Shown: positions 1 to 64,000 of the stretch, one piece after another
Layout: each line of letters starts with the position of its first letter
How positions within the stretch are numbered: position 1 is the stretch's first letter
Origin: Pseudomonadota bacterium
GTDB lineage: Bacteria > Pseudomonadota > Gammaproteobacteria > Burkholderiales > Burkholderiaceae_C
Direction of reading: 5' to 3'
Assembly: GCA_021808525.1 (NCBI GenBank)
Contig: JAKBBK010000007.1
Span: forward strand, 16,335-80,334
DNA length: 64,000 nucleotides
Program-made: the position numbers and the translations under genes
The notes under the pieces: model-generated
What the model saw: the letters and a program-made list of their open reading frames with translations, nothing else
What the model was told of the DNA's origin: nothing
Database searches by the model: none

Positions 1-1
1 C

Positions 2-733
2 TGGCTGGCACGCCAGGGTCGCATCGAGGAGGCCGAGCGCATCGTCGCGGAACTCGAGCGCCGCGTCATGGCCGAGGGGCACGCGAGCTTGCCCGAGCCC
101 GAGGTCCAGGGCCGCGAGGTCTCGGGCACCGGCAGCTTCGGCGAGATCTTCTCGCCCACCTACCTGCGCCGCACGGTGATCATGTCCATTTTCAACATGG
201 CGCAGGTCGTGGGCTTCTACGGCTTCGCCGCCTGGGTGCCCTCGCTGCTGATCAGCCGCGGCGTGCACGTGACCACCAGCCTGCAGTACGCCTTCATCAT
301 CGCCATCGCCAACCCCTTCGGCCCGCTGCTGGGCATGCTGTTCGCCGACCGCGTCGAGCGCAAGACCCAGATCTGCATCGCGCTGGTGCTCATGGCCCTG
401 GCCATCGCGCTGTTCGCGCAGGCCAGCGAGCCGGCCGTGCTGATCGGGCTGGGGGTGTTGTTCACGCTGTCGTCGAACGTCATGTCCTTCGCGTACCACG
501 GCTACCAGTCGGAGGTGTTCCCGACCCGCATCCGTGCCCGCGCGGTGGGCTTCGTGTACGCCTGGAGCCGCATCGCCGCGGCCTTCGCCGGCCTGGCCAT
601 CGGCATCCTGCTGCACGGCTGGGGCGTGCCTGGCGTGGCCACCTTCATCGCCATCTCCATGGCCGTGGGCTTCGCGATGATCCTGCTGGGGCCGGCCACC
701 CGCGGCCGTTCGCTGGAATCCATCAACGAGTAA
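2..733 (+). CDS. MFS transporter, 3' part (5' end outside window)
   Basis: The open frame runs in from the left edge, so the N-terminal half is missing. The visible part starts with a cytoplasmic-loop motif (WLARQGRIEEAERIV) that in sugar and aromatic-acid MFS carriers lies between helices 6 and 7. Roughly six hydrophobic segments follow, with an RTVIMSIFNMAQ helix start and the ADRVERK loop typical of the second MFS half. It would be an inner-membrane secondary transporter of the sugar/metabolite:H+ symporter type; the substrate cannot be read from this fragment. A G+C-rich hairpin (742-747 with 756-761) follows the stop but lacks a T tract. Confidence 0.85.
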   Translation, partial: WLARQGRIEEAERIVAELERRVMAEGHASLPEPEVQGREVSGTGSFGEIFSPTYLRRTVIMSIFNMAQVVGFYGFAAWVPSLLISRGVHVTTSLQYAFIIAIANPFGPLLGMLFADRVERKTQICIALVLMALAIALFAQASEPAVLIGLGVLFTLSSNVMSFAYHGYQSEVFPTRIRARAVGFVYAWSRIAAAFAGLAIGILLHGWGVPGVATFIAISMAVGFAMILLGPATRGRSLESINE

Positions 734-806
734 GGCTGGAAGCCCCGGCGCTTCGCGGGGCCGCGGCGGGGCCCCGCGGCGCCCCGCCGCCTCGGGCGCG
801 CGCCCT

Positions 807-1487
807 TCAATCGCCGCCGACCAGCGCGGCGACGAATTCGCGCAACAACTGCAGCCGGCCCGTGAAAAAATGGTCCGCGCCCGGCACCACGAACACCGGA
901 TGCGCCGGCTCGCGCGACCACTCCATCAAGGCGCGCAGCGGCGCGCGCTCGTCGAGTTCGCCGTGCACCAGCCAGGCGCCGGGCACCGCCGCGGGTTCGT
1001 AGCTGCGCCAGTCCTGCACCTGGCCCACCGGCATGCCGGCCAGCAGTACGTGCAGCGCCGGATCGCCGGCCGCGGCCATCCTCGCCGCAACGTGCGACTG
1101 CACGTATGCCCCGAAGGAAAACCCCATCAAGGCCAGCGGCAGGCCGGGGTGCTCGGCGCGCGCCTGCGCGGCCAGGGCCAGCAGGTCCTCGGTTTCCCCC
1201 GCGCCATGGTCGTGGCGGCCTTCGCTGGCTCCCACCCCGCGGAAATTCGGCCGCAGCGCCAGCCAGCCCTGGTCGCGCAGGGCGTGCGCGAGCACATGCG
1301 GCACCTTGTGGCGGGCACTGCCTCCGAGCAGGGGTTGCGGGTGCGCCACCAGGGCGACGCCCCGCGGCTGCCGAGCCGGCGGGTCGAGCAGGATCTCGAT
1401 GCGCCCGGCCGCCCCCGCGCCCCAGACGGTACGAGTGGCCGATGGCGGCGCGGCGCGGCGCGGGCTGGATTCGGAGGGCACGGGCAT
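807..1487 (-). CDS. alpha/beta hydrolase
   Basis: 226-residue alpha/beta-hydrolase of the short CocE/dienelactone-hydrolase-like type. An early HPQPLLGG strand-loop supplies the oxyanion region, the nucleophile elbow is GFSFG (Ser as nucleophile), followed by an acid in HGELDE and a His in GADHFF close to the C-terminus, so the Ser-Asp-His triad is complete. It is probably a cytoplasmic esterase or acyl hydrolase with unknown substrate. It is divergent from the small membrane-protein gene at 1564, and a perfect inverted repeat lies between them. Confidence 0.85.
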   Translation of the reverse strand: MPVPSESSPRRAAPPSATRTVWGAGAAGRIEILLDPPARQPRGVALVAHPQPLLGGSARHKVPHVLAHALRDQGWLALRPNFRGVGASEGRHDHGAGETEDLLALAAQARAEHPGLPLALMGFSFGAYVQSHVAARMAAAGDPALHVLLAGMPVGQVQDWRSYEPAAVPGAWLVHGELDERAPLRALMEWSREPAHPVFVVPGADHFFTGRLQLLREFVAALVGGD

Positions 1488-1516
1488 GACGAGAAAGGAC
1501 GGCGGGGCGCTTGCGC

Positions 1517-1543
1517 TACCCTATGCGGCAACACCATAGGGTA
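1517..1543. promoter_or_regulatory. Inverted repeat between divergent genes, possible operator
   Basis: Two 9-bp arms (TACCCTATG and CATAGGGTA) are perfectly complementary with a 9-bp spacer, centred between the divergent hydrolase and small membrane-protein genes. The position suits a regulator binding site controlling one or both. The half-site CATAGGGTA occurs again near 31110. No regulator can be assigned. Confidence 0.4.
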
Positions 1544-1563
1544 TTGCAAAGCCGTCGCCGCCG

Positions 1564-1752
1564 ATGAATCCCGCGCTCTCCCGTTTTCGCTATGTCATCG
1601 CCGCCGCCGTGGGCGTGGGCGCCGCGCTGGTCGTGGACTGGCTGTTCGTGCCCCCCGGCTGGCGCCTGCTGCTCGGGCTGGGCATGAGCCTGTCGCTGGG
1701 CTTCGCCGGGGTGTTCTTCGCGGCCATGACCGACCCCCGGCTGCGCCGCTGA
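1564..1752 (+). CDS. small two-helix membrane protein
   Basis: 62 residues with two predicted membrane helices (about residues 9-29 and 33-54), a short charged N-terminus and a basic tail. No family recognised. The frame is supported by its hydrophobic periodicity, by the promoter-like region upstream and by the absence of a competing frame. It ends 18 bp before the convergent btuB-like gene. Confidence 0.5.
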   Translation: MNPALSRFRYVIAAAVGVGAALVVDWLFVPPGWRLLLGLGMSLSLGFAGVFFAAMTDPRLRR

Positions 1753-1769
1753 CCCGGAGGCCCGCCGGC

Positions 1770-3668
1770 TCAGGCGCCCACCGGGGTCCAGGTCAGCTCC
1801 AGGAACACGCCCAGCGGCTGGGTCTCGTAGCCGTAGTTGGTCTGGTAGTGGCGGTCGAACAGGTTGTCCACCCGCAGGCGCCAGCTCCACTCGCGGGTGA
1901 TGTTGCGCCCGGCGCTCAGGTCGACCACCGCGTAGGACCCGAGGGTGGTGGCGCCGAAGGGGTCGTAGCGCGGACCCGAATAATGCACTTCCGAGCCCAG
2001 CAGCAGGCCCCCCACCTCGCGCTGCAGGCCGGCATTGGCCAGGGTGTGCGGCACCAGCGGGATGGTCGCGCCCCCCGCTCCGGCAGAGGTGTTGACCGGA
2101 TCCTGCAGGGTCAGGTTGCCGTGCCAGCGCCAGTCTCCACGAGACCCGCGCAGGCTCAGCTCCAGTCCCCGCGTGCGCGTGCTGTCGAGGTTCTGGAACT
2201 GGCCGATGAAATTCACCGGGTCCACGGTCGCGTAGGCCCACTGATCGGTGGCCATGGTCTGGAACAGCGTGGCGCGCAGGTACTGCGCGCCACGCGCCCA
2301 TTGCAACCCGGCCTCGACCGAATGCGCCCTCTCGGGCTTCAGCGCGGGGTTGGGAATGGTGCCGAACATGCCCGGCACCTGGTAGTACAGATAGCCCAGC
2401 GGAGGCGCGTTGAAGGCCGTGGACGCATCGGCCAGCAGCTTGAAGCCGCCGCCCACCGGACGCCCCCAGCCCAGGTAGGCGGTGTCCTGCCCGGAAAACC
2501 CGCCGACCTCGTCATGGCGCAGGTTCAGCTGAACTTCGTTGCCGGCCAGCGTGCCGTCGAGGCCGGCGAACACCGCGTTGGCGTGGCGGCTGACCGAGGG
2601 AATGCCGCCGCTGCCGTCGCTGTCGATGGACTGGCGCTGCAGGTCCAGCCCGCCGGTGGCGGTCCACGCGGAGTTCAGGCGCACGACGTTGCGCCACTCC
2701 AGCTGGTCGATGCGCGTGCGATAGTCCGCCGCATAGGCGCCGCCGAAGCTGCTGCGCGTGGTCTGCTCCGACAGGCTCAGGTGCGAGGTCCAGGCCTGGG
2801 TGAAGCGGTCGTCGGAATGCAGCCCGAACAGGCTCTGGTGCGTGCTGCCGCCGACGGTGCCGTTGTCATAGGTGTAGCGCCCCAGGCTGTCGTAGGCCAG
2901 CAGGCCCAGCTCGTGCCCCGGCGCGAGCTTGTGGCGAATGGACAGGTTCGCGGTGTTGTTGCGGTAGCCGTCGGAGGCATCGGGCAGGCCCGATTGCAAC
3001 GGGTCCTGCGAGGGGATGCCCTGCGTGGTGTAGCGGCTGAAACCGCCTTGCAGCTCGGTGCGCCCCACGCTGGCGTCGGCCTCGACGGAGGTGCTCGCCG
3101 TGCCCTGGCTGCCGCCGCCCACCGACACGCTGGCATGCGGCCCGGAGCCCGCGCCTCGGGTGGTGATCAGCACCACGCCCCCCACCGCGCCGGAGCCGTA
3201 GATCGCCGAGACATTGCCGCGAATCACCTCGACGCGCTCGATCTGCCGGGTCTGCAGGTTGCTGAGGTAGGCATTGCCGGTGGAGTCCTGCGCGTTCATC
3301 GGCACGCCGTCGAGCAGCACCAGCACATTGGGGCCGCTGAAGCCCCGGATGAACACATTGCCGCTCTGGCCCGGCCCCCCCGCGCTGGTGATCTGCACGC
3401 CCACGACCTGGCGCAGCAGGCTGCCCAGGTTGTGCGCGCCCGAGGCCTCGATGTCCTCGCGCGTGAGCACGCTCACGCTGGGCAGCGCGGCGCTCAGGGG
3501 CTGCGCGTAGGTCGAGGCCGACACGACCACCGGCGGCAGCACGACGGCAGGCTGGGCCTGGGCGCCGGCCCAGGCGCATGCGCCCAGCAGCGCGAGCAGG
3601 CGCGGGCGCGCGGACAAGCCGCCGGCGGCGGCACGGAACTTCGGGAAACGATGGCGACGATGGCCCAT
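1770..3668 (-). CDS. btuB: TonB-dependent outer-membrane receptor, vitamin B12 (BtuB) type
   Basis: About 632 residues from the chosen start. A signal peptide (MGHRRHRF..., cleavage near AQAQPAV) is followed by a plug domain with SVSVLTREDIEASGA, the NVFIRGF and VLVLLDGVPMN strands and IERVEVIRG, then a 22-strand-type barrel ending in an aromatic strand. Length and plug motifs fit BtuB-like receptors. The frame continues open for 85 codons upstream, but that part overlaps the cobalamin riboswitch, so ATG at 3668 was chosen. The riboswitch strongly indicates a corrinoid substrate, which would be passed by TonB-ExbBD energy to a periplasmic binding protein. No btuCDF or other B12 genes are in the window. 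Confidence 0.85.
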   Translation of the reverse strand: MGHRRHRFPKFRAAAGGLSARPRLLALLGACAWAGAQAQPAVVLPPVVVSASTYAQPLSAALPSVSVLTREDIEASGAHNLGSLLRQVVGVQITSAGGPGQSGNVFIRGFSGPNVLVLLDGVPMNAQDSTGNAYLSNLQTRQIERVEVIRGNVSAIYGSGAVGGVVLITTRGAGSGPHASVSVGGGSQGTASTSVEADASVGRTELQGGFSRYTTQGIPSQDPLQSGLPDASDGYRNNTANLSIRHKLAPGHELGLLAYDSLGRYTYDNGTVGGSTHQSLFGLHSDDRFTQAWTSHLSLSEQTTRSSFGGAYAADYRTRIDQLEWRNVVRLNSAWTATGGLDLQRQSIDSDGSGGIPSVSRHANAVFAGLDGTLAGNEVQLNLRHDEVGGFSGQDTAYLGWGRPVGGGFKLLADASTAFNAPPLGYLYYQVPGMFGTIPNPALKPERAHSVEAGLQWARGAQYLRATLFQTMATDQWAYATVDPVNFIGQFQNLDSTRTRGLELSLRGSRGDWRWHGNLTLQDPVNTSAGAGGATIPLVPHTLANAGLQREVGGLLLGSEVHYSGPRYDPFGATTLGSYAVVDLSAGRNITREWSWRLRVDNLFDRHYQTNYGYETQPLGVFLELTWTPVGA

Positions 3669-3794
3669 GACGGACGACTCCAGGAGCAAGCACGTCCCGC
3701 GCCTCCCGCACGGGGTCTTGAACGCTGGAGCTCGCGCGCGGCATGCCGCGGCACGCGTGCCCGGCACGACTCCACCTACCGACCCCGGACGGCG

Positions 3795-3970
3795 AAGCCC
3801 CAACGTGTCGGCCGGTATCCGGGCTGGCGGCATGCCCGGACGGCCTTCCCGGGCGAACCCAGTGGCCTGCTTGTCCGGGCTCGGAACCAGGTTCCGGGCC
3901 GTTGACCGTTGCGGGGGCAGCACAGGCCGGGAGCGGCAGCGCCGGACTCCTCCTGTTTCCCGTTTAACGT
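3795..3970 (-). promoter_or_regulatory. cobalamin (AdoCbl) riboswitch upstream of btuB
   Basis: Read on the minus strand the leader contains the hallmark segments in order: the GCTGCCCCCGCAAC box (plus-strand 3908-3921), the GCCACTGGG...GGGAAGG element (about 3842-3866) and a B12-box-like AGCCCGGATACCGGCC (about 3810-3825). These match the conserved core of cobalamin riboswitches. It should repress btuB when adenosylcobalamin is plentiful. The ends are approximate because no folding was run. Confidence 0.9.
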
Positions 3971-4096
3971 GGCATCGCGAACGCGACGCCAGCGCACCAA
4001 CGCGACGAAGTCTAGCAGCGGTACGTCGGCCGCCCCGGCGAAGACATGCAGCGAATTGACGATGAGGTCCGGGCTCTCTTAGACTTCAATGCGTCC

Positions 4097-4160
4097 ATGG
4101 CGATGGAGTTCGCCATTCACAATCGCCCCGCATCACACGGGGGCTGATGACTCCTACCGG
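4097..4160 (+). promoter_or_regulatory. fluoride (crcB motif) riboswitch
   Basis: The segment shows the fluoride-aptamer core: GGCGATGGAGTTCGCC near its 5' end (4099-4114), a CGCC strand in the middle (4124-4127), and the closing GCTGATGACTCCTACC (4143-4158), close to the published crcB-motif consensus. It lies about 140 bp upstream of crcB, so fluoride binding would switch on the crcB-DUF190-MFS operon. A small G+C hairpin follows around 4162-4180 and may be part of the expression platform. Confidence 0.92.
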
Positions 4161-4298
4161 ACGCCGCGCAATGCGGCGGCAGCCAACCATGGAGGAGTCG
4201 AACCCACCCCTGTTCCCCACGCATGCCGCACGAGCCGGCTCCGCGCCGTGGCTCGCATACGTCCGCCCTTTCGGCGATTCTCGATCGAGATCCTCGAC

Positions 4299-4676
4299 AT
4301 GACCTACGTGTTCATCGCCATCTTCGCCATCCTCGGCGCCTTCGCGCGCTACGGCCAGACCCTGCTCGTGCAGGGCGTACTGGGCCGCGGCTTTCCCTTC
4401 GCGACCCTGTCGATCAACGTGCTGGGCTCCTTTCTCATGGGCTTCCTGTTCTTCCTCACCCTGGAGCGGGTGAACCTGCCCCCGGCGCTGCGCACCGGCA
4501 TCCTGACCGGCGGCCTGGGCGCCTACACCACCTTCTCCACCTTCTCCCTGGAGACCCTCAACCTCCTGGAAGGCGGAGAATGGACCAGGGCGGTGCTGTA
4601 CGTCGCCGCATCGGTGCTGCTTTCGATCGCCGCGGTGATCCTCGGCGCCTACCTGTCTCGCAACCTGGGAGCCTGA
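4299..4676 (+). CDS. crcB: fluoride channel Fluc/CrcB
   Basis: 125 residues, four hydrophobic helices, typical Fluc length. Diagnostic motifs are NVLGSFLMGF in helix 2 and GGLGAYTTFSTFS in helix 3, which carries the Phe/Thr residues lining the fluoride pore. The protein acts as an antiparallel dimer in the inner membrane and exports F-. The start was set at ATG 4299 because it begins directly with the first helix; the longer frame upstream overlaps the leader. It is first gene of a fluoride-riboswitch operon and is followed 2 bp later by the DUF190 gene. Confidence 0.95.
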   Translation: MTYVFIAIFAILGAFARYGQTLLVQGVLGRGFPFATLSINVLGSFLMGFLFFLTLERVNLPPALRTGILTGGLGAYTTFSTFSLETLNLLEGGEWTRAVLYVAASVLLSIAAVILGAYLSRNLGA

Positions 4677-4678
4677 GC

Positions 4679-4993
4679 ATGAAGGACGTGACCATCGCCC
4701 GCATCTACATCAAGGAAGGCGACAAGGTGCAGGGCCACAACCTGATGCAGCAGATCTTTCGCCTGCTGCACGAGGAGCACAAGGTGCACGGGGTCACCGT
4801 GTTCCGCGGCATCGCGGGCTTCGGCAGCCACGGCGAGGTGCATGCCGACGACCTGCTGCGCCTGGCCGTGCACCTGCCCCTGGTGCTGGAGTTCTACGAT
4901 TCGCCCGAAGTGGTGGCCGACGTGCTGCCCCGCATCCAGCAGATGGTGCCGGCCGGGCACATCGTGTCCTGGCAGGCGCGCTGCGGAGCCTGA
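4679..4993 (+). CDS. DUF190 family protein
   Basis: 104 residues matching the DUF190 family: a PII-like ferredoxin fold with RIYIKEGDK at the start, the HGVTVFRGIAGFG core and a C-terminal LPLVLEFYDSPE segment. DUF190 genes are commonly found next to crcB, and here the gene starts two bases after the crcB stop, so the two are co-transcribed under the fluoride riboswitch. A regulatory or sensing role on CrcB by analogy with PII proteins is an inference, not demonstrated by the sequence. Confidence 0.88.
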   Translation: MKDVTIARIYIKEGDKVQGHNLMQQIFRLLHEEHKVHGVTVFRGIAGFGSHGEVHADDLLRLAVHLPLVLEFYDSPEVVADVLPRIQQMVPAGHIVSWQARCGA

Positions 4994-4998
4994 ACCGC

Positions 4999-6270
4999 AT
5001 GGAGCCCTCGCCGCGGGAATCGGAGCAGGAGCACCGGCAGTCACCGGGCCGCTGGCTCAACGCCACGGTGGCCGGCGCCGGCATCACCAGCGCGCTGGGA
5101 GACTTCTGCTACGAGACCACCACCGTCATGCTGCCCGGTTTCCTGGCCGCGCTGGGCCTGCCCGCCAGCGCGCTGGGCACCATCGAGGGCCTGGCCGACG
5201 CGGTGGCCAGTTTCACGCGCATGGGCGCGGGGCATGCCGCCGACCGGCTCGGCCACCGCAAGCTGCTGGTGGTGCTGGGCTACGCGATGACCCCGCTGGG
5301 CCAGGCGCTGATCGCGCTGGCGGCCGGCTGGCCGCTGATCCTGCTCGGGCGCCTGGTGTCCTGGTTCGGCAAGGGCCTGCGCGGGCCGCTGCGCGACGCC
5401 ATCGTGATCCAGGCGGTGCAGCCCCACACCAAGGGTCGGGCCTTCGGATTTCACCGCGCGGCGGACACCGTGGGCGCGGTGCTCGGCCCCCTTCTGGGCG
5501 TGGCCCTGCTCGGCTGGGCGCAGCGCCTGCACTGGCACGGCACGACCGCTCCGTTCCGCCTGGTGCTGTGGCTGTCGATCCTGCCCGGCCTGCTGGCCGT
5601 GCTGGCCTTCGTGCTGCTGGTGCGCGACCCGATGCACTCGCCGAACCCCCGGGCGAGTTTCCTGGGCTCGCTGCGCGAACTGCCCCCCGGCTTCCGGCGC
5701 TACCTCGGAGCCGTCGGGCTGTTCGGCGCCGGGGACTTCTCGGCCTCGCTGCTGATCCTGGCCGCGACCACCTTGCTGGCGCCCTCGCTGGGCATGCTGC
5801 GCGCGGCGCAGGTGGCCGGGCTGCTGTACGTGTGGCGCAACATCGTGCAGGTCGTGGCCTCCTACCCCATCGGCTGGCTGGCCGACCGTTTCGGCCACAT
5901 GCGCCTGCTGCGCGCGGGCTATGCACTGGGGGTCGCCACCGCCCTGCTCGCCGCCCTGGCCTTCGGGATGCATGCGCATGGCATGGTGCTGCTGGGCACG
6001 CTGTTCCTGCTCTCCGGCCTGTACGTGGCGATCGAGGAAGCGCTGGAGCCCACGGTGAGCGCGGAAATGCTGCGCGCCGAGGGCCTGGTCACCGGATATG
6101 CCGCCCTGGGCACGGTCAACGGGGTCGCGCGCCTGGTCTCCAGCAGCCTGGTCGGCCTGGTGTGGACGGCCGCCTCGGCGGCACTGGCCTTCGGGCTGGC
6201 CGCCCTGCTCATGGCCGGCGGCACCGCGGCGCTGCTGCGCGAGGCCGGCGCTCCGCGTCGCCAGGCTTGA
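4999..6270 (+). CDS. MFS transporter in the fluoride operon
   Basis: 423 residues with about 12 hydrophobic segments and the MFS signature loop between helices 2 and 3 (HAADRLGHRK), repeated as LADRFGHMR in the second half. N-terminal LGDFCYETTTVMLPGFL resembles drug/metabolite efflux members of the family. It begins 5 bp after the DUF190 stop and so belongs to the fluoride-responsive transcript. It may export another compound formed or needed under fluoride stress; the substrate is unknown. Confidence 0.8.
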   Translation: MEPSPRESEQEHRQSPGRWLNATVAGAGITSALGDFCYETTTVMLPGFLAALGLPASALGTIEGLADAVASFTRMGAGHAADRLGHRKLLVVLGYAMTPLGQALIALAAGWPLILLGRLVSWFGKGLRGPLRDAIVIQAVQPHTKGRAFGFHRAADTVGAVLGPLLGVALLGWAQRLHWHGTTAPFRLVLWLSILPGLLAVLAFVLLVRDPMHSPNPRASFLGSLRELPPGFRRYLGAVGLFGAGDFSASLLILAATTLLAPSLGMLRAAQVAGLLYVWRNIVQVVASYPIGWLADRFGHMRLLRAGYALGVATALLAALAFGMHAHGMVLLGTLFLLSGLYVAIEEALEPTVSAEMLRAEGLVTGYAALGTVNGVARLVSSSLVGLVWTAASAALAFGLAALLMAGGTAALLREAGAPRRQA

Positions 6271-6410
6271 ACCTGGCGTCCTCGGCGCCGCAACTGCGCG
6301 AGCCGGGCAGCAGGTCCCGGTCGACCAGGCGGATCTCGATGTCCGGGGATGCCCGCCGGACACGATAGTCAGGCAGCCGCAAGGGGCTTGCAGTTGGCAC
6401 GACCATTTCA

Positions 6411-6440
6411 CCTGCCGTGACGCCGCCTGCCGTGACGCCG
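6411..6440 (+). repeat. 15-bp tandem duplication
   Basis: Unit CCTGCCGTGACGCCG occurs twice head to tail without a mismatch in the 272-bp gap between the MFS gene and the first HD gene. The rest of this gap shows no gene I can support. It probably arose by replication slippage. Confidence 0.6.
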
Positions 6441-6542
6441 CGACCGAGCGGGACGCGCCCCGCCGACGCGTGCAGTGCACGGCCGGAGCCGCGGGCCGCG
6501 TGCCGGCCCGTCCGGAACGATGACCCGCAGGAGCGATGAACC

Positions 6543-7217
6543 ATGCAGATCCCCCAAGCCGCGACCGATGCGCTGGATGCACTGCGCAACACCGTGCGGG
6601 CCATGTTCGGCCCCGACCTGGTCGCCCACGACTTCGGCCACATCGAGCGCGTCGAACGCAACGCCGCGCGACTGCTGGAAGCCGAGGCGGCCGACCGCTT
6701 CGTCGTCGGCGCGGCATGCCTGCTGCACGACCTGCACCGCATCCTCGAGCGCGACCGCGGTCACCACGTGGCGCCCGAGCAGGCCGACGCCGAGGTGCAT
6801 CGGCTGCTCACCGCGCAGGCCGTGGACGAAGCGACCATCCAGCATGTCTGCGCCTGCATCCACGCCACCGAGCGCTATCGCTGTGCCGGCGATCTCATCG
6901 ATGCGTCGGCGATGAGCGTGGAGCAGCGCATCGTGCGCGATGCCGACATGCTCGACGCCCTGGGCGCCATCGGCATCGCCCGCGCCTTCATGTTCGGGGG
7001 CCGACTGGGCGAACCGCTCTGGGTCGCCGGACCGGTCGGCGGCAGTTTCCGGCACGGACGCGCCACCTCGGTGGTGCACCATTTCCACGAGAAGCTGCTC
7101 GGGCTGCATGGAGAAATGCTCACCGACATGGGCCGGCGCATCGCCCTGGAACGCACCCGCCGCATGCGTGAATATCTGGATGCGCTGCGGGAAGAACTCG
7201 GCCTGAGCTCGTTCTGA
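6543..7217 (+). CDS. HD-domain phosphohydrolase (copy 1)
   Basis: 224 residues, YedJ-like HD superfamily. Metal ligands are visible as HDFGHIERV (residues about 29-37), LLHDLHR (HD pair, about 60-66), the IHATERY helix and the later RDADMLDALG aspartate. Such proteins hydrolyse phosphate esters of small molecules or nucleotides; the substrate is not known. By eye it is roughly three-quarters identical to the protein at 10468-11151, the two bracketing a cassette of other genes. Its start is the ATG after an AGGAGCGATGAACC stretch that offers a Shine-Dalgarno sequence. Confidence 0.85.
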   Translation: MQIPQAATDALDALRNTVRAMFGPDLVAHDFGHIERVERNAARLLEAEAADRFVVGAACLLHDLHRILERDRGHHVAPEQADAEVHRLLTAQAVDEATIQHVCACIHATERYRCAGDLIDASAMSVEQRIVRDADMLDALGAIGIARAFMFGGRLGEPLWVAGPVGGSFRHGRATSVVHHFHEKLLGLHGEMLTDMGRRIALERTRRMREYLDALREELGLSSF

Positions 7218-7262
7218 TCTCCGGGGCGGGCCGGGCGCGGCGCGGCCCGGCCCTCGGTGCGT

Positions 7263-7779
7263 TCAGAGAAAAAACGCGGGCCCCGCGGACAGGATTTCCT
7301 GATGGTGCACGACCACGCTGTCCCGGTCGATGAGGATCACCGAGAAGCCCGGCGCGTCATGCAAACCAGGTACGTCGGTCGAACGGGTGACCAGGTCGAG
7401 CGCCACTTGATGATTGGTGGACTTGCAGCAGGAATCGCCCCTGCTCGGTATCGACGGCCTGCTGCAGAAAACCGTCAGCCTGCGAGTGCTCGGGCGGCAG
7501 CGCCTGCACCAGCACCGATCGGGCATCGTGATTGCCGGCCAGGAAGCGGCAGGGCATGGGCAGGCCCGCCGCCAGGTCCGCCGCCAGGTCCGCCAGTTGG
7601 CGATAGGCCTGGATCGTTGCTCCCTCCGCCAGATCCCCCGTGAACAGGCACAGGCGCGCATCGGCGTGCTCGTGGCGGATGGTGTGGATCGCGGCGGCGA
7701 GACGGTCCCTGGGCGAGGACCCGAAGAGCAGGCGATCGTCGCCAGTCAGGTGGATGTCGCTGATCTGCGGAATCTTCAC
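7263..7779 (-). pseudogene. metallophosphoesterase (CpdA/Icc-like), internally deleted
   Basis: From a GTG at 7779 the frame encodes the N-terminal half of a calcineurin-like phosphodiesterase: QISDIHL, then FTGDLAE and LAGNHDAR, which supply metal ligands. It then stops matching after about the VDTEQGRF segment. The family's C-terminal strand pair (HQVALDLVTRSTDVPG and DAPGFSVILIDRD) follows in a different frame, ending at 7263. The central part, about 90 residues with the GH.H metal-binding motif, is missing. A deletion plus frame change makes this a dead gene. An intact copy would hydrolyse cyclic or other nucleotides. Confidence 0.75.
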
Positions 7780-7931
7780 GGTGGGACGTGGGCATGGCGG
7801 CCGTGCGAAAGGCATGGACTTGTGCCGGCCCTGCACCCGATTCTGCACCAACCCGCAACCCAGCCTGCAAGTCGGGCTTATCCCCGTACGTCTGCACGGG
7901 GTTGCCACGCGGCGCCATCATGGGCGCCACC

Positions 7932-8555
7932 ATGAGATCGCACCCAAGCAGCTCTCCATCTGCCGCCCCGATCGGTGAGACATCGGCCCAAGTCTCGGCT
8001 TACTGCCAGCTCTTTCCCTTCGAACATGAACGCGTCGCGCCGTTGCTGGCCGCGTTGGCCAGCGGTGACGATATCCACTCCAGATCCACCTCGACGTGCC
8101 ATCTGGCCGCCAGCGGCATCGTTGTGCAGTCCGGGCGCTTGCTGACCATCTACCACCCCTACCTTCGTCGATGGATTCAACCTGGTGGACACCTTGAGGC
8201 GGAGGAGGCCCCGGAGCAGGCGGCGCTGCGCGAAACCGCGGAGGAGACGGGCGTATCCGTGCGCCTGCACCCGTGGCACGCAGCCCATCGCTGCCCGGTA
8301 GACATCGACGTCCACCTTATCCCGGCCAACCCTCGCCGAAGGGAGGGCGCCCACCTGCATTTCGATTTCCGATATCTACGGATCTGCACATCCGCACCAA
8401 CCGGTACTGCAGAGCTAGAGACCCGTTGGCTCGACCGCGCGCAGATCAAAGAGCAGGGCATTCGCAATGCTTATGGACAAACTCGGCGAACTCAGCCTTC
8501 CGGATCTATTTATTTGAAAAATCAGAACATCGAGAAGAATACCCTACACGCATGA
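7932..8555 (+). CDS. Nudix hydrolase
   Basis: The Nudix box is complete: GGHLEAEEAPEQAALRETAE followed by ETG fits GX5EX7REUXEEXGU, and ASGIVVQSGRLLTIYHP forms the preceding strand. From ATG 7932 the protein has 207 residues; an upstream ATG at 7920 is also possible. Nudix enzymes cleave nucleoside diphosphates linked to another group. A GAHLHFDFRYL strand resembles members acting on small nucleotide substrates. It stands 4 bp before the adenosylhomocysteinase-like gene, suggesting a shared transcript. G+C content falls towards its 3' end. Confidence 0.85.
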   Translation: MRSHPSSSPSAAPIGETSAQVSAYCQLFPFEHERVAPLLAALASGDDIHSRSTSTCHLAASGIVVQSGRLLTIYHPYLRRWIQPGGHLEAEEAPEQAALRETAEETGVSVRLHPWHAAHRCPVDIDVHLIPANPRRREGAHLHFDFRYLRICTSAPTGTAELETRWLDRAQIKEQGIRNAYGQTRRTQPSGSIYLKNQNIEKNTLHA

Positions 8556-8559
8556 GAAC

Positions 8560-9666
8560 ATGACGTTCTTTGACACGCTATTCCCTGACGTCAGAACAAC
8601 GCGCCCGTCCATTGCGATCGTCACGCACGCAGTCCCAGGCACTGACGATTTCATTCATGACATTCAAAAGAAATTTCGTATCGCATGCTTCATTCCAAAA
8701 CCAAATTCCATCCATGCAGCAACGCTCCGGCGCATTGAATCGTGCACTCCGGTGCTTTGCTATACGCGCCACATGATTCAAGACAATCACGAGACTTTCG
8801 CGCAAAAAATCGAAGACATGACGGGCGGCGAATCGCTCGCCGTGATGGATACAGGAGGCTACTTTTGCCCGTTGCTCCATACCCTTCGACGGCGGCTGGG
8901 GAGGCGGTTCCTCGGCGTCGTCGAGGACACGGAAAACGGCCACCAGCGTTACGAAACACTTGTTCGCGGAGCCAAGGGCGAAAATATTCCGTGCCCCATC
9001 GTCTCCGCAGCGCGAAGTCCGCTCAAGGCGCCAGAGGATCATCTTGTCGGGCAAGCGATCGCATTCTCCGCTGACGCGCTACTGCGAGAATGCGGCCAGA
9101 TCATGGCCGGTAAACTCGCTTGCGTCTTCGGTTACGGCAAAATCGGATCCAGTCTTGCCGAAAACTTGCGCCAGAGAGGCGCCCTGATGACAGTCATCGA
9201 CATCAATCCGGCCCGTCAAGCTCTTGCACTCGCTCATGGCTACAAATGCCCAAGGCACTCGGAACATCTTGAGGAAAGCCAACTGATTTTCAGCGCGACT
9301 GGCTGCCGCGCTCTTCGTCGACGCGACCTTCAACGACTACGCCCGGGTTGTTACATATTTACAGCAACCTCGGGCGACGATGAGATTGAAGATTACAGAG
9401 ATCTCCTTGGGGATTGCGCCCCTACGAATCACCCAAAAATAAGCGCACTCGGAAACAAACGGAGTGTCTTTATATGCAATAACGGAAACTCTGCAAACTT
9501 CATGCACGGCGGAGTCGTTGGGCCCTTCATCAAACTCGTTCAGGCGGAGCTCGTGTATGCCGCTGCCACGATCGCAGGCTTCAAGACTGGACGGATCACC
9601 GAAGTGGACCATGAAATCCGATGCATGATTGCGCAACGCTGGCTGGACTTCTATGCCCATCCCTGA
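8560..9666 (+). CDS. adenosylhomocysteinase-like NAD-binding protein
   Basis: 368 residues with the layout of S-adenosyl-L-homocysteine hydrolase but shorter (usual 430-490). Recognisable are an MDTGGYF segment (about 96-102) matching the substrate-domain DDGGD region, VVEDTENGHQR (120-130) matching GV.EETTTG.R, a Lys and Asp spaced K-x3-D (156/160) like the catalytic pair, a Rossmann loop FGYGKIG (190-196) and MHGGVV near the C-terminus. It probably binds NAD and an adenosyl or related substrate, but divergence is large. Lower G+C and A-rich codons than neighbours suggest transfer. Co-transcribed with the Nudix gene before and the acyltransferase after (14-bp overlap). Confidence 0.7.
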   Translation: MTFFDTLFPDVRTTRPSIAIVTHAVPGTDDFIHDIQKKFRIACFIPKPNSIHAATLRRIESCTPVLCYTRHMIQDNHETFAQKIEDMTGGESLAVMDTGGYFCPLLHTLRRRLGRRFLGVVEDTENGHQRYETLVRGAKGENIPCPIVSAARSPLKAPEDHLVGQAIAFSADALLRECGQIMAGKLACVFGYGKIGSSLAENLRQRGALMTVIDINPARQALALAHGYKCPRHSEHLEESQLIFSATGCRALRRRDLQRLRPGCYIFTATSGDDEIEDYRDLLGDCAPTNHPKISALGNKRSVFICNNGNSANFMHGGVVGPFIKLVQAELVYAAATIAGFKTGRITEVDHEIRCMIAQRWLDFYAHP

Positions 9667-10477
9667 GGATTCGCCGCGCGGATCTGCAAGCGAGAGGTTC
9701 GACGCTTTCGGTTTTGATTTGGCCCGCCATGACGCAACCATGCGATTCCTGAACCTTTATTTCGAGTATTGGCATCGTGTTTCCGCTGAAGGCCTGGAGA
9801 AGATTCCACAAGGACCGATGATTGCCTACGGGAATCATGCCGGTTTCAATTTGCTCGATGCGCTGATGCTGATGGTCGCAGCAAGGCAGCACGCCCCGTG
9901 CAGACGGCCGCTTCGCCTGCTGCATCACATCGGCATCGAAAAGATGCCGCTGATCGGATATTTCATGCAGCAACGCCTCGGTGCCGTGATCGGGCACCCC
10001 GCAAATGCCGATTACATCCTGGGAAAAGGAGAAGCCATCCTGACGTATCCGGAGGGAGGCTATAGCACCAGCCGCCCCTTCACCTCACGCCGCAGTCTTT
10101 CAGCGCTCGACCATTTTGGCGCCGGATTCTTGCGCCTGGCCGCACGAACGGGAGCATGGCTGCTGCCCGTCGCCACGGTGGGCTGCGAGGAGGCCATCCC
10201 GACGCTTGCGCTCTCGCGACGCCTCGGCCGCCACTTCAAGTTCGACCAATCGCTTTATCCGGTCGTGCCGCAAAGCGCCGTGACCCTGCTGCCCAGCTTG
10301 CTCGGCGTCCCGCTGCACCACTTCCACTTTCTCATGGGGTTCCCCTCGCATATCCGAATCCGCGTGGGCACTCCGTGGAAGCTGGGTCCGAATGCAGATA
10401 TCGAGGCGGCACGCCAGTCGTCTTACCACGCACTTGCAGGCATGGTGGCTTGCCTGGCGAACGAACCATGCCCTTGA
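9653..10477 (+). CDS. lysophospholipid acyltransferase-like (PlsC superfamily) protein
   Basis: 274 residues from ATG 9653, which overlaps the preceding gene. The block-I acceptor motif is NHAGFNLLD, an H-x6-D spacing as in TMEM68/DGAT-like members rather than the PlsC H-x4-D, and a later AILTYPEGGYS corresponds to the FPEGTR block. It likely transfers an acyl chain to an unidentified alcohol or amine acceptor at the inner face of the membrane. Its tail overlaps the start of the second HD gene by 10 bp, implying translational coupling with it. Confidence 0.75.
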   Translation: MPIPEDSPRGSASERFDAFGFDLARHDATMRFLNLYFEYWHRVSAEGLEKIPQGPMIAYGNHAGFNLLDALMLMVAARQHAPCRRPLRLLHHIGIEKMPLIGYFMQQRLGAVIGHPANADYILGKGEAILTYPEGGYSTSRPFTSRRSLSALDHFGAGFLRLAARTGAWLLPVATVGCEEAIPTLALSRRLGRHFKFDQSLYPVVPQSAVTLLPSLLGVPLHHFHFLMGFPSHIRIRVGTPWKLGPNADIEAARQSSYHALAGMVACLANEPCP

Positions 10478-11151
10478 CTCGAGGCACCGCCCATACGCTC
10501 GAAGCGCTCGAGGCGCTTCGCACAAACGTGCACGCGATGTTCGGCCACGGCGTGGTGGCCCACGACTTCGCGCACATCGAACGGGTCGAGCGCAACGCCG
10601 CACACCTGCTCGAGATCGAAGCCGGCGACCCTTTCGTCGTCGGCGCAGCCTGCCTGCTGCACGACCTGCACCGCATCCTGGAGCGAGACCTCGGCCACCA
10701 TGTCGCGCCCGAGCAGGCCGATGCCCAAGTGCGCAGACGCCTGGACGAGCAAGGCGTCGACACGACGACCATCGACCATGTATGCGACTGCATCCATGCC
10801 ACCGAGCGCTATCGCTGTGCTGGTGACCTTATCGATGCGGCGTCGATGAGCGCCGAGCAGCGCATCGTGCGCGACGCCGACATGCTCGATGCGCTGGGCG
10901 CCGTGGGCATCGCGCGCGCCTTCATGTTCGGCGGCCGCCTGGGCGAACCTCTGTGGGCGACCGAACCGATCAGCGACACGTTCCAGCCCGGCCACACTGC
11001 GTCGATCGTGCACCACTTCCACGAGAAACTGCTGCATCTGCATCGGGAGATGCTCACCGACGAAGGCCGACGGATCGCCATCGAGCGCACGCGCTTGATG
11101 CACCACTACCTCGATGCACTGCGCAAGGAACCGGACTCCAATTTGCCCTGA
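10468..11151 (+). CDS. HD-domain phosphohydrolase (copy 2)
   Basis: 227 residues, near-duplicate of the protein at 6543-7217: identical stretches include HIERVERNAA, VVGAACLLHDLHRILERD and RIVRDADMLDALGA, so all HD metal ligands are kept. The ATG at 10468 lies inside the acyltransferase gene. Nucleotide differences are spread over the gene, arguing for an old duplication or acquisition of a diverged homologue with the cassette rather than a recent copy. Being coupled to the Nudix/adenosylhomocysteinase-like/acyltransferase genes, it may act in their pathway. Confidence 0.85.
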   Translation: MPLTRGTAHTLEALEALRTNVHAMFGHGVVAHDFAHIERVERNAAHLLEIEAGDPFVVGAACLLHDLHRILERDLGHHVAPEQADAQVRRRLDEQGVDTTTIDHVCDCIHATERYRCAGDLIDAASMSAEQRIVRDADMLDALGAVGIARAFMFGGRLGEPLWATEPISDTFQPGHTASIVHHFHEKLLHLHREMLTDEGRRIAIERTRLMHHYLDALRKEPDSNLP

Positions 11152-11202
11152 CCGCGCAGGATCCGTCGCCACGACGCCTCAATCCGCGGGGAATAGTACG
11201 TC

Positions 11203-11243
11203 GCAAAAGAAAACAGGCACCGACGATTTCTCGTAAGTGCCTG
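11203..11243 (-). terminator. intrinsic terminator after tRNA-Arg
   Basis: On the minus strand, arms CAGGCAC and GTGCCTG pair around a 16-base loop and are followed by TTTTCTTTT. It lies just downstream of the minus-strand tRNA-Arg. Confidence 0.75.
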
Positions 11244-11260
11244 ATTTCTTTCAGCTATTT

Positions 11261-11337
11261 TGGTGCGCCCGGCAGGATTCGAACCCACGACCCCTTGGTT
11301 CGTAGCCAAGTACTCTATCCAACTGAGCTACGGGCGC
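11261..11337 (-). tRNA. tRNA-Arg (ACG)
   Basis: 77 nt on the minus strand. Acceptor stem GCGCCCG pairs with CGGGCGC, the D arm has AGCTCAGTTGG, the anticodon loop is CTACGAA with anticodon ACG between CTTGG and CCAAG, the T arm carries GGTTCGAATCC, and the CCA end is encoded. It marks the right end of the accessory segment 6.5-11.2 kb and could have been an integration site, although no repeat of its 3' end was found near 6.5 kb. Confidence 0.96.
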
Positions 11338-11457
11338 AGCGAAAGAAAAAGTATACACGCAAATTTCAGCGTTTGAACAGCCCCCCGCGCACATGCGTGG
11401 CGCGGGCTTCGCGCGCCGGGTGCCCGCGGCGGGGTGGGCAGGCGACAATGCGCCCCC

Positions 11458-12948
11458 ATGTCCCTCGCGCGCGCCTTTTCCCTGAGCCTGTTGCTGCTGG
11501 CGGCCAGCCGTGTGCTGGGGGTGCTGCGCGACGCGGTCGTGGCCACCCACTTCGGGCTCAGCGGCCACGCGGACGCGGCCCTGGTGGCCCTGTCCTACCC
11601 CGATTTCACCATTTCCCTGCTGTGGGGCGCGGCGGTGCCGGCGGTCATGGTGCCGCGCATGGCGGGGCGACCGCCGGGGGAGATCGCGGCCGAGGCGGCG
11701 CGCTGGTCGCGCCTGGCGCTGACGGCCTTCGTGGTGGCGGGCCTTGCGAGCTGGTGGCTGCGCCTGCCCCTGCTGCGGCTGCTGGCACCGGGCCTGCACG
11801 GGGCGGACGCGCTGCTGGCCGCGCGCACCCTGGGCCTGGGCGCGCTGGTGGCGCTGCCCGCGGGGGCCCTGACCATGGTGGGCGCGGCCGCGCTGCAGTC
11901 ACAGGGGCGCCTGCAATGGCAATACGCCGGCAATGTGGTGTTCAACCTGGCCCTGATCGCCGGGCTGCTCCTGGCCGCGCGCCTGCAGGCCTTCGGCTGG
12001 GTGGCCGGGGGCATTGCCGCCGCCTCGCTGGCGCGCCTGGGCATGATGCGCGGCGTGGTCTCGCGCCTGGGGCGCCCCGCGGTCGGCGCGCCCCGCTGGC
12101 CGGACCGCGCCGGCCTGCAGGCCGCCCTGCTGGCGCTGGTGGCCTCGGGCCTGACCGTGCTGTACACCCTGGCGGCGCGCAGCTTCGCTTCCAGCACCGG
12201 TGCCGGCCAGCTCGGCGTGTTCCAGTATGCGCAACGGGTCGGGGAGCTGCCGCTGCACACCGTGTTCGCCGTGGCCGCGGCCCTGGCGCTGGCGCGCCTG
12301 TCGGCGGCGGAAGCGGCCGGGGACCGCGCGGGGGCGCTGGAGCGCGGGCGCCAGTGGATGCGCTCCATGCTGCGCGTGGCACTGGTGCTGGGTGCCTGCG
12401 GCATGCTGGCCGCGCCGCTGGCGGTGCGCCTGGTGTTCGGCTGGGGGCGCATGGATCCCCAGGGCCAGGCCGAGCTGCTGCGCGCCATGCGCTGGATCCT
12501 CGCCCTGATGCCCTTGCAGGCGGCGCAGCTGGTGCTGGCCGCGCGCCTGAACAGCCACCGCCGCATCGCCGACCAGGTGCTGGGCTACGGCTGCGGGCTG
12601 CTGGCGCTGTTCGCGCTGGGCTGGCTGCTGCCGGCGCTGTGGTGGCGTGCGCTGGCGGCCTACGGTGCCGCCTACCTGGTGGCCGCCGGGGTGCTCTGGC
12701 TGCGCCTGGCCCGGCGCAACGGCGATACCGAGGCGAGCAATGCGCGCCTGCTGGCCCTGGCCACGCCCGCGCTGGTGGCGCTGGCCCTGCTGCTGGGTGC
12801 CTGGCCCGCGCTTTCCTGGGGCACCATGCTGCTGCAGGCGCTGCTGGCCCTCGCCACCCTGGCCGCGGGTGCCTGGTTCCTCCTGCGCAAGGATGCCCTG
12901 GGGGAAATCCTGGGGCGCTCGCTGGCGCGCCGTTACACTCATTCGTGA
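11458..12948 (+). CDS. MurJ/MviN-family lipid-linked sugar flippase
   Basis: 496 residues, about 12-14 hydrophobic helices, MviN-like N-terminus (LLLAASRVLGVLRDAVVATHFG) as in MurJ. Because a housekeeping murJ would usually sit elsewhere and this gene heads a surface-glycan cluster, it is more likely the translocase for the undecaprenyl-linked product of this locus. ATG 11458 is preferred over an in-frame start 24 bp upstream because it begins the first helix. The next gene starts 2 bp after its stop. Confidence 0.8.
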   Translation: MSLARAFSLSLLLLAASRVLGVLRDAVVATHFGLSGHADAALVALSYPDFTISLLWGAAVPAVMVPRMAGRPPGEIAAEAARWSRLALTAFVVAGLASWWLRLPLLRLLAPGLHGADALLAARTLGLGALVALPAGALTMVGAAALQSQGRLQWQYAGNVVFNLALIAGLLLAARLQAFGWVAGGIAAASLARLGMMRGVVSRLGRPAVGAPRWPDRAGLQAALLALVASGLTVLYTLAARSFASSTGAGQLGVFQYAQRVGELPLHTVFAVAAALALARLSAAEAAGDRAGALERGRQWMRSMLRVALVLGACGMLAAPLAVRLVFGWGRMDPQGQAELLRAMRWILALMPLQAAQLVLAARLNSHRRIADQVLGYGCGLLALFALGWLLPALWWRALAAYGAAYLVAAGVLWLRLARRNGDTEASNARLLALATPALVALALLLGAWPALSWGTMLLQALLALATLAAGAWFLLRKDALGEILGRSLARRYTHS

Positions 12949-12950
12949 CC

Positions 12951-13778
12951 ATGGACTGGATCCAGATCACCAATCTCCCCGAGTTCGCCGCCTTCGCCGC
13001 CGAGTGCGGCGTGGCGCGCATCATGGTCGACCTCGAGCGCCTCGGCAAGCACGAGCGCCAGGGCGGCCTGGGCACCTTCATTTCCGACCACCGTCCGGAA
13101 GACGTCGCCGTGGTGCGCGCGGCCGCACCCGGCGCGCACCTGATGGTGCGCATCAACCCCTGGCATGCGCAGAGCCCGGCCGAGGTGGAACATGCGGTGC
13201 GCCACGGGGCCGACAGCGTGATGCTGCCCATGTTCGAGCAGCCGCAGGCGCTGCGCGATTGCGCGCGGGCCCTGGCAGGCCGCGCCGACCTGGTGGCGCT
13301 GCTGGAGACCCGGGGCGCGCTCGACAGCCTGGAGGCCTGGGCGGACACCGAGGGCCTGGGCGAGATCTACGTCGGGCTCAACGACCTGCACCGGCAGCTG
13401 GGGTGCCGTTTCATGTTCGAGCCGCTGGCCGACGGCACCGTCGAGCGCGTGGCGGGGGCGGCGCGGGCGCGGGGGCTGCGCTTCGGCTTCGGCGGCATCG
13501 CGCGCCTGGACGAAGGCCTGCTGCCGGGCCGGGTGGTGCTGGCCGAGCACCTGCGCCTGGGTTCGGGCAGCGTGATCCTGTCGCGCACCTTCAATCGCGA
13601 ATGGATCGAGTTTCCGGACAGCGACTGGCGCAGCGTGTACCGCGAGCAGCTGGGCCGGCTGCGGCATTGCGAGTCGGTGCTGCGCGCTCGCAGCGCCGAG
13701 GAAATCGAGAGCGACCGGCTGCTGGCCTGCGACCTCATCCACAAGGCGGCGCTGGCCCTGGGTTCCGCGAGGGCCTGA
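12951..13778 (+). CDS. HpcH/HpaI-type aldolase/citrate lyase family protein
   Basis: 275 residues forming a TIM barrel of the pyruvate/phosphoenolpyruvate aldolase superfamily. The metal-binding Glu (LLETRGAL) and Asp (GLNDLHRQLG) are present and MVRINPW gives the conserved Arg, so the active site looks intact. Members cleave or form C-C bonds with pyruvate or a 2-oxo acid as one partner. In a cluster making a nonulosonic acid, itself a 2-keto sugar acid built from phosphoenolpyruvate, it might modify or recycle such acids; this is inference. It overlaps the next gene by one base. Confidence 0.75.
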   Translation: MDWIQITNLPEFAAFAAECGVARIMVDLERLGKHERQGGLGTFISDHRPEDVAVVRAAAPGAHLMVRINPWHAQSPAEVEHAVRHGADSVMLPMFEQPQALRDCARALAGRADLVALLETRGALDSLEAWADTEGLGEIYVGLNDLHRQLGCRFMFEPLADGTVERVAGAARARGLRFGFGGIARLDEGLLPGRVVLAEHLRLGSGSVILSRTFNREWIEFPDSDWRSVYREQLGRLRHCESVLRARSAEEIESDRLLACDLIHKAALALGSARA

Positions 13779-14335
13779 TGCTCAAGCGGGGCTTCGACCT
13801 CCTGCTGGCGGCGCTGGCGCTGCTGCTGCTGGCCCTGCCCATGCTGGCCGTGGCACTGGCCGTGTGGCTGGACAGCGGGCGCCCGGTGCTGTTCGCCCAG
13901 GCGCGGGTGGGCCGCGGCGGCCGGCTGTTCCGCCTGTACAAGTTCCGCTCCATGGTGGTCGACGCCGAGGCGCGCGGCCCGCAGCGCACGGCCAGCGGCG
14001 ACCCGCGCATCACCCGCGTGGGCCGCTGGCTGCGGCGCAGCAGCCTGGACGAGCTGCCGCAGTTGTTCAACGTGCTGCGCGGGGACATGAGCCTGGTGGG
14101 CCCGCGTCCCGACGTGCCGGCGCAACAGGCCGACTATGGCGCCGAGGACTGGGCGCTGCGCTGCCGCGTGCGCCCCGGCATCACCGGGCTGGCGCAGGCC
14201 CTGTACCGTTCGCGCGCCACGCCCGCGCAGCGCCTGCAGGCCGACCTGGACTATGCCCGCCGACCGGGGCTGGCGCGCGACCTGCGCATCCTGGGGCTGA
14301 CGGTGCTGCAGCTGTGGCGCGGAAGCGGCAACTAA
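13778..14335 (+). CDS. PglC-like initiating phosphoglycosyl transferase
   Basis: 185 residues, the minimal monotopic phosphoglycosyl transferase form (PglC size) with a single N-terminal re-entrant hydrophobic segment. Motifs in order: YKFRSMV, the catalytic Asp-Glu dyad in SSLDELPQ, GDMSLVGPRP and RPGITG. It transfers a sugar-1-phosphate from a UDP-sugar to undecaprenyl phosphate at the cytoplasmic face. With PglF, PglE and PglD homologues in the same operon, UDP-N,N'-diacetylbacillosamine is the likely donor. Confidence 0.85.
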   Translation: MLKRGFDLLLAALALLLLALPMLAVALAVWLDSGRPVLFAQARVGRGGRLFRLYKFRSMVVDAEARGPQRTASGDPRITRVGRWLRRSSLDELPQLFNVLRGDMSLVGPRPDVPAQQADYGAEDWALRCRVRPGITGLAQALYRSRATPAQRLQADLDYARRPGLARDLRILGLTVLQLWRGSGN

Positions 14336-14420
14336 CGCGGCTTTGACCCGGGGCTGCGCGACGCGCCACGGTCGGCCCCGGCTGCGGCGACAATACGGGT
14401 TTTGCGTCCGATTCCTACCC

Positions 14421-16226
14421 ATGTGCGGCATCTACGGCTATTTCGACCGCGTCGGCGGTGAACTCGACGCGCGCGCCCTGCAGGCCATGGATGCCTCGCT
14501 GCGCCACCGCGGACCCGACGACACCGGCGCGTGGACCATGCCCGGCGCCGCCGTGGGCAACCGCCGGCTGTCGATCATCGACCTCGAAGGCGGGCACCAG
14601 CCTTTCGTGTCCGACGACGGGCGCATCGCCCTGGTGCAGAACGGGGAGATCTTCAACCACGTCGAGCTGCGGCGCGAGCTGCAGCGCGAGGGTGTGCGCT
14701 TCGCCAGCGACCACAGCGACACCGAGGTGCTGCTGCGCCTGTACGAGCGCGAGGGGCTGGACTTCCTGCCGCGGCTCAACGGCATGTTCGCCTTCGCCGT
14801 GCTCGATCGGCGCGATCCCGAGCGGCCCTGCCTGCACCTGGTGCGCGACCGCATCGGCGTCAAGCCGCTGTACCTGCACGACGACGGCACGCGGCTGCTG
14901 TTCGGCTCGGAGATCAAGGCCCTGCTGGCGGCCCTGCCGGCGCGCCCGCGCCTGGACCTGCCGGCGCTGCAGCATTACCTGGCCTTCAACTACGTGCCGC
15001 CGCCCTGGACCCTGTTCGACGGCGTGCGCCACCTGGAGCCGGGCTGCGTGCTCAGCGTGGAACCCCGCGGAACGCGCCAGCGGCGCTGGTGGAACCTGGC
15101 CGAGCAGCAGCCCGCGCAGCAGGAGTTCGGCGCCTGGCAGGAGCAGTTCCTGGGCCTGCTGGACGATGCCGTGCGCCTGCGCCTGCGCGCCGACGTGCCC
15201 TTCGGCGCCTTCCTGTCGGGGGGCGTGGACTCCAGCACCGTGGTGGCGCTGATGGCGCGCCACGTGCGCGAACCGGTTCGCAGCTTCTGCATCGGCTTCG
15301 ACGACGCGCGCTTCGACGAGTCGCCCTTCGCGCGCGAGGCGGCGCGCCGTTTCGGCACCCGGCATCACGAGCGCATCGTGCAACCCGACCTGCTCGACGC
15401 CTGGCCCAGTGCCCTGTGGCACTGCGACCAGCCCCATGGCGACGCCTCCTTCCTGCCCACGCTGGAGGTGGCGCGCCTGGCGGCGCAGGAAGTCAAGGTG
15501 GTGCTCACGGGCGACGGCGGCGACGAGTTGTTCGCCGGCTACGACAAGTACGCCGCCCTGCTGGCCGACCCGGCGCTGCAGGCCCTGGACGACGAGGCCT
15601 TCGCCCGCACCCTGGTCGAGCGCACGGGGCTGTTCGGCGCGCAGGGCCGCTCGCAACTGCTGCAGCCCTGGCTGCAGCAGCGCCTGCGCGACGTGGACAG
15701 CGTGCACGACGTGGCCCTGCCCTGGCTGCGCCAGGCGGGGCATTTCGACCGGGTGAACCAGATGCTGTTCCTGGACATGATGCTGCTGCTGCCGGGCAAC
15801 AACCTGGTCAAGCCGGATCGCATGGGCATGGCCGTGTCCCTGGAGGCGCGCACGCCCTTCCTGGACTGGCGCATGATGGAACTGGCCTTTCGCAGCCCCG
15901 GCACCACCAAGCTGGTCGACGGCGACAAGAAGCACTGGTTCAAGCGCGCGGTGCAGCCGCTGATCGGCGAGGAGCTGGCGATGCGCCGCAAGCAGATGTT
16001 CACGGTGCCCATCGGTGAATGGTTCCGCGGGCCGCGCAAGGCCTGGCTGCACGAGCTGCTGTTCGCCGAGGACGCGCTGGCCGCGCGGCTGTTCCAGCCG
16101 GCGCGCCTGCGCCAGTTGTTCGAGCAGCATGTGGAGGGCAGCGCCAACCACACCCGCGAGTTGCGCGCGCTGGCGGCGCTGGAGATCTGGGCGCGGCGCT
16201 TCCAGCCGGAGCTCGACCCGGCATGA
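14421..16226 (+). CDS. asparagine synthase (glutamine-hydrolysing) homologue
   Basis: 601 residues. Met1 is followed by Cys2 (MCGIYGYFD), the glutaminase nucleophile after Met removal; RHRGPDD and QNGEIFNH complete the N-terminal domain. The synthetase domain has the pyrophosphate loop LSGGVDSST and a LTGDGGDELFAGYDKY segment. Free asparagine synthesis is possible, but homologues within O-antigen and capsule clusters usually amidate sugar carboxylates, which would fit a cluster making an acidic nonulosonate. Its stop overlaps the glycosyltransferase start by 4 bp. Confidence 0.85.
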   Translation: MCGIYGYFDRVGGELDARALQAMDASLRHRGPDDTGAWTMPGAAVGNRRLSIIDLEGGHQPFVSDDGRIALVQNGEIFNHVELRRELQREGVRFASDHSDTEVLLRLYEREGLDFLPRLNGMFAFAVLDRRDPERPCLHLVRDRIGVKPLYLHDDGTRLLFGSEIKALLAALPARPRLDLPALQHYLAFNYVPPPWTLFDGVRHLEPGCVLSVEPRGTRQRRWWNLAEQQPAQQEFGAWQEQFLGLLDDAVRLRLRADVPFGAFLSGGVDSSTVVALMARHVREPVRSFCIGFDDARFDESPFAREAARRFGTRHHERIVQPDLLDAWPSALWHCDQPHGDASFLPTLEVARLAAQEVKVVLTGDGGDELFAGYDKYAALLADPALQALDDEAFARTLVERTGLFGAQGRSQLLQPWLQQRLRDVDSVHDVALPWLRQAGHFDRVNQMLFLDMMLLLPGNNLVKPDRMGMAVSLEARTPFLDWRMMELAFRSPGTTKLVDGDKKHWFKRAVQPLIGEELAMRRKQMFTVPIGEWFRGPRKAWLHELLFAEDALAARLFQPARLRQLFEQHVEGSANHTRELRALAALEIWARRFQPELDPA

Positions 16227-17488
16227 ACCCGGCCCGACGCCTGCTGGCGGTGGCCTATGGCGGCGGCCACGTGGCCATGCTGCTGCCCGTGCTGGGCGAG
16301 CTGCGGCGCAGGCATCCCCACTGGAACATCCAGTTCCTGGCGCTGACCACGGCCCGGCGCGCCGCCCGCGCGGCGGGCTGGGACAGCCTGGGCTACGAAT
16401 CGCTGCTGACACTGCTGGAGCCGCAGGAGCGCGAACAGGCGCTGCGCCTGGGCCGCGAGCTGCAAGCCGGCAACAGCCATCCCGACATCGCGCCTTCCGA
16501 GACCGTGGCCTACCTGGGGATCAACGCCTGGTCGCTGCGGCGCCAGCTGGGCGAGCAGGAGGCGGCGCGAGTGCTGGCCGAGCGCGGGCGCCACGGCTTC
16601 CACCCCCGCGAGTTCCTGGAACGGGTGTTGCGCGCGCTGCGCCCGGAGTTGCTGCTCACGACCAATTCGCCGCGCAGCGAGCAGGCGGCGCTGGAGGCCG
16701 CGCAGGCCCTGGGCATCCCCAGCCTGGCGCTGCTGGACCTGTTCGCCCAGCCCGGCGATCCCTTCGCGGCGCGGCGCCAGCGGCCGGACCGCGTGTGCGT
16801 GCTGGCCGACGCCGTGCGCGACAACCTGCTGGCCGCGGGCTGGGAGGCCGAGCGCATCGTGGTCACCGGCAACCCGGCCTTCGACGCCCTGCAGGAGCCG
16901 CGGCTGCACGAGCAGGCCGGCGCCCTGCGCCGGCGCTGGGCACAGCGCTGGGGGCGCGAACCCGGCCGGCTGGTGCTGGTGGCCACGCAGCCCGAGGCGC
17001 AGGCACATCCGGGCTCGCCGTGGCCGGCCGGGGATGCGCTGGCGCTGGCCATGGAGGCCAGTGCCCGGGCCTGGGTGGAACAGCGCCCCGAGGCCTCGCT
17101 GGTGGTGCGCCACCATCCGAACCACTGGCACCGGGCACGGCGCGCGCCGGACACGGCGCAGGTGCATTTCAGCGTTCCCGCGGACGAAGCCATCGAGCCC
17201 CTGGTGCTCGCGGCCGATGCCGTGGTGGTGCAGACCACCACCGTGGGCCTGCAGGCGGCCGTGGCCGCTCGCCCTGTGCTCTCGCTGCAATGCTCGCCCG
17301 GGGCCCTGCGCGGGCTGGACTACGCCAGCCTGGGCGTGGCGCGCGGGGTGGCCAGCCTGGAAGATCTGCCGCGCGCGCTGGACGAGACCCTGGCGAAGCC
17401 CCCTGGGCCCACCGCCTGGGCCCGACCGGCGGCCGCCGCGCCGGCGGTCGCCGACCAGGCCGAACGACTCCTGAACCCGGGATCATGA
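16223..17488 (+). CDS. glycosyltransferase, GT-B fold
   Basis: 421 residues with GT-B/2-epimerase-like architecture: an N-terminal Rossmann half starting LLAVAYGGGHVAMLLPVL, a central TGNPAFDAL hinge and a C-terminal half with VRHHPNHW and a DAVVVQTTTVGLQA segment near the donor site. It resembles CDP-glycerol- or sialyltransferase-like proteins of glycan loci. Position between the amidotransferase-like gene and the CMP-sugar synthetase suggests transfer of the nonulosonate or another sugar onto the lipid-linked chain. Donor and acceptor cannot be read from sequence. Confidence 0.65.
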   Translation: MNPARRLLAVAYGGGHVAMLLPVLGELRRRHPHWNIQFLALTTARRAARAAGWDSLGYESLLTLLEPQEREQALRLGRELQAGNSHPDIAPSETVAYLGINAWSLRRQLGEQEAARVLAERGRHGFHPREFLERVLRALRPELLLTTNSPRSEQAALEAAQALGIPSLALLDLFAQPGDPFAARRQRPDRVCVLADAVRDNLLAAGWEAERIVVTGNPAFDALQEPRLHEQAGALRRRWAQRWGREPGRLVLVATQPEAQAHPGSPWPAGDALALAMEASARAWVEQRPEASLVVRHHPNHWHRARRAPDTAQVHFSVPADEAIEPLVLAADAVVVQTTTVGLQAAVAARPVLSLQCSPGALRGLDYASLGVARGVASLEDLPRALDETLAKPPGPTAWARPAAAAPAVADQAERLLNPGS

Positions 17489-18192
17489 AGACCATCGCCA
17501 CCATCTGTGCCCGCGGCGGCAGCAAGGGCCTGCCCGGCAAGAACATCCGCCCGCTGCGCGGGCGCCCGCTGATCGTGCACAGCATCGCCTTCGCGCTGGA
17601 GCACCCGGCCATCGACGCGGTGTGCGTGTCCACCGACGACGAGCGCATCGCCCGGGTGGCGCGCGAGGCGGGCGCCGAGGTACCCTACCTGCGCCCTCCG
17701 GAGCTGGCGCGCGACGACAGCCCCAAGCTTCCGGTGATCGAGCATCTGCTGCAATTCCTGCAGCGCGAACAGGGCCGTGCCTACGACCGCGTGGTCGACC
17801 TGCAGCCCACCTCCCCGCTGCGCATCCCGCAGGACCTCGACGCCTGCCTGCGGCGCGCCGAGGAGCCCGACCAGCCCGGCCTGGTACTCACCGCCTACGA
17901 CAGCGGCTTCAACCCGTATTTCAACCTGGTCGAGCTGCAGGGCGACGGCAGCGTGCTGGTGAGCAAGGGCGGCGGGCTGGCCACGCGCCAGGCGGCGCCA
18001 CCGGTGTGGGCCCTCAACGGTTCCATCTACGTGTGGCGCCGCGCCGCGTTGTCGCAGGCGGCACGCGAGGGCATGTGGAGCGTGCGCGTGGCCGCCCATA
18101 TCATGCCCGCATCGCGCTCGGTGGACATCGATACCGCCGAGGATTTCGCGGCGGCCGAACGCGCCGTACCCGAAGGATCCCCCTCACCATGA
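17485..18192 (+). CDS. CMP-nonulosonate cytidylyltransferase (LegF/NeuA type)
   Basis: 235 residues with the cytidylyltransferase signature ARGGSKGLPGKN at the N-terminus, VCVSTDDERIA, and QPTSPLR for CTP and sugar binding, and DIDTAEDF near the C-terminus. It activates the nonulosonic acid with CTP to its CMP-sugar. Given the neighbouring LegG/LegI and Pgl-type genes the expected substrate is legionaminic acid or an isomer rather than plain sialic acid. Overlaps both neighbours by 4 bp. Confidence 0.88.
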   Translation: MKTIATICARGGSKGLPGKNIRPLRGRPLIVHSIAFALEHPAIDAVCVSTDDERIARVAREAGAEVPYLRPPELARDDSPKLPVIEHLLQFLQREQGRAYDRVVDLQPTSPLRIPQDLDACLRRAEEPDQPGLVLTAYDSGFNPYFNLVELQGDGSVLVSKGGGLATRQAAPPVWALNGSIYVWRRAALSQAAREGMWSVRVAAHIMPASRSVDIDTAEDFAAAERAVPEGSPSP

Positions 18193-19289
18193 ACCGGCCC
18201 CATGTGTTCGTCATCGCGGAGGCCGGGGTCAACCACAACGGCCGCCTGGACCTGGCGCTGGGCCTGGTGGACGCCGCGGCCGCGGCGGGCGCCGACGCGG
18301 TCAAGTTCCAGACCTTTCGCGCCGAGGACCTGGCCACCCCCGGGGCCGCCACGGCCAGCTACCAGAAGCAGCAGACGGGCCACGACGATCAGCTGGCGAT
18401 GCTGCGCGCGCTGGAGCTGAGCCACGAGCAGTTCCAGGCCGTCGCGGCGCGCTGCCGGGAGCGCGGCATCGAGTTCATGTCCACGCCGTTTTCGGAGCAG
18501 GCGGTGGACCAGCTGGTCGAGCTCGGCGTGCGCCGGCTCAAGCTGCCTTCGGGAGAGATCACCAACCGCCCGCTGCTGCGCAAGGCGGCGCAGGCGCGCC
18601 TGCCCCTGCTGATGTCCACGGGCATGGCCACGCTGGACGAGGTGCGCGAGGCGGTGGAGTGGGTGCGCGAGGTCTGGCTGCGCGGCAGCGCCCCGCGCCC
18701 CGCGCAACCGTTAGCCGCGCCGCTGGTGCTGCTGCATTGCACGTCGGCCTACCCGGCCCCCGACGAGGCGCTGAACCTGCTGGCGCTGCGCCAGCTGGGC
18801 CAGGTCTGCGGCATGCCGGTGGGCTATTCGGACCACAGCCTGGGCAACACCGCGGCGCTGGCCTCGGTGGCCCTGGGGGCCGTGGTGATCGAGAAGCACA
18901 TCACGCTGGACCGCCGGCTGCCCGGCCCCGACCATGCCGCCTCCAGCGAGGCCGCCGAGTTCGCCGCCCTGGTGCGCGACATACGGCGCCTGCAGGACAT
19001 GCTGGGCGACGGCATCAAGGCCCCGCGGGAGCAGGAGATGGACGTGCGCCAGGTGGCGCGGCGCAGCGTGGTGCTGGCCTGCGCGCTGCGCGCGGGCAGT
19101 GAACTCGCGCTCGAGCACCTGCAGCTGCGGCGTCCGGGCCACGGCATCGCCCCGCGCGAACTCGACGCGCTGATCGGGCGCCGCCTGCGCCGCGACGTCG
19201 CCGCCGGGCAACTGCTGGCCTGGGACGACCTGCACGCCGTGCGCGAGGACCCGGACGGCGCGGACGACGATGTCGACGACCATGCCTGA
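18189..19289 (+). CDS. nonulosonic acid synthase (LegI/NeuB type)
   Basis: 366 residues. TIM-barrel NeuB domain with IAEAGVNHNG, GADAVKFQTF, MSTPFSEQAVD, MSTGMATL and EKHITLDR, then a C-terminal antifreeze-like SAF domain (ARRSVVLACALRAG to AWDDL) that closes the active site of the partner subunit. It condenses phosphoenolpyruvate with a 6-deoxy-diacetamido mannose sugar (or ManNAc) to form the nine-carbon acid. It sits in an unbroken run of overlapping genes. Confidence 0.92.
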   Translation: MNRPHVFVIAEAGVNHNGRLDLALGLVDAAAAAGADAVKFQTFRAEDLATPGAATASYQKQQTGHDDQLAMLRALELSHEQFQAVAARCRERGIEFMSTPFSEQAVDQLVELGVRRLKLPSGEITNRPLLRKAAQARLPLLMSTGMATLDEVREAVEWVREVWLRGSAPRPAQPLAAPLVLLHCTSAYPAPDEALNLLALRQLGQVCGMPVGYSDHSLGNTAALASVALGAVVIEKHITLDRRLPGPDHAASSEAAEFAALVRDIRRLQDMLGDGIKAPREQEMDVRQVARRSVVLACALRAGSELALEHLQLRRPGHGIAPRELDALIGRRLRRDVAAGQLLAWDDLHAVREDPDGADDDVDDHA

Positions 19290-20427
19290 GCCCCGGCGCA
19301 TCCTCTACCTCAGCGGCACCCGTGCCGACTTCGGGTTGATGCGAGCCTGCCTGCGGCGCATCGCGGCGCACCCGCGCCTGCGTCTGCGCCTGGCGGTGAC
19401 GGGCATGCACCTGTGCCCCGAGTTCGGGCACACGGTGGACGAAATCGAATCCAGCGGCCTGCCCATCGCCGCGCGCATCGCGACCGACGTCGCAGCGCGC
19501 GACGGCGCGGGCATGGCGCGCGCGGTGGCGCAGACCCTGCTGGGCGTGACGGCGGAACTGCAGCGCGAACCCTGCGACGCCCTGCTGCTGCTGGGCGACC
19601 GCGGGGAGATGCTGGCCGGTGCCACGGCCGCGCTGCATTTGGGGGTTCCCGTGGTGCACCTGCACGGGGGCGAGCGCTCGGGCACCGTGGACGAGCCGAT
19701 GCGCCACGCCATCTCCAAGCTGGCGACCTACCATTTCGCGGCCACGGCCGAATCGCGCGAGCGCCTGCTCGCCATGGGCGAGCCCCCCGAGCGGGTGTTC
19801 GTGGTGGGCGCCCCGGGGCTGGACGACATCGCCCGGCACGCGCTCGCTCCCCGCGAGCAGACCCTGCGGGCACTGGGCATCGACCCGGCGCGGGAATTCG
19901 TGCTGGTGGTGTTCCACCCGGTGGTGCAACAGGCCTCCCAGGCCGGGGAGCAGACCCGCGAGCTGCTCGCCGGCCTGCGCGCGGCCGGGGGCGGGCGGGA
20001 TTTCGAGGTACTCTGGCTGGCTCCGAACGCGGATGCCGGCTCGGCGCATATCGAGGCCGCGCTGCGGGCTCCCGGGCCGGGCTGGCACCGCATCACCCAT
20101 CTGCCGCGGGCCCGGTACCTGGACGCGCTGGCCCACGCCCGGGCGCTGGCGGGCAATTCCTCCTCGGGCATCATCGAGGCGGCGAGTTTCGGCACGCCGG
20201 TGCTGGACGTGGGGCTGCGCCAGCACCTGCGCGAACGCAACCCCGGGGTCCTGCACGCGCGGGCGCGGGCCGCGGACATCGCCGAGGCGCTGGCGCACCT
20301 GCTCCGCGCGCCGCGCCCCTCCGCGCATAATGTCTACGGCGACGGCCATGCCGGCGAGCGCATCGCGCGACTGCTCGCCGACATCGATCTGCACCCGGGC
20401 CTGTTGAACAAGACCCTGGCCTACTGA
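19270..20427 (+). CDS. hydrolysing UDP-sugar 2-epimerase (LegG/NeuC type)
   Basis: 385 residues of the NeuC/LegG family: LSGTRADFGLM at the N-terminus, LLLLGDRGEML and HLHGGERSGTVDE in the catalytic domain, and GNSSSGIIEA binding UDP near the C-terminus. It removes UDP from and epimerises UDP-GlcNAc or UDP-diacetylbacillosamine, giving the hexose used by the synthase. With PglF/PglE/PglD genes adjacent, the diacetylbacillosamine route (LegG) is favoured. The start at 19270 overlaps the synthase gene by 20 bp; ATG 19282 is an alternative. Confidence 0.88.
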   Translation: MSTTMPEPRRILYLSGTRADFGLMRACLRRIAAHPRLRLRLAVTGMHLCPEFGHTVDEIESSGLPIAARIATDVAARDGAGMARAVAQTLLGVTAELQREPCDALLLLGDRGEMLAGATAALHLGVPVVHLHGGERSGTVDEPMRHAISKLATYHFAATAESRERLLAMGEPPERVFVVGAPGLDDIARHALAPREQTLRALGIDPAREFVLVVFHPVVQQASQAGEQTRELLAGLRAAGGGRDFEVLWLAPNADAGSAHIEAALRAPGPGWHRITHLPRARYLDALAHARALAGNSSSGIIEAASFGTPVLDVGLRQHLRERNPGVLHARARAADIAEALAHLLRAPRPSAHNVYGDGHAGERIARLLADIDLHPGLLNKTLAY

Positions 20428-20435
20428 AACCCGCC

Positions 20436-21131
20436 GTGACCGCCTCCTTCCCTTCCCTCCGCGCCCCCGCCGCCGCGCCGGGCGACGCGCCGGTGCTGGT
20501 GGTGTTCGGCGCCGGCGGCCACGGCCGCGTGGCCGCCGATGCCGCGCTGGCCAGCAGGGCCTGGAGCGCGGTGCTGGCCTGCGACCGGCGCGAGCAACTG
20601 TGGGGCAGCGAGCTGCTGCCCGGCCTGCGGGTGCTGGCTCCGGGCGCCTTGCGTGAACTGCCGCGCCCCTGGGGTCTGCATGTGGCCATCGGGGACAACG
20701 CCTCGCGTCGGCGCGAGGCACGCTCGCTGCTGCTCGACGAGGCGCGCGCGGCCTTCCTGGCCAGCGTGGTGCACCCGCTGGCCGCGCTGTCGCCCAGCGC
20801 CCAGCTCGGGCCGGGCTGCCTGCTGGCCGCGCATTGCGTGGTCGGCCCGCTGGCGCTGCTGGGTGAAGGGGTGATCGTCAACCACACGGCGGTGGTGGAC
20901 CACGACTGCACGGTGGGGGCCTGGGCCCACGTGGCGCCGGGTGCGCGCCTGGGCGGCGCGGCGCGCGTGGGCGCCGGCGCGCTGCTGGGCTCGGGCTGCA
21001 GCCTGCTGCCCGGCTTGCGCGTGGGCGACAACAGCGTGCTGGGCGCCGGCGCGGTGGCCCTGCGGGACCTTCCCGACTCCGAGCGCTGGGCCGGCGTTCC
21101 GGCGCGGCCCTTGCATCGCGCCCCCGTCTGA
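20436..21131 (+). CDS. PglD/NeuD-type sugar O/N-acetyltransferase
   Basis: 231 residues from a GTG start. An N-terminal Rossmann-like sugar-nucleotide site (VVFGAGGHGRVAADA) precedes a left-handed beta-helix of hexapeptide repeats; NHTAVVDHDC contains the catalytic His seen in PglD. It should acetylate the 4-amino group of UDP-4-amino-4,6-dideoxy-GlcNAc from acetyl-CoA, yielding UDP-diacetylbacillosamine. It sits directly before the matching aminotransferase. Confidence 0.85.
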   Translation: MTASFPSLRAPAAAPGDAPVLVVFGAGGHGRVAADAALASRAWSAVLACDRREQLWGSELLPGLRVLAPGALRELPRPWGLHVAIGDNASRRREARSLLLDEARAAFLASVVHPLAALSPSAQLGPGCLLAAHCVVGPLALLGEGVIVNHTAVVDHDCTVGAWAHVAPGARLGGAARVGAGALLGSGCSLLPGLRVGDNSVLGAGAVALRDLPDSERWAGVPARPLHRAPV

Positions 21132-21158
21132 AACCTCCGTGCCCTCCTCCTTCCGGCC

Positions 21159-22658
21159 ATGAGTCCCCAACGTTTCGAATCCCTGCTGGTCGCGCCCGAC
21201 ACCTCGCTGCTGCAGGCCATGTCGCGCCTGGACGCCACCGCCCAGGGCGTGCTGCTGGTGGTCGACGCCTCGCGGCGCCTGTTGCGCACCATCACCGACG
21301 GCGACCTGCGCCGGGCCACGCTGGCCGGGGCCTCGCCGCGGGCGGCGCTGGGCTCGCTGCCCGGCGGGCCGGCGCAGACCGTGGGGCTCGGCGCCTCCAT
21401 GCACGACGTGCTGCAGCTCATGGACGCGCGGCGCATCGACCACGTTCCGGTACTCGACGACGACGGGCGGGTGGTGGACCTGGTCACTCGGCGCGAACTC
21501 TCGCGACGCACCTACCTGTCGGCGCCGCACCTGGGGGACGACGAGGCCTCGCTGGTGCGCGAGGCCTTCGAATCCAACTGGATCGCGCCGCTGGGCCCGC
21601 ATGTGGACGCCTTCGAGCGCGAGCTGGCCGACTACGTCGGCGTGGGCCACGCGGCGGCCACCAGCTCCGGCACCGCGGCATTGCACCTGGGCCTGCGCCT
21701 GCTCGGCGTGGGTCCCGGCGACGCGGTGCTGTGTTCCAGCCTGACCTTCGTGGCCAGCGCCAATCCCATTCGCCAGCTCGGTGCGGTCCCGGTGTTCGTC
21801 GACTCCGAGCCCGAGGGCTGGAGCATGTCGCCCGAGGCCTTGCGCACGGCGCTGTCGCAGCTCGGGGCCGAAGGCCTGCGGCCCAAGGCCGCGGTGGTGG
21901 TGAACCTGTACGGCCAGAGCGCGCGCATGGACGAGTTGATTCCGCTGCTCGACGAGGCCGGCGTGCCCATGCTGGAGGATGCCGCGGAGTCGCTGGGAGC
22001 GACCCTGGGCGGGCGCGCCAGTGGCAGTTTCGGGCGCCTGGCGCTGTTCTCCTTCAACGGCAACAAGATCATCACCACCTCCGGCGGCGGCATGCTGGTG
22101 GGCGAGGACCCGGGCCTGATCGCGCATGCGCGCAAGCTGTCGACCCAGGCCCGCGAGCCGGCGCGGCACTACGAACACGTGGAGGACGGCTACAACTACC
22201 GGCTCAGCAACGTGCTGGCGGGCATCGGCCGCGGCCAGCTGCGCGTGCTCGACCAGCGCGTGCGCCGGCGCCGCGAGATCTTCGCGTTCTACGCGCGCGA
22301 ACTCGCCGCCGTCCAGGGGCTGCGCTGGATGGTCGAGCCGCAAGGCCACGTGGGCACGCGCTGGCTGTCGGCCTTCACGCTGGACCTGCCCGAGGCCTCG
22401 CGGCGCCGCGACGCGCTGCTCGATTTCCTCGAGCGCCACAACGTCGAGGCGCGCCCGGTGTGGAAGCCCATGCACCTGCAGCCGCTGTACGCCGGCAGCC
22501 GCTACTTCCCGCATGCGCCGGGCGAGGACGTATCGCGGGCCCTGTTCGAGGGCGGCGTGTGCCTGCCCTCGGGCTCCAACATGGACGATACGCAACTGGC
22601 CCATGTGTGCGAGCTGCTGCTGCGCGGCCTGCAACTCGTCGCCGGTGGCTCGCGATGA
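21159..22658 (+). CDS. CBS-domain pair fused to DegT/PglE-type sugar aminotransferase
   Basis: 499 residues. Residues 1-115 are two CBS motifs (VLLVVDASRRLLRTITDGDLRR and HVPVLDDDGRVVDLVTRREL in outline), then a DegT/DnrJ/EryC1 aminotransferase from about residue 120, with SSGTAALH, LEDAAESLG and the PLP lysine at about K303 in FSFNGNK. The enzyme would add the 4-amino group to the UDP-4-keto-6-deoxy sugar made by PglF, using glutamate. CBS pairs bind adenosine nucleotides, so the fusion suggests allosteric control. In related loci the CBS pair is more often attached to the sugar-nucleotidyltransferase PtmE; attachment to the aminotransferase is unusual. Confidence 0.88.
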   Translation: MSPQRFESLLVAPDTSLLQAMSRLDATAQGVLLVVDASRRLLRTITDGDLRRATLAGASPRAALGSLPGGPAQTVGLGASMHDVLQLMDARRIDHVPVLDDDGRVVDLVTRRELSRRTYLSAPHLGDDEASLVREAFESNWIAPLGPHVDAFERELADYVGVGHAAATSSGTAALHLGLRLLGVGPGDAVLCSSLTFVASANPIRQLGAVPVFVDSEPEGWSMSPEALRTALSQLGAEGLRPKAAVVVNLYGQSARMDELIPLLDEAGVPMLEDAAESLGATLGGRASGSFGRLALFSFNGNKIITTSGGGMLVGEDPGLIAHARKLSTQAREPARHYEHVEDGYNYRLSNVLAGIGRGQLRVLDQRVRRRREIFAFYARELAAVQGLRWMVEPQGHVGTRWLSAFTLDLPEASRRRDALLDFLERHNVEARPVWKPMHLQPLYAGSRYFPHAPGEDVSRALFEGGVCLPSGSNMDDTQLAHVCELLLRGLQLVAGGSR

Positions 22659-24520
22659 GCCGGCTGGGGGATGCCTGGCGTCGCACCGGGGCGGCGGCCG
22701 TGCTGGACGCGGAACTGGTCGCGCTGGCCTGGGTCGCGGCCTTCGTGTTCCGGTTCAGCCTGCTGCGCAACAACGCGCCGGCCAATGTCATGCACATCGT
22801 GGCCGTCACGCTGCCCATGGCGGTGCTGGCCTGGGGCGCGGCGCTGGGATGGTTCGGCATCTACCGCAGCGCCTGGCGCCACGCCAGCCTGCCCGACGTA
22901 TGGCGCCTGGTGCGCGCCTGCGCGGTGGCCGCGCTGGCGCTGGCGGCTCTGCTGCTGGTCATCCGCGTGCCCAATTTCCCGCGCTCCATCGTGCTCATCC
23001 ATCCGCTGCTGGCGGGCGGCGCGCTGCTGGCGCTGCGCCTGGCGCAGCGCCAGCTCGCCGAGCGCAGCCACCGCGGCGCTCCGGGAGAGGCCAGGCCGCT
23101 GCTGCTGCTGGGCAGCGTGGACGACGCGGCGCCCGCCTTGCAAAGCCTGCGCGCCACGCGCCTGTGGCGGGCGGTGGCGGTGTACAGCCCGCTGGAGGCG
23201 GAAGCCGGCGCGCGCCTGCAGGACATTCCCGTGCTCGGCCCGCCGCGCGCGCTGGCCGAGGTGGCGCGCGAATTCGGCGCCCAGCATGCGCTGGTGGCGG
23301 GCAGCGCCGGCTCGGCCACGCGCCGGCTGCTGCTCGAAAAGGCCAGTGGAGCCCGCCTGGCGCTGCTCACGCTGCCGCGCGCCGACGACTGGCTGCAGCA
23401 GGGCGCGGCCTCGGCGGTGCCGCGCAACCTGGAGCTCGATGACCTGCTGGGTCGCGCCGCGGTGCAGCTCGACGTGCGCGGCCTGTCGGACCTGCTGGCC
23501 GGCCAATGCGTGCTGGTGACCGGCGCGGGCGGCTCCATCGGTTCGGAACTGTGCCGCCAGATCGCGCGCTTCGGGGTCGGCCGGCTGGTGTGCCTGGACA
23601 TGTCCGAGTTCGCCATCTACCAGCTCGAGCAGGAGCTGCGCGCGCGCCACCCGGACATGCCGGCCGTGTTCCTCACCGCCAACGTGCGCGACGCCACGCG
23701 CCTGCGCGTGCTGTTCGAGCGCCAGCGCCCGGCCGTGGTGTTCCACGCCGCGGCCTACAAGCATGTGCCGCTGATGGAGCAGGACAACGCGATCGAGGCG
23801 CTGCGCACCAATGTGCTGGGCACCATCCACTCGGCGCGCGCCGCCGCGCTCAGCGGGGCGCGGCGCTTCGTGCTCGTGTCCACCGACAAGGCGGTGAACC
23901 CGACCAATGTGATGGGCGCCAGCAAGCGCCTGGCCGAGCGCGCGCTGCAGGTGCTGGCGCACGAGCATCCCGGCACGCGCATGGTGGCGGTGCGATTCGG
24001 CAATGTGCTGGGCTCCAGCGGCAGCGTGGTGCCGCGCTTCGCGCAGCAGATCGCCGCCGGCGGTCCGGTCACGGTCACCCACCCGGACATCGTGCGCTAT
24101 TTCATGACCATCCCCGAGGCCGCGCAGCTGGTGCTGCAGGCCGCGCTGATGGGCGACAGCGGCCAGATCTACGTGCTCGACATGGGCGAGCCGGTGCGCA
24201 TCGTCGAGCTGGCTCGGCTGATGATCCGGCTGTCCGGGCGCGACGAGGACGAAATCCCCGTGGTGTTCACGGGACTTCGTCCGGGCGAGAAACTGTACGA
24301 GGAACTGCTGGCCGACGACGAGACCACGCTGCCCACGCCGCACCCGAAGCTGCGCGTGGCGCGCCACAGCGACGTAGAGGGGCCGCGCGTGGACCTCGAG
24401 GAACTGCAACGGCGCATCGCCATCGGCGGCGAGGAGCCCGAAGCCGCGGCGGTGAAGCAGCTGCTGGCGTCCCTGGTGCCGGAATACCGACCGCAACTTG
24501 CTCCGGAGGGCAATGCATGA
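22655..24520 (+). CDS. membrane UDP-GlcNAc 4,6-dehydratase (PglF/CapD family)
   Basis: 621 residues. Four N-terminal membrane helices (about residues 15-140), a CoA-binding-like Rossmann domain, then the SDR catalytic domain with VLVTGAGGSIGSEL, YKHVPLME, STDKAVNPTNVMGASK (the modified Ser-x-x-Lys style site of PglF/WbpM) and RFGNVLGSSGSVVP. It converts UDP-GlcNAc to UDP-4-keto-6-deoxy-GlcNAc, the first step of the diacetylbacillosamine/legionaminate pathway. Starts with an ATGA overlap to the aminotransferase and ends in another with lolD. Confidence 0.92.
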   Translation: MSRLGDAWRRTGAAAVLDAELVALAWVAAFVFRFSLLRNNAPANVMHIVAVTLPMAVLAWGAALGWFGIYRSAWRHASLPDVWRLVRACAVAALALAALLLVIRVPNFPRSIVLIHPLLAGGALLALRLAQRQLAERSHRGAPGEARPLLLLGSVDDAAPALQSLRATRLWRAVAVYSPLEAEAGARLQDIPVLGPPRALAEVAREFGAQHALVAGSAGSATRRLLLEKASGARLALLTLPRADDWLQQGAASAVPRNLELDDLLGRAAVQLDVRGLSDLLAGQCVLVTGAGGSIGSELCRQIARFGVGRLVCLDMSEFAIYQLEQELRARHPDMPAVFLTANVRDATRLRVLFERQRPAVVFHAAAYKHVPLMEQDNAIEALRTNVLGTIHSARAAALSGARRFVLVSTDKAVNPTNVMGASKRLAERALQVLAHEHPGTRMVAVRFGNVLGSSGSVVPRFAQQIAAGGPVTVTHPDIVRYFMTIPEAAQLVLQAALMGDSGQIYVLDMGEPVRIVELARLMIRLSGRDEDEIPVVFTGLRPGEKLYEELLADDETTLPTPHPKLRVARHSDVEGPRVDLEELQRRIAIGGEEPEAAAVKQLLASLVPEYRPQLAPEGNA

Positions 24521-25215
24521 ATGGCAGCGCGCAATACGTGCTGGAGGCGCGCGACGTGCGCAAGCGCTACGCCGGCGGACCGCAGACCGTGGAAGTGCTG
24601 GCCGGCGCCTCGCTGCGCCTGCAGGCGGGCCAGTCGCTGGCCATCACGGGGGCCTCGGGCTCCGGCAAGAGCACCCTGCTGCACCTGCTGGGCGGACTCG
24701 ACCTGGCGGACGCCGGACACATCGAGGTCTGCGGCGCGAGCTGGGCCGGCATGTCGCCGGCGCAGCAGGGCCAGTGGCGCAACCGGCATGTCGGATTCGT
24801 GTACCAGTTCCACCACCTGCTGCCCGAGTTCAGCGCCCTGGACAACGTGATGATGCCCCTGCGCATTCGCCGCGTCGCGGCCGCGCAGGCGCAGCAGCGG
24901 GCGAGCGCGCTGCTGGAGCAGGTGGGCCTGGCCTCGCGCCTGCGCCACCGCCCGGCCGAGCTCTCCGGGGGCGAGCGCCAGCGCGTGGCCCTGGCGCGCG
25001 CGCTGGTCACCCAGCCGGCGCTGCTGCTGGCCGACGAGCCGACCGGCAACCTCGATGCCGAGTCCGCCGACGTGGTGTTCCGCCTGATCGAGACCATGGC
25101 GCGCGAGCATGGCAGCGCGATGGTGCTGGTCACGCACGACGCGGCCCTGGCCGCGCGCTGCGGCCGCGCGCTGCACCTGCAGCACGGCATGCTGCACGAG
25201 GCCACGCAGGCCTGA
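24517..25215 (+). CDS. lolD: lipoprotein-releasing ABC transporter ATP-binding protein LolD
   Basis: 232 residues of an MacB/LolD-type ATPase: Walker A GASGSGKST, Q-loop VYQFHHLLPEFSALDNVMMP (LolD-like), signature LSGGERQR and Walker B LLLADEPTGNLD. LolD drives LolCE to release lipoproteins to LolA. The expected partner lolC or lolE is not beside it: pglF precedes it with a 4-bp overlap and a convergent gene follows. It may work with a LolC/E encoded elsewhere, or serve another ABC permease. Confidence 0.85.
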   Translation: MNGSAQYVLEARDVRKRYAGGPQTVEVLAGASLRLQAGQSLAITGASGSGKSTLLHLLGGLDLADAGHIEVCGASWAGMSPAQQGQWRNRHVGFVYQFHHLLPEFSALDNVMMPLRIRRVAAAQAQQRASALLEQVGLASRLRHRPAELSGGERQRVALARALVTQPALLLADEPTGNLDAESADVVFRLIETMAREHGSAMVLVTHDAALAARCGRALHLQHGMLHEATQA

Positions 25216-25225
25216 TCAGGCCCGA

Positions 25226-27850
25226 TCAGGCCTGCGCGCGCAGGTAATCGCCGGCGCAGCGCAGCAGATGGTCCAGCGCCGACTGGGCCATGGCGTCGTC
25301 GGCGTCGGGGCCGGCGGCCATCCAGTCGCGGAACATCGCGTACAACTCGGCGTAGGCCATGGACAGCGGGTGCTGCGCGCCCAGGCCCGAGGCCCGCAGC
25401 CAGCGCCCCACCGGGCCTTCGGAGGGCTCGCGGCTCATGATCAGCGGCGGCTTGGGCTCCGGATAGTGACGCGCGATCAGCAGGTCGGTGTCCAGCGCCA
25501 CCAGTTGCTCGGCCACGCAGCTGAGCAGCCCGGCCTGGCGCGGCGCGCGCCGCGGCTGCCAGCCGGCCAGCCAGGTCTCGAATTCCGGCGCGGGCATGGG
25601 GCGGGCGATGCCCCAGCCCTGGGCCTGCGGCACGCGCAACGCGCGCAGGGCATCGACGATGTCGGGCGTCTCCGCCCCCTCGGCCACGAAATCCACCCCC
25701 AGGCCGCGCGCCAGCTGGGCCAGGCTCTGCACGAAGCGCAGGTCCTGCGGGTTGTCGGCCAGGCCGCGGATGAAGCCCTGGTCCAGCTTGATGATGTCGA
25801 TGGGCAGTTCCTTCACCCGCAGCAGCGAGGAGTAGGCACTGCCCACATCGTCCAGCGCGATGCGACAGCCGAAGGCGCGCAGCGCGCTCAGCGTGTCCTG
25901 CGCGCTGGCGAAGGAGAGAAAGTCGTTGTGCTCGAGCAGTTCCAGCACCATGCGCTGCGGCGGCAGGCCGCTGCTGGCGGCCACCTCGCGAACCGTGTCC
26001 AGCGCCTCGCCGGAGGCCAGCAGCAGAGGATCGATGTTGACCGCCACGGTGAGCTCGGCGCCGCATTCACGCTGCCAGCGCAGCGCGTCCTCGGCGGCCT
26101 GGCGCAGCACGGCCACGGTCATCGCCACCAGGCCGTCGCGTCCGAGCTGGTGGATGAAGTCCAGCGGCCCGATCAGGCGCCCGTGGCCGTCGTCCAGTCG
26201 CGCCAACGCCTCCACCTCGACCACGCGGGAACTGTTCATGTCCACCACCGGCTGGTAGTGCACGCGCAGCCCGCCATGGCCGAAACGCTCGCGCACCAGG
26301 CGCAGGTGCTGGTAGTGGTCGCGGTCCACCTCGGGCTGGTACAGGCGCCAGAAGGGCGCATCGCTGCCGCGTGGCTGGCGCTTGATCGCGTACAGCGCCT
26401 GGTCGGCGTGGCGCAGCAACTCGTCGGGGTCGCTCGAATCCTCGGGGTAGACGGTCAGGCCCAGGCTGGCGCGGATCTGCAGCACGCTGTCCCCGGGAGG
26501 CAGGGTCACCGGCTCGACGATGCACTGGCGAATGCGCGTGAGCATGGGCTCCAGGTCCTCGCGCGCCACCATGCCCTGCATGACCAGCACGATCTCGTCG
26601 CCGCCCAGGCGCGCCACCATGTCGGAGGAGCGCACGGCCTCGACCAGGCGCGCCGCCACGGTGCGCAGCAAGGCGTCGCCGGCGGCGTGCCCGTGGTTGT
26701 CGTTGATCTGCTTGAAGTCGTCGAAGTCCAGGATGCCCACGGCGACGAAACCACCCTGCGCATCGGCCTGGGCCAGCAGATCCTGCAGGCGCGAGCGCAG
26801 GCCGCGGCGATTGAGCAGGCCGGTCAGCGGATCGTGCTCGGCCAGCCAGGAGATGTGGTGGTGCTCCTGCTGCAGGCGGCGACGCAGGTCGAAGGCGTCC
26901 AGCGCGTGCCCGAGCAGGCGCGCGACCCGCTCCAGCAATTCCAGCACGGCGGGGGTGAACACCCCCGCGCGCCCGGACGCCACGCCGAGCAGCGCCCAGC
27001 GATGGCCGCCGCGCGGAATCGGCACCATGGCCACCGCGCGCATGCCCAGGCGCCGCAGGCTCTCGCGGTACTGCCCCAGCCCGACGTCGGCCAGGTAATC
27101 GTTGCTGTACTGCAGCGTGCGGCTGTTCCAGGCACGCGCGGCCAGGCTGCGCTCGGACTGATCCCCCAGCACATTGGGTCGGTACCAGTCCTCGCCGACA
27201 TGCGCGCTGCCGGCCTGGGCCAGCAGGTCCACGAAACCCTGCTGCCCGGCGCGCCCGATCAGCACGGCCTGGAACAAGCCGGAGTCGGCCAGGCGCTCGC
27301 AGGCCCTTTGCAGCATGTCACCCAGGTCGCCGGCCGAAAGCACCAGCTCCTCCTCGGCCAGCAGCGCTCGGTACAGGCCCTGCGTGGTCTCGTGCTCGCG
27401 CTGCTGCTCGCGGCGCCGCGTGACGTCCTCGAGCAGGCCCAGGTAGTAGCGCGGGCGGGCGCGCGCGGAGCCTCCCGCCGGCAACGGAGACAGTTGCAGC
27501 GAGACCCAGGTCTCGCTGCCGTCGCCGCCCCGGTTGCACAGCTCCACCTGGCAGGAGCGCGCCTCGGCCAGCGCGGCGCGTACTTCCTGCAGGGCCGGCT
27601 GCTCGCCCGCCTCGCCCTGCAGGAAGCGGGCGCGCGCGCCCAGCGCATGCTCCGCGCTGGTGCCGATGAGCCGGCAATAGGCGGGGTTCACGTACAGCAG
27701 CGGGAAATCCCCCTCGCGTGCGTCGGCGATCATCACGCCCAGGCTCATCGCCTCGAGCACGGCGCGCCAGCCGGCCGCGCCCGGCACGTCCCAGGCGGCG
27801 GGCTCGGACTTCGACGTTGAATGCGCGGGCGCTTGCATGGCGCACAGCAT
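25226..27850 (-). CDS. PAS-GAF-GGDEF-EAL cyclic-di-GMP signalling protein
   Basis: 874 residues without membrane helices. A PAS domain (about 25-145, YVNPAYCRLIGTS), a GAF-like region (about 165-325), GGDEF (about 340-500, active-site RLGGDEIVLV, so GGDEI) and EAL (about 515-760: VEVEALARL, NIDP, ELLEHND, DDVGSAYSSL, IKLDQGF, AEGAET, QGWGIARP). Catalytic Glu, Asn, Asp and Lys residues of the phosphodiesterase appear kept, so c-di-GMP hydrolysis is likely; cyclase activity is uncertain. A 110-residue helical C-terminus is unassigned. ATG 27838 is an alternative start. It may affect Pel synthesis, which needs c-di-GMP. Confidence 0.88.
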   Translation of the reverse strand: MLCAMQAPAHSTSKSEPAAWDVPGAAGWRAVLEAMSLGVMIADAREGDFPLLYVNPAYCRLIGTSAEHALGARARFLQGEAGEQPALQEVRAALAEARSCQVELCNRGGDGSETWVSLQLSPLPAGGSARARPRYYLGLLEDVTRRREQQREHETTQGLYRALLAEEELVLSAGDLGDMLQRACERLADSGLFQAVLIGRAGQQGFVDLLAQAGSAHVGEDWYRPNVLGDQSERSLAARAWNSRTLQYSNDYLADVGLGQYRESLRRLGMRAVAMVPIPRGGHRWALLGVASGRAGVFTPAVLELLERVARLLGHALDAFDLRRRLQQEHHHISWLAEHDPLTGLLNRRGLRSRLQDLLAQADAQGGFVAVGILDFDDFKQINDNHGHAAGDALLRTVAARLVEAVRSSDMVARLGGDEIVLVMQGMVAREDLEPMLTRIRQCIVEPVTLPPGDSVLQIRASLGLTVYPEDSSDPDELLRHADQALYAIKRQPRGSDAPFWRLYQPEVDRDHYQHLRLVRERFGHGGLRVHYQPVVDMNSSRVVEVEALARLDDGHGRLIGPLDFIHQLGRDGLVAMTVAVLRQAAEDALRWQRECGAELTVAVNIDPLLLASGEALDTVREVAASSGLPPQRMVLELLEHNDFLSFASAQDTLSALRAFGCRIALDDVGSAYSSLLRVKELPIDIIKLDQGFIRGLADNPQDLRFVQSLAQLARGLGVDFVAEGAETPDIVDALRALRVPQAQGWGIARPMPAPEFETWLAGWQPRRAPRQAGLLSCVAEQLVALDTDLLIARHYPEPKPPLIMSREPSEGPVGRWLRASGLGAQHPLSMAYAELYAMFRDWMAAGPDADDAMAQSALDHLLRCAGDYLRAQA

Positions 27851-27902
27851 AGCCTGCCCCGGGCGACGGCGGCTGCGCCCGACGCCACCGGCCTGACGGG
27901 GA

Positions 27903-29624
27903 TCAGGCCTGCTCGAGCGCCTCCAGCACCATGCGCGCGCTGCTGCGCCCCTGCCAGGTGTTGGCCTCCAGGCGCCAGGCCACGCGGGAGCGCTCCGGCA
28001 GGAACTCGCTGCGATTCCACGCCACCAGCTCGCGCAGCGCGGAGCCTCGCTGCCCGACGGGGCGCACGCGGGCGCGCAGATGACCGTTGCCGAACTGGCT
28101 TTGCTGCACCACCTCGATGTCGCTGGCGAACACGGGCGGCGCGAATCCCTGGCCCCAGACCTGCTCCTGCAGCAGCGAGGCCACCTCCACGTCGAACCAT
28201 TCGGCCTCGAGCTCGCCGTCCACCTCCAGCTGGCGCGCGAGCAACTCGGGGGACAGCCATTGCGCGGCCACGGCCTCGAAGGCCGCGGCGAAGCGCTCGA
28301 AGCCGTCGGCCGCGATGCTGCACCCGGAAGCCGCGGCGTGCCCCCCGAAACGCAGCAGCAGGCCGGGCTCGCGCTTGGACATCAGGTCCAGGGCGTCGCG
28401 CAGGTGAAAACCCGGGATGGCGCGCCCCGAGCCGCGCAGCAGCCCGTCGCCTCCGGGGGCGAACACGAAGGTGGGGCGATGATGGAGTTCCTTGAGCCTG
28501 CCGGCCACGATACCCACCACGCCCTCGTGCCATTCGGGGGAGTACAGGCAGATGCTGGCGCGGCGCCCGCCCTCCGGCGCGGCCTGCAGGGTCTGCAGCG
28601 CCTCCTGGGCCTGCTCGCGCATGCGTTGCTCGATGCCCCGGCGCTCGCGGTTGATGGCGTCCAGGCTGTGCGCCAGTTGCAGTGCCTGCTCGGGATCGTC
28701 GGTGCTCAGGCACTCGATGCCCACCGTCATGTCGGCCAGGCGCCCCGCCGCGTTGATGCGCGGGCCGAGCGCGAAGCCCAGGTCGAAGCAGGCCGCGCGC
28801 GCGGGCTCGCGCCCGGTGGCGGCGAACAGCGCGCGCAGCCCAGGCTGCAATCGCCCTTCGCGCATGCGCCGCAGCCCCTGGGCCACCAGCAGGCGGTTGT
28901 TGGCGTCCAGGCGCACCACGTCGGCCACGGTGCCCAGGGCCACCAGGTCCAGCAGGCTGTCCAGGCGGGGCTGGCTGGCCGCGTCGAAGGCGCCACGGCC
29001 GCGCAACTCGGCCCGCAGGGCCAGCAGCACGTAGAACATCACCCCCACGCCGGCCAGGTTCTTGCTCGGGAAAGGGCAGCCGGGCTGGTTGGGGTTGACG
29101 ATCACGTCCGCTTGCGGAAGCTGCGCCGCCGGCAGGTGGTGGTCGGTGATCAGCACGCGCATGCCCAGCTCGTGGGCGCGACGCACGCCGTCGATGCTGG
29201 CGATGCCGTTGTCGACGGTGATGATCCAGTGCGGACGCCCCTGCGGGCGCTGCGCGACCAGGTCCACCACGGCGGGCGAAAGGCCGTAGCCGGTGGTGAA
29301 ACGGTTGGGCACCACGTAATCCACCCGCGCGCCCAGCATGCGCAGCCCGCGCAAGGCGACCGCGCAGGCGGTGGCGCCGTCGCAGTCGTAGTCGGCCACC
29401 ACGCACAGGCTCTCGCCCCCCGCGATGGCGTCGGCCAGCGCGCGCGCCGCGGCGTCGGCATGCAGCAGCAAGGCCGGCGACAGCAGCGAATTCATCTGAG
29501 GCTGCGCCTGCTCGGGCTCGCTCACGCCGCGCCCGGCCAGCAGCCGGGCCAGCAGCGGATGCAGGCCGGCGCTTTGCAGGCGGTGGACGTTGCGGGGAGA
29601 GGGGTCGCGAAGGATGAAGCGCAT
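27903..29624 (-). CDS. recJ: single-stranded-DNA exonuclease RecJ
   Basis: 573 residues, normal RecJ length. DHH phosphoesterase motifs VADYDCDGATA, VDNGI, TDHHLP, ALGTVADVV and the DHHA1 GGHAAASGC are all present, followed by an OB-fold C-terminal domain. It digests single-stranded DNA 5' to 3' in mismatch repair and the RecFOR pathway. The frame extends upstream, but MRFILRD at 29624 is the natural N-terminus. Confidence 0.95.
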   Translation of the reverse strand: MRFILRDPSPRNVHRLQSAGLHPLLARLLAGRGVSEPEQAQPQMNSLLSPALLLHADAAARALADAIAGGESLCVVADYDCDGATACAVALRGLRMLGARVDYVVPNRFTTGYGLSPAVVDLVAQRPQGRPHWIITVDNGIASIDGVRRAHELGMRVLITDHHLPAAQLPQADVIVNPNQPGCPFPSKNLAGVGVMFYVLLALRAELRGRGAFDAASQPRLDSLLDLVALGTVADVVRLDANNRLLVAQGLRRMREGRLQPGLRALFAATGREPARAACFDLGFALGPRINAAGRLADMTVGIECLSTDDPEQALQLAHSLDAINRERRGIEQRMREQAQEALQTLQAAPEGGRRASICLYSPEWHEGVVGIVAGRLKELHHRPTFVFAPGGDGLLRGSGRAIPGFHLRDALDLMSKREPGLLLRFGGHAAASGCSIAADGFERFAAAFEAVAAQWLSPELLARQLEVDGELEAEWFDVEVASLLQEQVWGQGFAPPVFASDIEVVQQSQFGNGHLRARVRPVGQRGSALRELVAWNRSEFLPERSRVAWRLEANTWQGRSSARMVLEALEQA

Positions 29625-29679
29625 GCCGGGTCGGGAAGGAAGCGTCGGGTTGGGGACCTCGGGTTTCGGGGCCCCGCCC

Positions 29680-30801
29680 TCACAGGGGGTCCAGCCAGCC
29701 GCGCGCCGCGGCGTCGCGCCAGAAATGCCAGGAGCGCGAGGCGCGCAGTTCCAGGTCCACCCAGGAGCGGGAACCGGCCAGGACCAGGCGCACCGCCGCA
29801 TGTTCGCGCAGCGCGGCGCTCAGGCGCCCGGCCGCCTGTTCATCGAGTTCCGCGCAGGCCTGCGGCGCTCGCAGCGCATCGTGGCTGCGCAATTGCAGCA
29901 CGTGCAGGGAATGCGGATGGCGCGACGCGCTCAAGGCGGGAAGCCCGTCGGCCAATGCGCCCAGCCATGCGCAGCCGGCTTCGCGCCAGGCCGCGCGCTC
30001 GGACTCGTCCAGCAGGAAGGGATTGCTGGGCGCCGTGGGCAGCACCCCGCAGCCGTGCAGCCACAGGGTGTTCACCTCCGGCAGCCCGGCGGCGCGCCGG
30101 GCCTCGTTCACCGGATGGGAGGCCCACACCATCTGGATTTCGGTGAGCAGGCGGCGCCAGGGTGCGGCGGCCGGGCCGCCCGGCATCCAGCTGGCCGCAT
30201 TGCGGCCGACCGCGCGCAGCGGGTCCGCCGTGAGCACCTGTTCCAGCGAAGGGTGGGACACAAGCCAGCAACCCGGGTGCGACGCGTGCATGTCCCAGGA
30301 CGCCTCCTGGAGCAGGGGCAGCACGGCCTGCAGCAGGGCCTGCGCGTGTTGGGCGTCGAGCGCGAGTTGCGCCGGATCGGCCAGTTGCAGGCTGTCGCGC
30401 CCGAGCACGAGATGCGCGGGCAAGGCCAGCGCCCAGGCCCGCGCGCCCGGCTGCAGGCCCGCTCCGGCCGCGGCCAGCGCCCCCCAGGGGGCCTGTTGCT
30501 CGTGAGAACCCCCAGGGCCGGGCTGCTCCGAGCTCGCCCCCCGTGGGGGTCGAGAAAACTCGGGGCGGCCCTGCGTTTTCTCGTGAGCTTGCACTTCCGG
30601 CTCGTCCAGCCCGAGCGCTCGGCGCATCCAGCGCTCGGCGGGGCTCAGCCACGCGGCCTGCGCGTCTTCGCGCAGGGGCTCGCGGGTCGCGACATGGGCC
30701 ATGCGCAAGGCGCGCAGCAGTCGTGGAAGGGCGCCGCCCTGCACGGCCTGGCCCCAGGCCTCGGCGTCCAGCGCGGCGGTGTCGATCAACAGGGTGTGCA
30801 T
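29680..30801 (-). CDS. conserved protein of unknown function beside recJ (COG4255-like)
   Basis: 373 residues from the ATG giving MHTLLIDTAALDA. Proteins of this type are found next to recJ in Burkholderiales and have been labelled phosphoglycerate-mutase-like without proof. Recognisable blocks are WMRRALGLDEP, MHASHPGCWLV, LTEIQMVWASHPVNEARR, NTLWLHGCGVLP and RSWHFWRDAAARGWLDPL. No catalytic signature is evident to me. The middle (about residues 75-105) is a low-complexity Gly/Pro/Ser stretch. It starts 55 bp upstream of recJ on the same strand and is probably co-transcribed with it. Confidence 0.65.
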   Translation of the reverse strand: MHTLLIDTAALDAEAWGQAVQGGALPRLLRALRMAHVATREPLREDAQAAWLSPAERWMRRALGLDEPEVQAHEKTQGRPEFSRPPRGASSEQPGPGGSHEQQAPWGALAAAGAGLQPGARAWALALPAHLVLGRDSLQLADPAQLALDAQHAQALLQAVLPLLQEASWDMHASHPGCWLVSHPSLEQVLTADPLRAVGRNAASWMPGGPAAAPWRRLLTEIQMVWASHPVNEARRAAGLPEVNTLWLHGCGVLPTAPSNPFLLDESERAAWREAGCAWLGALADGLPALSASRHPHSLHVLQLRSHDALRAPQACAELDEQAAGRLSAALREHAAVRLVLAGSRSWVDLELRASRSWHFWRDAAARGWLDPL

Positions 30802-30859
30802 GCCTGCATTATCGGCTGCAGGCCGCATGGGACCGGCGCCCGCCGGTCCGAGGCCGGGC

Positions 30860-31087
30860 CTACAGGGTGCGGGAGTTCAGCGCACGTGCGCGCTGCAGCA
30901 TCGCCAGCAGCGCGCGCAGGGCCTCGCGCACCGGCTGGCCGGTGACGCTGGCCGGGCGCAGCGCCTGCCCGGCGTTGCCGCGCGGGGCATCCGGCAGCCA
31001 CACGCCGCGGCGCAGGGGAATCGATGCCGCGGGCGCGCAGGCCTGGGCGGGACGGGGAAACAGGGGGCTTGCGGAACGGGTTTGCAT
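30860..31087 (-). CDS. possible small protein of unknown function
   Basis: 75 residues starting MQTRSASPLFPRP, with a GAGG Shine-Dalgarno about 7 bp before the ATG, in a 400-bp interval otherwise without genes. No signal peptide or membrane helix; a basic helix-prone C-terminus (PVREALRALLAMLQRARAL). Upstream lies a TTACCC/GGGTAA inverted repeat. No family recognised, so the call rests on the start context alone. The rest of the interval holds nothing I can name. Confidence 0.4.
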   Translation of the reverse strand: MQTRSASPLFPRPAQACAPAASIPLRRGVWLPDAPRGNAGQALRPASVTGQPVREALRALLAMLQRARALNSRTL

Positions 31088-31101
31088 GATGTGCCTCATG
31101 G

Positions 31102-31121
31102 TTTACCCGAATCATAGGGTA
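31102..31121. promoter_or_regulatory. Inverted repeat upstream of small ORF
   Basis: Arms TTACCC and GGGTAA separated by 8 bp lie just upstream of the small minus-strand frame. The right half reads CATAGGGTA, the same 9 bases as the half-site of the inverted repeat at 1517-1543, so the two may share a regulator. Confidence 0.3.
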
Positions 31122-31203
31122 ATCCCTAGACGCCAGGGTCCCGAAAAATGCCGCAACGCAGCAATCCCCTGTCGAAAGTCGTCTCATCCGTCCCGAAAAC
31201 CCT

Positions 31204-32010
31204 TCAAAGCAACTCGGTCATGCGCGCGGCGGCTTCCTGCAGCGCGGGCAGATGCTCCAGCATCTGCGCCAGGGACATGCGGGCCACCGGCGCGTGCACG
31301 GCCATGGCCGCGCGGGTCTCGCCGGAGCGGTCGCGCACCGGCACGGCCACGGCGACGAGGCCGGGAATGAACTCCTCGTTGTCCACCGAGTAGCCCCGCT
31401 CGGCGATGCGTTCGCAGTCCCCGCGCAAGGCCGCGGCATCGGTCAGGGTGTTGGGAGTGAGGGAACGCAGGGTGAGCTGGCCCAGCACCCGCGCACGACG
31501 CTCGCGGCTCATGGAGGCCAGGAACAACTTGCCGCTGGCGGTGCAATGCAAGGGGACGTGCACGCCCACGTCGAGGGTCAGGCGCCAGGGCCACGGCGCC
31601 TCCACGCGGTCGAGGTACATCACCTCCACGCCGTCCAGGGTGGTGAAGTTGCAGGTCTCGCCCACGCGCTCGACCAGGTCCGTGAGCACGGCGTGGCGCA
31701 GTCCGCGCACCGTCGAGTGCGACAGGGAGTCGAAGGCCAGCTTGCGCAGCGCCGGGCCCACGGCGAAGTGGCGCTCGTCGATGTCCCGCACGATGTAGCC
31801 CAGTTCCAGCAACTGGTTGCACAGGCGATGGGCCGTGGCCTTGGGCAGGCCCAGCGCCTGCGCCAGCTCGGCCAGGCTGAGGGCACGCCCCGCATCCGCG
31901 ATGAAGGACAGCAGGCGCAGGCTGCGCTCGGCCGACGAACTCGTGGAGCCGCTGTCGGAGCCTTCCTGGGCCTGGGCGGAGCGTGCGGAAATGACAGTTG
32001 TCTCGGACAT
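31204..32010 (-). CDS. IclR-family transcriptional regulator
   Basis: 268 residues: an unstructured 25-residue leader, an N-terminal winged helix (SLRLLSFIADAGRALSLAELAQ to KATAHRLCNQLLELGYI) and the IclR effector domain with LDRVEAPWPWRL, PLHCTASGKLFLA and VAVPVRDRSGE. It is transcribed divergently from the GMC oxidoreductase gene 130 bp away, so it most likely controls that gene in response to its substrate or a product. The gap contains an A/T-richer promoter-like stretch around 32020-32065. Confidence 0.9.
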   Translation of the reverse strand: MSETTVISARSAQAQEGSDSGSTSSSAERSLRLLSFIADAGRALSLAELAQALGLPKATAHRLCNQLLELGYIVRDIDERHFAVGPALRKLAFDSLSHSTVRGLRHAVLTDLVERVGETCNFTTLDGVEVMYLDRVEAPWPWRLTLDVGVHVPLHCTASGKLFLASMSRERRARVLGQLTLRSLTPNTLTDAAALRGDCERIAERGYSVDNEEFIPGLVAVAVPVRDRSGETRAAMAVHAPVARMSLAQMLEHLPALQEAAARMTELL

Positions 32011-32140
32011 GTCGAAAAAGTGTTTTTGAAACGTTGCGTTCCACTTTTAACCAAACTACCATGCCAACCAGAGGGTCTGGCGAGATCCGGCGTGCTCCCT
32101 TCGCGGGCGGGCCCACAACAAGGCATCGAGGAGCGGGTGG

Positions 32141-33748
32141 ATGGCTGAGCAGTTCGACTACATCGTAGTAGGCGCGGGTTCCGCGGGCTCGACGCTGGCG
32201 GGCAGGCTGAGCGAGGATCCCCACACGCGGGTGCTGTTGCTCGAGGCCGGACCGGCCGACCGCTCCTTCTGGATCCACCTGCCCATCGGCTACGGCAAGA
32301 CCATGTGGAGCAAGCGCTACAACTGGTGCTTCCACACCGACCCCGACCCGAACATGAACGGGCGGCGCATCTACTGGCCGCGGGGCAAGACCCTGGGGGG
32401 ATCGAGTTCGATCAACGGCCTGATCTACATCCGTGGCCAGCGGGAAGACTACGAGCATTGGGCGAAACTGGGCAACGAAGGTTGGGGCTACGACCAGGTG
32501 TTGCCGTACTTCATCCGGAGCGAGCACAACCAGCGCGGAGCCAGCACCTATCACGGCGGCAGCGGCCCGCTCAAGGTCTCCGACGTCGGTGCGCGCCACG
32601 AACTGATCGAGGCCTTCATCGAGGGCGCGGCGCAACAGGGCGTGCCGCGTACGGAGGACTTCAACGGCGCGCGCCAGGAAGGGGCCGGCTACTACCAGCT
32701 CACCACCTGGCGCGGCTGGCGTTGCAGCGCCGCCAAGGCCTACCTCGCGCCGGCACGCTCGCGCCCCAACCTGCGCGTGCTCACCCAGGCGCAGGCCACC
32801 TCGCTGATCCTGGAGCGAGATCGTGCGGTGGGGGTGCGCTACATGCGTCACGGGCGCATGTGCGAGGCGCGCTGCGAGGGCGAGGTGCTGCTCAGCGCGG
32901 GCGCGCTGCTGTCGCCGCAGTTGCTGCAGTTGTCGGGCATCGGGCCCGCGGAGCATTTGCGCAGCCTGGGCATCCCGGTGGCGGTGGACCTGCCGGGGGT
33001 CGGCGAGAACCTGCAGGATCATCTGCAGATGCGACTGATCTTCGAGTGCACCCGCCCCATCACCACCAACGATCAGTTGCGCAGCCTGTACGGGCGCACC
33101 CGCCTGGGCCTGCAGTGGCTGTTCGCGCGCAGCGGTCCCCTGGCCGTGGGCATCAACCAGGGGGGCTGTTTCATGCGCGCGCTGCCGGAGGAGTCGGCCA
33201 CGCCGGACATCCAGTTCCACGTGGCCACGCTGTCGGCCGACATGGCGGGCGGCGCGGTCCACCCCTTCTCGGGTTTCACGCTGTCGGTGTGTCAGCTGCG
33301 CCCCGAGTCGCGAGGCCGGGTGCGCATCCGCAGCACCGACCCCTTCGAGCCTCCGTCGATGCAGCCCAACTACCTGGCCACCGACCTGGACCGCCGCACC
33401 GCCGTGGCCGCGCTGCGCGCGGCGCGTTCCATCGCCAGCGCGCCGGCCATGCGCCCCTACGTCAAGCGCGAGGTCAAGCCGGGGCCGCAGGTGGAGGACG
33501 ACGCCTCGCTGCTCGAGTTCTGCCGCGACAACGGCGCCACCATCTTCCACCCCAGCGGCACCTGCCGCATGGGCGCGGACCGGCTGGCCGTGGTCGACGC
33601 ACGCCTGCGCGTGCACGGCCTGCGCGGCCTGCGGGTGGTCGATTGCTCGGCCATGCCCACGCTGGTGTCGGGCAACACCAATGCCCCGGCGATCATGATG
33701 GCCGAGAAGGCCGTGGACATGATCCGCGCGGACGCGGCACGCGGCTGA
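32141..33748 (+). CDS. GMC-family FAD-dependent oxidoreductase
   Basis: 535 residues. FAD-binding GxGxxG in YIVVGAGSAGSTLA, the GMC signature 1 region GKTLGGSSSINGLIYIRG, signature 2 LLSAGALLSPQLLQLSGIG, and the active-site pair HPSGTCRMG (His) and GNTNAPAIMMAEKA (Asn). This matches choline dehydrogenase/alcohol dehydrogenase-like members that oxidise an alcohol and pass electrons to FAD. Substrate unknown; it is a single gene paired with a divergent IclR regulator. GAGG lies about 10 bp before the ATG. Confidence 0.92.
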   Translation: MAEQFDYIVVGAGSAGSTLAGRLSEDPHTRVLLLEAGPADRSFWIHLPIGYGKTMWSKRYNWCFHTDPDPNMNGRRIYWPRGKTLGGSSSINGLIYIRGQREDYEHWAKLGNEGWGYDQVLPYFIRSEHNQRGASTYHGGSGPLKVSDVGARHELIEAFIEGAAQQGVPRTEDFNGARQEGAGYYQLTTWRGWRCSAAKAYLAPARSRPNLRVLTQAQATSLILERDRAVGVRYMRHGRMCEARCEGEVLLSAGALLSPQLLQLSGIGPAEHLRSLGIPVAVDLPGVGENLQDHLQMRLIFECTRPITTNDQLRSLYGRTRLGLQWLFARSGPLAVGINQGGCFMRALPEESATPDIQFHVATLSADMAGGAVHPFSGFTLSVCQLRPESRGRVRIRSTDPFEPPSMQPNYLATDLDRRTAVAALRAARSIASAPAMRPYVKREVKPGPQVEDDASLLEFCRDNGATIFHPSGTCRMGADRLAVVDARLRVHGLRGLRVVDCSAMPTLVSGNTNAPAIMMAEKAVDMIRADAARG

Positions 33749-33895
33749 GCCGGCGAGCCGGCGCAAGACCGGCTCGACTCCGTAACATTCTCTTGCAATT
33801 CGGCGGCGGCGCCTGTCGCGGATGCGCACATGCATCCCGTTATCGCTCCCAATGCATGCAGATTGTTCCGATTGCACACCTTGCGGAGTCCCTTC

Positions 33896-34231
33896 ATGAA
33901 CCGACGCATCCTTCCCACCCCGGCCCTGCTGTGCGCACTCGCGCTGGGCGCGCTCGCCCCCGCTGCCCATGCAGCCGGCTCCTGGGAGCGCGCGCATCCG
34001 CGCCGCGACCAGGTGATCGACCGCACCCAGCATCTGAATGCACGCATTCGCCACGAACGCCACGAAGGCGAGCTCACGGCGGCGCAGGCGCGCAACCTGC
34101 ACGCCCAGGTACGCAACACGCGCCTGGAACAACGTTCCATGGCCCGCAGCAACGGCGGCTACCTCACCAAGGCGCAACAGGCGGGCCTGAACCAGCAGGA
34201 GAGCGCCATCAGCCGTCAGGTGGGGCGATGA
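33896..34231 (+). CDS. small exported protein of unknown function
   Basis: 111 residues with a clear Sec signal peptide (MNRRILPTPALLCALALGAL, cleavage after AAHA). The mature part is basic and helical, with RTQHLNARIRHERHEGELTA and NQQESAISRQ; such sequences resemble small periplasmic proteins with two-helix repeats. No function known. It overlaps the next gene by 4 bp, so both are translated together. Confidence 0.75.
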   Translation: MNRRILPTPALLCALALGALAPAAHAAGSWERAHPRRDQVIDRTQHLNARIRHERHEGELTAAQARNLHAQVRNTRLEQRSMARSNGGYLTKAQQAGLNQQESAISRQVGR

Positions 34232-34380
34232 ACCCGCGCCGCGGACTCCGACGCCTGCTCGGCGCGGTGCTGGCCGCCGCGCTGCTGCTCAGCCTCGGCG
34301 GCTGCTACGTGCTCGTGCCCGGCCCCGGCTACTACGGCTATCGCCCCGGGCCCTGGCACCGGGGTGACGACGACCGCTGA
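34228..34380 (+). CDS. small lipoprotein
   Basis: 50 residues: a basic N-terminus, a hydrophobic stretch and a lipobox LGGC with the modifiable Cys at about residue 27, then a Tyr/Gly/Pro-rich tail ending HRGDDDR. ATG overlaps the preceding stop. A membrane-anchored structural or envelope peptide is likely; no more can be said. Confidence 0.65.
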   Translation: MNPRRGLRRLLGAVLAAALLLSLGGCYVLVPGPGYYGYRPGPWHRGDDDR

Positions 34381-34405
34381 GCCCCGAGCCTGCGCGCCTT
34401 GAGCC

Positions 34406-34437
34406 CCCGAACGCCCGAACGCCCGAACGCCCGAACG
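34406..34437 (+). repeat. four tandem copies of an 8-bp unit
   Basis: CCCGAACG is repeated four times without mismatch in the short gap between two small exported-protein genes; a further pair of 8-bp units (CCGATTCC, twice) follows at 34443-34458. The repeat lies 40-70 bp before the next start codon and could vary in copy number by slippage. Confidence 0.8.
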
Positions 34438-34476
34438 CGCCTCCGATTCCCCGATTCCCAACAACACGGTCCCACG

Positions 34477-34764
34477 ATGAGCAAGCTCCCGAATTTCTCC
34501 TCGCGCGCCCTGCGCCGCGCCGTCGCCGCCGCCACCCTGCTGGGCCTGGGCCTGGCCGCGGGTGTCGCCTACGCCGATCTGGATGATCATCCGCACCTGG
34601 TCGCGGCCGACCGCGCGGCCTACCAGGCCATGATGCAACTGCGCGTGGCCAACAACGGCCCGGCGGCCTTCGGCGGCCATCGAGACCGCGCGATGCGCCT
34701 GCTGGCCCAGGCGCGCCGGGAAATCCACGAATCCGCGCGTTTCGCGGATCACCATCGTGATTGA
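34477..34764 (+). CDS. small exported protein, HPHL/FGGH repeat family
   Basis: 95 residues with a signal peptide (cleavage after VAYA). The mature region has DDHPHLVAADRAAYQAMMQL and FGGHRDRAMRLLAQARREI, ending FADHHRD. The protein encoded next shares the same pattern, so the two arose by duplication. Function unknown, presumably periplasmic. Overlaps its neighbour by 8 bp. Confidence 0.7.
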   Translation: MSKLPNFSSRALRRAVAAATLLGLGLAAGVAYADLDDHPHLVAADRAAYQAMMQLRVANNGPAAFGGHRDRAMRLLAQARREIHESARFADHHRD

Positions 34765-35077
34765 GCGCGCCCGCGCCTGCAGGCGCCTGGCCGCGCCCTG
34801 GCTGCTGCTTGCGGCGGGCGCCGGCCTGGGCGGCTGCGTGCAGGCTCCGCCCGTGCAGCGCCCGCCGGTGGTGGTCGAGCGCCCGCGCTCGCCGCTGGAC
34901 GGGCACCCCCATCTGATCGCGGCGATGCAGGCCATCGATGCGCAGATCGCCCAGCTGCGCGCCGCGCGCAATGGCGACGACGGCTTCGGCGGGCACCGCG
35001 GCCGCGCGATCCAGCTGGCGCTGCAGGCGCGCGCGGAGGTGTACCGCGCGGCCGTGTTCGCCGACCGCCACCGCTAA
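34757..35077 (+). CDS. small lipoprotein, HPHL/FGGH repeat family
   Basis: 106 residues from a GTG start. Signal with lipobox LGGC, a Pro/Val-rich linker, then GHPHLIAAMQAIDAQIAQL and FGGHRGRAIQLALQARAEV and a closing FADRHR, matching the preceding secreted paralogue. It would be the membrane-anchored form of the same domain. Translationally coupled to it by an 8-bp overlap. Confidence 0.7.
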   Translation: MIERARACRRLAAPWLLLAAGAGLGGCVQAPPVQRPPVVVERPRSPLDGHPHLIAAMQAIDAQIAQLRAARNGDDGFGGHRGRAIQLALQARAEVYRAAVFADRHR

Positions 35078-35095
35078 CAGGCTGTTAAGCGCCGG

Positions 35096-35127
35096 CCGAA
35101 AAAAAGCCTCGCATCGCTGCGAGGCTT
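35096..35127 (-). terminator. intrinsic terminator of cspA
   Basis: On the minus strand AAGCCTCGCA and TGCGAGGCTT form a 10-bp stem with a 4-base loop, followed by a run of T. It lies about 45 bp after the cspA stop. Confidence 0.85.
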
Positions 35128-35170
35128 GCTTGCGCGGGTCGGGCCGGGCCCGACCCTGGGGTTGCGCCCC

Positions 35171-35383
35171 TCAGACGGCGCGGATGTTCGTGGCCTGCGG
35201 GCCCTTGGGGCCGCTCTTGACCTCGAACTGCACGTTGGCGCCTTCGGCCAGGGTGCGGAAGCCGCCGTCGTTGCGGATTTCGCTGTGGTGCGCGAACAGG
35301 TCCTTGCCACCATCGCTGGGAGCGATGAAGCCGAAGCCCTTGCCGTCGTTGAACCACTTCACGATGCCGGTCTGGATAGTCAT
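35171..35383 (-). CDS. cold-shock protein CspA family
   Basis: 70 residues, a single cold-shock OB fold. RNP1-like [11 protein letters not shown] and RNP2-like DLFAHHSEI carry the nucleic-acid-contacting aromatics, with GIVKWFND at the start and GPQATNI at the end. It binds single-stranded RNA/DNA as a chaperone. AAGGAAA precedes ATG 35383. The frame stays open upstream, which reflects the long untranslated leader typical of csp mRNAs. Confidence 0.95.
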
Positions 35384-35791
35384 GGTGTTTCCTTGGAAAT
35401 GAAAGATGGACAAACGCACTCCGGACGCGACAACCGCGTACGGAGACAGAAACACTCAAGAACTATCAGCGGGGGGTGGGGCTGAAGCGAGCCGCTCGCG
35501 AAACTGGGCCCTGGGAAGGCCGGCGGGGCTGCAGACGAGACCTTGGAAGAACGGCCTTGTGCGAATCTATCCGGCGGATTGTAGCAGGTTCGCGGCCGAC
35601 GTGCGCATTCGCTCCGCGGGTGGCGGGCCGATGTTGCGCCGCGACCGCCGTGGATGCCCGCATTTCTCTCGAATGGGCATGGACGCGCGATTTTTTTTCG
35701 CATTCCGCTCCGCGCAACCACCAATCCGACAAAAAACTCCGGGCCGGGCCAAGCAGAATTTCTGCACGAACAGACCTCTGCGAACCCTGTC
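35384..35791. other. intergenic region holding the cspA leader and metC promoter
   Basis: About 400 bp between the divergent cspA and cystathionine lyase genes. The cspA-proximal part is A/C-rich and fits a long 5' leader. An A/T-rich patch at 35690-35735 may contain the metC promoter. I see no gene and no riboswitch pattern. Confidence 0.4.
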
Positions 35792-37012
35792 ATGCTCAAC
35801 GCACTCGCCACACCGCGCCCCGCGCAGGCCGCCGAAGCAGGCGCCCCCGATGCGCGCCGCCCCGCCACCCAGACCTTCCTGACCCACGCCGCGCGCAGCA
35901 AGGCCTTCCACGGCTTCGTCAACCCGCCGATCTACCGCGGCTCCACGGTGCTGTTCGACACCATGGACGACCTGGTCCACGGCCGCGGGGAATTCACCTA
36001 CGGACGCAAGGGCAACCCCAGCACCCGGGCCCTGGAGGGCGCCTGGACCGAACTGGCCGGCGCGGCCGGCACCATCCTGTGCGGCTCGGGCCTGGCCGCG
36101 ATCACCACGGCGCTGCTCAGCGTGGCCCGGGCCGGCGACCACCTGCTGGTGGTCGACACCGTGTACGGCCCCGTGCGCGCCTTGTGCGACGGCCTGCTCG
36201 AGCGCTTCGGCGTCGCCGTCAGCTACTTCCCCCCGGACCCCGGAGCCGACTTCGAGCAGGCATTCCGCGACAACACGGTGGCCGTCTACCTGGAGTCCCC
36301 CGGCTCCCTGACCATGGAGATCCAGGATGTGCCGGGCCTCGCGGCCATCGCGCATGCTCGCGGAGCCTGCGTGCTCATGGACAATACCTGGTCCACGCCG
36401 ATTCTTTTTGACGCCCATGCGACGGGCGTGGATATTTCCATCGAAGCGGGAACCAAATACCTGGGCGGCGCCTCGGATCTGTTGCTGGGAGTGGCCAGCG
36501 CGAATTCCGCCTATTGGCCCCGATTGCAGGATACGCACAGAATGATGGGGTGCATCGCCGGCCCCGAGGATGTATTCCTGGCCCTGCGCGGATTCCGCAC
36601 CCTCGATTTGCGCATCCGGGAATCCGGCAAGCGCGCCCTGGAGATCGCCCACTGGCTGCGATCCAGGCCCGGGGTGCGCGCCGTGCTGCACCCGGCCCTC
36701 GAACAGAGCCCGGGGCATGGCTACTGGAAACGCGACTATCATGGCGCCAGCGGCCTGTTCTCGGTGATACTCGATCCAGTATCAAGGCAAAGCCTCGCGC
36801 GCATGCTGGACGGTTTGCGTCTATTCGGCATGGGATATTCCTGGGGCGGATTCGAAAGCCTGGTGACTCCCATCGACCATGACCTCGTGCGCACCGCGAA
36901 ACCCTGGCCGCATACCGGCCCGACCCTGCGTTTGTATATCGGCCTGGAAGATGTCGACGATTTGAAGCAGGACCTGTCGGACGGTTTTGCGAGACTGGCC
37001 GGAAAACCATGA
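35792..37012 (+). CDS. metC: cystathionine beta-lyase (Cys/Met metabolism PLP enzyme)
   Basis: 406 residues from ATG 35792. PLP enzyme fold type I: YGRKGNPSTRALE near the N-terminus, SGLAAITTAL, a VYLESPGSLTMEIQD loop, DNTWSTPILF, and the Schiff-base Lys in SIEAGTKYLGG. SWGGFESL is typical of MetC. It cleaves cystathionine, or cystine, to homocysteine/thiol plus pyruvate and ammonia. The following amino acid ABC transporter genes suggest a cystine or cystathionine uptake and cleavage unit. No Shine-Dalgarno is obvious, so the start is less certain. Confidence 0.88.
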   Translation: MLNALATPRPAQAAEAGAPDARRPATQTFLTHAARSKAFHGFVNPPIYRGSTVLFDTMDDLVHGRGEFTYGRKGNPSTRALEGAWTELAGAAGTILCGSGLAAITTALLSVARAGDHLLVVDTVYGPVRALCDGLLERFGVAVSYFPPDPGADFEQAFRDNTVAVYLESPGSLTMEIQDVPGLAAIAHARGACVLMDNTWSTPILFDAHATGVDISIEAGTKYLGGASDLLLGVASANSAYWPRLQDTHRMMGCIAGPEDVFLALRGFRTLDLRIRESGKRALEIAHWLRSRPGVRAVLHPALEQSPGHGYWKRDYHGASGLFSVILDPVSRQSLARMLDGLRLFGMGYSWGGFESLVTPIDHDLVRTAKPWPHTGPTLRLYIGLEDVDDLKQDLSDGFARLAGKP

Positions 37013-37043
37013 CCCGAGCATTATCAACACACGGAGAGACACG

Positions 37044-37892
37044 ATGAAAAAATCCCAGGAAACTCGCACCGACGCCGCCTCGCGGGCGGCAGAGCCCGCC
37101 CTGCCCGGCCGCCGCAGCCTGCTGGGCGCGGCGGCCGTCGGCGCACTCGGACTGGTGGCCCTGCCGGCCTTCGCCGACCCCGCCGGGCTGTGGAAGCGCA
37201 TCCAGGCCCGCAAGGAACTGCTGGTCGGACTGGAAGGCACCTACCCGCCCTTCAACTACGTCGACAAGCACGGCGAGCTCACGGGCTTCGAGGTCGACTT
37301 CGCCAAGGCCCTGGCCGCCCACATGGGCCTGAGCGCGAAGTTCGTGCCCACGCCCTGGTCGGGCATGCTGGCCGGGCTGGACTCGGCCCGCTTCGACGTG
37401 GTGATCAACCAGGTCACGATCACTCCCGAGCGCCAGAAGAAATACCTGTTCAGCCAGCCCTACACCGTCTCGGGCGCGCAGATCCTGGTGCGCAAGGGCG
37501 ACCAGAACAAGTACGACACCATCGCCAGCCTGGACGGCCGCGTCGTGGGCGTGGGACTGGGCAGCAACTACGAGTCCTGGCTGAAGCAGAACGCGCCCAA
37601 GGTGCGCATCCAGACCTACTCGGGCATCAACACCGCCTTGCAGGACCTGGAGATCGGCCGCGTCGACGCCATCATCAACGACCGCCTGGAGTCCGCCTAC
37701 CTGCTCAAGCACACCGACGGGCGCGTGGTGGCCGCGGGCCAGCCCTTCTCCAAGCAGTACTCGGGCATCGCGATGCGTCAGGGGCACCCCCAGTTGCAGG
37801 CGCATGTCGACGCGGCCCTGGCGGCCCTGCGCAAGGACGGCCAGCTCGCTGCGATCTCGAACAAGTGGTTCGGCATGGACATCACCCGCTGA
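37044..37892 (+). CDS. amino acid ABC transporter substrate-binding protein (cystine-type)
   Basis: 282 residues, family 3 solute-binding protein. The long N-terminus carries RRSLLGAAAVGALG and may use the Tat route. Mature hallmarks: VGLEGTYPPFNYVDKHGELTGFEVDFAKAL in outline, FDVVINQVTITPERQKKYLFS, and DAIINDRLESAYLL. Similarity in pattern to FliY/TcyJ and the metC neighbour favour cystine or a related sulfur amino acid. Starts 31 bp after metC with a GGAGAG Shine-Dalgarno. Confidence 0.85.
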   Translation: MKKSQETRTDAASRAAEPALPGRRSLLGAAAVGALGLVALPAFADPAGLWKRIQARKELLVGLEGTYPPFNYVDKHGELTGFEVDFAKALAAHMGLSAKFVPTPWSGMLAGLDSARFDVVINQVTITPERQKKYLFSQPYTVSGAQILVRKGDQNKYDTIASLDGRVVGVGLGSNYESWLKQNAPKVRIQTYSGINTALQDLEIGRVDAIINDRLESAYLLKHTDGRVVAAGQPFSKQYSGIAMRQGHPQLQAHVDAALAALRKDGQLAAISNKWFGMDITR

Positions 37893-37895
37893 ACC

Positions 37896-38564
37896 ATGAG
37901 TTCCAGCCTGGAACTGGTCTGGGAATCCCTCCCCATGCTGGCCCAGGGGGCCGGCTACACCATCGTGCTCAGCGTGGGGAGCATGGCCATCGGCCTGGTC
38001 ATCGGGCTGGCCGTGGCCCTGGCGCGGCTGTACCCGGTGCCGGTGCTGAGCCGGCTGGCCTCCTTTTTCGTGTCCTTCATCCGGGGCACGCCGCTGCTGG
38101 TGCAGTTGTTCCTCATCTACTACGGGCTGGGGCAACTGGGCCTGCGGCTCGACCCCATCTCCTCGGCCTTCCTGGGCTTCAGCCTGAACATCGGCGGCTA
38201 CACCTCGGAGATCCTCCGCTCGGCCATTCTCTCCGTGGACCACGGCCAGTGGGAGGCCGCCCAGTCCATCGGCATGTCCCAGCCGCTGACCCTTCGGCGG
38301 GTCATCCTGCCCCAGGCCGCGCGGGTGGCCATGGCGCCGCTGGGCAACAGTTTCATCAGCCTGGTCAAGGACACCTCGCTGGCCGCGACCATCCAGGTTC
38401 CCGAGCTGTTCCGGCAGGCGCAGTTGATCACGGCGCGCACCTTCCAGGTGTTCACCATGTACGTGTCCGCCGCCGCGATCTACTGGCTGCTGTCCAGCAT
38501 GCTGGCCCGGGGCCAGACCCGGCTCGAGGCGAGATTCTCCGCCCACGTGCGGCGCAGCAGGTAG
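37896..38564 (+). CDS. amino acid ABC transporter permease
   Basis: 222 residues, five hydrophobic helices, HisM/YecS family. FIRGTPLLVQLFLIYYGLG and the EAA loop EAAQSIGMSQPLTLRRVILPQA are present, the latter docking to the ATPase. It begins 3 bp after the binding-protein gene and forms the membrane channel, likely as a homodimer because only one permease is encoded. Confidence 0.9.
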   Translation: MSSSLELVWESLPMLAQGAGYTIVLSVGSMAIGLVIGLAVALARLYPVPVLSRLASFFVSFIRGTPLLVQLFLIYYGLGQLGLRLDPISSAFLGFSLNIGGYTSEILRSAILSVDHGQWEAAQSIGMSQPLTLRRVILPQAARVAMAPLGNSFISLVKDTSLAATIQVPELFRQAQLITARTFQVFTMYVSAAAIYWLLSSMLARGQTRLEARFSAHVRRSR

Positions 38565-38570
38565 CTCCCC

Positions 38571-39368
38571 ATGCAAGAGACCACGCACGCGACCACGCAA
38601 GCGACCACGCCGGCGACCATGATCGAGGTCCGGGGACTGCGCAAGACCTTCGGGCAAAGCGAGATCCTGCACGGCATCGATCTCGGCGTGCGCAAGGGCG
38701 AAGTGGTGGCCATCATCGGCCCCAGCGGATCCGGCAAGACCTCCCTGCTGCGCTGCCTGAGCTGCCTGGATGAGCCCAGCGGCGGCTCCATCCGGGTCCA
38801 TCAGGTGGTGATCGACGGTGCGATTCCCCTCAAGCGCCAGAAGGCCGCGGTGCGGGAACTGCGTCGGCACGTGGGATTCGTGTTCCAGAACTTCAACCTG
38901 TTTCCCCACCGCACGGCCCTGGAGAACGTCGCCGAGGGCCTGATCTTCGTCAAGCGACAGGCACCCGAGCTCGCGCGGGACAACGCGCGGGCCATGCTCG
39001 CCAAGGTGGGGCTGGAGAACAAGCGCGACATGTACCCTTCCGCGCTCAGCGGAGGCCAGCAGCAGCGCGTGGCCATCGCGCGCGCGTTGGCGATGAACCC
39101 CGACGTGATCCTGTTCGACGAACCCACCTCCGCGCTGGACCCCGAGCTGGTCGGCGAGGTGCTCACGGTGATGCGCGCGCTGGCCGAGGAGCACCGCACG
39201 ATGGTGGTGGTCACGCACGAGATGAACTTCGCCCGGGAGGCGGCCGACCGCACCGTGTTCATGGACGCCGGGTCCATCGTCGAGCAGGGCCCGTCGAGGG
39301 AACTGTTCCTCAACCCCCGGGAAGCGCGCACCCGCAAGTTCCTCGGGCGCCTGATGGAGGGCCGCTGA
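38571..39368 (+). CDS. amino acid ABC transporter ATP-binding protein
   Basis: 265 residues, polar amino acid transport ATPase. An N-terminal Thr-rich tract (residues 2-17), Walker [11 protein letters not shown]-loop [12 protein letters not shown], signature LSGGQQQR, Walker [13 protein letters not shown] and H-loop VVTHEM. It powers the permease encoded immediately upstream. Confidence 0.93.
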
Positions 39369-39381
39369 GGGCCGCGAGACC

Positions 39382-39849
39382 ATGGACAAGTTCGACCGCG
39401 AGATCCTGCGCCAGCTGCAGCGCGACGCCGACCTGCCCATGGCCAGGATCGCCGAGGCCATCGGCATCTCGCCGGCCGCCTGCTGGAGGCGCCTGCAGCG
39501 CCTGCAGGAGGCCGGCGTGGTGCGCGGCAAGGTGGCCCTGCTCGACGACGCCAAGCTCAACGCCGGGGTCACGGTATTCGTGTCCATCCGCACCAGCGAT
39601 CACTCCGCCGCCTGGGTGAAGGCCTTTTCCACCGCGCTGGACGACATCGAGGAAATCGTCGAGATCTACCGCATGAGCGGGGAGGTGGACTACCTGCTGA
39701 AGATCAAGGTGCCGGACATCAAGGCCTACGACGCCATCTACCGCAAGATCATCGAGCGCATGCATTTCCTCGACGTCAGCTCGAGCTTCGCGATGGAACA
39801 GATCAAGTCGACCACGGCGCTGCCCCTGTCCTACCTCGATCTGGAGTAG
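39382..39849 (+). CDS. Lrp/AsnC-family transcriptional regulator
   Basis: 155 residues. An N-terminal helix-turn-helix (FDREILRQLQRDADLPMARI to SPAACWRRLQRLQEAGVV) and a C-terminal RAM/AsnC effector domain (MSGEVDYLLKIKVPDI). It starts 13 bp after the ABC ATPase gene and so is part of the metC-transport operon, which it probably controls in response to an amino acid such as cysteine or cystine, as DecR and CutR do in other bacteria. Confidence 0.9.
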   Translation: MDKFDREILRQLQRDADLPMARIAEAIGISPAACWRRLQRLQEAGVVRGKVALLDDAKLNAGVTVFVSIRTSDHSAAWVKAFSTALDDIEEIVEIYRMSGEVDYLLKIKVPDIKAYDAIYRKIIERMHFLDVSSSFAMEQIKSTTALPLSYLDLE

Positions 39850-39907
39850 GCGCCGCGCGCGGACCGCCTCCTCGCCCCTCGCCCCCTCGCCCCCTCGCCT
39901 CATCCCC

Positions 39908-40537
39908 ATGTCCCACGCCTGGTTCGTGCTGGCCGACCTGCTCGGCACCTTCGCCTTCGCGCTCAGCGGCGCCACCGCCTCGATCGAGCGCAGGCTGGAT
40001 CTGTTCGGGGTCGCGGTGGTGGCCTTTCTCACGGCCTGCGGAGGCGGCATCGTGCGCGACCTGTGCCTGGGCTCCACGCCGCCCGTGGCCCTGGTCGAGT
40101 GGCGCTACCTGGCGGTGGCCCTGCTGGCCTGCGCCATGTCCCTGTGGTCGCAGCGCCTGATTCGGCGCCTGCGGCACCCGGTGCTGGTGTTCGACGCCGT
40201 CGGGCTGGGCTTTTTCGCGGTGGCCGGAGCCCACAAGGCCCTGCTGATCACCCGCAACCCCGAGGCGGCCGTCGCGCTGGGGGTCGCCACCGCGGTGGGC
40301 GGAGGCGTGCTGCGCGACGTGCTGCTCAACCGCGTGCCCGTGATCCTGCAGCGCGAGATCTATGCGCTGGCCGCGCTGCTCGGCGCGGGCGTGCAGGTGG
40401 CCGGACAGCGCGCGGGCTGGGCGCCGGACTGGACGCCCTGGGTGGGCGCCTTCAGCTGCGCCCTGCTGCGCTTCCTGGCGATGCGCCGCGGCTGGCGCCT
40501 TCCCCTGTCGCGCGGCGCCGATCGCGCCACATCCTGA
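39908..40537 (+). CDS. UPF0126/TRIC-type membrane protein
   Basis: 209 residues with two copies of a three-helix unit: LLGTFAFALSGATASIERRLD to CGGGIVRDLCLG, then FDAVGLGFFAVAGAHKAL to AVGGGVLRDVLLN. The Gly-Gly-Gly kinks (GGGxxRD) are characteristic of the YicG/TRIC trimeric cation-channel superfamily; some homologues may affect amino acid transport. Independent of the operon before it, as far as spacing shows. Confidence 0.85.
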   Translation: MSHAWFVLADLLGTFAFALSGATASIERRLDLFGVAVVAFLTACGGGIVRDLCLGSTPPVALVEWRYLAVALLACAMSLWSQRLIRRLRHPVLVFDAVGLGFFAVAGAHKALLITRNPEAAVALGVATAVGGGVLRDVLLNRVPVILQREIYALAALLGAGVQVAGQRAGWAPDWTPWVGAFSCALLRFLAMRRGWRLPLSRGADRATS

Positions 40538-40621
40538 CACAGCGCAGGGAGCGGCCGCATCCTAGGATGGCGGTCGCCGCGGCCGCAGGGGCTCGGCGGC
40601 ATGTTTTCCGCAGGAGCCGCA

Positions 40622-41392
40622 ATGACCCAGCACAACCCGCAAGCCACCGCCGCGCATGGGCGCATGGCGCTGTTCGCCGCGCTCGCGCTCGTGGCCGTGG
40701 CGCTCGCCGGCTCGGTGGGCTGGCTGCTCGGACGCCAGGGCCCGGCGCCGCGCGAGGGCCTTCCCGTGCTGTTCAAGGCGCCGGAATTCCGCGGATTGAT
40801 CAACCAGAACGGGATCCAGTTGTCCTCGGCCCATTTCCGCGGCAAGGCGCTGGTGGTGACCTTCCTGTTTCCCTATTGCAATACCTTCTGCCCGGTGGTG
40901 GCGGCGCACCTGGTGGGTTTCGAGAACCTGCTGGCTTCCACGCCGCTGGCCGGACGGGTCGACGTGGTGGCCTTCGACGTCGACCCCGGCGACACCGGCC
41001 CGCGGCAGATGCGCGACTTCCTGCGCGAATACGGCTGGAATCCGGCGAATCCCCGCTGGCAGTTCCTGACCGGCAGGCCGACCCAGATCCGACGCGTGGT
41101 CTCCGGGGGCTACCACGTGGACTACCAGAAGGTGCCGGATTCGCCCCCCGCCGCTTCGGGCCCCGCCCCCACGCAAGCCTCGCCGGCACTGGCCGTGGCC
41201 GGAAGCGACCCGCAGCCCATCGTGGCCAATCCCCTGGCGACGCGGGCCGACGTCGACTACGACATCACCCATGAGGACGTGATGATGATCGTCGATCCCC
41301 AAGGCCGGGTGCGCAAGATCTACGACCAGGCCGATGCGGTGGGCAAGATGCGCCTGCTGCGCGATGTGCGCGCGGCGCTGGGCGCGCCCTGA
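40622..41392 (+). CDS. SCO1/SenC-family copper chaperone or thiol protein
   Basis: 256 residues, one N-terminal membrane helix (about 21-40), then a thioredoxin fold in the periplasm. Copper ligands are CNTFCP (C-x3-C) and the His in YDITHEDVMMIVD. An insertion of about 40 residues rich in Pro/Ala/Ser lies before the His strand. Members assemble the CuA site of cytochrome oxidase or act as thiol reductants. ATG 40622 is chosen for its GGAG Shine-Dalgarno; a start at 40601 is also open. Confidence 0.88.
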   Translation: MTQHNPQATAAHGRMALFAALALVAVALAGSVGWLLGRQGPAPREGLPVLFKAPEFRGLINQNGIQLSSAHFRGKALVVTFLFPYCNTFCPVVAAHLVGFENLLASTPLAGRVDVVAFDVDPGDTGPRQMRDFLREYGWNPANPRWQFLTGRPTQIRRVVSGGYHVDYQKVPDSPPAASGPAPTQASPALAVAGSDPQPIVANPLATRADVDYDITHEDVMMIVDPQGRVRKIYDQADAVGKMRLLRDVRAALGAP

Positions 41393-41408
41393 GCCTGGCG
41401 GCCCGGCT

Positions 41409-42779
41409 TCACTGCAGCATGAAGGTCTGGTATTCGAGCCTGCGAAACAGACCCTGCAGCAGGAACAGGCCGAAGAACAGGGTGCACAGGATGGACACGG
41501 CGAAACCGTAGCCGTAGTAGTCCGATCCCAGGTGAATCGACAGCAGGCTCAGGCTGAAGTTCAGCAACGCCAGTGCAGCGGTGATCATGACCACCTCCCT
41601 GCGCCGGTCGAGGTAATAGAACACGTTGAGCACGGCCAGCAGCATGACCTGGAAGCTCGCGGCCACCGCCTGCACCATGTAGAGCGGGGTGTACAGCTCG
41701 CTGATGCCGATGAGCCGGAAGATCGAGGGCACGAAGGTGTAGAGCGACAGCAGGGTCAGCGCCTGCACCTTCAGGATCTGGTAGAGCCCGTCCCGCACCA
41801 CGTCCTGCATGCGCTCCCGAAATCCCACGATGGCGCCCAGGGTGCCGCCGCTGCGCACGGTCTTGTAGAACTCGTCGTACCACTCGACGAAGTCGGTCTC
41901 GAACTTGACCAGGAACACGGCCATGCCGGGAATCACCGACAGATAGGCCAGGAAGACCGGCAGGTCGTAGATGGTCGACGCGCGCAGCGCGCCGATGATC
42001 GGGCGGGAGGTCCCGGGATCGAACCAGAACACCAGCTTGTCGATCCAGATTCCCAGGTTGTAGAGGGTTCCCCCGAGCAGCAGCGCGGTGTACATGCGCC
42101 CGGGCCGGAAACACTCGAGGCTCAAGGGGGACTGCACCGGGAAATTGCGCAGCACCAGCCAGAGCATCACCCCCCACATGAGGAACTGCCCGCCCAGGAA
42201 TCCCGCCAGCAGTCCATCGATGCCCCAGGGCCGCCCGATGGACGCGAAGGCCACCGAGGCCCCGTAGCCCAGCGCATACAGGAGCACGATGATGCGGTAG
42301 TTCTTGAGCCCGGACAGGAAGGCCGTGGTGATCCACAGATTGCACAGCAAGGTGAATCCCAGGACGATCCAGACCCGGTAGAACGCATCCACGCCCTGGA
42401 AGGCCAGCAGCGAAACGGCCAGCCCGAAGGCTCCCGCCACCGCGGTGGTGACCAGCATGACGCCCAGGTAGGCCCCCCCGATCAGATCCTTGCGATTCTC
42501 GAACAGGCGATCGGCCACCCAGCGGGTGAAACCCAGCTGCAGCCCGCCGCTGAGCACCAGCGAGCCCATGATCAGATAGGTGACGGTGACCTGGAACTGC
42601 GTGATCATGCGCCCCGGGGTGACCACGCCCAGGGAGATGATGCCGGTGGCCATCAGCCCCAGGATGGAGAACACCCAGGGCCCGGAGCTGATGATGGAGG
42701 CGTACAGGTAGGCCCGCAGCAGCCCGAGGTAGGACTGGGAGCGCAGGAGCTTGCGGAGTTCGAATCCGATTCCGGCCAT
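41409..42779 (-). CDS. pelG: Pel exopolysaccharide flippase-like protein PelG
   Basis: 456 residues, about 12 membrane helices, Wzx/MATE-like PelG family. It begins MAGIGFELRKLLRSQSYLGLLRAYLYA in outline, which is diagnostic for PelG, with ISSGPWVFSILGL next. In the Pel system it forms an inner-membrane complex with PelD, PelE and PelF that synthesises and moves the polymer across the membrane. Last gene of the pel operon, 13 bp after pelF. Confidence 0.95.
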   Translation of the reverse strand: MAGIGFELRKLLRSQSYLGLLRAYLYASIISSGPWVFSILGLMATGIISLGVVTPGRMITQFQVTVTYLIMGSLVLSGGLQLGFTRWVADRLFENRKDLIGGAYLGVMLVTTAVAGAFGLAVSLLAFQGVDAFYRVWIVLGFTLLCNLWITTAFLSGLKNYRIIVLLYALGYGASVAFASIGRPWGIDGLLAGFLGGQFLMWGVMLWLVLRNFPVQSPLSLECFRPGRMYTALLLGGTLYNLGIWIDKLVFWFDPGTSRPIIGALRASTIYDLPVFLAYLSVIPGMAVFLVKFETDFVEWYDEFYKTVRSGGTLGAIVGFRERMQDVVRDGLYQILKVQALTLLSLYTFVPSIFRLIGISELYTPLYMVQAVAASFQVMLLAVLNVFYYLDRRREVVMITAALALLNFSLSLLSIHLGSDYYGYGFAVSILCTLFFGLFLLQGLFRRLEYQTFMLQ

Positions 42780-42792
42780 CGTGTCTCCCGGC

Positions 42793-44499
42793 TCAGCCGG
42801 CCTCGGGCCATGCGGTGTCGGGCGCGCCGATGTCGAGGTCCAGGGCCTCGAAGGTGTCGGATGCCTCGGCCTCGTCGGCTTCGTCCGGCATCGGCTCGCC
42901 GCGCAGCACCGTGGCCAGCGCCCCCACCTGGTCGCGCTGTCCGGAGGCCCGCGCCACGCTTCGCTCGAGGGCATCCTGGTAGACCGAGCGGTACAGATCG
43001 AACATCAGATCCTGCGTGTAGTAGCGCTCCACGCGCGCCACGGCGGCGGCGCTGGCCGCGCGCCAGCGCTGGGCATCGCCCAGCAGCGCCGCGCATTCCA
43101 CGCCCAGCGACTGCGCGTCGGCGATGCCCACGAGCTGCCCGGCGGCTCCCAGCGCCTCGTCCTCCGGCCCGAGGCCCAGCAGCAGCTGGCGGCACGAACC
43201 CACGTCCGTGGTCACCGCGGGCACCCCGGCCGCGAATCCCTCCAGCAGCACCAGGGGCAAGCCCTCGCTGATGGACGAGAGCACGACCAGCCCCACCTTC
43301 GGCAGCAGCTCCGCGGTGCGCTGGAAGCCGAGAAAGCGCAGGTGCTCGCCGAGTTGCAGGCTCTCCGCCAGCTCCCGGCACTCGCGCACGTAGTCCGGAT
43401 CCTCGTCCTGCGGGCCGGCGATCCAGCCCTCGATGGTCGGCAGCCGGTTGCGCGCCACGCGCACGGCGCGAATGAAGGTCTTCACATCCTTGATGGGCAC
43501 GACCCGCCCGATCAGGCACATGACCTGGGGCACCTGCTCCGGGCGCGCGGCCCGCGCGCCCGCGTAGGCCTTCAGGTCGATGCCGTTGGGAATGGAGCAG
43601 GTGGTCGCCGGATCCGCGCCGTCGGCGATCTGCCGGATGCGATTGGCCTCGTACAAGGACACCACCGGATCGGCGCTGTCGTAGCACATGCGGCCCAGGG
43701 ACTCGAACAGGCGAATCCACAGTTGGCGCAAATATCCGGCGTCGCCTGCGTTGCGCTCCAGCATGGGGGTGTTGTCGCTGATCCAGGTCGAGGAGAACAG
43801 CTCGATGCGTCGTTCCTTGGTGTAGATCCCATGCTCCGACAGGATCAGGGGCTTGTCGTGCATGCGCGAGAGGATGGCGCCCAGATAGCCCGCATAGCCC
43901 GTGGACACGCTGTGGTAGACGGTGGCCGCGGGCAGCGTGCGCGCCAGTTCGGCCAGGGTCCAGATCGGCGTGTGCATGGTCCGCACGGTCCAGAAATAGT
44001 CCACGAAGGAAGGGTCCGTGCAGCGCGACTCGTACTCGCTGGCGATGTAGGACCAGGAGTCGCCCGAGTGCAGGAAATAGGCCAGGTCCAGCTTGTCGCC
44101 CATGGCCTCCAGGCTGCGGCGAAGCAGCTCCGAGCGGCTGTCGCGATCCTGGCCTTCGCGCAGCAGGACATGCAGGCTGTCCACCAGGTCCGCGGTGCCT
44201 GGATCACCCCGCCGCTGGACCGGCGGCGGCAGCAGGGTCTGGCTGAACAGGTAATGGTGGGTGATCGCCACCACGTTGTCCGGAACCTCGTAGCGTGGCT
44301 TGCCGTAGTCCTGTTCGCGCGCGCCGATGAACACGATGTGGAAGCGCAGGTGCGCGAAGCCGCGAACCATCTGGTGCACCCAGCTCGACACCCCGCCGGC
44401 CACGTAGGGGTAGGTGCCCTCCAGCAGCAGCATGACATCGACCAGGCTGGGCGCCTCGTAGCCCTGCGGCTGGGTATCGACGAAATCCACCCGACTCAT
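42793..44499 (-). CDS. pelF: Pel glycosyltransferase PelF
   Basis: 568 residues, GT4 GT-B fold, cytosolic. LLLEGTYPYVAGGVSSWVHQ at the N-terminus, SEHGIYTKERR, IPNGIDLKAY, GRVVPIKDVKTFIRA and EGLPLVLLEGFAAGVPAV near the donor site. It polymerises the Pel polysaccharide (partially de-N-acetylated galactosamine-rich polymer) from UDP-sugar. The C-terminal 45 residues are acidic and probably unstructured. ATG overlaps the pelE stop (ATGA). Confidence 0.96.
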   Translation of the reverse strand: MSRVDFVDTQPQGYEAPSLVDVMLLLEGTYPYVAGGVSSWVHQMVRGFAHLRFHIVFIGAREQDYGKPRYEVPDNVVAITHHYLFSQTLLPPPVQRRGDPGTADLVDSLHVLLREGQDRDSRSELLRRSLEAMGDKLDLAYFLHSGDSWSYIASEYESRCTDPSFVDYFWTVRTMHTPIWTLAELARTLPAATVYHSVSTGYAGYLGAILSRMHDKPLILSEHGIYTKERRIELFSSTWISDNTPMLERNAGDAGYLRQLWIRLFESLGRMCYDSADPVVSLYEANRIRQIADGADPATTCSIPNGIDLKAYAGARAARPEQVPQVMCLIGRVVPIKDVKTFIRAVRVARNRLPTIEGWIAGPQDEDPDYVRECRELAESLQLGEHLRFLGFQRTAELLPKVGLVVLSSISEGLPLVLLEGFAAGVPAVTTDVGSCRQLLLGLGPEDEALGAAGQLVGIADAQSLGVECAALLGDAQRWRAASAAAVARVERYYTQDLMFDLYRSVYQDALERSVARASGQRDQVGALATVLRGEPMPDEADEAEASDTFEALDLDIGAPDTAWPEAG

Positions 44500-45596
44500 G
44501 TTCTCGCGCCTTCGTTCCAGGAAGCATCCCGATCGCCCGCGGGCACCGTCGGCGCCGGGACGCCGCCCGCGCGGCCTTTCCAGAGCCTGACCACCGGTCG
44601 CAGGCGCGGCGCGACCTGGGAAACGTCCAGGGGCCGCAGACTGTTTGCGACTTGATCGTAGCGCCTGGCCATCCACTCGATTTCCGCCGCGTAGGGTCGC
44701 CACAGCGTGGGAGCCGCGCCCTGCGCGGCGAGCTCATCCAGGGCGGCCCTGGCCGCATCCATGCGCTGCGTGGCCAGCGAAAGCCGCAGCACCATCAGGC
44801 GCAGCCCGGTGTCGCGTGGCATCGCCCGCAGCGCCAGCTCGCAGTGCTCGAGGGCCTGCTCCAGCGCGAACACCCGCAGGTCTCCCTGGGCGAGCCCCTG
44901 GTAGATGAACTCCATGTGCATCTCCGCGACCCGCCGGGCGGTGCGCCCGAGCTGATCCGGGGGGGCGCCCACGGCCTGGGCCTGTCGCAGCTCGCGCGTG
45001 GCCGCCTGCAAGGCATCGGTGAGCCGATGCTCCCATTCGCTGCCGATGCCATAGGCCAGCAGGCGGATCTCCTCGTTGGGGTCGCTGAGCAGATGGCGCA
45101 TCACCGGCAGCGCCAGCCGAGGCGGCATCTCGCGCAGGGCCAGCACCGCGCGAATGCGTCGCTGCGCGGGCTGGCTCTGGTCGCGAGCGATGCTGGCCAT
45201 CTGGCCCGCCGGCATCTCCTGGCGCATCGCCTCGTCCGGCTGCGCGATGGAAAACACATCCAGACGCGGCGCCGAGCGCAAGGCCTCCGGCTGGAGCTCT
45301 CGCATGGGTCGCGCATGCGCGACCCGCATGGCGACGAGCAGCCCCGGAGCGCCGACCACGGGCATGAACAGGGCCGGCAGCCCGAGCAGGCCGAGCGCGA
45401 GGCCGCGCGGCTCGCGGCTCGAGGCGGGCAGCCAGGGGAACAGGGCCAGCGCCATGAGCAGCGCCGCCACGACATGCAGCACCCAGAACACCAGGATCGG
45501 CTCGGCGACAGTCCCATGGAGCAGGACCCCCAAGGCCCCGGCATCCAGTGCCAGGGACAGGGGCAGCAGCCAGGTCAGCCGCTTCGAGGCCGTCAA
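44496..45596 (-). CDS. pelE: Pel biosynthesis membrane protein PelE
   Basis: 366 residues from a TTG start overlapping the pelD stop in TTGA. Two to three N-terminal membrane helices (LLPLSLALDAGALGVLL, VFWVLHVVAALLMALALF, GLALGLLGLPALFMPVV), then a cytosolic TPR-like helical region (VLALREMPPRLALPVMRHLL, ALEHCELALRAMP). PelE is the scaffold of the inner-membrane synthase complex and is the most variable Pel protein. No ATG exists near the expected N-terminus, so the TTG is favoured. Confidence 0.88.
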   Translation of the reverse strand: MTASKRLTWLLPLSLALDAGALGVLLHGTVAEPILVFWVLHVVAALLMALALFPWLPASSREPRGLALGLLGLPALFMPVVGAPGLLVAMRVAHARPMRELQPEALRSAPRLDVFSIAQPDEAMRQEMPAGQMASIARDQSQPAQRRIRAVLALREMPPRLALPVMRHLLSDPNEEIRLLAYGIGSEWEHRLTDALQAATRELRQAQAVGAPPDQLGRTARRVAEMHMEFIYQGLAQGDLRVFALEQALEHCELALRAMPRDTGLRLMVLRLSLATQRMDAARAALDELAAQGAAPTLWRPYAAEIEWMARRYDQVANSLRPLDVSQVAPRLRPVVRLWKGRAGGVPAPTVPAGDRDASWNEGART

Positions 45597-47116
45597 CGCA
45601 CTTCCCCTGGCCGCGGGCGCGGCTCGGCCGGCGGGGCTTCGGTGACGGAGGACTCGAGCACCGATTCCACCATGCCCCGCAGCTGGCCCAGGCCCTCCAC
45701 GCCCTGCACCTGCATCACTTCCAGGCTCAGGGCGTCGAGTTGCGGCCAGTTGTCGCGCGTCGCGATCTGCCGCAGCAGCTCGAGCATGTCGCGCCGGTAC
45801 TGGGCGAGCGCGGCGGCGCTGTACAGGGGAAGCAGCACGACCAGCACCACACTCGTCGTCTCGCCCCCGAAGGTCCAGGTGGAACTGTTCAGCGGCTGGT
45901 TGGCGGAGAACTCCGAAAGCTCCTCGGGGCCCAGCCAGTCGGCCCCCTTCCAGACCGCGCAATAGCTGCGCAGGCGAGACTGCAGGTGCAGGCGACTGAG
46001 TTGCGCCCATTCCTGCTGCAGACCGATCGGCGCCTGCTCCCAGGCGGCACGGAATTCGGCCACGCCCGACTCGAGCAGCGAGAAATCGAGGTAGGAGGCG
46101 CACAGCACCTGCAACCTCTGCAGGTTCTGCTCCTCGAAGGACATGAAGGGCATCGAATGCACCGCCAACAGCGCATCGGCCTCGCCCTTCTCGCCCAGGC
46201 GAAGGGGTGCCGCGAAAACCCACACGCTCTGCCCCGCGTCGCTGGCTCGTTCCTGCGCGACGTGCACGGCTTCACGGGTCTGCAGCGCGCGCTGGATCAG
46301 CGGATGGCCCGCGTCGAAGGCGGGCAGATCCTGGCCCAGCGCGTGCCCCAGGCGCCAGTGCGCGGCCACCGCGGCGCGACCGCGTCCGCGCCGCGGCTCC
46401 AGCACGTACACGCCGGCCTCGAGCAATCTGCACGACTGGCTGAGCAGCAGCAGGAAGGCGTCGGGATCCGGCAGCGGGCGCTGCGCATGAGCGCCCGGGC
46501 GCGGCGGCTTGCCGATGGAAAACGCGAAAATCCTGCGCAAGTCCAGCAGCGCGTCGCGCAAGGTGACCGGGCGGTCGATCAGTTCCTGTTCCAGCGCGGC
46601 CAGGGACTCCTTGACGATGAACAGACGTCGCTTCGTGCGCTCCAGTCTCGCCCCGAGGTCGACGGCCAGGGCCCGCTGCAGGGATTCCCGCCGAAGCATC
46701 ACGCTGCCGAACTCGCCGAGCACCAGGGTCACCAGCACGCCCCCGAGAAAGAACTCGGACGGGAAGGCGGCCACCATGGGCACGCCGAACAGGCGCGGCC
46801 CCAGGCGCCAGAAGGCCGCGTACAGCCCCGCCCCCACCACTCCCGCTGCGGCTCCGTAGCGAACCGCGACCAGCCAGGGACCCAGCCAGATCCAGGGGAA
46901 GGCCGCGTGCAGGCCCAGCGGGTCGCCGGGCCTGAACCTCCAACTCAGCGCGAGGATGACCGTCGGCAGCAGCACCCGCTCGATGGTGGCGAGCCACGAC
47001 CACGAACCGGCACCGCGCCCCGCCGCCAGCCAGGCATCCCTGCGGCGCAAGGTCCGCAACGTGAACGCGCGCAGCATCGCGCCGATCCCCATGGGGCCGC
47101 TGCGGCGCAGGCTCAC
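45593..47116 (-). CDS. pelD: Pel c-di-GMP receptor-type protein PelD
   Basis: 507 residues from GTG 47116 (overlap GTGA with the pelC stop). Four N-terminal membrane helices (about 25-160), a GAF domain (about 205-345, with DLRRIFAFSIGKPPRP and VYVLEP) and a C-terminal degenerate GGDEF domain in which TFGGETTSVVLVVLLP takes the active-site hairpin position. In Pseudomonas the PelD inhibitory-site RxxD binds c-di-GMP to switch on Pel synthesis; an RxxD at the expected place is not evident here (see findings). An ATG at 47092 is a shorter alternative. Confidence 0.9.
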   Translation of the reverse strand: MSLRRSGPMGIGAMLRAFTLRTLRRRDAWLAAGRGAGSWSWLATIERVLLPTVILALSWRFRPGDPLGLHAAFPWIWLGPWLVAVRYGAAAGVVGAGLYAAFWRLGPRLFGVPMVAAFPSEFFLGGVLVTLVLGEFGSVMLRRESLQRALAVDLGARLERTKRRLFIVKESLAALEQELIDRPVTLRDALLDLRRIFAFSIGKPPRPGAHAQRPLPDPDAFLLLLSQSCRLLEAGVYVLEPRRGRGRAAVAAHWRLGHALGQDLPAFDAGHPLIQRALQTREAVHVAQERASDAGQSVWVFAAPLRLGEKGEADALLAVHSMPFMSFEEQNLQRLQVLCASYLDFSLLESGVAEFRAAWEQAPIGLQQEWAQLSRLHLQSRLRSYCAVWKGADWLGPEELSEFSANQPLNSSTWTFGGETTSVVLVVLLPLYSAAALAQYRRDMLELLRQIATRDNWPQLDALSLEVMQVQGVEGLGQLRGMVESVLESSVTEAPPAEPRPRPGEVR

Positions 47117-47694
47117 GGCGCGGAATGCTGTGGCCGCGCCGCGTCGGCCGCGACGCGCAGCCCCTTCAGCAGCGCCTGGATCTGCGCCTGGCCCACGGCG
47201 GCCAGCGCCTGATAGCCCCAACCCGAGCGCGCGCCGCTGGCGCTCCACACCACGCGGCCGTCGGCCACGTCACGCAACTCCAGCACCACGCCCACGGCGG
47301 GCTCGCTGTCCACGCCGGTCTTGTAGCGCCATTCGGTCACGCTGCCGCCCAGCGCATAGCGCGCGCCCTGGCGCCGTGCCCACTGCAGGGCCTGCCGCGG
47401 ACTCGGGGCCGGCGCGGCGCTCAGCAGATCGGTCTCCGGCTGTGGATAGCTCAGCACCTGGCGCAGCCCTTGCTGACGCAGCAGGGACACGGTGATCGCC
47501 TGCGCGCGCTGCGCGGCCAGCGGCACGTCGGTCAGGTTGGCGAAGGGCAGCACGGCCAGCCTGTCCCCCGCGCCCAGCATGGGAGATGCCGAGGACACGG
47601 TGGCGACGGCACAGCCGCCCAGGAGCAGCAGGGCCGGCAGGGCCAGCATGGCCAGCCAAGCGAGCGGGCGGCGGAGCAAGAGGGTTCGTGACAT
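47113..47694 (-). CDS. pelC: Pel outer-membrane lipoprotein PelC
   Basis: 193 residues. Lipoprotein signal with lipobox LGGC, then the PelC fold: AVLPFANLTDVPLAAQRAQ, LLRQQGLRQVL and YALGGSVTEWRYKTGVD. PelC forms a periplasmic dodecamer ring under PelB that guides the polymer to the secretion pore. Start set at MSRTLLLRR (47694), which gives a normal lipoprotein signal. Confidence 0.93.
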   Translation of the reverse strand: MSRTLLLRRPLAWLAMLALPALLLLGGCAVATVSSASPMLGAGDRLAVLPFANLTDVPLAAQRAQAITVSLLRQQGLRQVLSYPQPETDLLSAAPAPSPRQALQWARRQGARYALGGSVTEWRYKTGVDSEPAVGVVLELRDVADGRVVWSASGARSGWGYQALAAVGQAQIQALLKGLRVAADAARPQHSAP

Positions 47695-47726
47695 GACAAT
47701 CTCCGGACGTTGGCAAAACAAGATAT

Positions 47727-50700
47727 CTAGGGACCAAACCACATGCGGTACTGCAGGGTCCATTGCAGGCTCTGGCCCGAGGCATCGCGCAGGCGCTGGT
47801 AGCCCAGGGCGAGCTGATCCCCGCCCAGCAGCGGTCCGCGCAGGCCGACATCCACGTTGCGGGTCAGGCCCAAGGTACGTGATTGCAGCAGGTCGAGTTC
47901 ACCATAAGGCATCCAGCGCCCGGCATAGCCCCGCGCATGGTCCATGCCCAGGCCGATCCCGACCCCGAAGGCGCTGTCGCTGATGGGCATGAACAAGCTC
48001 GCGTCCGGTACCGCTGCGCCGGGAACCAGCCCGGCGTAGGCCGGCAGGCGCAGCCCGGCCACCGTGCTGAAGTCCTGCTGGTAGCCCAGGAGCTTGAGCT
48101 CCACGTCGGGCTCGCCCAGCCGCAGTCGCAGGCCGATCTGGGCCTGCAGCGCGCGGCCGCTGCCCAGCGCCTGGCCCGAGCGCGTGCGGTAGCGCATGCC
48201 GGCCGCCGTGAGGCTGGCGTACATGCGCCCGAAGTCGCGCTGCAGGCGCAGTTGCAGGCGGTCGCGCGCGCCCGCCACCAGCAGCGCGGCGGATTCGTCG
48301 GCGACGGCGTTGCGCTCGATCTGGATGCGGCTGTCGATGGCCCAGGGCAGGCGCGCCGAGGCTTCGAGCTTCCACCCCTGCGCCAGGCCCACGGCGCGGT
48401 TGCGGGTCCAGCTCAGTCCCAGGCTGCGGTGCCCACCCCGCCAGCGCAGGCCCAGGCTCGCGTCACTCCACCATCCCGGCAGGCCCACCAGGGTCGACGC
48501 ATCGGCGCTGCCCAGGGTCTGGCGCGCGGCGTCGAGGTCCAGGCTCCAGTGGCGGTCCGCCTGCCAGTGCAGGCTGGCCCGGGGGCCGCGACGCACCACG
48601 CTGCCCAGGCGCAGGTCCTGCCATTGCAGGTCCGCCGTGCTGGCCAGCGCGAGTTCACGCGCCGCGGTCTGCGCCTGCAGTGCACGCAGCTGCGGGGAAT
48701 CCTGCCCGGAACGCGCCGCCCGCTCCAGCACGGCCTGGGCGAGGCGCAGCGAGCGCCCCGCCTGGCCGGCTGCCTGCTCGGCCTGCACAAGATCCGGCGC
48801 CTGCAGTGCGGCGGCGCCTGTGCCGCGCAGATCCCTCGCGATGGCCGGGGCGTCCCGAGCCCCCAGGTCGAGTTGCAACCGCAGGGACTGACGCGCGGCC
48901 GCCGACAACGCCTGGTGCGCCAGCCACCAGCGCGCCGCCGAGCGGGTGTCGAGGCCCGCCAGCCAGTCGGCGATGGCCGCGTCGGCGCGCTCGCGCTGCT
49001 TGGGGCTGAGCGTGCCACGCTGCAGGCGCGAGCGCAGCGCGGCGAGCAGGCTCTGCTGCCCTGACGCGCCCACGTAGCGGCGCGAAAGGCGCAGTCGCGC
49101 GATCAGCTCGCCCAACCCGGCATCGGCTGGGGCGGGAGCTCCGCGCGGTGCCTGCGCCGGGCGGCGCAGCAGCTCCCAGGCACGGCCCCAGGCCAGAGCG
49201 GCGCGGCGCGCGTCGCCGAACTGTTCCCACAAGTCACCATAGTCCAGCAGCCACAGCGCATCCGAGGCATGGGCCGGGTACAGGCGCTGCGCGTAGCCCA
49301 GCGCCTCGCGCGTGTCTCCCAGGGCCTGCGCCGCCGCCAGCGAAACCTCCAGGCCCTCGGCGCTTGCGCGCAACGCCGGGGCGAAGCCCGGGAAATGCCG
49401 GCGCAGGCAGGCGCGATCGCCACTGTCGATGCAGATCCACAGCAGGGCGATCTCGTAGCCGCGGTCGCCGGGGGCCAGGCGCAGGGCCTGCTCCTGGTCG
49501 GCCAGGGCGAAGCGCCAACGCCCCAGCGCCTGCCAGACCTGGGCGCGCGCCGCGTACATGTCGGCTCGCCGGGACAGCTGCGCCCACACCGCGCTGTCGC
49601 CCACCTGCTCCTGCCATTGCCGCAGCCCCTGCGCACTGGGCTTGCGCTGCAGCAGCTGCAACCACAGCAGGGCCAGTTCGCGGCTCGGGGCGCGGGCCCA
49701 GGCCTGGCGCAGCAGCGCCAGCGCGGCCGGCACGCCGCGGCTGCGCCGGGTCAGCAGGATCAGGCGCTCGACCTGATAGGCGCCGAGTTCGCCGCGCATG
49801 GAGCCATCGGCCCACACCGAGGCATAGGCCTGCTCGGACCGGGCATCGCGTCCGAGATCCCAGGCCAGGTCCCCCAGCAGGCGCTGGTGCGCCGCGCGCA
49901 GGCTCGCCGGGCCCGGCAGCGAAGGGGTCGAGGCCAGGACCTCGAGGGCGGCGTGGAAACGACCGTCCTGCACCAGGGCGTTCGCGTAGTCGATGCTCGC
50001 GCGCAGATCCAGCTTGCCGCGACGGGCCGCCTCGGCGTAGACCTGCAGGGAGCGTCGGACCTCCCCCATATTGCCCAGCAGCCATGCCAGTGCGGGAAGC
50101 AGGCGGGGATGCGAGCGCGCGCCGCGGCGCAGCACCCGCACGGCGCCTTGCGCATGCCCGGCCGACTCCAGGGTCTGCGCGTAGCGCAGCCAGTCCTGCT
50201 CGCTCAGGGGGCCGTGGGCGGCGCGTTCGCGCCAGTACAGCTCGAGGCCGGCCCCCGCATGCTGTCCCAGCGCGAGCCGGTATACCTGCGCCAGCGCGAG
50301 CTCCGAGTAGTGCCTGCGCAGCAATTGCATCCATTGCCCGAGCGCCGCATCGGGATGCCCGCTCCATTCCAGGACTTGCGCCCGGCGCCTCTGCCACCGA
50401 GGGTCCGCGGGGGTGGCGACCAGCGCCGCGTCCGCGACGCGCAGCGCCTGGCCCGGGTGCCCCGAACCCAGGAGCACCTGCCAGGCCAGCTCGCGCCGCG
50501 ACGCGTTCATCTGGCGCGCCAGCACGGCGGCCGGCTGCTGGACATCGACGCAACGGTGCAACCACTGCATCGCCCTGCCGGGACGGTCCGCGCCCAGTGC
50601 GAGTCGCACCATCATCCAGCGCACGCCGGGCCCGACCTCGGCACGCTCGACCGCGCGCTCGGTCAGGCGCCAGGCCAGCAGGGGCTTGCCCGAGGCCAGC

Positions 50701-51401
50701 AGCACCCGAGCAGCGGACCGGATCAGGCGATCGCGCACCGCGGGGTCGCGCGCGTGCTCGGCGGATGAGAACAGCACGCGGGCCGCCAGCTCGTATCGAC
50801 CCGCGTCGACGAGCAGGGCCCGCGCCTGGCGCGCGCTGGCCGCGTCCAGGGGCAACAGCCGCAGCAGCGACGGCTCCAGCCAGGGCGGCGTGACGCTGGA
50901 GAAACGCCGCGACAACTCCACCGCGGCCTTCCACTGCGCGAAGTCGGCGGGCCGCAAGCCGGCGATCAGGCGCTGGATCGCCGCCCGTGCCTGCCCCATG
51001 GCCGTCGTGTCGCGCGAGGCGACGGCCTGGTCCCAGATGGCCTCCCAGGCGCGCAGGCGCAAGGCATCGACCCGCTCGCCCCGCAGGCCGTCGAGTTCGC
51101 CCAGGGCCTGGCGCGCGCGTCCGACATGCAGGTAGCGCTCGCCGAGCATGGTGCGCAGCGTCGGGTCGCCGGCGCGCAAGGCCGAGAGCTCGCGCAGGTA
51201 GTCGATGGCCAGCGCGTCGTTGCGGGTGCGCGCCAGCAGGGGCAGCAGGGTCCTGCCCGGATAGGCCACCACCAGCAGGGCCACGCACAACAGGGCGAGC
51301 CCGATCAACTCGCCGCGAGGGAAAAGCTGGTTTCGCCGTGGGTCATCCACCCCGACATGCAGGGCATCCGCGGCTGGCGACTGTTTGCGCGGGCTCGGCA
51401 A
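47727..51401 (-). CDS. pelB: Pel outer-membrane porin with TPR domain PelB
   Basis: 1224 residues from a TTG preceded by a GAGGGGG Shine-Dalgarno, 9 bp after pelA. One N-terminal membrane helix (about 30-50), a long solenoid of TPR repeats (about 60-900, for example RYLHVGRARQALGEL and YARGLAP-like helices) and a C-terminal beta-barrel of alternating polar/aromatic strands ending QWTLQYRMWFGP. Length matches Pseudomonas PelB (1193). It exports Pel across the outer membrane and docks PelA through its TPRs. Confidence 0.93.
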   Translation of the reverse strand: MPSPRKQSPAADALHVGVDDPRRNQLFPRGELIGLALLCVALLVVAYPGRTLLPLLARTRNDALAIDYLRELSALRAGDPTLRTMLGERYLHVGRARQALGELDGLRGERVDALRLRAWEAIWDQAVASRDTTAMGQARAAIQRLIAGLRPADFAQWKAAVELSRRFSSVTPPWLEPSLLRLLPLDAASARQARALLVDAGRYELAARVLFSSAEHARDPAVRDRLIRSAARVLLASGKPLLAWRLTERAVERAEVGPGVRWMMVRLALGADRPGRAMQWLHRCVDVQQPAAVLARQMNASRRELAWQVLLGSGHPGQALRVADAALVATPADPRWQRRRAQVLEWSGHPDAALGQWMQLLRRHYSELALAQVYRLALGQHAGAGLELYWRERAAHGPLSEQDWLRYAQTLESAGHAQGAVRVLRRGARSHPRLLPALAWLLGNMGEVRRSLQVYAEAARRGKLDLRASIDYANALVQDGRFHAALEVLASTPSLPGPASLRAAHQRLLGDLAWDLGRDARSEQAYASVWADGSMRGELGAYQVERLILLTRRSRGVPAALALLRQAWARAPSRELALLWLQLLQRKPSAQGLRQWQEQVGDSAVWAQLSRRADMYAARAQVWQALGRWRFALADQEQALRLAPGDRGYEIALLWICIDSGDRACLRRHFPGFAPALRASAEGLEVSLAAAQALGDTREALGYAQRLYPAHASDALWLLDYGDLWEQFGDARRAALAWGRAWELLRRPAQAPRGAPAPADAGLGELIARLRLSRRYVGASGQQSLLAALRSRLQRGTLSPKQRERADAAIADWLAGLDTRSAARWWLAHQALSAAARQSLRLQLDLGARDAPAIARDLRGTGAAALQAPDLVQAEQAAGQAGRSLRLAQAVLERAARSGQDSPQLRALQAQTAARELALASTADLQWQDLRLGSVVRRGPRASLHWQADRHWSLDLDAARQTLGSADASTLVGLPGWWSDASLGLRWRGGHRSLGLSWTRNRAVGLAQGWKLEASARLPWAIDSRIQIERNAVADESAALLVAGARDRLQLRLQRDFGRMYASLTAAGMRYRTRSGQALGSGRALQAQIGLRLRLGEPDVELKLLGYQQDFSTVAGLRLPAYAGLVPGAAVPDASLFMPISDSAFGVGIGLGMDHARGYAGRWMPYGELDLLQSRTLGLTRNVDVGLRGPLLGGDQLALGYQRLRDASGQSLQWTLQYRMWFGP

Positions 51402-51410
51402 TGCGCCCCC

Positions 51411-54284
51411 TCAGGCCCGCCGCAGCAGCAGGTCCAGCGAGGTGCCCTGGCCGTGAACATGCCATTGCTCGCCCTGCCGGCGGGCCGTGACCCCCGGGCT
51501 GGGCGCCAGGGTCCAGCCCGCCGGAAGGCGCAACACCGCCTCGACCGGCACGAAACCCTGCAGGCGCAGGCGCTGGGAACCTGCCTGCGCGGGCTCCCAG
51601 GCCACCACGTCGGCGTTCGCCTCCATCAGCATCGGCCGCGCCGCGGCCGCCGCGCCGACCCGCAGCACGGCATCGCCGGCCAGCACGTGCACGTAGCGCC
51701 GCGATCCATGATGACTCCAGCCCACCACCTGCGCGCAGCCCTCGAGGGCCGGCTCGGCCACGCCGCGGGGCTGCGCCCATTCCCGGATCTGCTCGGCGCC
51801 GCGCAGACGCCAGCCACCGCCCAGGAGGCGCGCCACGGTGGCGCTGCGCCACTGCACCACGCTGCGGGAATACTGCCGCCCCTGAATGGGGTGCACCGCC
51901 TGCGCCAGGGCCCAGCGAAACACCTTGTGCAGGCTTTGCAGGCCGGCCTCGCGGGTGACGATGTAGGGATGGAAGTAGATGTCGATGGGCTTGAGGCGCC
52001 GCGGCAGATCGGTCATCTCGTAGGTTTCGATGGCCCGCTCGAAACCGAAGTAGGGTCCGTGCCAGTCGTGGGTGTAGTCCTCCTCGTTGGAACAGGCCGC
52101 GTAGACCTGGAACCACGAGCCCTTGGGAATGCCCATCGGGCCGACCAGCGAAACACTGGGCGCCGAGCGCGTGATGGTGGCGCCTCCGCCGTTGATGTTG
52201 GCCATGCCCGCGGCATAGGCCATCTCCACCGCCTTCACCGGGGGATTGCAGTCCCCCGGCCACAGCAGCATGTCGCAGGGCTTGCCCGGCGGGCACAGAT
52301 GCTTCTCGATGTAGTCCCTGGCGCCGGTCACGTTGCCGGCGGTGCTGAAACGGTAGTTCGGCAGCGGCAGGTAGTTGCCGACCCCGCCATAGCCCTTGCC
52401 CGTGGGAAAGCGGGCGTGGTAGCGCGAGGCCAGCACCCAGTCGAAGGGATGGGACCAGGTGTGGCTGCCGGCCTCCACCCACGGCAGGGCATACATGCGC
52501 CGCGCCCAGTACTGCGATTGCGAGGCGACCGCCGGGTACAGGCCTTCGCTGCTGACCTCCCCGACGATGATCGAGCCGACGATCGGAATGCGGTACTGCT
52601 CCAGCACTTCGCGCACCAGCACCTGCCCCGCGATCGGGGAGCCGGGGCGCAGGCAGGCATTGGGCCAGCCGTCGCCGTCGAAGTGCGCCATGAGCACGCG
52701 GCGCCCGAAACGCGTGGTCAGGTCGGGCATCGGGTCGTCGGAAACCCGCAGCGCGGCCCGGAAGAACTCGATGGGGTCGATCGACCAGCGGGTGCCGTTG
52801 CCGCCGGGCAGGTTGAACACGCCGAAGGCGCCCAGCGCGTAGCCCCCCCAGGCGGTGATGGCCGCCCCCTGCATGCGCCTGCCCTGGGCGTCCACCGCCG
52901 TCAGCCAGGGCTGCGCATGGGGCCCGGCGTCCACTTCCACCGCGCTGAGCGCATCGACGATGGGCAGGATCTCGCCCGCGGGGGTTCCGGGTGCGCGGCG
53001 GATCTCCAGGGGCCCCGCCAGCGCTCGCTGGCCCACCCGCACTCCGAGTTCGCCGAGAAACTGCGGGTCCAACGCCCCCAGCACGGCCACCGGCACCCCC
53101 TCGTCGCGGGCCCTGCGCAACCAGGCGCCCAGGCCTTGCGGAACCCTGGACGCGTCGGGGTAGAGCACGATGCCGGCCACGCGCCCCGCCAGGGCCTTGT
53201 CGGGCAGAGCCGAGCCCATGTAGCGATAGTCGGGCACCAGGCCCAGATGCTCCAGCGGCATGGCGCCGTACAGGTGGGCGCCCTGCGCCTGGAGCTCCGG
53301 GGCGTCGCCCTGCTCGCAGGAATGCAGCAGCCAGACGCGTCGCGGCACCACCTCGACGCCGCCGACTCCCAGGCTGCTGAGCATGCCGTCGGCCACCCAG
53401 GGAATCAGGCCCTGCTCCGCGATGCGCGCCGCCGTCCGTCGCGCCAGATCACGCTGCGCCACGGCGCAGTAGTCGATGGCGATTCCCGGCAGCGCGAATC
53501 GCTCCCGCATATCCTGGAACCGTGCCATCAGCCAGGCGCGATCGTCCGCGGAAACGTCCACGTAGGCCCGGCTTCGCGGGTCCCAGCCCTGGTACAGGGA
53601 CTCGGCGGCGATGGCGTCGATGGCGGCGGCGAGCCGGGCATCGACGAGCTCGAAACCCCGGTTCAGGATCAGGCGCATGCCGGGAAAGGACCCCACCAAC
53701 TCCTGCAGGGTCTGGCGCAGCGCCTGCTCCTGGCCTTGGCGCTGCGCGGGCGTGCTCGCCGCCAGCTGATAGGAATCCAGCGTGTCGAGAAACAAGCCGC
53801 GGAACCCGGCCTTCCACAACGGAGCCACGATCTGGTCGCGAAGGAATGCCCTCCACCCCGGCGCGGTCTGGTCGATCACCCGCGTGCCCCAGCTGGGATT
53901 GCTCGCCGCCGTCCAGCTGGCCGGCAAGGACTTGAACCGGGGATCCTCGGGGTCGATCTCCCCCACCGACACATAGGCGAAGGGCCGGGTATACGGGCCG
54001 AAGGCGGTGCGCAGATCCTTCGCTTCGGCCAGCGCCGGCTGCGGCTGCACCACCACCCAGTCGAAGGCCCCGAGTTCGTCGAAGGGGATGTCGTCGCCGT
54101 AATAGAACGCCACCGCCGGCCGCTCCTGCGCGGCCGACCGGCCGCCCCCCGAGGAGCTGGTCGTCGCTCCAGGCGCGGCCGACGCGTGCGCCGCGGGCAG
54201 CGTCGCGCACCAGGCCCGGCGGCTCCACGGCAGGGCGGCCGCACAGCCTTGCATCAGGGATCGAAGAAAACGTCTACGTCGCAT
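51411..54284 (-). CDS. pelA: Pel hydrolase/deacetylase PelA
   Basis: 957 residues (Pseudomonas 948). A signal peptide with a twin-arginine-like RRRRFLRSL start; an N-terminal GH114-like hydrolase (about 50-300: YYGDDIPFDELGAFDWVVVQP, RGLFLDTLDSY); a Rossmann-like middle; then a CE4-type deacetylase with catalytic Asp in AHFDGDGW and metal ligands in SHTWSHPFDW; a beta-rich C-terminal domain. It partially de-N-acetylates Pel and can trim it in the periplasm. ATG 54284 is favoured over an open extension upstream. Confidence 0.95.
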   Translation of the reverse strand: MRRRRFLRSLMQGCAAALPWSRRAWCATLPAAHASAAPGATTSSSGGGRSAAQERPAVAFYYGDDIPFDELGAFDWVVVQPQPALAEAKDLRTAFGPYTRPFAYVSVGEIDPEDPRFKSLPASWTAASNPSWGTRVIDQTAPGWRAFLRDQIVAPLWKAGFRGLFLDTLDSYQLAASTPAQRQGQEQALRQTLQELVGSFPGMRLILNRGFELVDARLAAAIDAIAAESLYQGWDPRSRAYVDVSADDRAWLMARFQDMRERFALPGIAIDYCAVAQRDLARRTAARIAEQGLIPWVADGMLSSLGVGGVEVVPRRVWLLHSCEQGDAPELQAQGAHLYGAMPLEHLGLVPDYRYMGSALPDKALAGRVAGIVLYPDASRVPQGLGAWLRRARDEGVPVAVLGALDPQFLGELGVRVGQRALAGPLEIRRAPGTPAGEILPIVDALSAVEVDAGPHAQPWLTAVDAQGRRMQGAAITAWGGYALGAFGVFNLPGGNGTRWSIDPIEFFRAALRVSDDPMPDLTTRFGRRVLMAHFDGDGWPNACLRPGSPIAGQVLVREVLEQYRIPIVGSIIVGEVSSEGLYPAVASQSQYWARRMYALPWVEAGSHTWSHPFDWVLASRYHARFPTGKGYGGVGNYLPLPNYRFSTAGNVTGARDYIEKHLCPPGKPCDMLLWPGDCNPPVKAVEMAYAAGMANINGGGATITRSAPSVSLVGPMGIPKGSWFQVYAACSNEEDYTHDWHGPYFGFERAIETYEMTDLPRRLKPIDIYFHPYIVTREAGLQSLHKVFRWALAQAVHPIQGRQYSRSVVQWRSATVARLLGGGWRLRGAEQIREWAQPRGVAEPALEGCAQVVGWSHHGSRRYVHVLAGDAVLRVGAAAAARPMLMEANADVVAWEPAQAGSQRLRLQGFVPVEAVLRLPAGWTLAPSPGVTARRQGEQWHVHGQGTSLDLLLRRA

Positions 54285-54467
54285 ACTGGCAGGGGGCGCC
54301 GCGCCGAGGCCCGGACAATCCCGCCATTGTGCAATGACGAGCGGCAATGCGCGGAGTTTCTGTAGCTTAAATCGAACAATCCTCGCCAACTTCGCGGCGC
54401 ACCTGGCTATTCCACGCGGCTGGCGCAATATCGTTCCGGACGCTCTCGCGCGGCATCGCGCCGGCCC

Positions 54468-56045
54468 TCAATACGGCGCGAGCAGTGCATACATGTTGCT
54501 GCGGTATGGCCCGGCGCCCTGCAGCAGCAGCGCCTTGCCGGCGCCGCTCATGCCATGCGCGATCTTGCCGGCATTCACCAGCGTGCGCAGTGCATCGAGC
54601 CGGTCCCCGCTGGTCAACGGCCCCAGGATCAGCGCGACGTCCTTCGCGTGCAGGTTGCCCGCGAGGTCGCCGGCCACCAGCGCGATGGCATTGCTGCGGA
54701 AGGCGTCGGAATTCGCGACCATGCTGGCGACATCCGCAGCCGACAGCCCCTGCCGCACCTTTCCCGCCTGCTGCAAGCTCTGCAGCACATTGAGGCAGTC
54801 CCCGTTGCGCGCATTGCCGATGAGGCTCACGACATCCTGGGCGTCGAGCCCGCCGGCCAGCGCGGGGCTGAGCAAGGCGACTGCATTGGGCCAGAACGGC
54901 TCGGTACCCCCGAGAATGGCCAGCGCACCCTTGGTCGACAGCCCCTGCTTGATGCGCCCGGCCTGGATCAGGCTGCGCAAGGCGTCCAGGCGGTCGCCAC
55001 TGCCCAGCGGGCCCAGGACCGCGGCGACCTGCGCACCATCGAGTCCCGACTGAAGGGCCGGAGCCAGCAGTTGGACTCCGTTGGATCGAAAGGGGTCGAT
55101 GCCGTTCAGCAACTTGACGGCCTGCTCGACGTGCAGGCCGAAGGGCAACTGCCCCTTGCTCTGCGCGTCGCGAAGCATCTGCAGACGGTCGCCTTGGCTG
55201 CTGTTGCCGAGAATCGAGAGCAGGCCCGAGACGTCCGGCGCGGGAGGCGCTGCCGACGCAGGCGCAGGCTTGGCAGCGGCGGTCGCGCTCGCCGGAGATG
55301 GAGCCGGCGCCGGTGCCGCCGGGCTCGGCTTCGCCACAGCACTCGCCAGCACCGGCGTTGCCGCGGCCACCTGGGTCGGTGCCGGAGCATCGGCGCGTGC
55401 TGCGACGGCCCCCGGGTGCGTGGAGCCGGCGGCGGGCGCCGACGCGAGCACTGCCGCCGCCATCGCGACCGGCTTGCGCGATGCCGACGCATGGCGGCCG
55501 AACAGTCCGCCCATCCATGCCGCGCCCGCAGCGACGACGATCAAGCCAGCAGCGCCGAGAGCGACGAGGGGGCTCTTGCCCCTGCCACGCCGACGCGGCC
55601 CACCCGCGGGCCCCGGCTGGGTGCCATCCAGTTCGCCGAGCATGCCGCCGATGTGATCGCACAGCTCGTCAAGCTGGCGGTCGAAATCGTCGAACAGGTC
55701 GATGAATTGGCGATTCGACAACTGGTATTGAAGCGCTCCCGATGCGGGCACGTCCTCGATACGCGCGGGAATGATGATCTTCTTGCTCGCCAGCGAGAGC
55801 TCCTTGGCGATCTCGGCGGAGGCGTTCGCGTTCGCCGAGAACACCAGCACCACCGCACGCGCGCTTTCGATGGCGGCCACGATGCAGGATTGATAGTCCG
55901 ATCCTGGGGGAATGTCGCGCGAACTGATCCAGGCATCGATGCTGCGCGCGCGCAGCCGTTGGTAGATCTTTTCGGCAAGCTTCTTGTCGGCGCTCGAGAA
56001 GGAAATGAAGACTTTCATGGTGTTGTTGTCGTGCGGAGTGATCAT
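54468..56045 (-). CDS. TIR-domain protein with membrane helix and C-terminal repeats
   Basis: 525 residues. Residues 10-125 are a TIR domain: MKVFISFSSADKKLAEKIY, AWISSRDIPPGSDY, AVVLVFSANANASAEIAKEL with the candidate catalytic Glu at about E82, and IIIPARIEDVP. A membrane helix follows (about 158-178), then a 90-residue Ala/Pro-rich linker and four repeats of about 65 residues (271-525) with GDRLDALR, AGRIKQGLS and FRSNAVALLAPAL as the core pattern. TIR enzymes of defence systems hydrolyse NAD+ or make cyclic ADP-ribose signals. The start codon immediately follows the SLOG-gene stop; a second ATG at 56018 is possible. Function of the repeats is unknown. Confidence 0.85.
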   Translation of the reverse strand: MITPHDNNTMKVFISFSSADKKLAEKIYQRLRARSIDAWISSRDIPPGSDYQSCIVAAIESARAVVLVFSANANASAEIAKELSLASKKIIIPARIEDVPASGALQYQLSNRQFIDLFDDFDRQLDELCDHIGGMLGELDGTQPGPAGGPRRRGRGKSPLVALGAAGLIVVAAGAAWMGGLFGRHASASRKPVAMAAAVLASAPAAGSTHPGAVAARADAPAPTQVAAATPVLASAVAKPSPAAPAPAPSPASATAAAKPAPASAAPPAPDVSGLLSILGNSSQGDRLQMLRDAQSKGQLPFGLHVEQAVKLLNGIDPFRSNGVQLLAPALQSGLDGAQVAAVLGPLGSGDRLDALRSLIQAGRIKQGLSTKGALAILGGTEPFWPNAVALLSPALAGGLDAQDVVSLIGNARNGDCLNVLQSLQQAGKVRQGLSAADVASMVANSDAFRSNAIALVAGDLAGNLHAKDVALILGPLTSGDRLDALRTLVNAGKIAHGMSGAGKALLLQGAGPYRSNMYALLAPY

Positions 56046-57887
56046 TCAGGCCTTGGGCATTTCGAGCTCGTGCGACTTGTGCAGCAGCGCCCAGTCCGCC
56101 TGTTCGCGCAGCGCCTCGATGCCAAGATCGCGCAGGATGCCGCGCAGGTGCGCGCGGCAGCGCGACTTCGCCTCGGCGTGGGGCAGCAGGGCCTGGTACA
56201 GAGCGCGCGCGGTGCCGAAGAGGTCGTGCATGCGCTGATGTTCGCGCACATCGTCGCGATATCCCGCGAACTCGAGGTAACCGGCCAGCAGCCCCGACCA
56301 CGCCGGCAAGAGCCCGAGGGTCACCACCAGCCAGGCCCTGGCCGGCGAATCGCCTCCGCCCAGTCCGTCGACATGGCCCAGCATCCCCGCGAGCACCAGC
56401 AGCGCCAGTCCCACGGCAGCGCGATAGGCCCACTTGGATACAGCCTGGATGCGGTTGACGACGGCTCGCCGGCGCCGCACGCTCTGCGTGAAATAGGCCA
56501 GCTGGTCCTCGAGCCAGGCGTTCAGGACCTCCGACAACGCGCTCTCCGATTCGTCGGGCCCAACCGGAACCAGCCCGGACAGAGCAGTACGCACCCATTG
56601 CAGGGTCGTGCCATGGCGTCTCAGGTAATGCTTCGATACGGGCTCGACGATGCCCCCCGCCACCCAGAAGGTCTGGACCCGAAGGCCCTCGGCGAGTACG
56701 CGCCAGTCGACCGCGCGTTCGTTGGCCTCGGTTCGCCGCAGGACTCTGACCTTCACACCGATCAGGCTCATCAGCCCCAGGTAGACGGCGAGCCAGTACC
56801 AGGCCGTGAAGACATGGGCCCAGGTCTCGAACACGGTGGCCAGCGCCACCGCCAGGATGAATATGTTGCGCACCTGCTTGCGCACATCGTGGATACCGCT
56901 GTTCGCCATGGCGTCGGCGGCCAGGAACCGTGCGTACAAGCTGCCGACCAGCGGCGAGACCCTGGACGTCGAGGCGGCCCGCCACTTGGCGGTGATCGCC
57001 ACCAGCGCCTCGGGCGGCGCAAGGTGCTCGCGCAGGCGCGCGTTGTAGGCGTCGAGTTCCTGCAGGTGCCGCAGTACGGATTCCCGCGGATCGTCAGGCA
57101 GCTTCGGCATCCACTCGCTGTCGCTGAAGGCCCATCGCGGAGCCTGCACGTCCTCCACGCCTGGCGGGCTGGGCTGGCTGCGGCGCCGGGTCGGGAGCCA
57201 GCAGACGATGCCGACCTGCGGTTGATCGAGCAGGCTGGCATCGAGCAGCCGGTCCAGGTGCTCGATGCCGTCGCCGTGTTCGTTGAGCAGGCGGATATCC
57301 CGGCGTGCGCTGACGATCTGGGCCGTCCCGCCGAGGCCGCGTGCAGGCTGACCGTCCCAGGCGGCGATCAGGATCTGGGCCCGACCCGCCAAGTGCAGCC
57401 CGGCCTGCGCGTACTGCAGATCACGCCCCAGTCCGGCTTGCGCGGCGCCCTCGGCGTCCACCCCGGCGACCCATGGCAGGGCACTGACCTGGCGCGCCCT
57501 GGCCAGGAGCGCATGAAATTCGTCGGCGGACTCCGGGAAATCCCGCTCGTACTCGGAGCACGGCAGCGGCAGCACCACGTCGAGGGCCAGTCCGCGTGCG
57601 AGCGCGGCCGCGGCGAACACGCGGTCCGCCCCCTCGGCCAGCGAACTGAGCGCCTGCAGCGGAGTGTGCGGGAGGCGCTCGGCGATGAGATCCAGGACCT
57701 TGCCGATGGCTTCCTGCAGCAGATGAGCGTCGGCCGGATCGCGGTGCCCGGTGACCGCGATCGTGACAGGGATGGCGAAGTCGTCGGCACCCGTGGGGCC
57801 TCTCACGGCAAAGTCGGGCTGTTGCGAGCGCTGCGATTCCATCAAATCGATCAGACTGGCTGGATCGTCGCGCGGGGCATGCGCCAC
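56046..57887 (-). CDS. SLOG-domain protein with four membrane helices
   Basis: 613 residues from a GTG (ATG 57842 as alternative). The N-terminal 40-225 is a SLOG/LOG-like nucleotide-binding Rossmann domain: VTIAVTGHRDP, ALSSLAEGADR, and WDGQPARGLGGTAQIV. The rest has two pairs of membrane helices (341-358, 362-380, 487-505, 517-539) with a helical linker between, as in SLATT-type effectors. Such proteins are predicted to sense a nucleotide and open or disturb the membrane. Followed without gap by the TIR gene, this gives a Thoeris-like TIR/SLOG pair with a membrane-embedded partner. Confidence 0.8.
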   Translation of the reverse strand: MAHAPRDDPASLIDLMESQRSQQPDFAVRGPTGADDFAIPVTIAVTGHRDPADAHLLQEAIGKVLDLIAERLPHTPLQALSSLAEGADRVFAAAALARGLALDVVLPLPCSEYERDFPESADEFHALLARARQVSALPWVAGVDAEGAAQAGLGRDLQYAQAGLHLAGRAQILIAAWDGQPARGLGGTAQIVSARRDIRLLNEHGDGIEHLDRLLDASLLDQPQVGIVCWLPTRRRSQPSPPGVEDVQAPRWAFSDSEWMPKLPDDPRESVLRHLQELDAYNARLREHLAPPEALVAITAKWRAASTSRVSPLVGSLYARFLAADAMANSGIHDVRKQVRNIFILAVALATVFETWAHVFTAWYWLAVYLGLMSLIGVKVRVLRRTEANERAVDWRVLAEGLRVQTFWVAGGIVEPVSKHYLRRHGTTLQWVRTALSGLVPVGPDESESALSEVLNAWLEDQLAYFTQSVRRRRAVVNRIQAVSKWAYRAAVGLALLVLAGMLGHVDGLGGGDSPARAWLVVTLGLLPAWSGLLAGYLEFAGYRDDVREHQRMHDLFGTARALYQALLPHAEAKSRCRAHLRGILRDLGIEALREQADWALLHKSHELEMPKA

Positions 57888-58445
57888 CGCCTGCCCGTCG
57901 GCGGCTCTTTCACATCAACGCAACGATCGAAACGGGAGAAATCCTGCCGAGCGCCGCCGAGATTGCGAAACGGTTGCCGCAGCATGGGTGGATGGGCAAA
58001 GTCTACGTGTCGTTACAGGCGCGGTGTCAAGGTGGCTTTCCTATTGTTTCTGTTCGCTACCGAATATCCCGGCTGATTATCCCCGACAACACCCTGGGAA
58101 TTTGTCTTCCGGCGCCGGCATTTCTGGTCAATCTCCAGCGACCGGGGGAGGAGCCTGTGGCCCCTTCGGGTTCATGCTCAGCCCGACTTGAGCATCGCTG
58201 GCTTCAGGCTGCCGTGAGGCTCGATCGGCAACGACCAGGCGCTCAGTCCATGGCCCTTGAACGGGCGGATTTTCTCCTGTTGCTTGAGATGCTTCGGGTC
58301 CGCTCGCGAATCCATCCGACTTTCTCGGAACTGGATTGATTTGAAAGCGGGGATCTTCGGACTTTGGTCCAGTAGCATGGCTGATGGCGCAGTCATGAAG
58401 CTTGGCTTCCAACGCCTGCGGACCGTCCCCACGACATTAGCTAAG
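57888..58445. other. 558-bp interval without a supported gene
   Basis: Lower G+C than its surroundings. Short frames exist on both strands (for example 84 codons on the minus strand, 58178-58432) but none has a start context or recognisable family. The left end should contain the promoter of the SLOG-TIR genes. Confidence 0.4.
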
Positions 58446-58464
58446 CTAGGCTAGACTAGCCTAG
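58446..58464. promoter_or_regulatory. palindromic operator upstream of the antitoxin gene
   Basis: A perfect 19-bp palindrome (9-bp arms CTAGGCTAG and CTAGCCTAG around one central base) lies 30 bp before the antitoxin start, with a CATAAT -10-like box just after it. Phd/VapB antitoxins repress their own operon through such sites. Confidence 0.65.
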
Positions 58465-58493
58465 AACATAATGTGTGATTGCCGGGAGACGCC

Positions 58494-58742
58494 ATGCATA
58501 CCGTGAACATGTTCGATGCCAAGTCCTCGCTGTCACGCCTGGTCGACGCCATCGAACAAGGCCGTGAACGGGAGATCGTGATCGCGCGCAACGGACGACC
58601 CGCGGCGAAGCTTGTCGCCGTGGGCGAACCGACGCCGGGAACCCGTCTGGGCGTCGCCAAAGGCCGCTTCGAAGTGCCCGAGGACATCGACGCCCACAAC
58701 GCCGAGGTGGCTCGACGGTTCGGCCTGCCTCCAGCGCCATGA
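58494..58742 (+). CDS. Phd/YefM-type antitoxin
   Basis: 82 residues. The Phd fold begins MHTVNMFDAKSSLSRLVDAI, with REIVIARNGRPAAKLV as the second strand, and a C-terminal toxin-neutralising tail rich in acidic residues (FEVPEDIDAHN). GGGAGA provides the Shine-Dalgarno. Overlaps the PIN toxin gene by 4 bp (ATGA). It should neutralise the toxin and autoregulate through the palindrome upstream. Confidence 0.88.
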   Translation: MHTVNMFDAKSSLSRLVDAIEQGREREIVIARNGRPAAKLVAVGEPTPGTRLGVAKGRFEVPEDIDAHNAEVARRFGLPPAP

Positions 58743-59125
58743 ACCTGCTGCTGGATACCCATGTGGCGCTGTGGGCCATCACCGACAGTCCCAGGCTCAC
58801 GGCTCGCGCGCGAGAGCTGATCGCTTCGCCGCGCTCGTCCATCTGGGTCAGCGCGGCGACCCTCTGGGAGATCACGATCAAGCACGCACTGCATCGCGGC
58901 GACATGCCGGTGTCCGGCCAGGATGCCCTGCGCTACTTCCGCGAGGCTGGCTACCGGCTGCTGCCCATCGAGCCCGAGCATGCCGCCGCGCTCGCGGAGC
59001 TCGCGCCACACCACCAGGACCCCTTCGACCGCATGCTGGTCGCGCAGGCGCTGACCGAGCCGATGCGACTGCTCACGCACGACGCCCTCGTGGCTCGCTA
59101 CAGCGACTCGATCATCGCCGTGTGA
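58739..59125 (+). CDS. PIN-domain ribonuclease toxin (VapC type)
   Basis: 128 residues. PIN acidic residues are LLLDTHVALW (Asp), LWEITIKHALHRG (Glu), HQDPFDRMLVAQAL (Asp pair), and a late LTHDALVARY. This set matches the PIN toxins partnered with Phd-like antitoxins. It would cleave tRNA or mRNA when free of the antitoxin. All metal ligands are present, so the module looks functional. Confidence 0.9.
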   Translation: MNLLLDTHVALWAITDSPRLTARARELIASPRSSIWVSAATLWEITIKHALHRGDMPVSGQDALRYFREAGYRLLPIEPEHAAALAELAPHHQDPFDRMLVAQALTEPMRLLTHDALVARYSDSIIAV

Positions 59126-59147
59126 TCAAAACCCTCGCCATGCATGC

Positions 59148-59290
59148 GGGTATACGGTCGCATCGCACCGCCCGTTCCGCCATGCGACCAAGCCCGGGAA
59201 GGTGACCGTGCCGTACCCGAAGAAGGACCAGCCGCTGCCGACCGCGCGCTCGATCATGAAGCAGGCCGGGATCGAATCCCAGGAGACCCG
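59148..59290 (+). pseudogene. hicA toxin remnant
   Basis: The frame reads GYTVASHRPFRHATKPGKVT and KKDQPLPTARSIMKQAGIES, matching the C-terminal two-thirds of HicA (HATKPGKVTVPHPKK...SILKQAGI). The first third, including any start codon and the usual GSH core, is missing or scrambled, so the gene is broken. Confidence 0.7.
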
Positions 59291-59386
59291 ATGCTCTACC
59301 CCGCCTACGTCCACATCGGAGACGACCAGCACGCCCACGGCGTGACCTTCCCCGATTTTCCGGGTTGTTGCTCGGCCGCGGACACG
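59291..59386 (+). pseudogene. hicB antitoxin remnant
   Basis: Directly after the hicA remnant an ATG opens MLYPAYVHIGDDQHAHGVTF and PDFPGCCSAADT, the N-terminal strand pair of HicB. After about 32 residues family similarity stops just before the direct repeat at 59400, so the rest has been replaced. The frame stays open to 59527 with unrelated residues. Confidence 0.7.
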
Positions 59387-59399
59387 TGCATCAATGATG

Positions 59400-59434
59400 G
59401 TGGCTCGCCGACCAGGGCGAATCTGGGCACTGGA
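59400..59434 (+). repeat. 35-bp direct repeat, left copy
   Basis: Matches 60466-60500 at 33 of 35 positions. The copy starts exactly where the hicB remnant loses similarity, indicating a recombination joint. Together the copies enclose the TacAT-type module. Confidence 0.75.
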
Positions 59435-59500
59435 CTCTCACCCTACCAACACATCGCCACCCGGGTGGGATGCACCCGAGTGGCTAACGGTAAAGGTCGC

Positions 59501-59530
59501 TTGTCAGGACACTGTCCGGACACATAGAAT
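59501..59530 (+). promoter_or_regulatory. promoter with palindromic operator for the DUF1778/GNAT module
   Basis: TTGTCA (59501-59506) and TAGAAT (59525-59530) are separated by 18 bp and enclose the perfect palindrome TGTCCGGACA (59513-59522), a natural site for ribbon-helix-helix autorepression. Confidence 0.55.
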
Positions 59531-59562
59531 GAAGGCATCCAAGACAAGACCGAAGGGGTCCC

Positions 59563-59841
59563 ATGAACACCCTGAATCTTTCCAAGACCGAACGCATTGA
59601 CGTTCGTGCAAGCACGCCGGTCAAGCAGCTGCTGCAGGAGGCCGCGCGCGCCTGCCACAAGAACGTCAGTGAGTTCCTGCTCGACGCAGGCGTGACGGCG
59701 GCCGCGCAGACGCTGGCGGATCGTCGCCGGTTCGTGCTCGACGAGGCGCAGTGGCAGGCGTTCCAGGACGCGCTGGATCGTCCAGTGCAAAACAAGCCGC
59801 GCCTGAAGACGTTGCTGCGTGAACCCGGGGTGCTGGGTTGA
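59563..59841 (+). CDS. DUF1778 antitoxin (TacA type)
   Basis: 92 residues. N-terminal ribbon-helix-helix (ERIDVRASTPVKQLLQEAA), the NVSEFLLDAGVTAAAQTLADRR helix pair typical of DUF1778, and a C-terminal tail with QWQAFQDALDRP that wraps the toxin. It should neutralise the acetyltransferase and repress the operon with it. GGGGTC lies 8 bp before the ATG; the stop overlaps the toxin start. Confidence 0.9.
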   Translation: MNTLNLSKTERIDVRASTPVKQLLQEAARACHKNVSEFLLDAGVTAAAQTLADRRRFVLDEAQWQAFQDALDRPVQNKPRLKTLLREPGVLG

Positions 59842-60341
59842 GCAGTGGCTACGCGCCCGTTCGCAAGCTGCTTGTTACGGATCAGGTCGATGCCTTCGAC
59901 TGCGGCCAGGCCGCGCTGAACCAGTTCCTGCAGCGCTATGCGCTCGTCAATCAGAAGGCCAACAGCGCGCAGACCTACGTCTGCTGCCACGGTGATGTGG
60001 TGGTCGGCTTCTACAGCCTCGCCGTCGGTAGTGTCGATCCGGACACCGCGCCATCAAGAGTGATGAAGGGACTGGCGCGCCACCCGGTACCGGTCATGAT
60101 CCTGGCCCGACTCGCGGTGGACAAGGAGCATCAGCGTAAAGGCCTGGGCCAGGCATTGCTCAAGGACGTGCTGCTGCGCACCGCACAGGCCGCCGACATC
60201 GCCGGCATCCGTTGCCTGCTGGTGCATGCCAAGGATGATACGGCGCGGCTCTGGTACGAGTCCTGGGAATTCGAGCCTAGCCCGACCGATCCTTATCACC
60301 TGTTCCTGATGCTCAAGGATCTCAAGGGCATGTTGAGCTGA
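59838..60341 (+). CDS. GNAT acetyltransferase toxin (TacT type)
   Basis: 167 residues from a TTG overlapping the antitoxin stop (TTGA). FDCGQAALNQFLQRYA is the characteristic N-terminal helix; the acetyl-CoA loop is the usual R/Q-x-x-G-x-G/A of ARLAVDKEHQRKGLGQALL; a late YESWEFEPSP carries the toxin's catalytic Tyr region. It would acetylate the amino group of aminoacyl-tRNA to stop translation. No ATG fits the expected N-terminus. Confidence 0.9.
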   Translation: MSSGYAPVRKLLVTDQVDAFDCGQAALNQFLQRYALVNQKANSAQTYVCCHGDVVVGFYSLAVGSVDPDTAPSRVMKGLARHPVPVMILARLAVDKEHQRKGLGQALLKDVLLRTAQAADIAGIRCLLVHAKDDTARLWYESWEFEPSPTDPYHLFLMLKDLKGMLS

Positions 60342-60427
60342 GGTGGTGTCTCCACCTCAGAGCCCGACTCTCTCGCGCTGCTCATCCCACAGCGCCGGCG
60401 GATTGACCGCCAGATCGGACGGCGAAA

Positions 60428-60460
60428 TGAAAACGGCCCCTGCATCGCTGCAAGGGCCGT
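60428..60460 (-). terminator. terminator-like hairpin beside the right direct repeat
   Basis: On the minus strand ACGGCCC and GGGCCGT form a stem around a TTGCAGCGATGCAG-like loop, followed by TTTTCATTT. The hairpin, loop and distance resemble the terminator beyond tRNA-Asn (62003-62036), although no complete tRNA precedes it here. Confidence 0.6.
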
Positions 60461-60465
60461 CGAAT

Positions 60466-60500
60466 GTGGCTCGCCAACCAGGGCGAATCCGGGCACTGGA
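60466..60500 (+). repeat. 35-bp direct repeat, right copy
   Basis: Near-identical to 59400-59434 (two mismatches). On the minus strand it ends in a GAGCCA that abuts a terminator-like hairpin, the same arrangement as at the 3' end of tRNA-Asn, suggesting derivation from a tRNA 3' end or an attachment site. Confidence 0.75.
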
Positions 60501-60565
60501 GCGTCACGCTCGCTTCAGCGCCCTGAGGCACACGACCGGAACGCCCTTACGCCCTCGCGTCGCGC

Positions 60566-60847
60566 TCAAGCCGCAAGTTCCCGCAAGATCTCCGGATGGC
60601 GCGTTGCAACGATCATCAACGTTTGCGCCGCACCGGACGGCTTGCGTCGGCCCTGCTCCCACTCCTGGAGCGTGCGCACCGATACCCCCATGAGTGCGGC
60701 GAATTTCGACTGCGAGAGTCCCGAGGCAGCTCGCGCCTGGGCAACCGGCGAATGAACGACGGCACCCTGCCCGGCTCGCATCTGCTTGACCGATTCGAGC
60801 AGCTTGTGCCCGAGCTCCTCTCCGGTCATGACGTCACGCTTGGACAT
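60566..60847 (-). CDS. helix-turn-helix antitoxin (HigA/NadS type)
   Basis: 93 residues from ATG 60847. GEELGHKLLESVKQM at the N-terminus and an XRE helix-turn-helix near the C-terminus (SGLSQSKFAALMGVSVRTLQ, EWEQGRRKPSGAAQ). This is the usual partner of HigB/RelE-like toxins encoded upstream, whose 3' end overlaps its start by 14 bp. The antitoxin frame is intact though its toxin is not. Confidence 0.88.
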   Translation of the reverse strand: MSKRDVMTGEELGHKLLESVKQMRAGQGAVVHSPVAQARAASGLSQSKFAALMGVSVRTLQEWEQGRRKPSGAAQTLMIVATRHPEILRELAA

Positions 60848-61152
60848 GGTCGATTTCCTCCTTGATGGCCTTGAGGATGTCGGCGGGAATGGTACCGCGC
60901 ACGGCCTTCGCATAGATGACCAGAAGGAAGATCACGCCGCTTTCCAGTCGGTTCGTAGATCACACGAACTCCGCCGCGCTTGCCAGTGCCCGAGCGGCTC
61001 CACCGTACCTTGCGACATCCGCCCGAACCCGGGATAACGTCACCTGCCAACGGGTTCGTGGCAAGCCACGCGCAGAACTCGCCACGCTCATCCTCGGTCC
61101 AGATCGACTTGGCGTCAGAGCCGAAAAGCGGTGTCTCGACGACGGTGTACAT
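60834..61152 (-). pseudogene. HigB/RelE-like toxin, frameshifted
   Basis: From ATG 61152 the frame encodes a RelE-fold toxin: WTEDERGEFCAWLATNPLAG, DVIPGSGGCRKVRWS and GTGKRGGVRVIY. It then shifts by one base: continuing in the next frame gives NRLESGVIFLLVIYAKAVRG and TIPADILKAIKEEIDHVQA, the expected C-terminus, ending at 60834. A single-base change near 60956 therefore breaks the gene. Sequencing error is possible. Confidence 0.8.
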
Positions 61153-61243
61153 GGCACGCATCATACGTCATTGACGTATGCAAACAGCTTTCGGAAGCAA
61201 CATCCATGCGCCAGCCATGGTGATGAGGCGGTCTGGTTGCGCT

Positions 61244-61657
61244 TCAGGAGCGACCTCGACCTGACGCTCCTGCCCCGCGCCCCACTCCCTCAGCGAGAAG
61301 CATTGTGATCAACGTATTGAGCGACGTTCCCTCCGACCGGGCGCGTGCGACCAGCTCTGCATGGAGACTGCGCGGCAACCTCTGCACCAGCTTCACCGGT
61401 TCCGGCGTTTGTCCGTGACGCGTCGGCTTCGGGATGGGCTTGCCCATATCGGCGCGGGCGGACATCCAGGCCGAGAACGCATCGCGACCGTTGGCGATGG
61501 TCTCCTCGATCGTCTCGCCGTCAGACATGCAACCCGGAAGGTCGGGAAACGTGATGATGAATCCGCCGCCATCCTCCTCGGTCAGCGGTTCGACGATGTG
61601 CGGATAGGCCTCGAAGGCATACGGCGCCTCGACATGCGCGATCTTGATGTCGATCAT
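61244..61657 (-). CDS. hicB: HicB-family antitoxin
   Basis: 137 residues from ATG 61657. The HicB partial RNase-H-like fold has GGGFIITFPDLPGCMSDGET and EETIANGRDAFSAWM, and the C-terminus carries a ribbon-helix-helix DNA-binding part (VQRLPRSLHAELVARARSEG, TSLNTLITMLL). It masks HicA and represses the operon. ATG overlaps the hicA stop (ATGA). Confidence 0.9.
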   Translation of the reverse strand: MIDIKIAHVEAPYAFEAYPHIVEPLTEEDGGGFIITFPDLPGCMSDGETIEETIANGRDAFSAWMSARADMGKPIPKPTRHGQTPEPVKLVQRLPRSLHAELVARARSEGTSLNTLITMLLAEGVGRGAGASGRGRS

Positions 61658-61899
61658 GGCTGTGACTCCCTCACCTTGTCGCACAGTGCGACGAAATGGC
61701 GGATGTAGATGGGCTTGATCGGGCGATGCGCCGGAATGCAGACATCCTCATCGACGCCGGGGTACGAGAACACATGATGACCGCCACTCTCATTGCGACA
61801 GCTCAACCCCAGGCGCGCTGCGATCGACTTCACCTCATCGATACGCCAATCACGCGGATTGTTGCGCATGCGCTCCAGAGCCTTCTCATGCCTGACCAT
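61654..61899 (-). CDS. hicA: HicA-family mRNA interferase toxin
   Basis: 81 residues. The double-stranded-RNA-binding-like HicA fold is seen in WRIDEVKSIAARLGLSC, the GGHHVFSYPG catalytic His region (usually GSHH) and CIPAHRPIKPIYIRHFVAL. It cleaves mRNA in the absence of HicB. Longer at the N-terminus than the shortest HicA members; otherwise normal, with an intact antitoxin behind it. Confidence 0.88.
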   Translation of the reverse strand: MVRHEKALERMRNNPRDWRIDEVKSIAARLGLSCRNESGGHHVFSYPGVDEDVCIPAHRPIKPIYIRHFVALCDKVRESQP

Positions 61900-62002
61900 G
61901 CGCGAATAGTATCACCTGCGACACTATCTTGCAGAGCGAGGCGAGGCGAGGCGCCACGCCTGCGTGGCGGCAATCAGTCACGTTCGCGTCACGGTGGCGC
62001 CC

Positions 62003-62036
62003 AAAGAAAAGGGCCTCGCATCACTGCAAGGCCCTG
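62003..62036 (-). terminator. intrinsic terminator after tRNA-Asn
   Basis: Minus strand: AGGGCCT and AGGCCCT pair around TTGCAGTGATGCG-like loop bases, followed by TTTTCTTT. It lies 6 bp beyond the tRNA 3' end. Confidence 0.85.
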
Positions 62037-62042
62037 AATTTA

Positions 62043-62118
62043 TGGCTCCCCGACCTGGGCTCGAACCAGGGACCTACGGATTAACAGTCCGGCGCTCTAC
62101 CGACTGAGCTATCGGGGA
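62043..62118 (-). tRNA. tRNA-Asn (GUU)
   Basis: 76 nt on the minus strand. Acceptor TCCCCGA pairs with TCGGGGA, D arm AGCTCAGTCGG, anticodon loop CTGTTAA between CGGA and TCCG giving GTT, T arm GGTTCGAGCC and encoded CCA. It lies at the edge of the toxin-antitoxin region and could be the historic integration site. Confidence 0.97.
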
Positions 62119-62175
62119 ACAAGCCGCTCAGTATAAAGCGAATTTCCCGGGGCCGGCAAGGCCCCGGCGGAAGCT

Positions 62176-62802
62176 TCAGTCCTGCGCCGCCGGCGATGCG
62201 AGCATGCGTTGCACATAGCGCGCGATCAGGTCGACTTCCAGGTTCACCGTGCCGCCCTCGCGCAACTCATGCAGATTGGTGTGCTCGAGGGTGTGGGGAA
62301 TCAGGTTGATGTGGATGCGCGCGCTGCCGCCGGCGCAGTCCTCGACGCGGTTGACGGTCAGGCTCACGCCGTTGACCACCACCGAGCCCTTGTAGGCGAA
62401 AAAGCTCGCCAGCCCGGCCGGGGCGGCCACCACCAGGTGGCGCGACTCTCCCGCCGGCTCGAAGCCCTGCACCCGGCCGACGGCGTCGACGTGGCCGGTC
62501 ACCAGGTGGCCGCCCAGGCGCGTGGACAGGGTCAGCGACTGCTCCAGGTTGAGCAGGCTGCCCTGCCGGTCCAGCCCGCAGGTGCGCCGCAGGCTCTCGG
62601 CGGAAACGTCGAAGCTGAAATGCGCCGGACCCATCTCCACCACGGTCATGCAGGCGCCGCTGCAGCAGATGCTGTCGCCCAGCGCGGCGCCGTCCAGCCA
62701 GCCGGGGGGCGTGGAGACCCTCACGCGCAGGCCCGCCCCCTCTCCGGGCAGCGCCGAGGTGGATTCGATGCGCCCGAGCGCGGTGATGATTCCGGTGAAC
62801 AT
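62176..62802 (-). CDS. ribE: riboflavin synthase alpha chain
   Basis: 208 residues with two lumazine-binding repeats. MFTGIITALGRI is the hallmark N-terminus; GDSICCSGACMTV and FDVSAESLRRT in repeat 1, SLTLSTRLGGHLVTGHVDAV and VNGVSLTVNRVED in repeat 2. It dismutates two 6,7-dimethyl-8-ribityllumazine molecules to riboflavin. Divergent from ybgC across 39 bp; no FMN riboswitch is seen. Confidence 0.96.
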   Translation of the reverse strand: MFTGIITALGRIESTSALPGEGAGLRVRVSTPPGWLDGAALGDSICCSGACMTVVEMGPAHFSFDVSAESLRRTCGLDRQGSLLNLEQSLTLSTRLGGHLVTGHVDAVGRVQGFEPAGESRHLVVAAPAGLASFFAYKGSVVVNGVSLTVNRVEDCAGGSARIHINLIPHTLEHTNLHELREGGTVNLEVDLIARYVQRMLASPAAQD

Positions 62803-62841
62803 GACAGGCGGCTCCTGGACGGGCTCATTACACTGCGGGGC

Positions 62842-63279
62842 ATGTTAGCGACCACCTCCGCCCCTTGCGATGCATTCGCCAGATTCGTCCTGCCGCTGCG
62901 GGTGTACTGGGAAGACACCGATGCCGGCGGCGTCGTGTACTACGCCAACTACCTCAAGTTCTGCGAGCGCGCCCGCAGCGAATGGCTGCGCAGCCTGGGC
63001 GTGGACCAGCAGCGCCTGGCGCAGACCGAGGGGCTGATGTTCGTGGTCAGCACCGCCGAGGTGCGTTACCTGAGCCCGGCGCGCCTGGACGACGCCTTGC
63101 TGGTGGGCGTGGATTTCGGCGCGCGCGGCGCCGCCAGCCTGGAGTTCGTGCAACAGGTGCGGCGCGACGACCCGGCGCGCACCCTGCTGGCCGAGGCGCG
63201 CGTGCTGGTGGCCTGCGTGCAGGCGCAGAGCTTTCGCCCCCAGCGCATGCCGGAGCTCATCCGGCGCGCAGTGGGCTGA
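62842..63279 (+). CDS. ybgC: acyl-CoA thioesterase YbgC (Tol-Pal cluster)
   Basis: 145 residues, hot-dog fold 4HBT. YWEDTDAGGVVYYANYLKF contains the catalytic Asp; ERARSEWLRSLG and VRYLSPARLDD follow. It hydrolyses short acyl-CoA thioesters and usually opens the tol-pal operon. Start at ATG 62842 because the first strand begins about 15 residues later. tolQ follows 141 bp downstream. Confidence 0.94.
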   Translation: MLATTSAPCDAFARFVLPLRVYWEDTDAGGVVYYANYLKFCERARSEWLRSLGVDQQRLAQTEGLMFVVSTAEVRYLSPARLDDALLVGVDFGARGAASLEFVQQVRRDDPARTLLAEARVLVACVQAQSFRPQRMPELIRRAVG

Positions 63280-63420
63280 GGGCCCGCGGCGCCCAGGTCA
63301 GGGCTGCCGCAGCCGCACAGGTGGGAGGCGGCCGCGGGCGCCGAGGCACAATAGAGGGTGCGCGGCGCGCCCCGTCCGGGCTCGACTCCGCGACCCGCCT
63401 TCCCTGACCGTCAATTGCGC

Positions 63421-64000
63421 ATGGACCAGAACTTTTCCATCGTTTCCCTCGTGCTCGGCGCGAGCACCGTCGTGCAGATCGTGCTGGCCCTGCTGCTCTC
63501 GGTATCCCTGGCGAGCTGGACGGTGATCTTCCGCAAGTACTTCTCGGTGAAGGAAGCGCGGGTCAAGACCGACGACTTCGAGCAGGAATTCTGGTCGGGC
63601 ACCAGCCTGAACGACCTGTACCAGGCCGCGGTCGGCGCGGCGCGCCACGGCAGCCCGCTGCAGCGCATCTTCGCCTCGGGCATGCGCGAATTCCTCAAGC
63701 TGCGCGAACGCCGGCTGGATCCGACCACGCTGGTCGACGGCGCACGCCGGGCGATGCGCGCGGCACAGCAACGTGAAATGGACGTGATCGAGTCCAACCT
63801 GTCCTTCCTGGCCTCGGTGGCTTCGGTCTCTCCCTACGTGGGGCTGTTCGGCACGGTGTGGGGCATCATGCATGCCTTCGTCGGCCTGTCCAACCTGCAG
63901 CAGGTCACGCTGGCCACGGTGGCGCCGGGCATCGCCGAGGCGCTGGTGGCCACCGCCATCGGCCTGTTCGCGGCCATTCCCGCGGTCATCGCCTACAACT
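63421..64000 (+). CDS. tolQ: Tol-Pal system inner-membrane protein TolQ (3' end outside window)
   Basis: The first 193 codons. Helix 1 ([21 protein letters not shown]) is followed by the cytosolic region with [15 protein letters not shown] and [30 protein letters not shown], the second helix and the TolQ/ExbB/MotA signature. TolQ with TolR uses the proton-motive force to drive TolA for outer-membrane constriction during division. The third helix is reached at the window edge. Confidence 0.96.

Follow-up and report, generated by a model that had tools for sequence, protein, structure and literature searches.

Organization of the operon

Bacterial fluoride resistance is usually accounted for by export through CrcB or CLC, together with spare copies of the enzymes that fluoride inhibits. 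Here, we examined a gene for an MFS transporter that stands behind a fluoride riboswitch, crcB, and a DUF190 gene. The locus lies in a 64,000-nucleotide stretch of DNA, hereafter the window, from a 3.2-Mb draft genome (G000), and has the following features:

4056–4085, + strand: sigma-70-like promoter (TTGACG-18-TAGACT), with a putative transcription start at the aptamer (scan: 1 found, 0.1 expected)
4090–4163, + strand: fluoride riboswitch aptamer (crcB RNA motif, RF01734; cmscan 52.6 bits, gathering score 34)
4149–4199, + strand: possible expression platform, in which GACTCCT (4149–4155) would pair with AGGAGTC (4193–4199) (exact complement search and alignment)
4299–4676, + strand: crcB, fluoride channel/exporter (Fluc) (PF02537, E 6.6e-27; TIGR00494 over the cut-off)
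4679–4993, + strand: DUF190 protein gene (COG1993) (PF02641, E 9e-27)
4999–6270, + strand: MFS transporter gene, 423 aa, with a DHA1-like 12-helix exporter fold (PF07690, MFS_1, E 1.7e-23; AlphaFold2 pLDDT 90.5; best PDB fold, NorA)

The original prediction had described a clear aptamer core followed by three nearly contiguous genes. The Rfam scan of the window bore out the aptamer (E 1e-11), although it begins 7 bases before the predicted position 4097, and the gaps between the genes are indeed 2 bp (crcB to DUF190) and 5 bp (DUF190 to MFS). All three proteins scored above the Pfam cut-offs, and the first two are assigned to the CrcB/Fluc and DUF190 families, respectively. The association of riboswitch, CrcB, DUF190, and MFS in the window is therefore real. 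The fluoride riboswitch is the only one found in a scan of the source genome, and no second copy of the MFS gene was found there; crcB occurs twice, with the second gene outside the operon. Divergently from the fluoride operon, a cobalamin riboswitch (3793–4016, − strand) lies upstream of a TonB-dependent receptor gene (1770–3923, − strand). On the other side of the operon, the window also contains two paralogous HD-domain hydrolase genes (6543–7217 and 10456–11151) with 77% identity, separated by about 3.2 kb.

The leader and its variation within the genus

Four bases separate the aptamer from the promoter-like site upstream, whose last base is 4085, and alignment showed that both hexamers are kept in the related locus L039. 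The GACTCCT segment forms the 3′ side of the aptamer, and its 7-bp alternative pairing excludes the aptamer fold. In L039, a T6 run stands behind the same anti-aptamer stem, resembling an intrinsic terminator, whereas the aligned T run of the window is degraded, and a terminator scan of the window leader scored none. Together, the promoter-like site, the alternative stem, and the T6 run of L039 make a fluoride ON switch plausible at the window leader.

Contiguous crcB-DUF190-MFS genes were found in five genomes of the genus (MFS identity of at least 86%), and a fluoride riboswitch precedes them in two, the window and L039. The other three operons (L037, L038, and L040, the last from Thiomonas sp. 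FB-6) have no fluoride riboswitch, and the segment of about 200 bp that holds the promoter and aptamer is absent. Directly upstream of crcB, they carry instead the opposite-strand cobalamin riboswitch that in the window precedes the TonB receptor gene. The predicted control by a fluoride riboswitch thus holds for the window and for one of its four closest relatives with the three-gene operon, but not for the other three, which lack the riboswitch. With the riboswitch missing from three of five operons, the gene cluster is, judging from these genomes, more stable within the genus than its riboswitch.

Linkage of the MFS subfamily to fluoride genes

A profile built on the MFS protein was run against GTDB contigs, and the best 80 of 135 loci, four loci from plasmids, and the window made up a set of 85 loci. 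Riboswitches were called with a covariance model trained on 15 examples of the fluoride class, and neighboring proteins with iterated HMMs, representative matches being confirmed with Pfam. A locus was labeled as fluoride-linked when a riboswitch, CrcB, DUF190, or CLC occurred within about 6 kb of the MFS gene. The marker counts are lower bounds, since the set samples the subfamily and not all contigs are long.

The fluoride label was assigned to at least 39 of the 85 sampled loci (best 80 of 135, four plasmid loci, and the window), and to at least 20 of 42 after collapse at 85% identity. The markers near the MFS gene were a riboswitch at no fewer than 31 sampled loci (30 by the covariance model, plus the window), CrcB at 23 or more, DUF190 at 25 or more, and CLC at 11 or more; enolase (at least 11 loci), an Na+/H+ antiporter (at least 9), ChrB (at least 25), and an Exo_endo_phos protein (at least 16) were further neighbors. 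No fluoride marker was found at 46 of the 85, that is, at more than half of this same sample.

The subfamily is rare, occurring in 6 of 300 genomes of the order and 2 of 399 of the phylum, and in the unselected order sample, fluoride genes stood beside the MFS gene at three of the six loci. CrcB was near the MFS gene at 27% of loci, compared with about 0.6% expected from the density of CrcB in 13-kb stretches, and the corresponding values for the riboswitch were 36% and about 0.07%. A chance neighborhood was rejected, as the linkage lies far above background density. A fluoride riboswitch was present in 46 of 79 genomes with the MFS gene versus 44 of 300 in the order, although the two scans differed in depth. 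Around distant MFS relatives, taken as a control, fluoride genes occurred at 1 of 20 loci within 6 kb and at 3 of 20 slightly further out. The two loci gained in this way had CrcB right on the 6-kb limit or a little past it; including them moves the Fisher p value from 0.0006 to 0.012, so that this control is weaker than it appears at first sight. On the 85-locus MFS tree, no fewer than 17 changes were needed to account for the fluoride label, against a shuffled mean of 27.8. A single inherited linkage is not supported by this number, though only five of the changes are forced by well-supported branches.

Position of the MFS gene relative to the riboswitch

In eight lineages, the MFS gene follows a fluoride riboswitch on its own strand, and the genes between them are tightly packed: the Thiomonas group (the window and L039), a Marinobacter salarius plasmid (L034), Thiobacillus (L042), Variovorax (L044), a Bordetella MAG (L053), Castellaniella (L061), Rhodanobacter (L089), and Desulfonema (L111). 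The Thiobacillus operon encodes CrcB, a HIT-like ORF, DUF190, an Na+/H+ exchanger, Usp, and MFS. That of Desulfonema has a riboswitch, a dynamin-like GTPase, and MFS, with neither CrcB nor CLC detected at the locus. Across unrelated lineages, eight in all, the gene thus holds the recurrent downstream, same-strand position expected of a regulon member. The original prediction had proposed counting how often this MFS subfamily follows fluoride riboswitches, and these lineages, with the label counts above, show that the linkage is conserved and recurs across many unrelated bacteria.

A second arrangement is a recurrent ChrB_N-Exo_endo_phos-MFS set, found mostly in fluoride islands (L066, 4505–5916; L058, L067, L076, L079, L086, L087, L088, and L115). 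At these loci, the riboswitches often drive divergent neighboring genes rather than the MFS gene. ChrB_N has a weak PaaX_M match and may be a regulator. Some of the islands are large. In Paraburkholderia sp. DHOC27, 34 riboswitches fall in one 126-kb stretch (L068 contig, 51350–177321), and the genomes of L067, L079, L097, L105, L051, L054, and L089 have 8–14 clustered fluoride riboswitches. An island of about 36 kb with 10 riboswitches lies on a Burkholderia multivorans plasmid from a clinical isolate (L180; NZ_CP143553.1, 181000–220000), and encodes CLC, CrcB, two DUF190 proteins, two enolases, two pyrophosphatases, two MutS proteins, dynamin, NADH-quinone oxidoreductase-like proteins, CFA synthase, and the ChrB/EEP/MFS set. 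Such "super-islands" with many riboswitches were not met in the literature that we searched.

The association with islands raises the main alternative, that the MFS protein is a general resistance pump for metals, oxyanions, or biocides that travels in stress islands and has little effect on fluoride; its place under a fluoride riboswitch would then reflect the joint assembly of such islands. The 46 sampled loci (best 80 of 135, four plasmid loci, and the window) without fluoride markers fit this explanation, as do the ChrB genes near at least 25 loci, CDF-type exporters near at least 8 of the 85, and the presence of the MFS in the mcr-5 operon and on Cupriavidus metal plasmids. However, eight lineages place the MFS gene on the riboswitch strand, close behind the riboswitch and its genes, and the linkage is to specific fluoride genes (CrcB, CLC, enolase, and DUF190), far above background. 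We regard a general pump as a serious possibility, though not a probable one.

Properties of the MFS protein

Motif A, the arginine of motif B, and motif C are marks of H+-driven exporters. Across 66 subfamily sequences, the residues G78, A81, G85, R87, and K88 of motif A, R118 of motif B, and G159, A160, G163, P164, and G167 of motif C were invariant, which together with the 12-helix MFS fold places the protein among the DHA1-type drug:H+ antiporters. Four acidic residues, D35, E39, E63, and D67, were also invariant, and lie in helices 1 and 2 of the AlphaFold2 model. The protein did not fall into the named multidrug exporter families MdtH, Tet, and EmrB; its best score was 37 bits against a cut-off of 469 (MdtH). 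Its nearest solved relative, both by sequence and by fold, is NorA. In the fold search, NorA, NupG, and G6PT scored alike, and spinster/SPNS2 and FLVCR1 were also among the matches. Because many types of MFS score alike, this search does not narrow the substrate. An organophosphate exporter like G6PT/PgtP was considered and gave weak matches only. The DHA1 motifs and the conserved acidic helix residues argue for H+-driven export of a cargo other than fluoride, and we infer from sequence and model that protons drive the export of a compound that is not an anion.

A second route for fluoride beside CrcB is conceivable, in which the MFS protein itself would act as a proton antiporter for fluoride, either free or complexed with a metal. 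The Desulfonema operon, where the dynamin-like GTPase and the MFS protein have no detected CrcB or CLC beside them, would fit such a route. At most linked loci, however, CrcB or CLC is also present, the acidic residues of helices 1 and 2 are ill-suited to an anion site, and no MFS fluoride exporter is known to us; we consider this route very unlikely. Alternatively, the protein could handle lipids, as a flippase for lysophospholipids or head groups that aids membrane repair under acid-fluoride stress. Its partners at various loci would suit this role: cyclopropane fatty acid synthase (at least 6 loci), the Exo_endo_phos-family enzyme (at least 16), the dynamin of L111, and the phosphoethanolamine transferase MCR-5, as would the spinster/SPNS2 and FLVCR1 fold matches. 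These fold matches do not discriminate, however, and the partner genes are diverse; a lipid transporter is also very unlikely.

Proposed role in fluoride resistance

What we observed directly is the order of the genes, the aptamer, the recurrence of the linkage, and motifs and a fold of the exporter type. On balance, we favor, by a modest degree of confidence, the explanation that 4056–6270 is a fluoride-induced operon whose MFS protein is a proton-driven accessory relief pump, from a subfamily repeatedly recruited to fluoride resistance. Fluoride would bind the aptamer and block the anti-aptamer stem, and transcription would then run through crcB, the DUF190 gene, and the MFS gene. CrcB would let F− out, and the MFS protein, as a DHA1-type exporter, would relieve the cell of another compound, most likely small and cationic, zwitterionic, or neutral rather than fluoride, that builds up or turns harmful under fluoride stress. 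On this view, members of the subfamily were drawn more than once into gene sets for fluoride resistance. A recurrent, apparently undescribed accessory exporter for fluoride stress is the likeliest reading of its function. Because it recurs beside fluoride-defense genes in unrelated bacteria, the MFS protein probably contributes, in a way not described before, to the survival of some bacteria under fluoride. An exporter of this kind, proton-driven and recurrent, would suggest that cells under fluoride stress make or retain a harmful compound. The MFS gene is a concrete candidate for fluoride resistance, with relevance to the engineering of bacteria for organofluorine breakdown.

Comparison with known systems

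The claim that an MFS carrier is not a known part of fluoride export agreed with the literature searched, in which neither reviews on fluoride nor papers on its operons name one. The term MFS does not occur in a review from 2024 on fluoride resistance in microbes (PMC11139923) or in the paper on the Enterobacter cloacae FRM operon (PMC5533749), and the part of the original crcB-motif paper that was consulted (PMC2864571) lists gene classes other than MFS. A targeted literature search that left aside the genes tabulated by Baker et al. (2012) found no paper linking such an MFS to fluoride riboswitches. The E. cloacae FRM riboswitch operon is ppaC-uspA-eno-gpmA-crcB-orf5249 (PMC5533749). It resembles the window in having an RF01734 riboswitch ahead of crcB and accessory stress genes, and genes for its Usp, enolase, and phosphoglycerate mutase are met again next to the MFS gene at other loci. 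In contrast, the paper's text has no MFS, and the window operon consists of CrcB, DUF190, and MFS only.

With the DHA1 multidrug H+ antiporters of the NorA/MdtH type, the window protein shares the 12-helix fold and the conserved motifs (A, C, and the arginine of B), but its identity over the fold alignment is only 14–17%, and its scores fall far short of the cut-off of every curated multidrug family.

The transporter of the mcr-5 operon (Tn6452, ChrB-MCR-5-MFS) is given only as a "type transporter" in two ORFs (review PMC9462459). It shares about 70% identity with the window protein and falls inside the same subfamily on the tree; in enterobacteria, the match to most of the plasmid copies is split in two. 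A search of the mcr-5 plasmid record from Cupriavidus gilardii gave no fluoride riboswitch. It is possible, though less likely than not, that the subfamily is a dedicated, undescribed fluoride-defense component exporting a toxic metabolite induced by fluoride, and that the mcr-5/Tn6452 transporter descends from that module, which would offer an origin for an otherwise unexplained transporter. ChrB accompanies the fluoride-linked members as it does the mcr-5 member, whereas MCR-5 occupies the place that the Exo_endo_phos gene holds in the fluoride islands.
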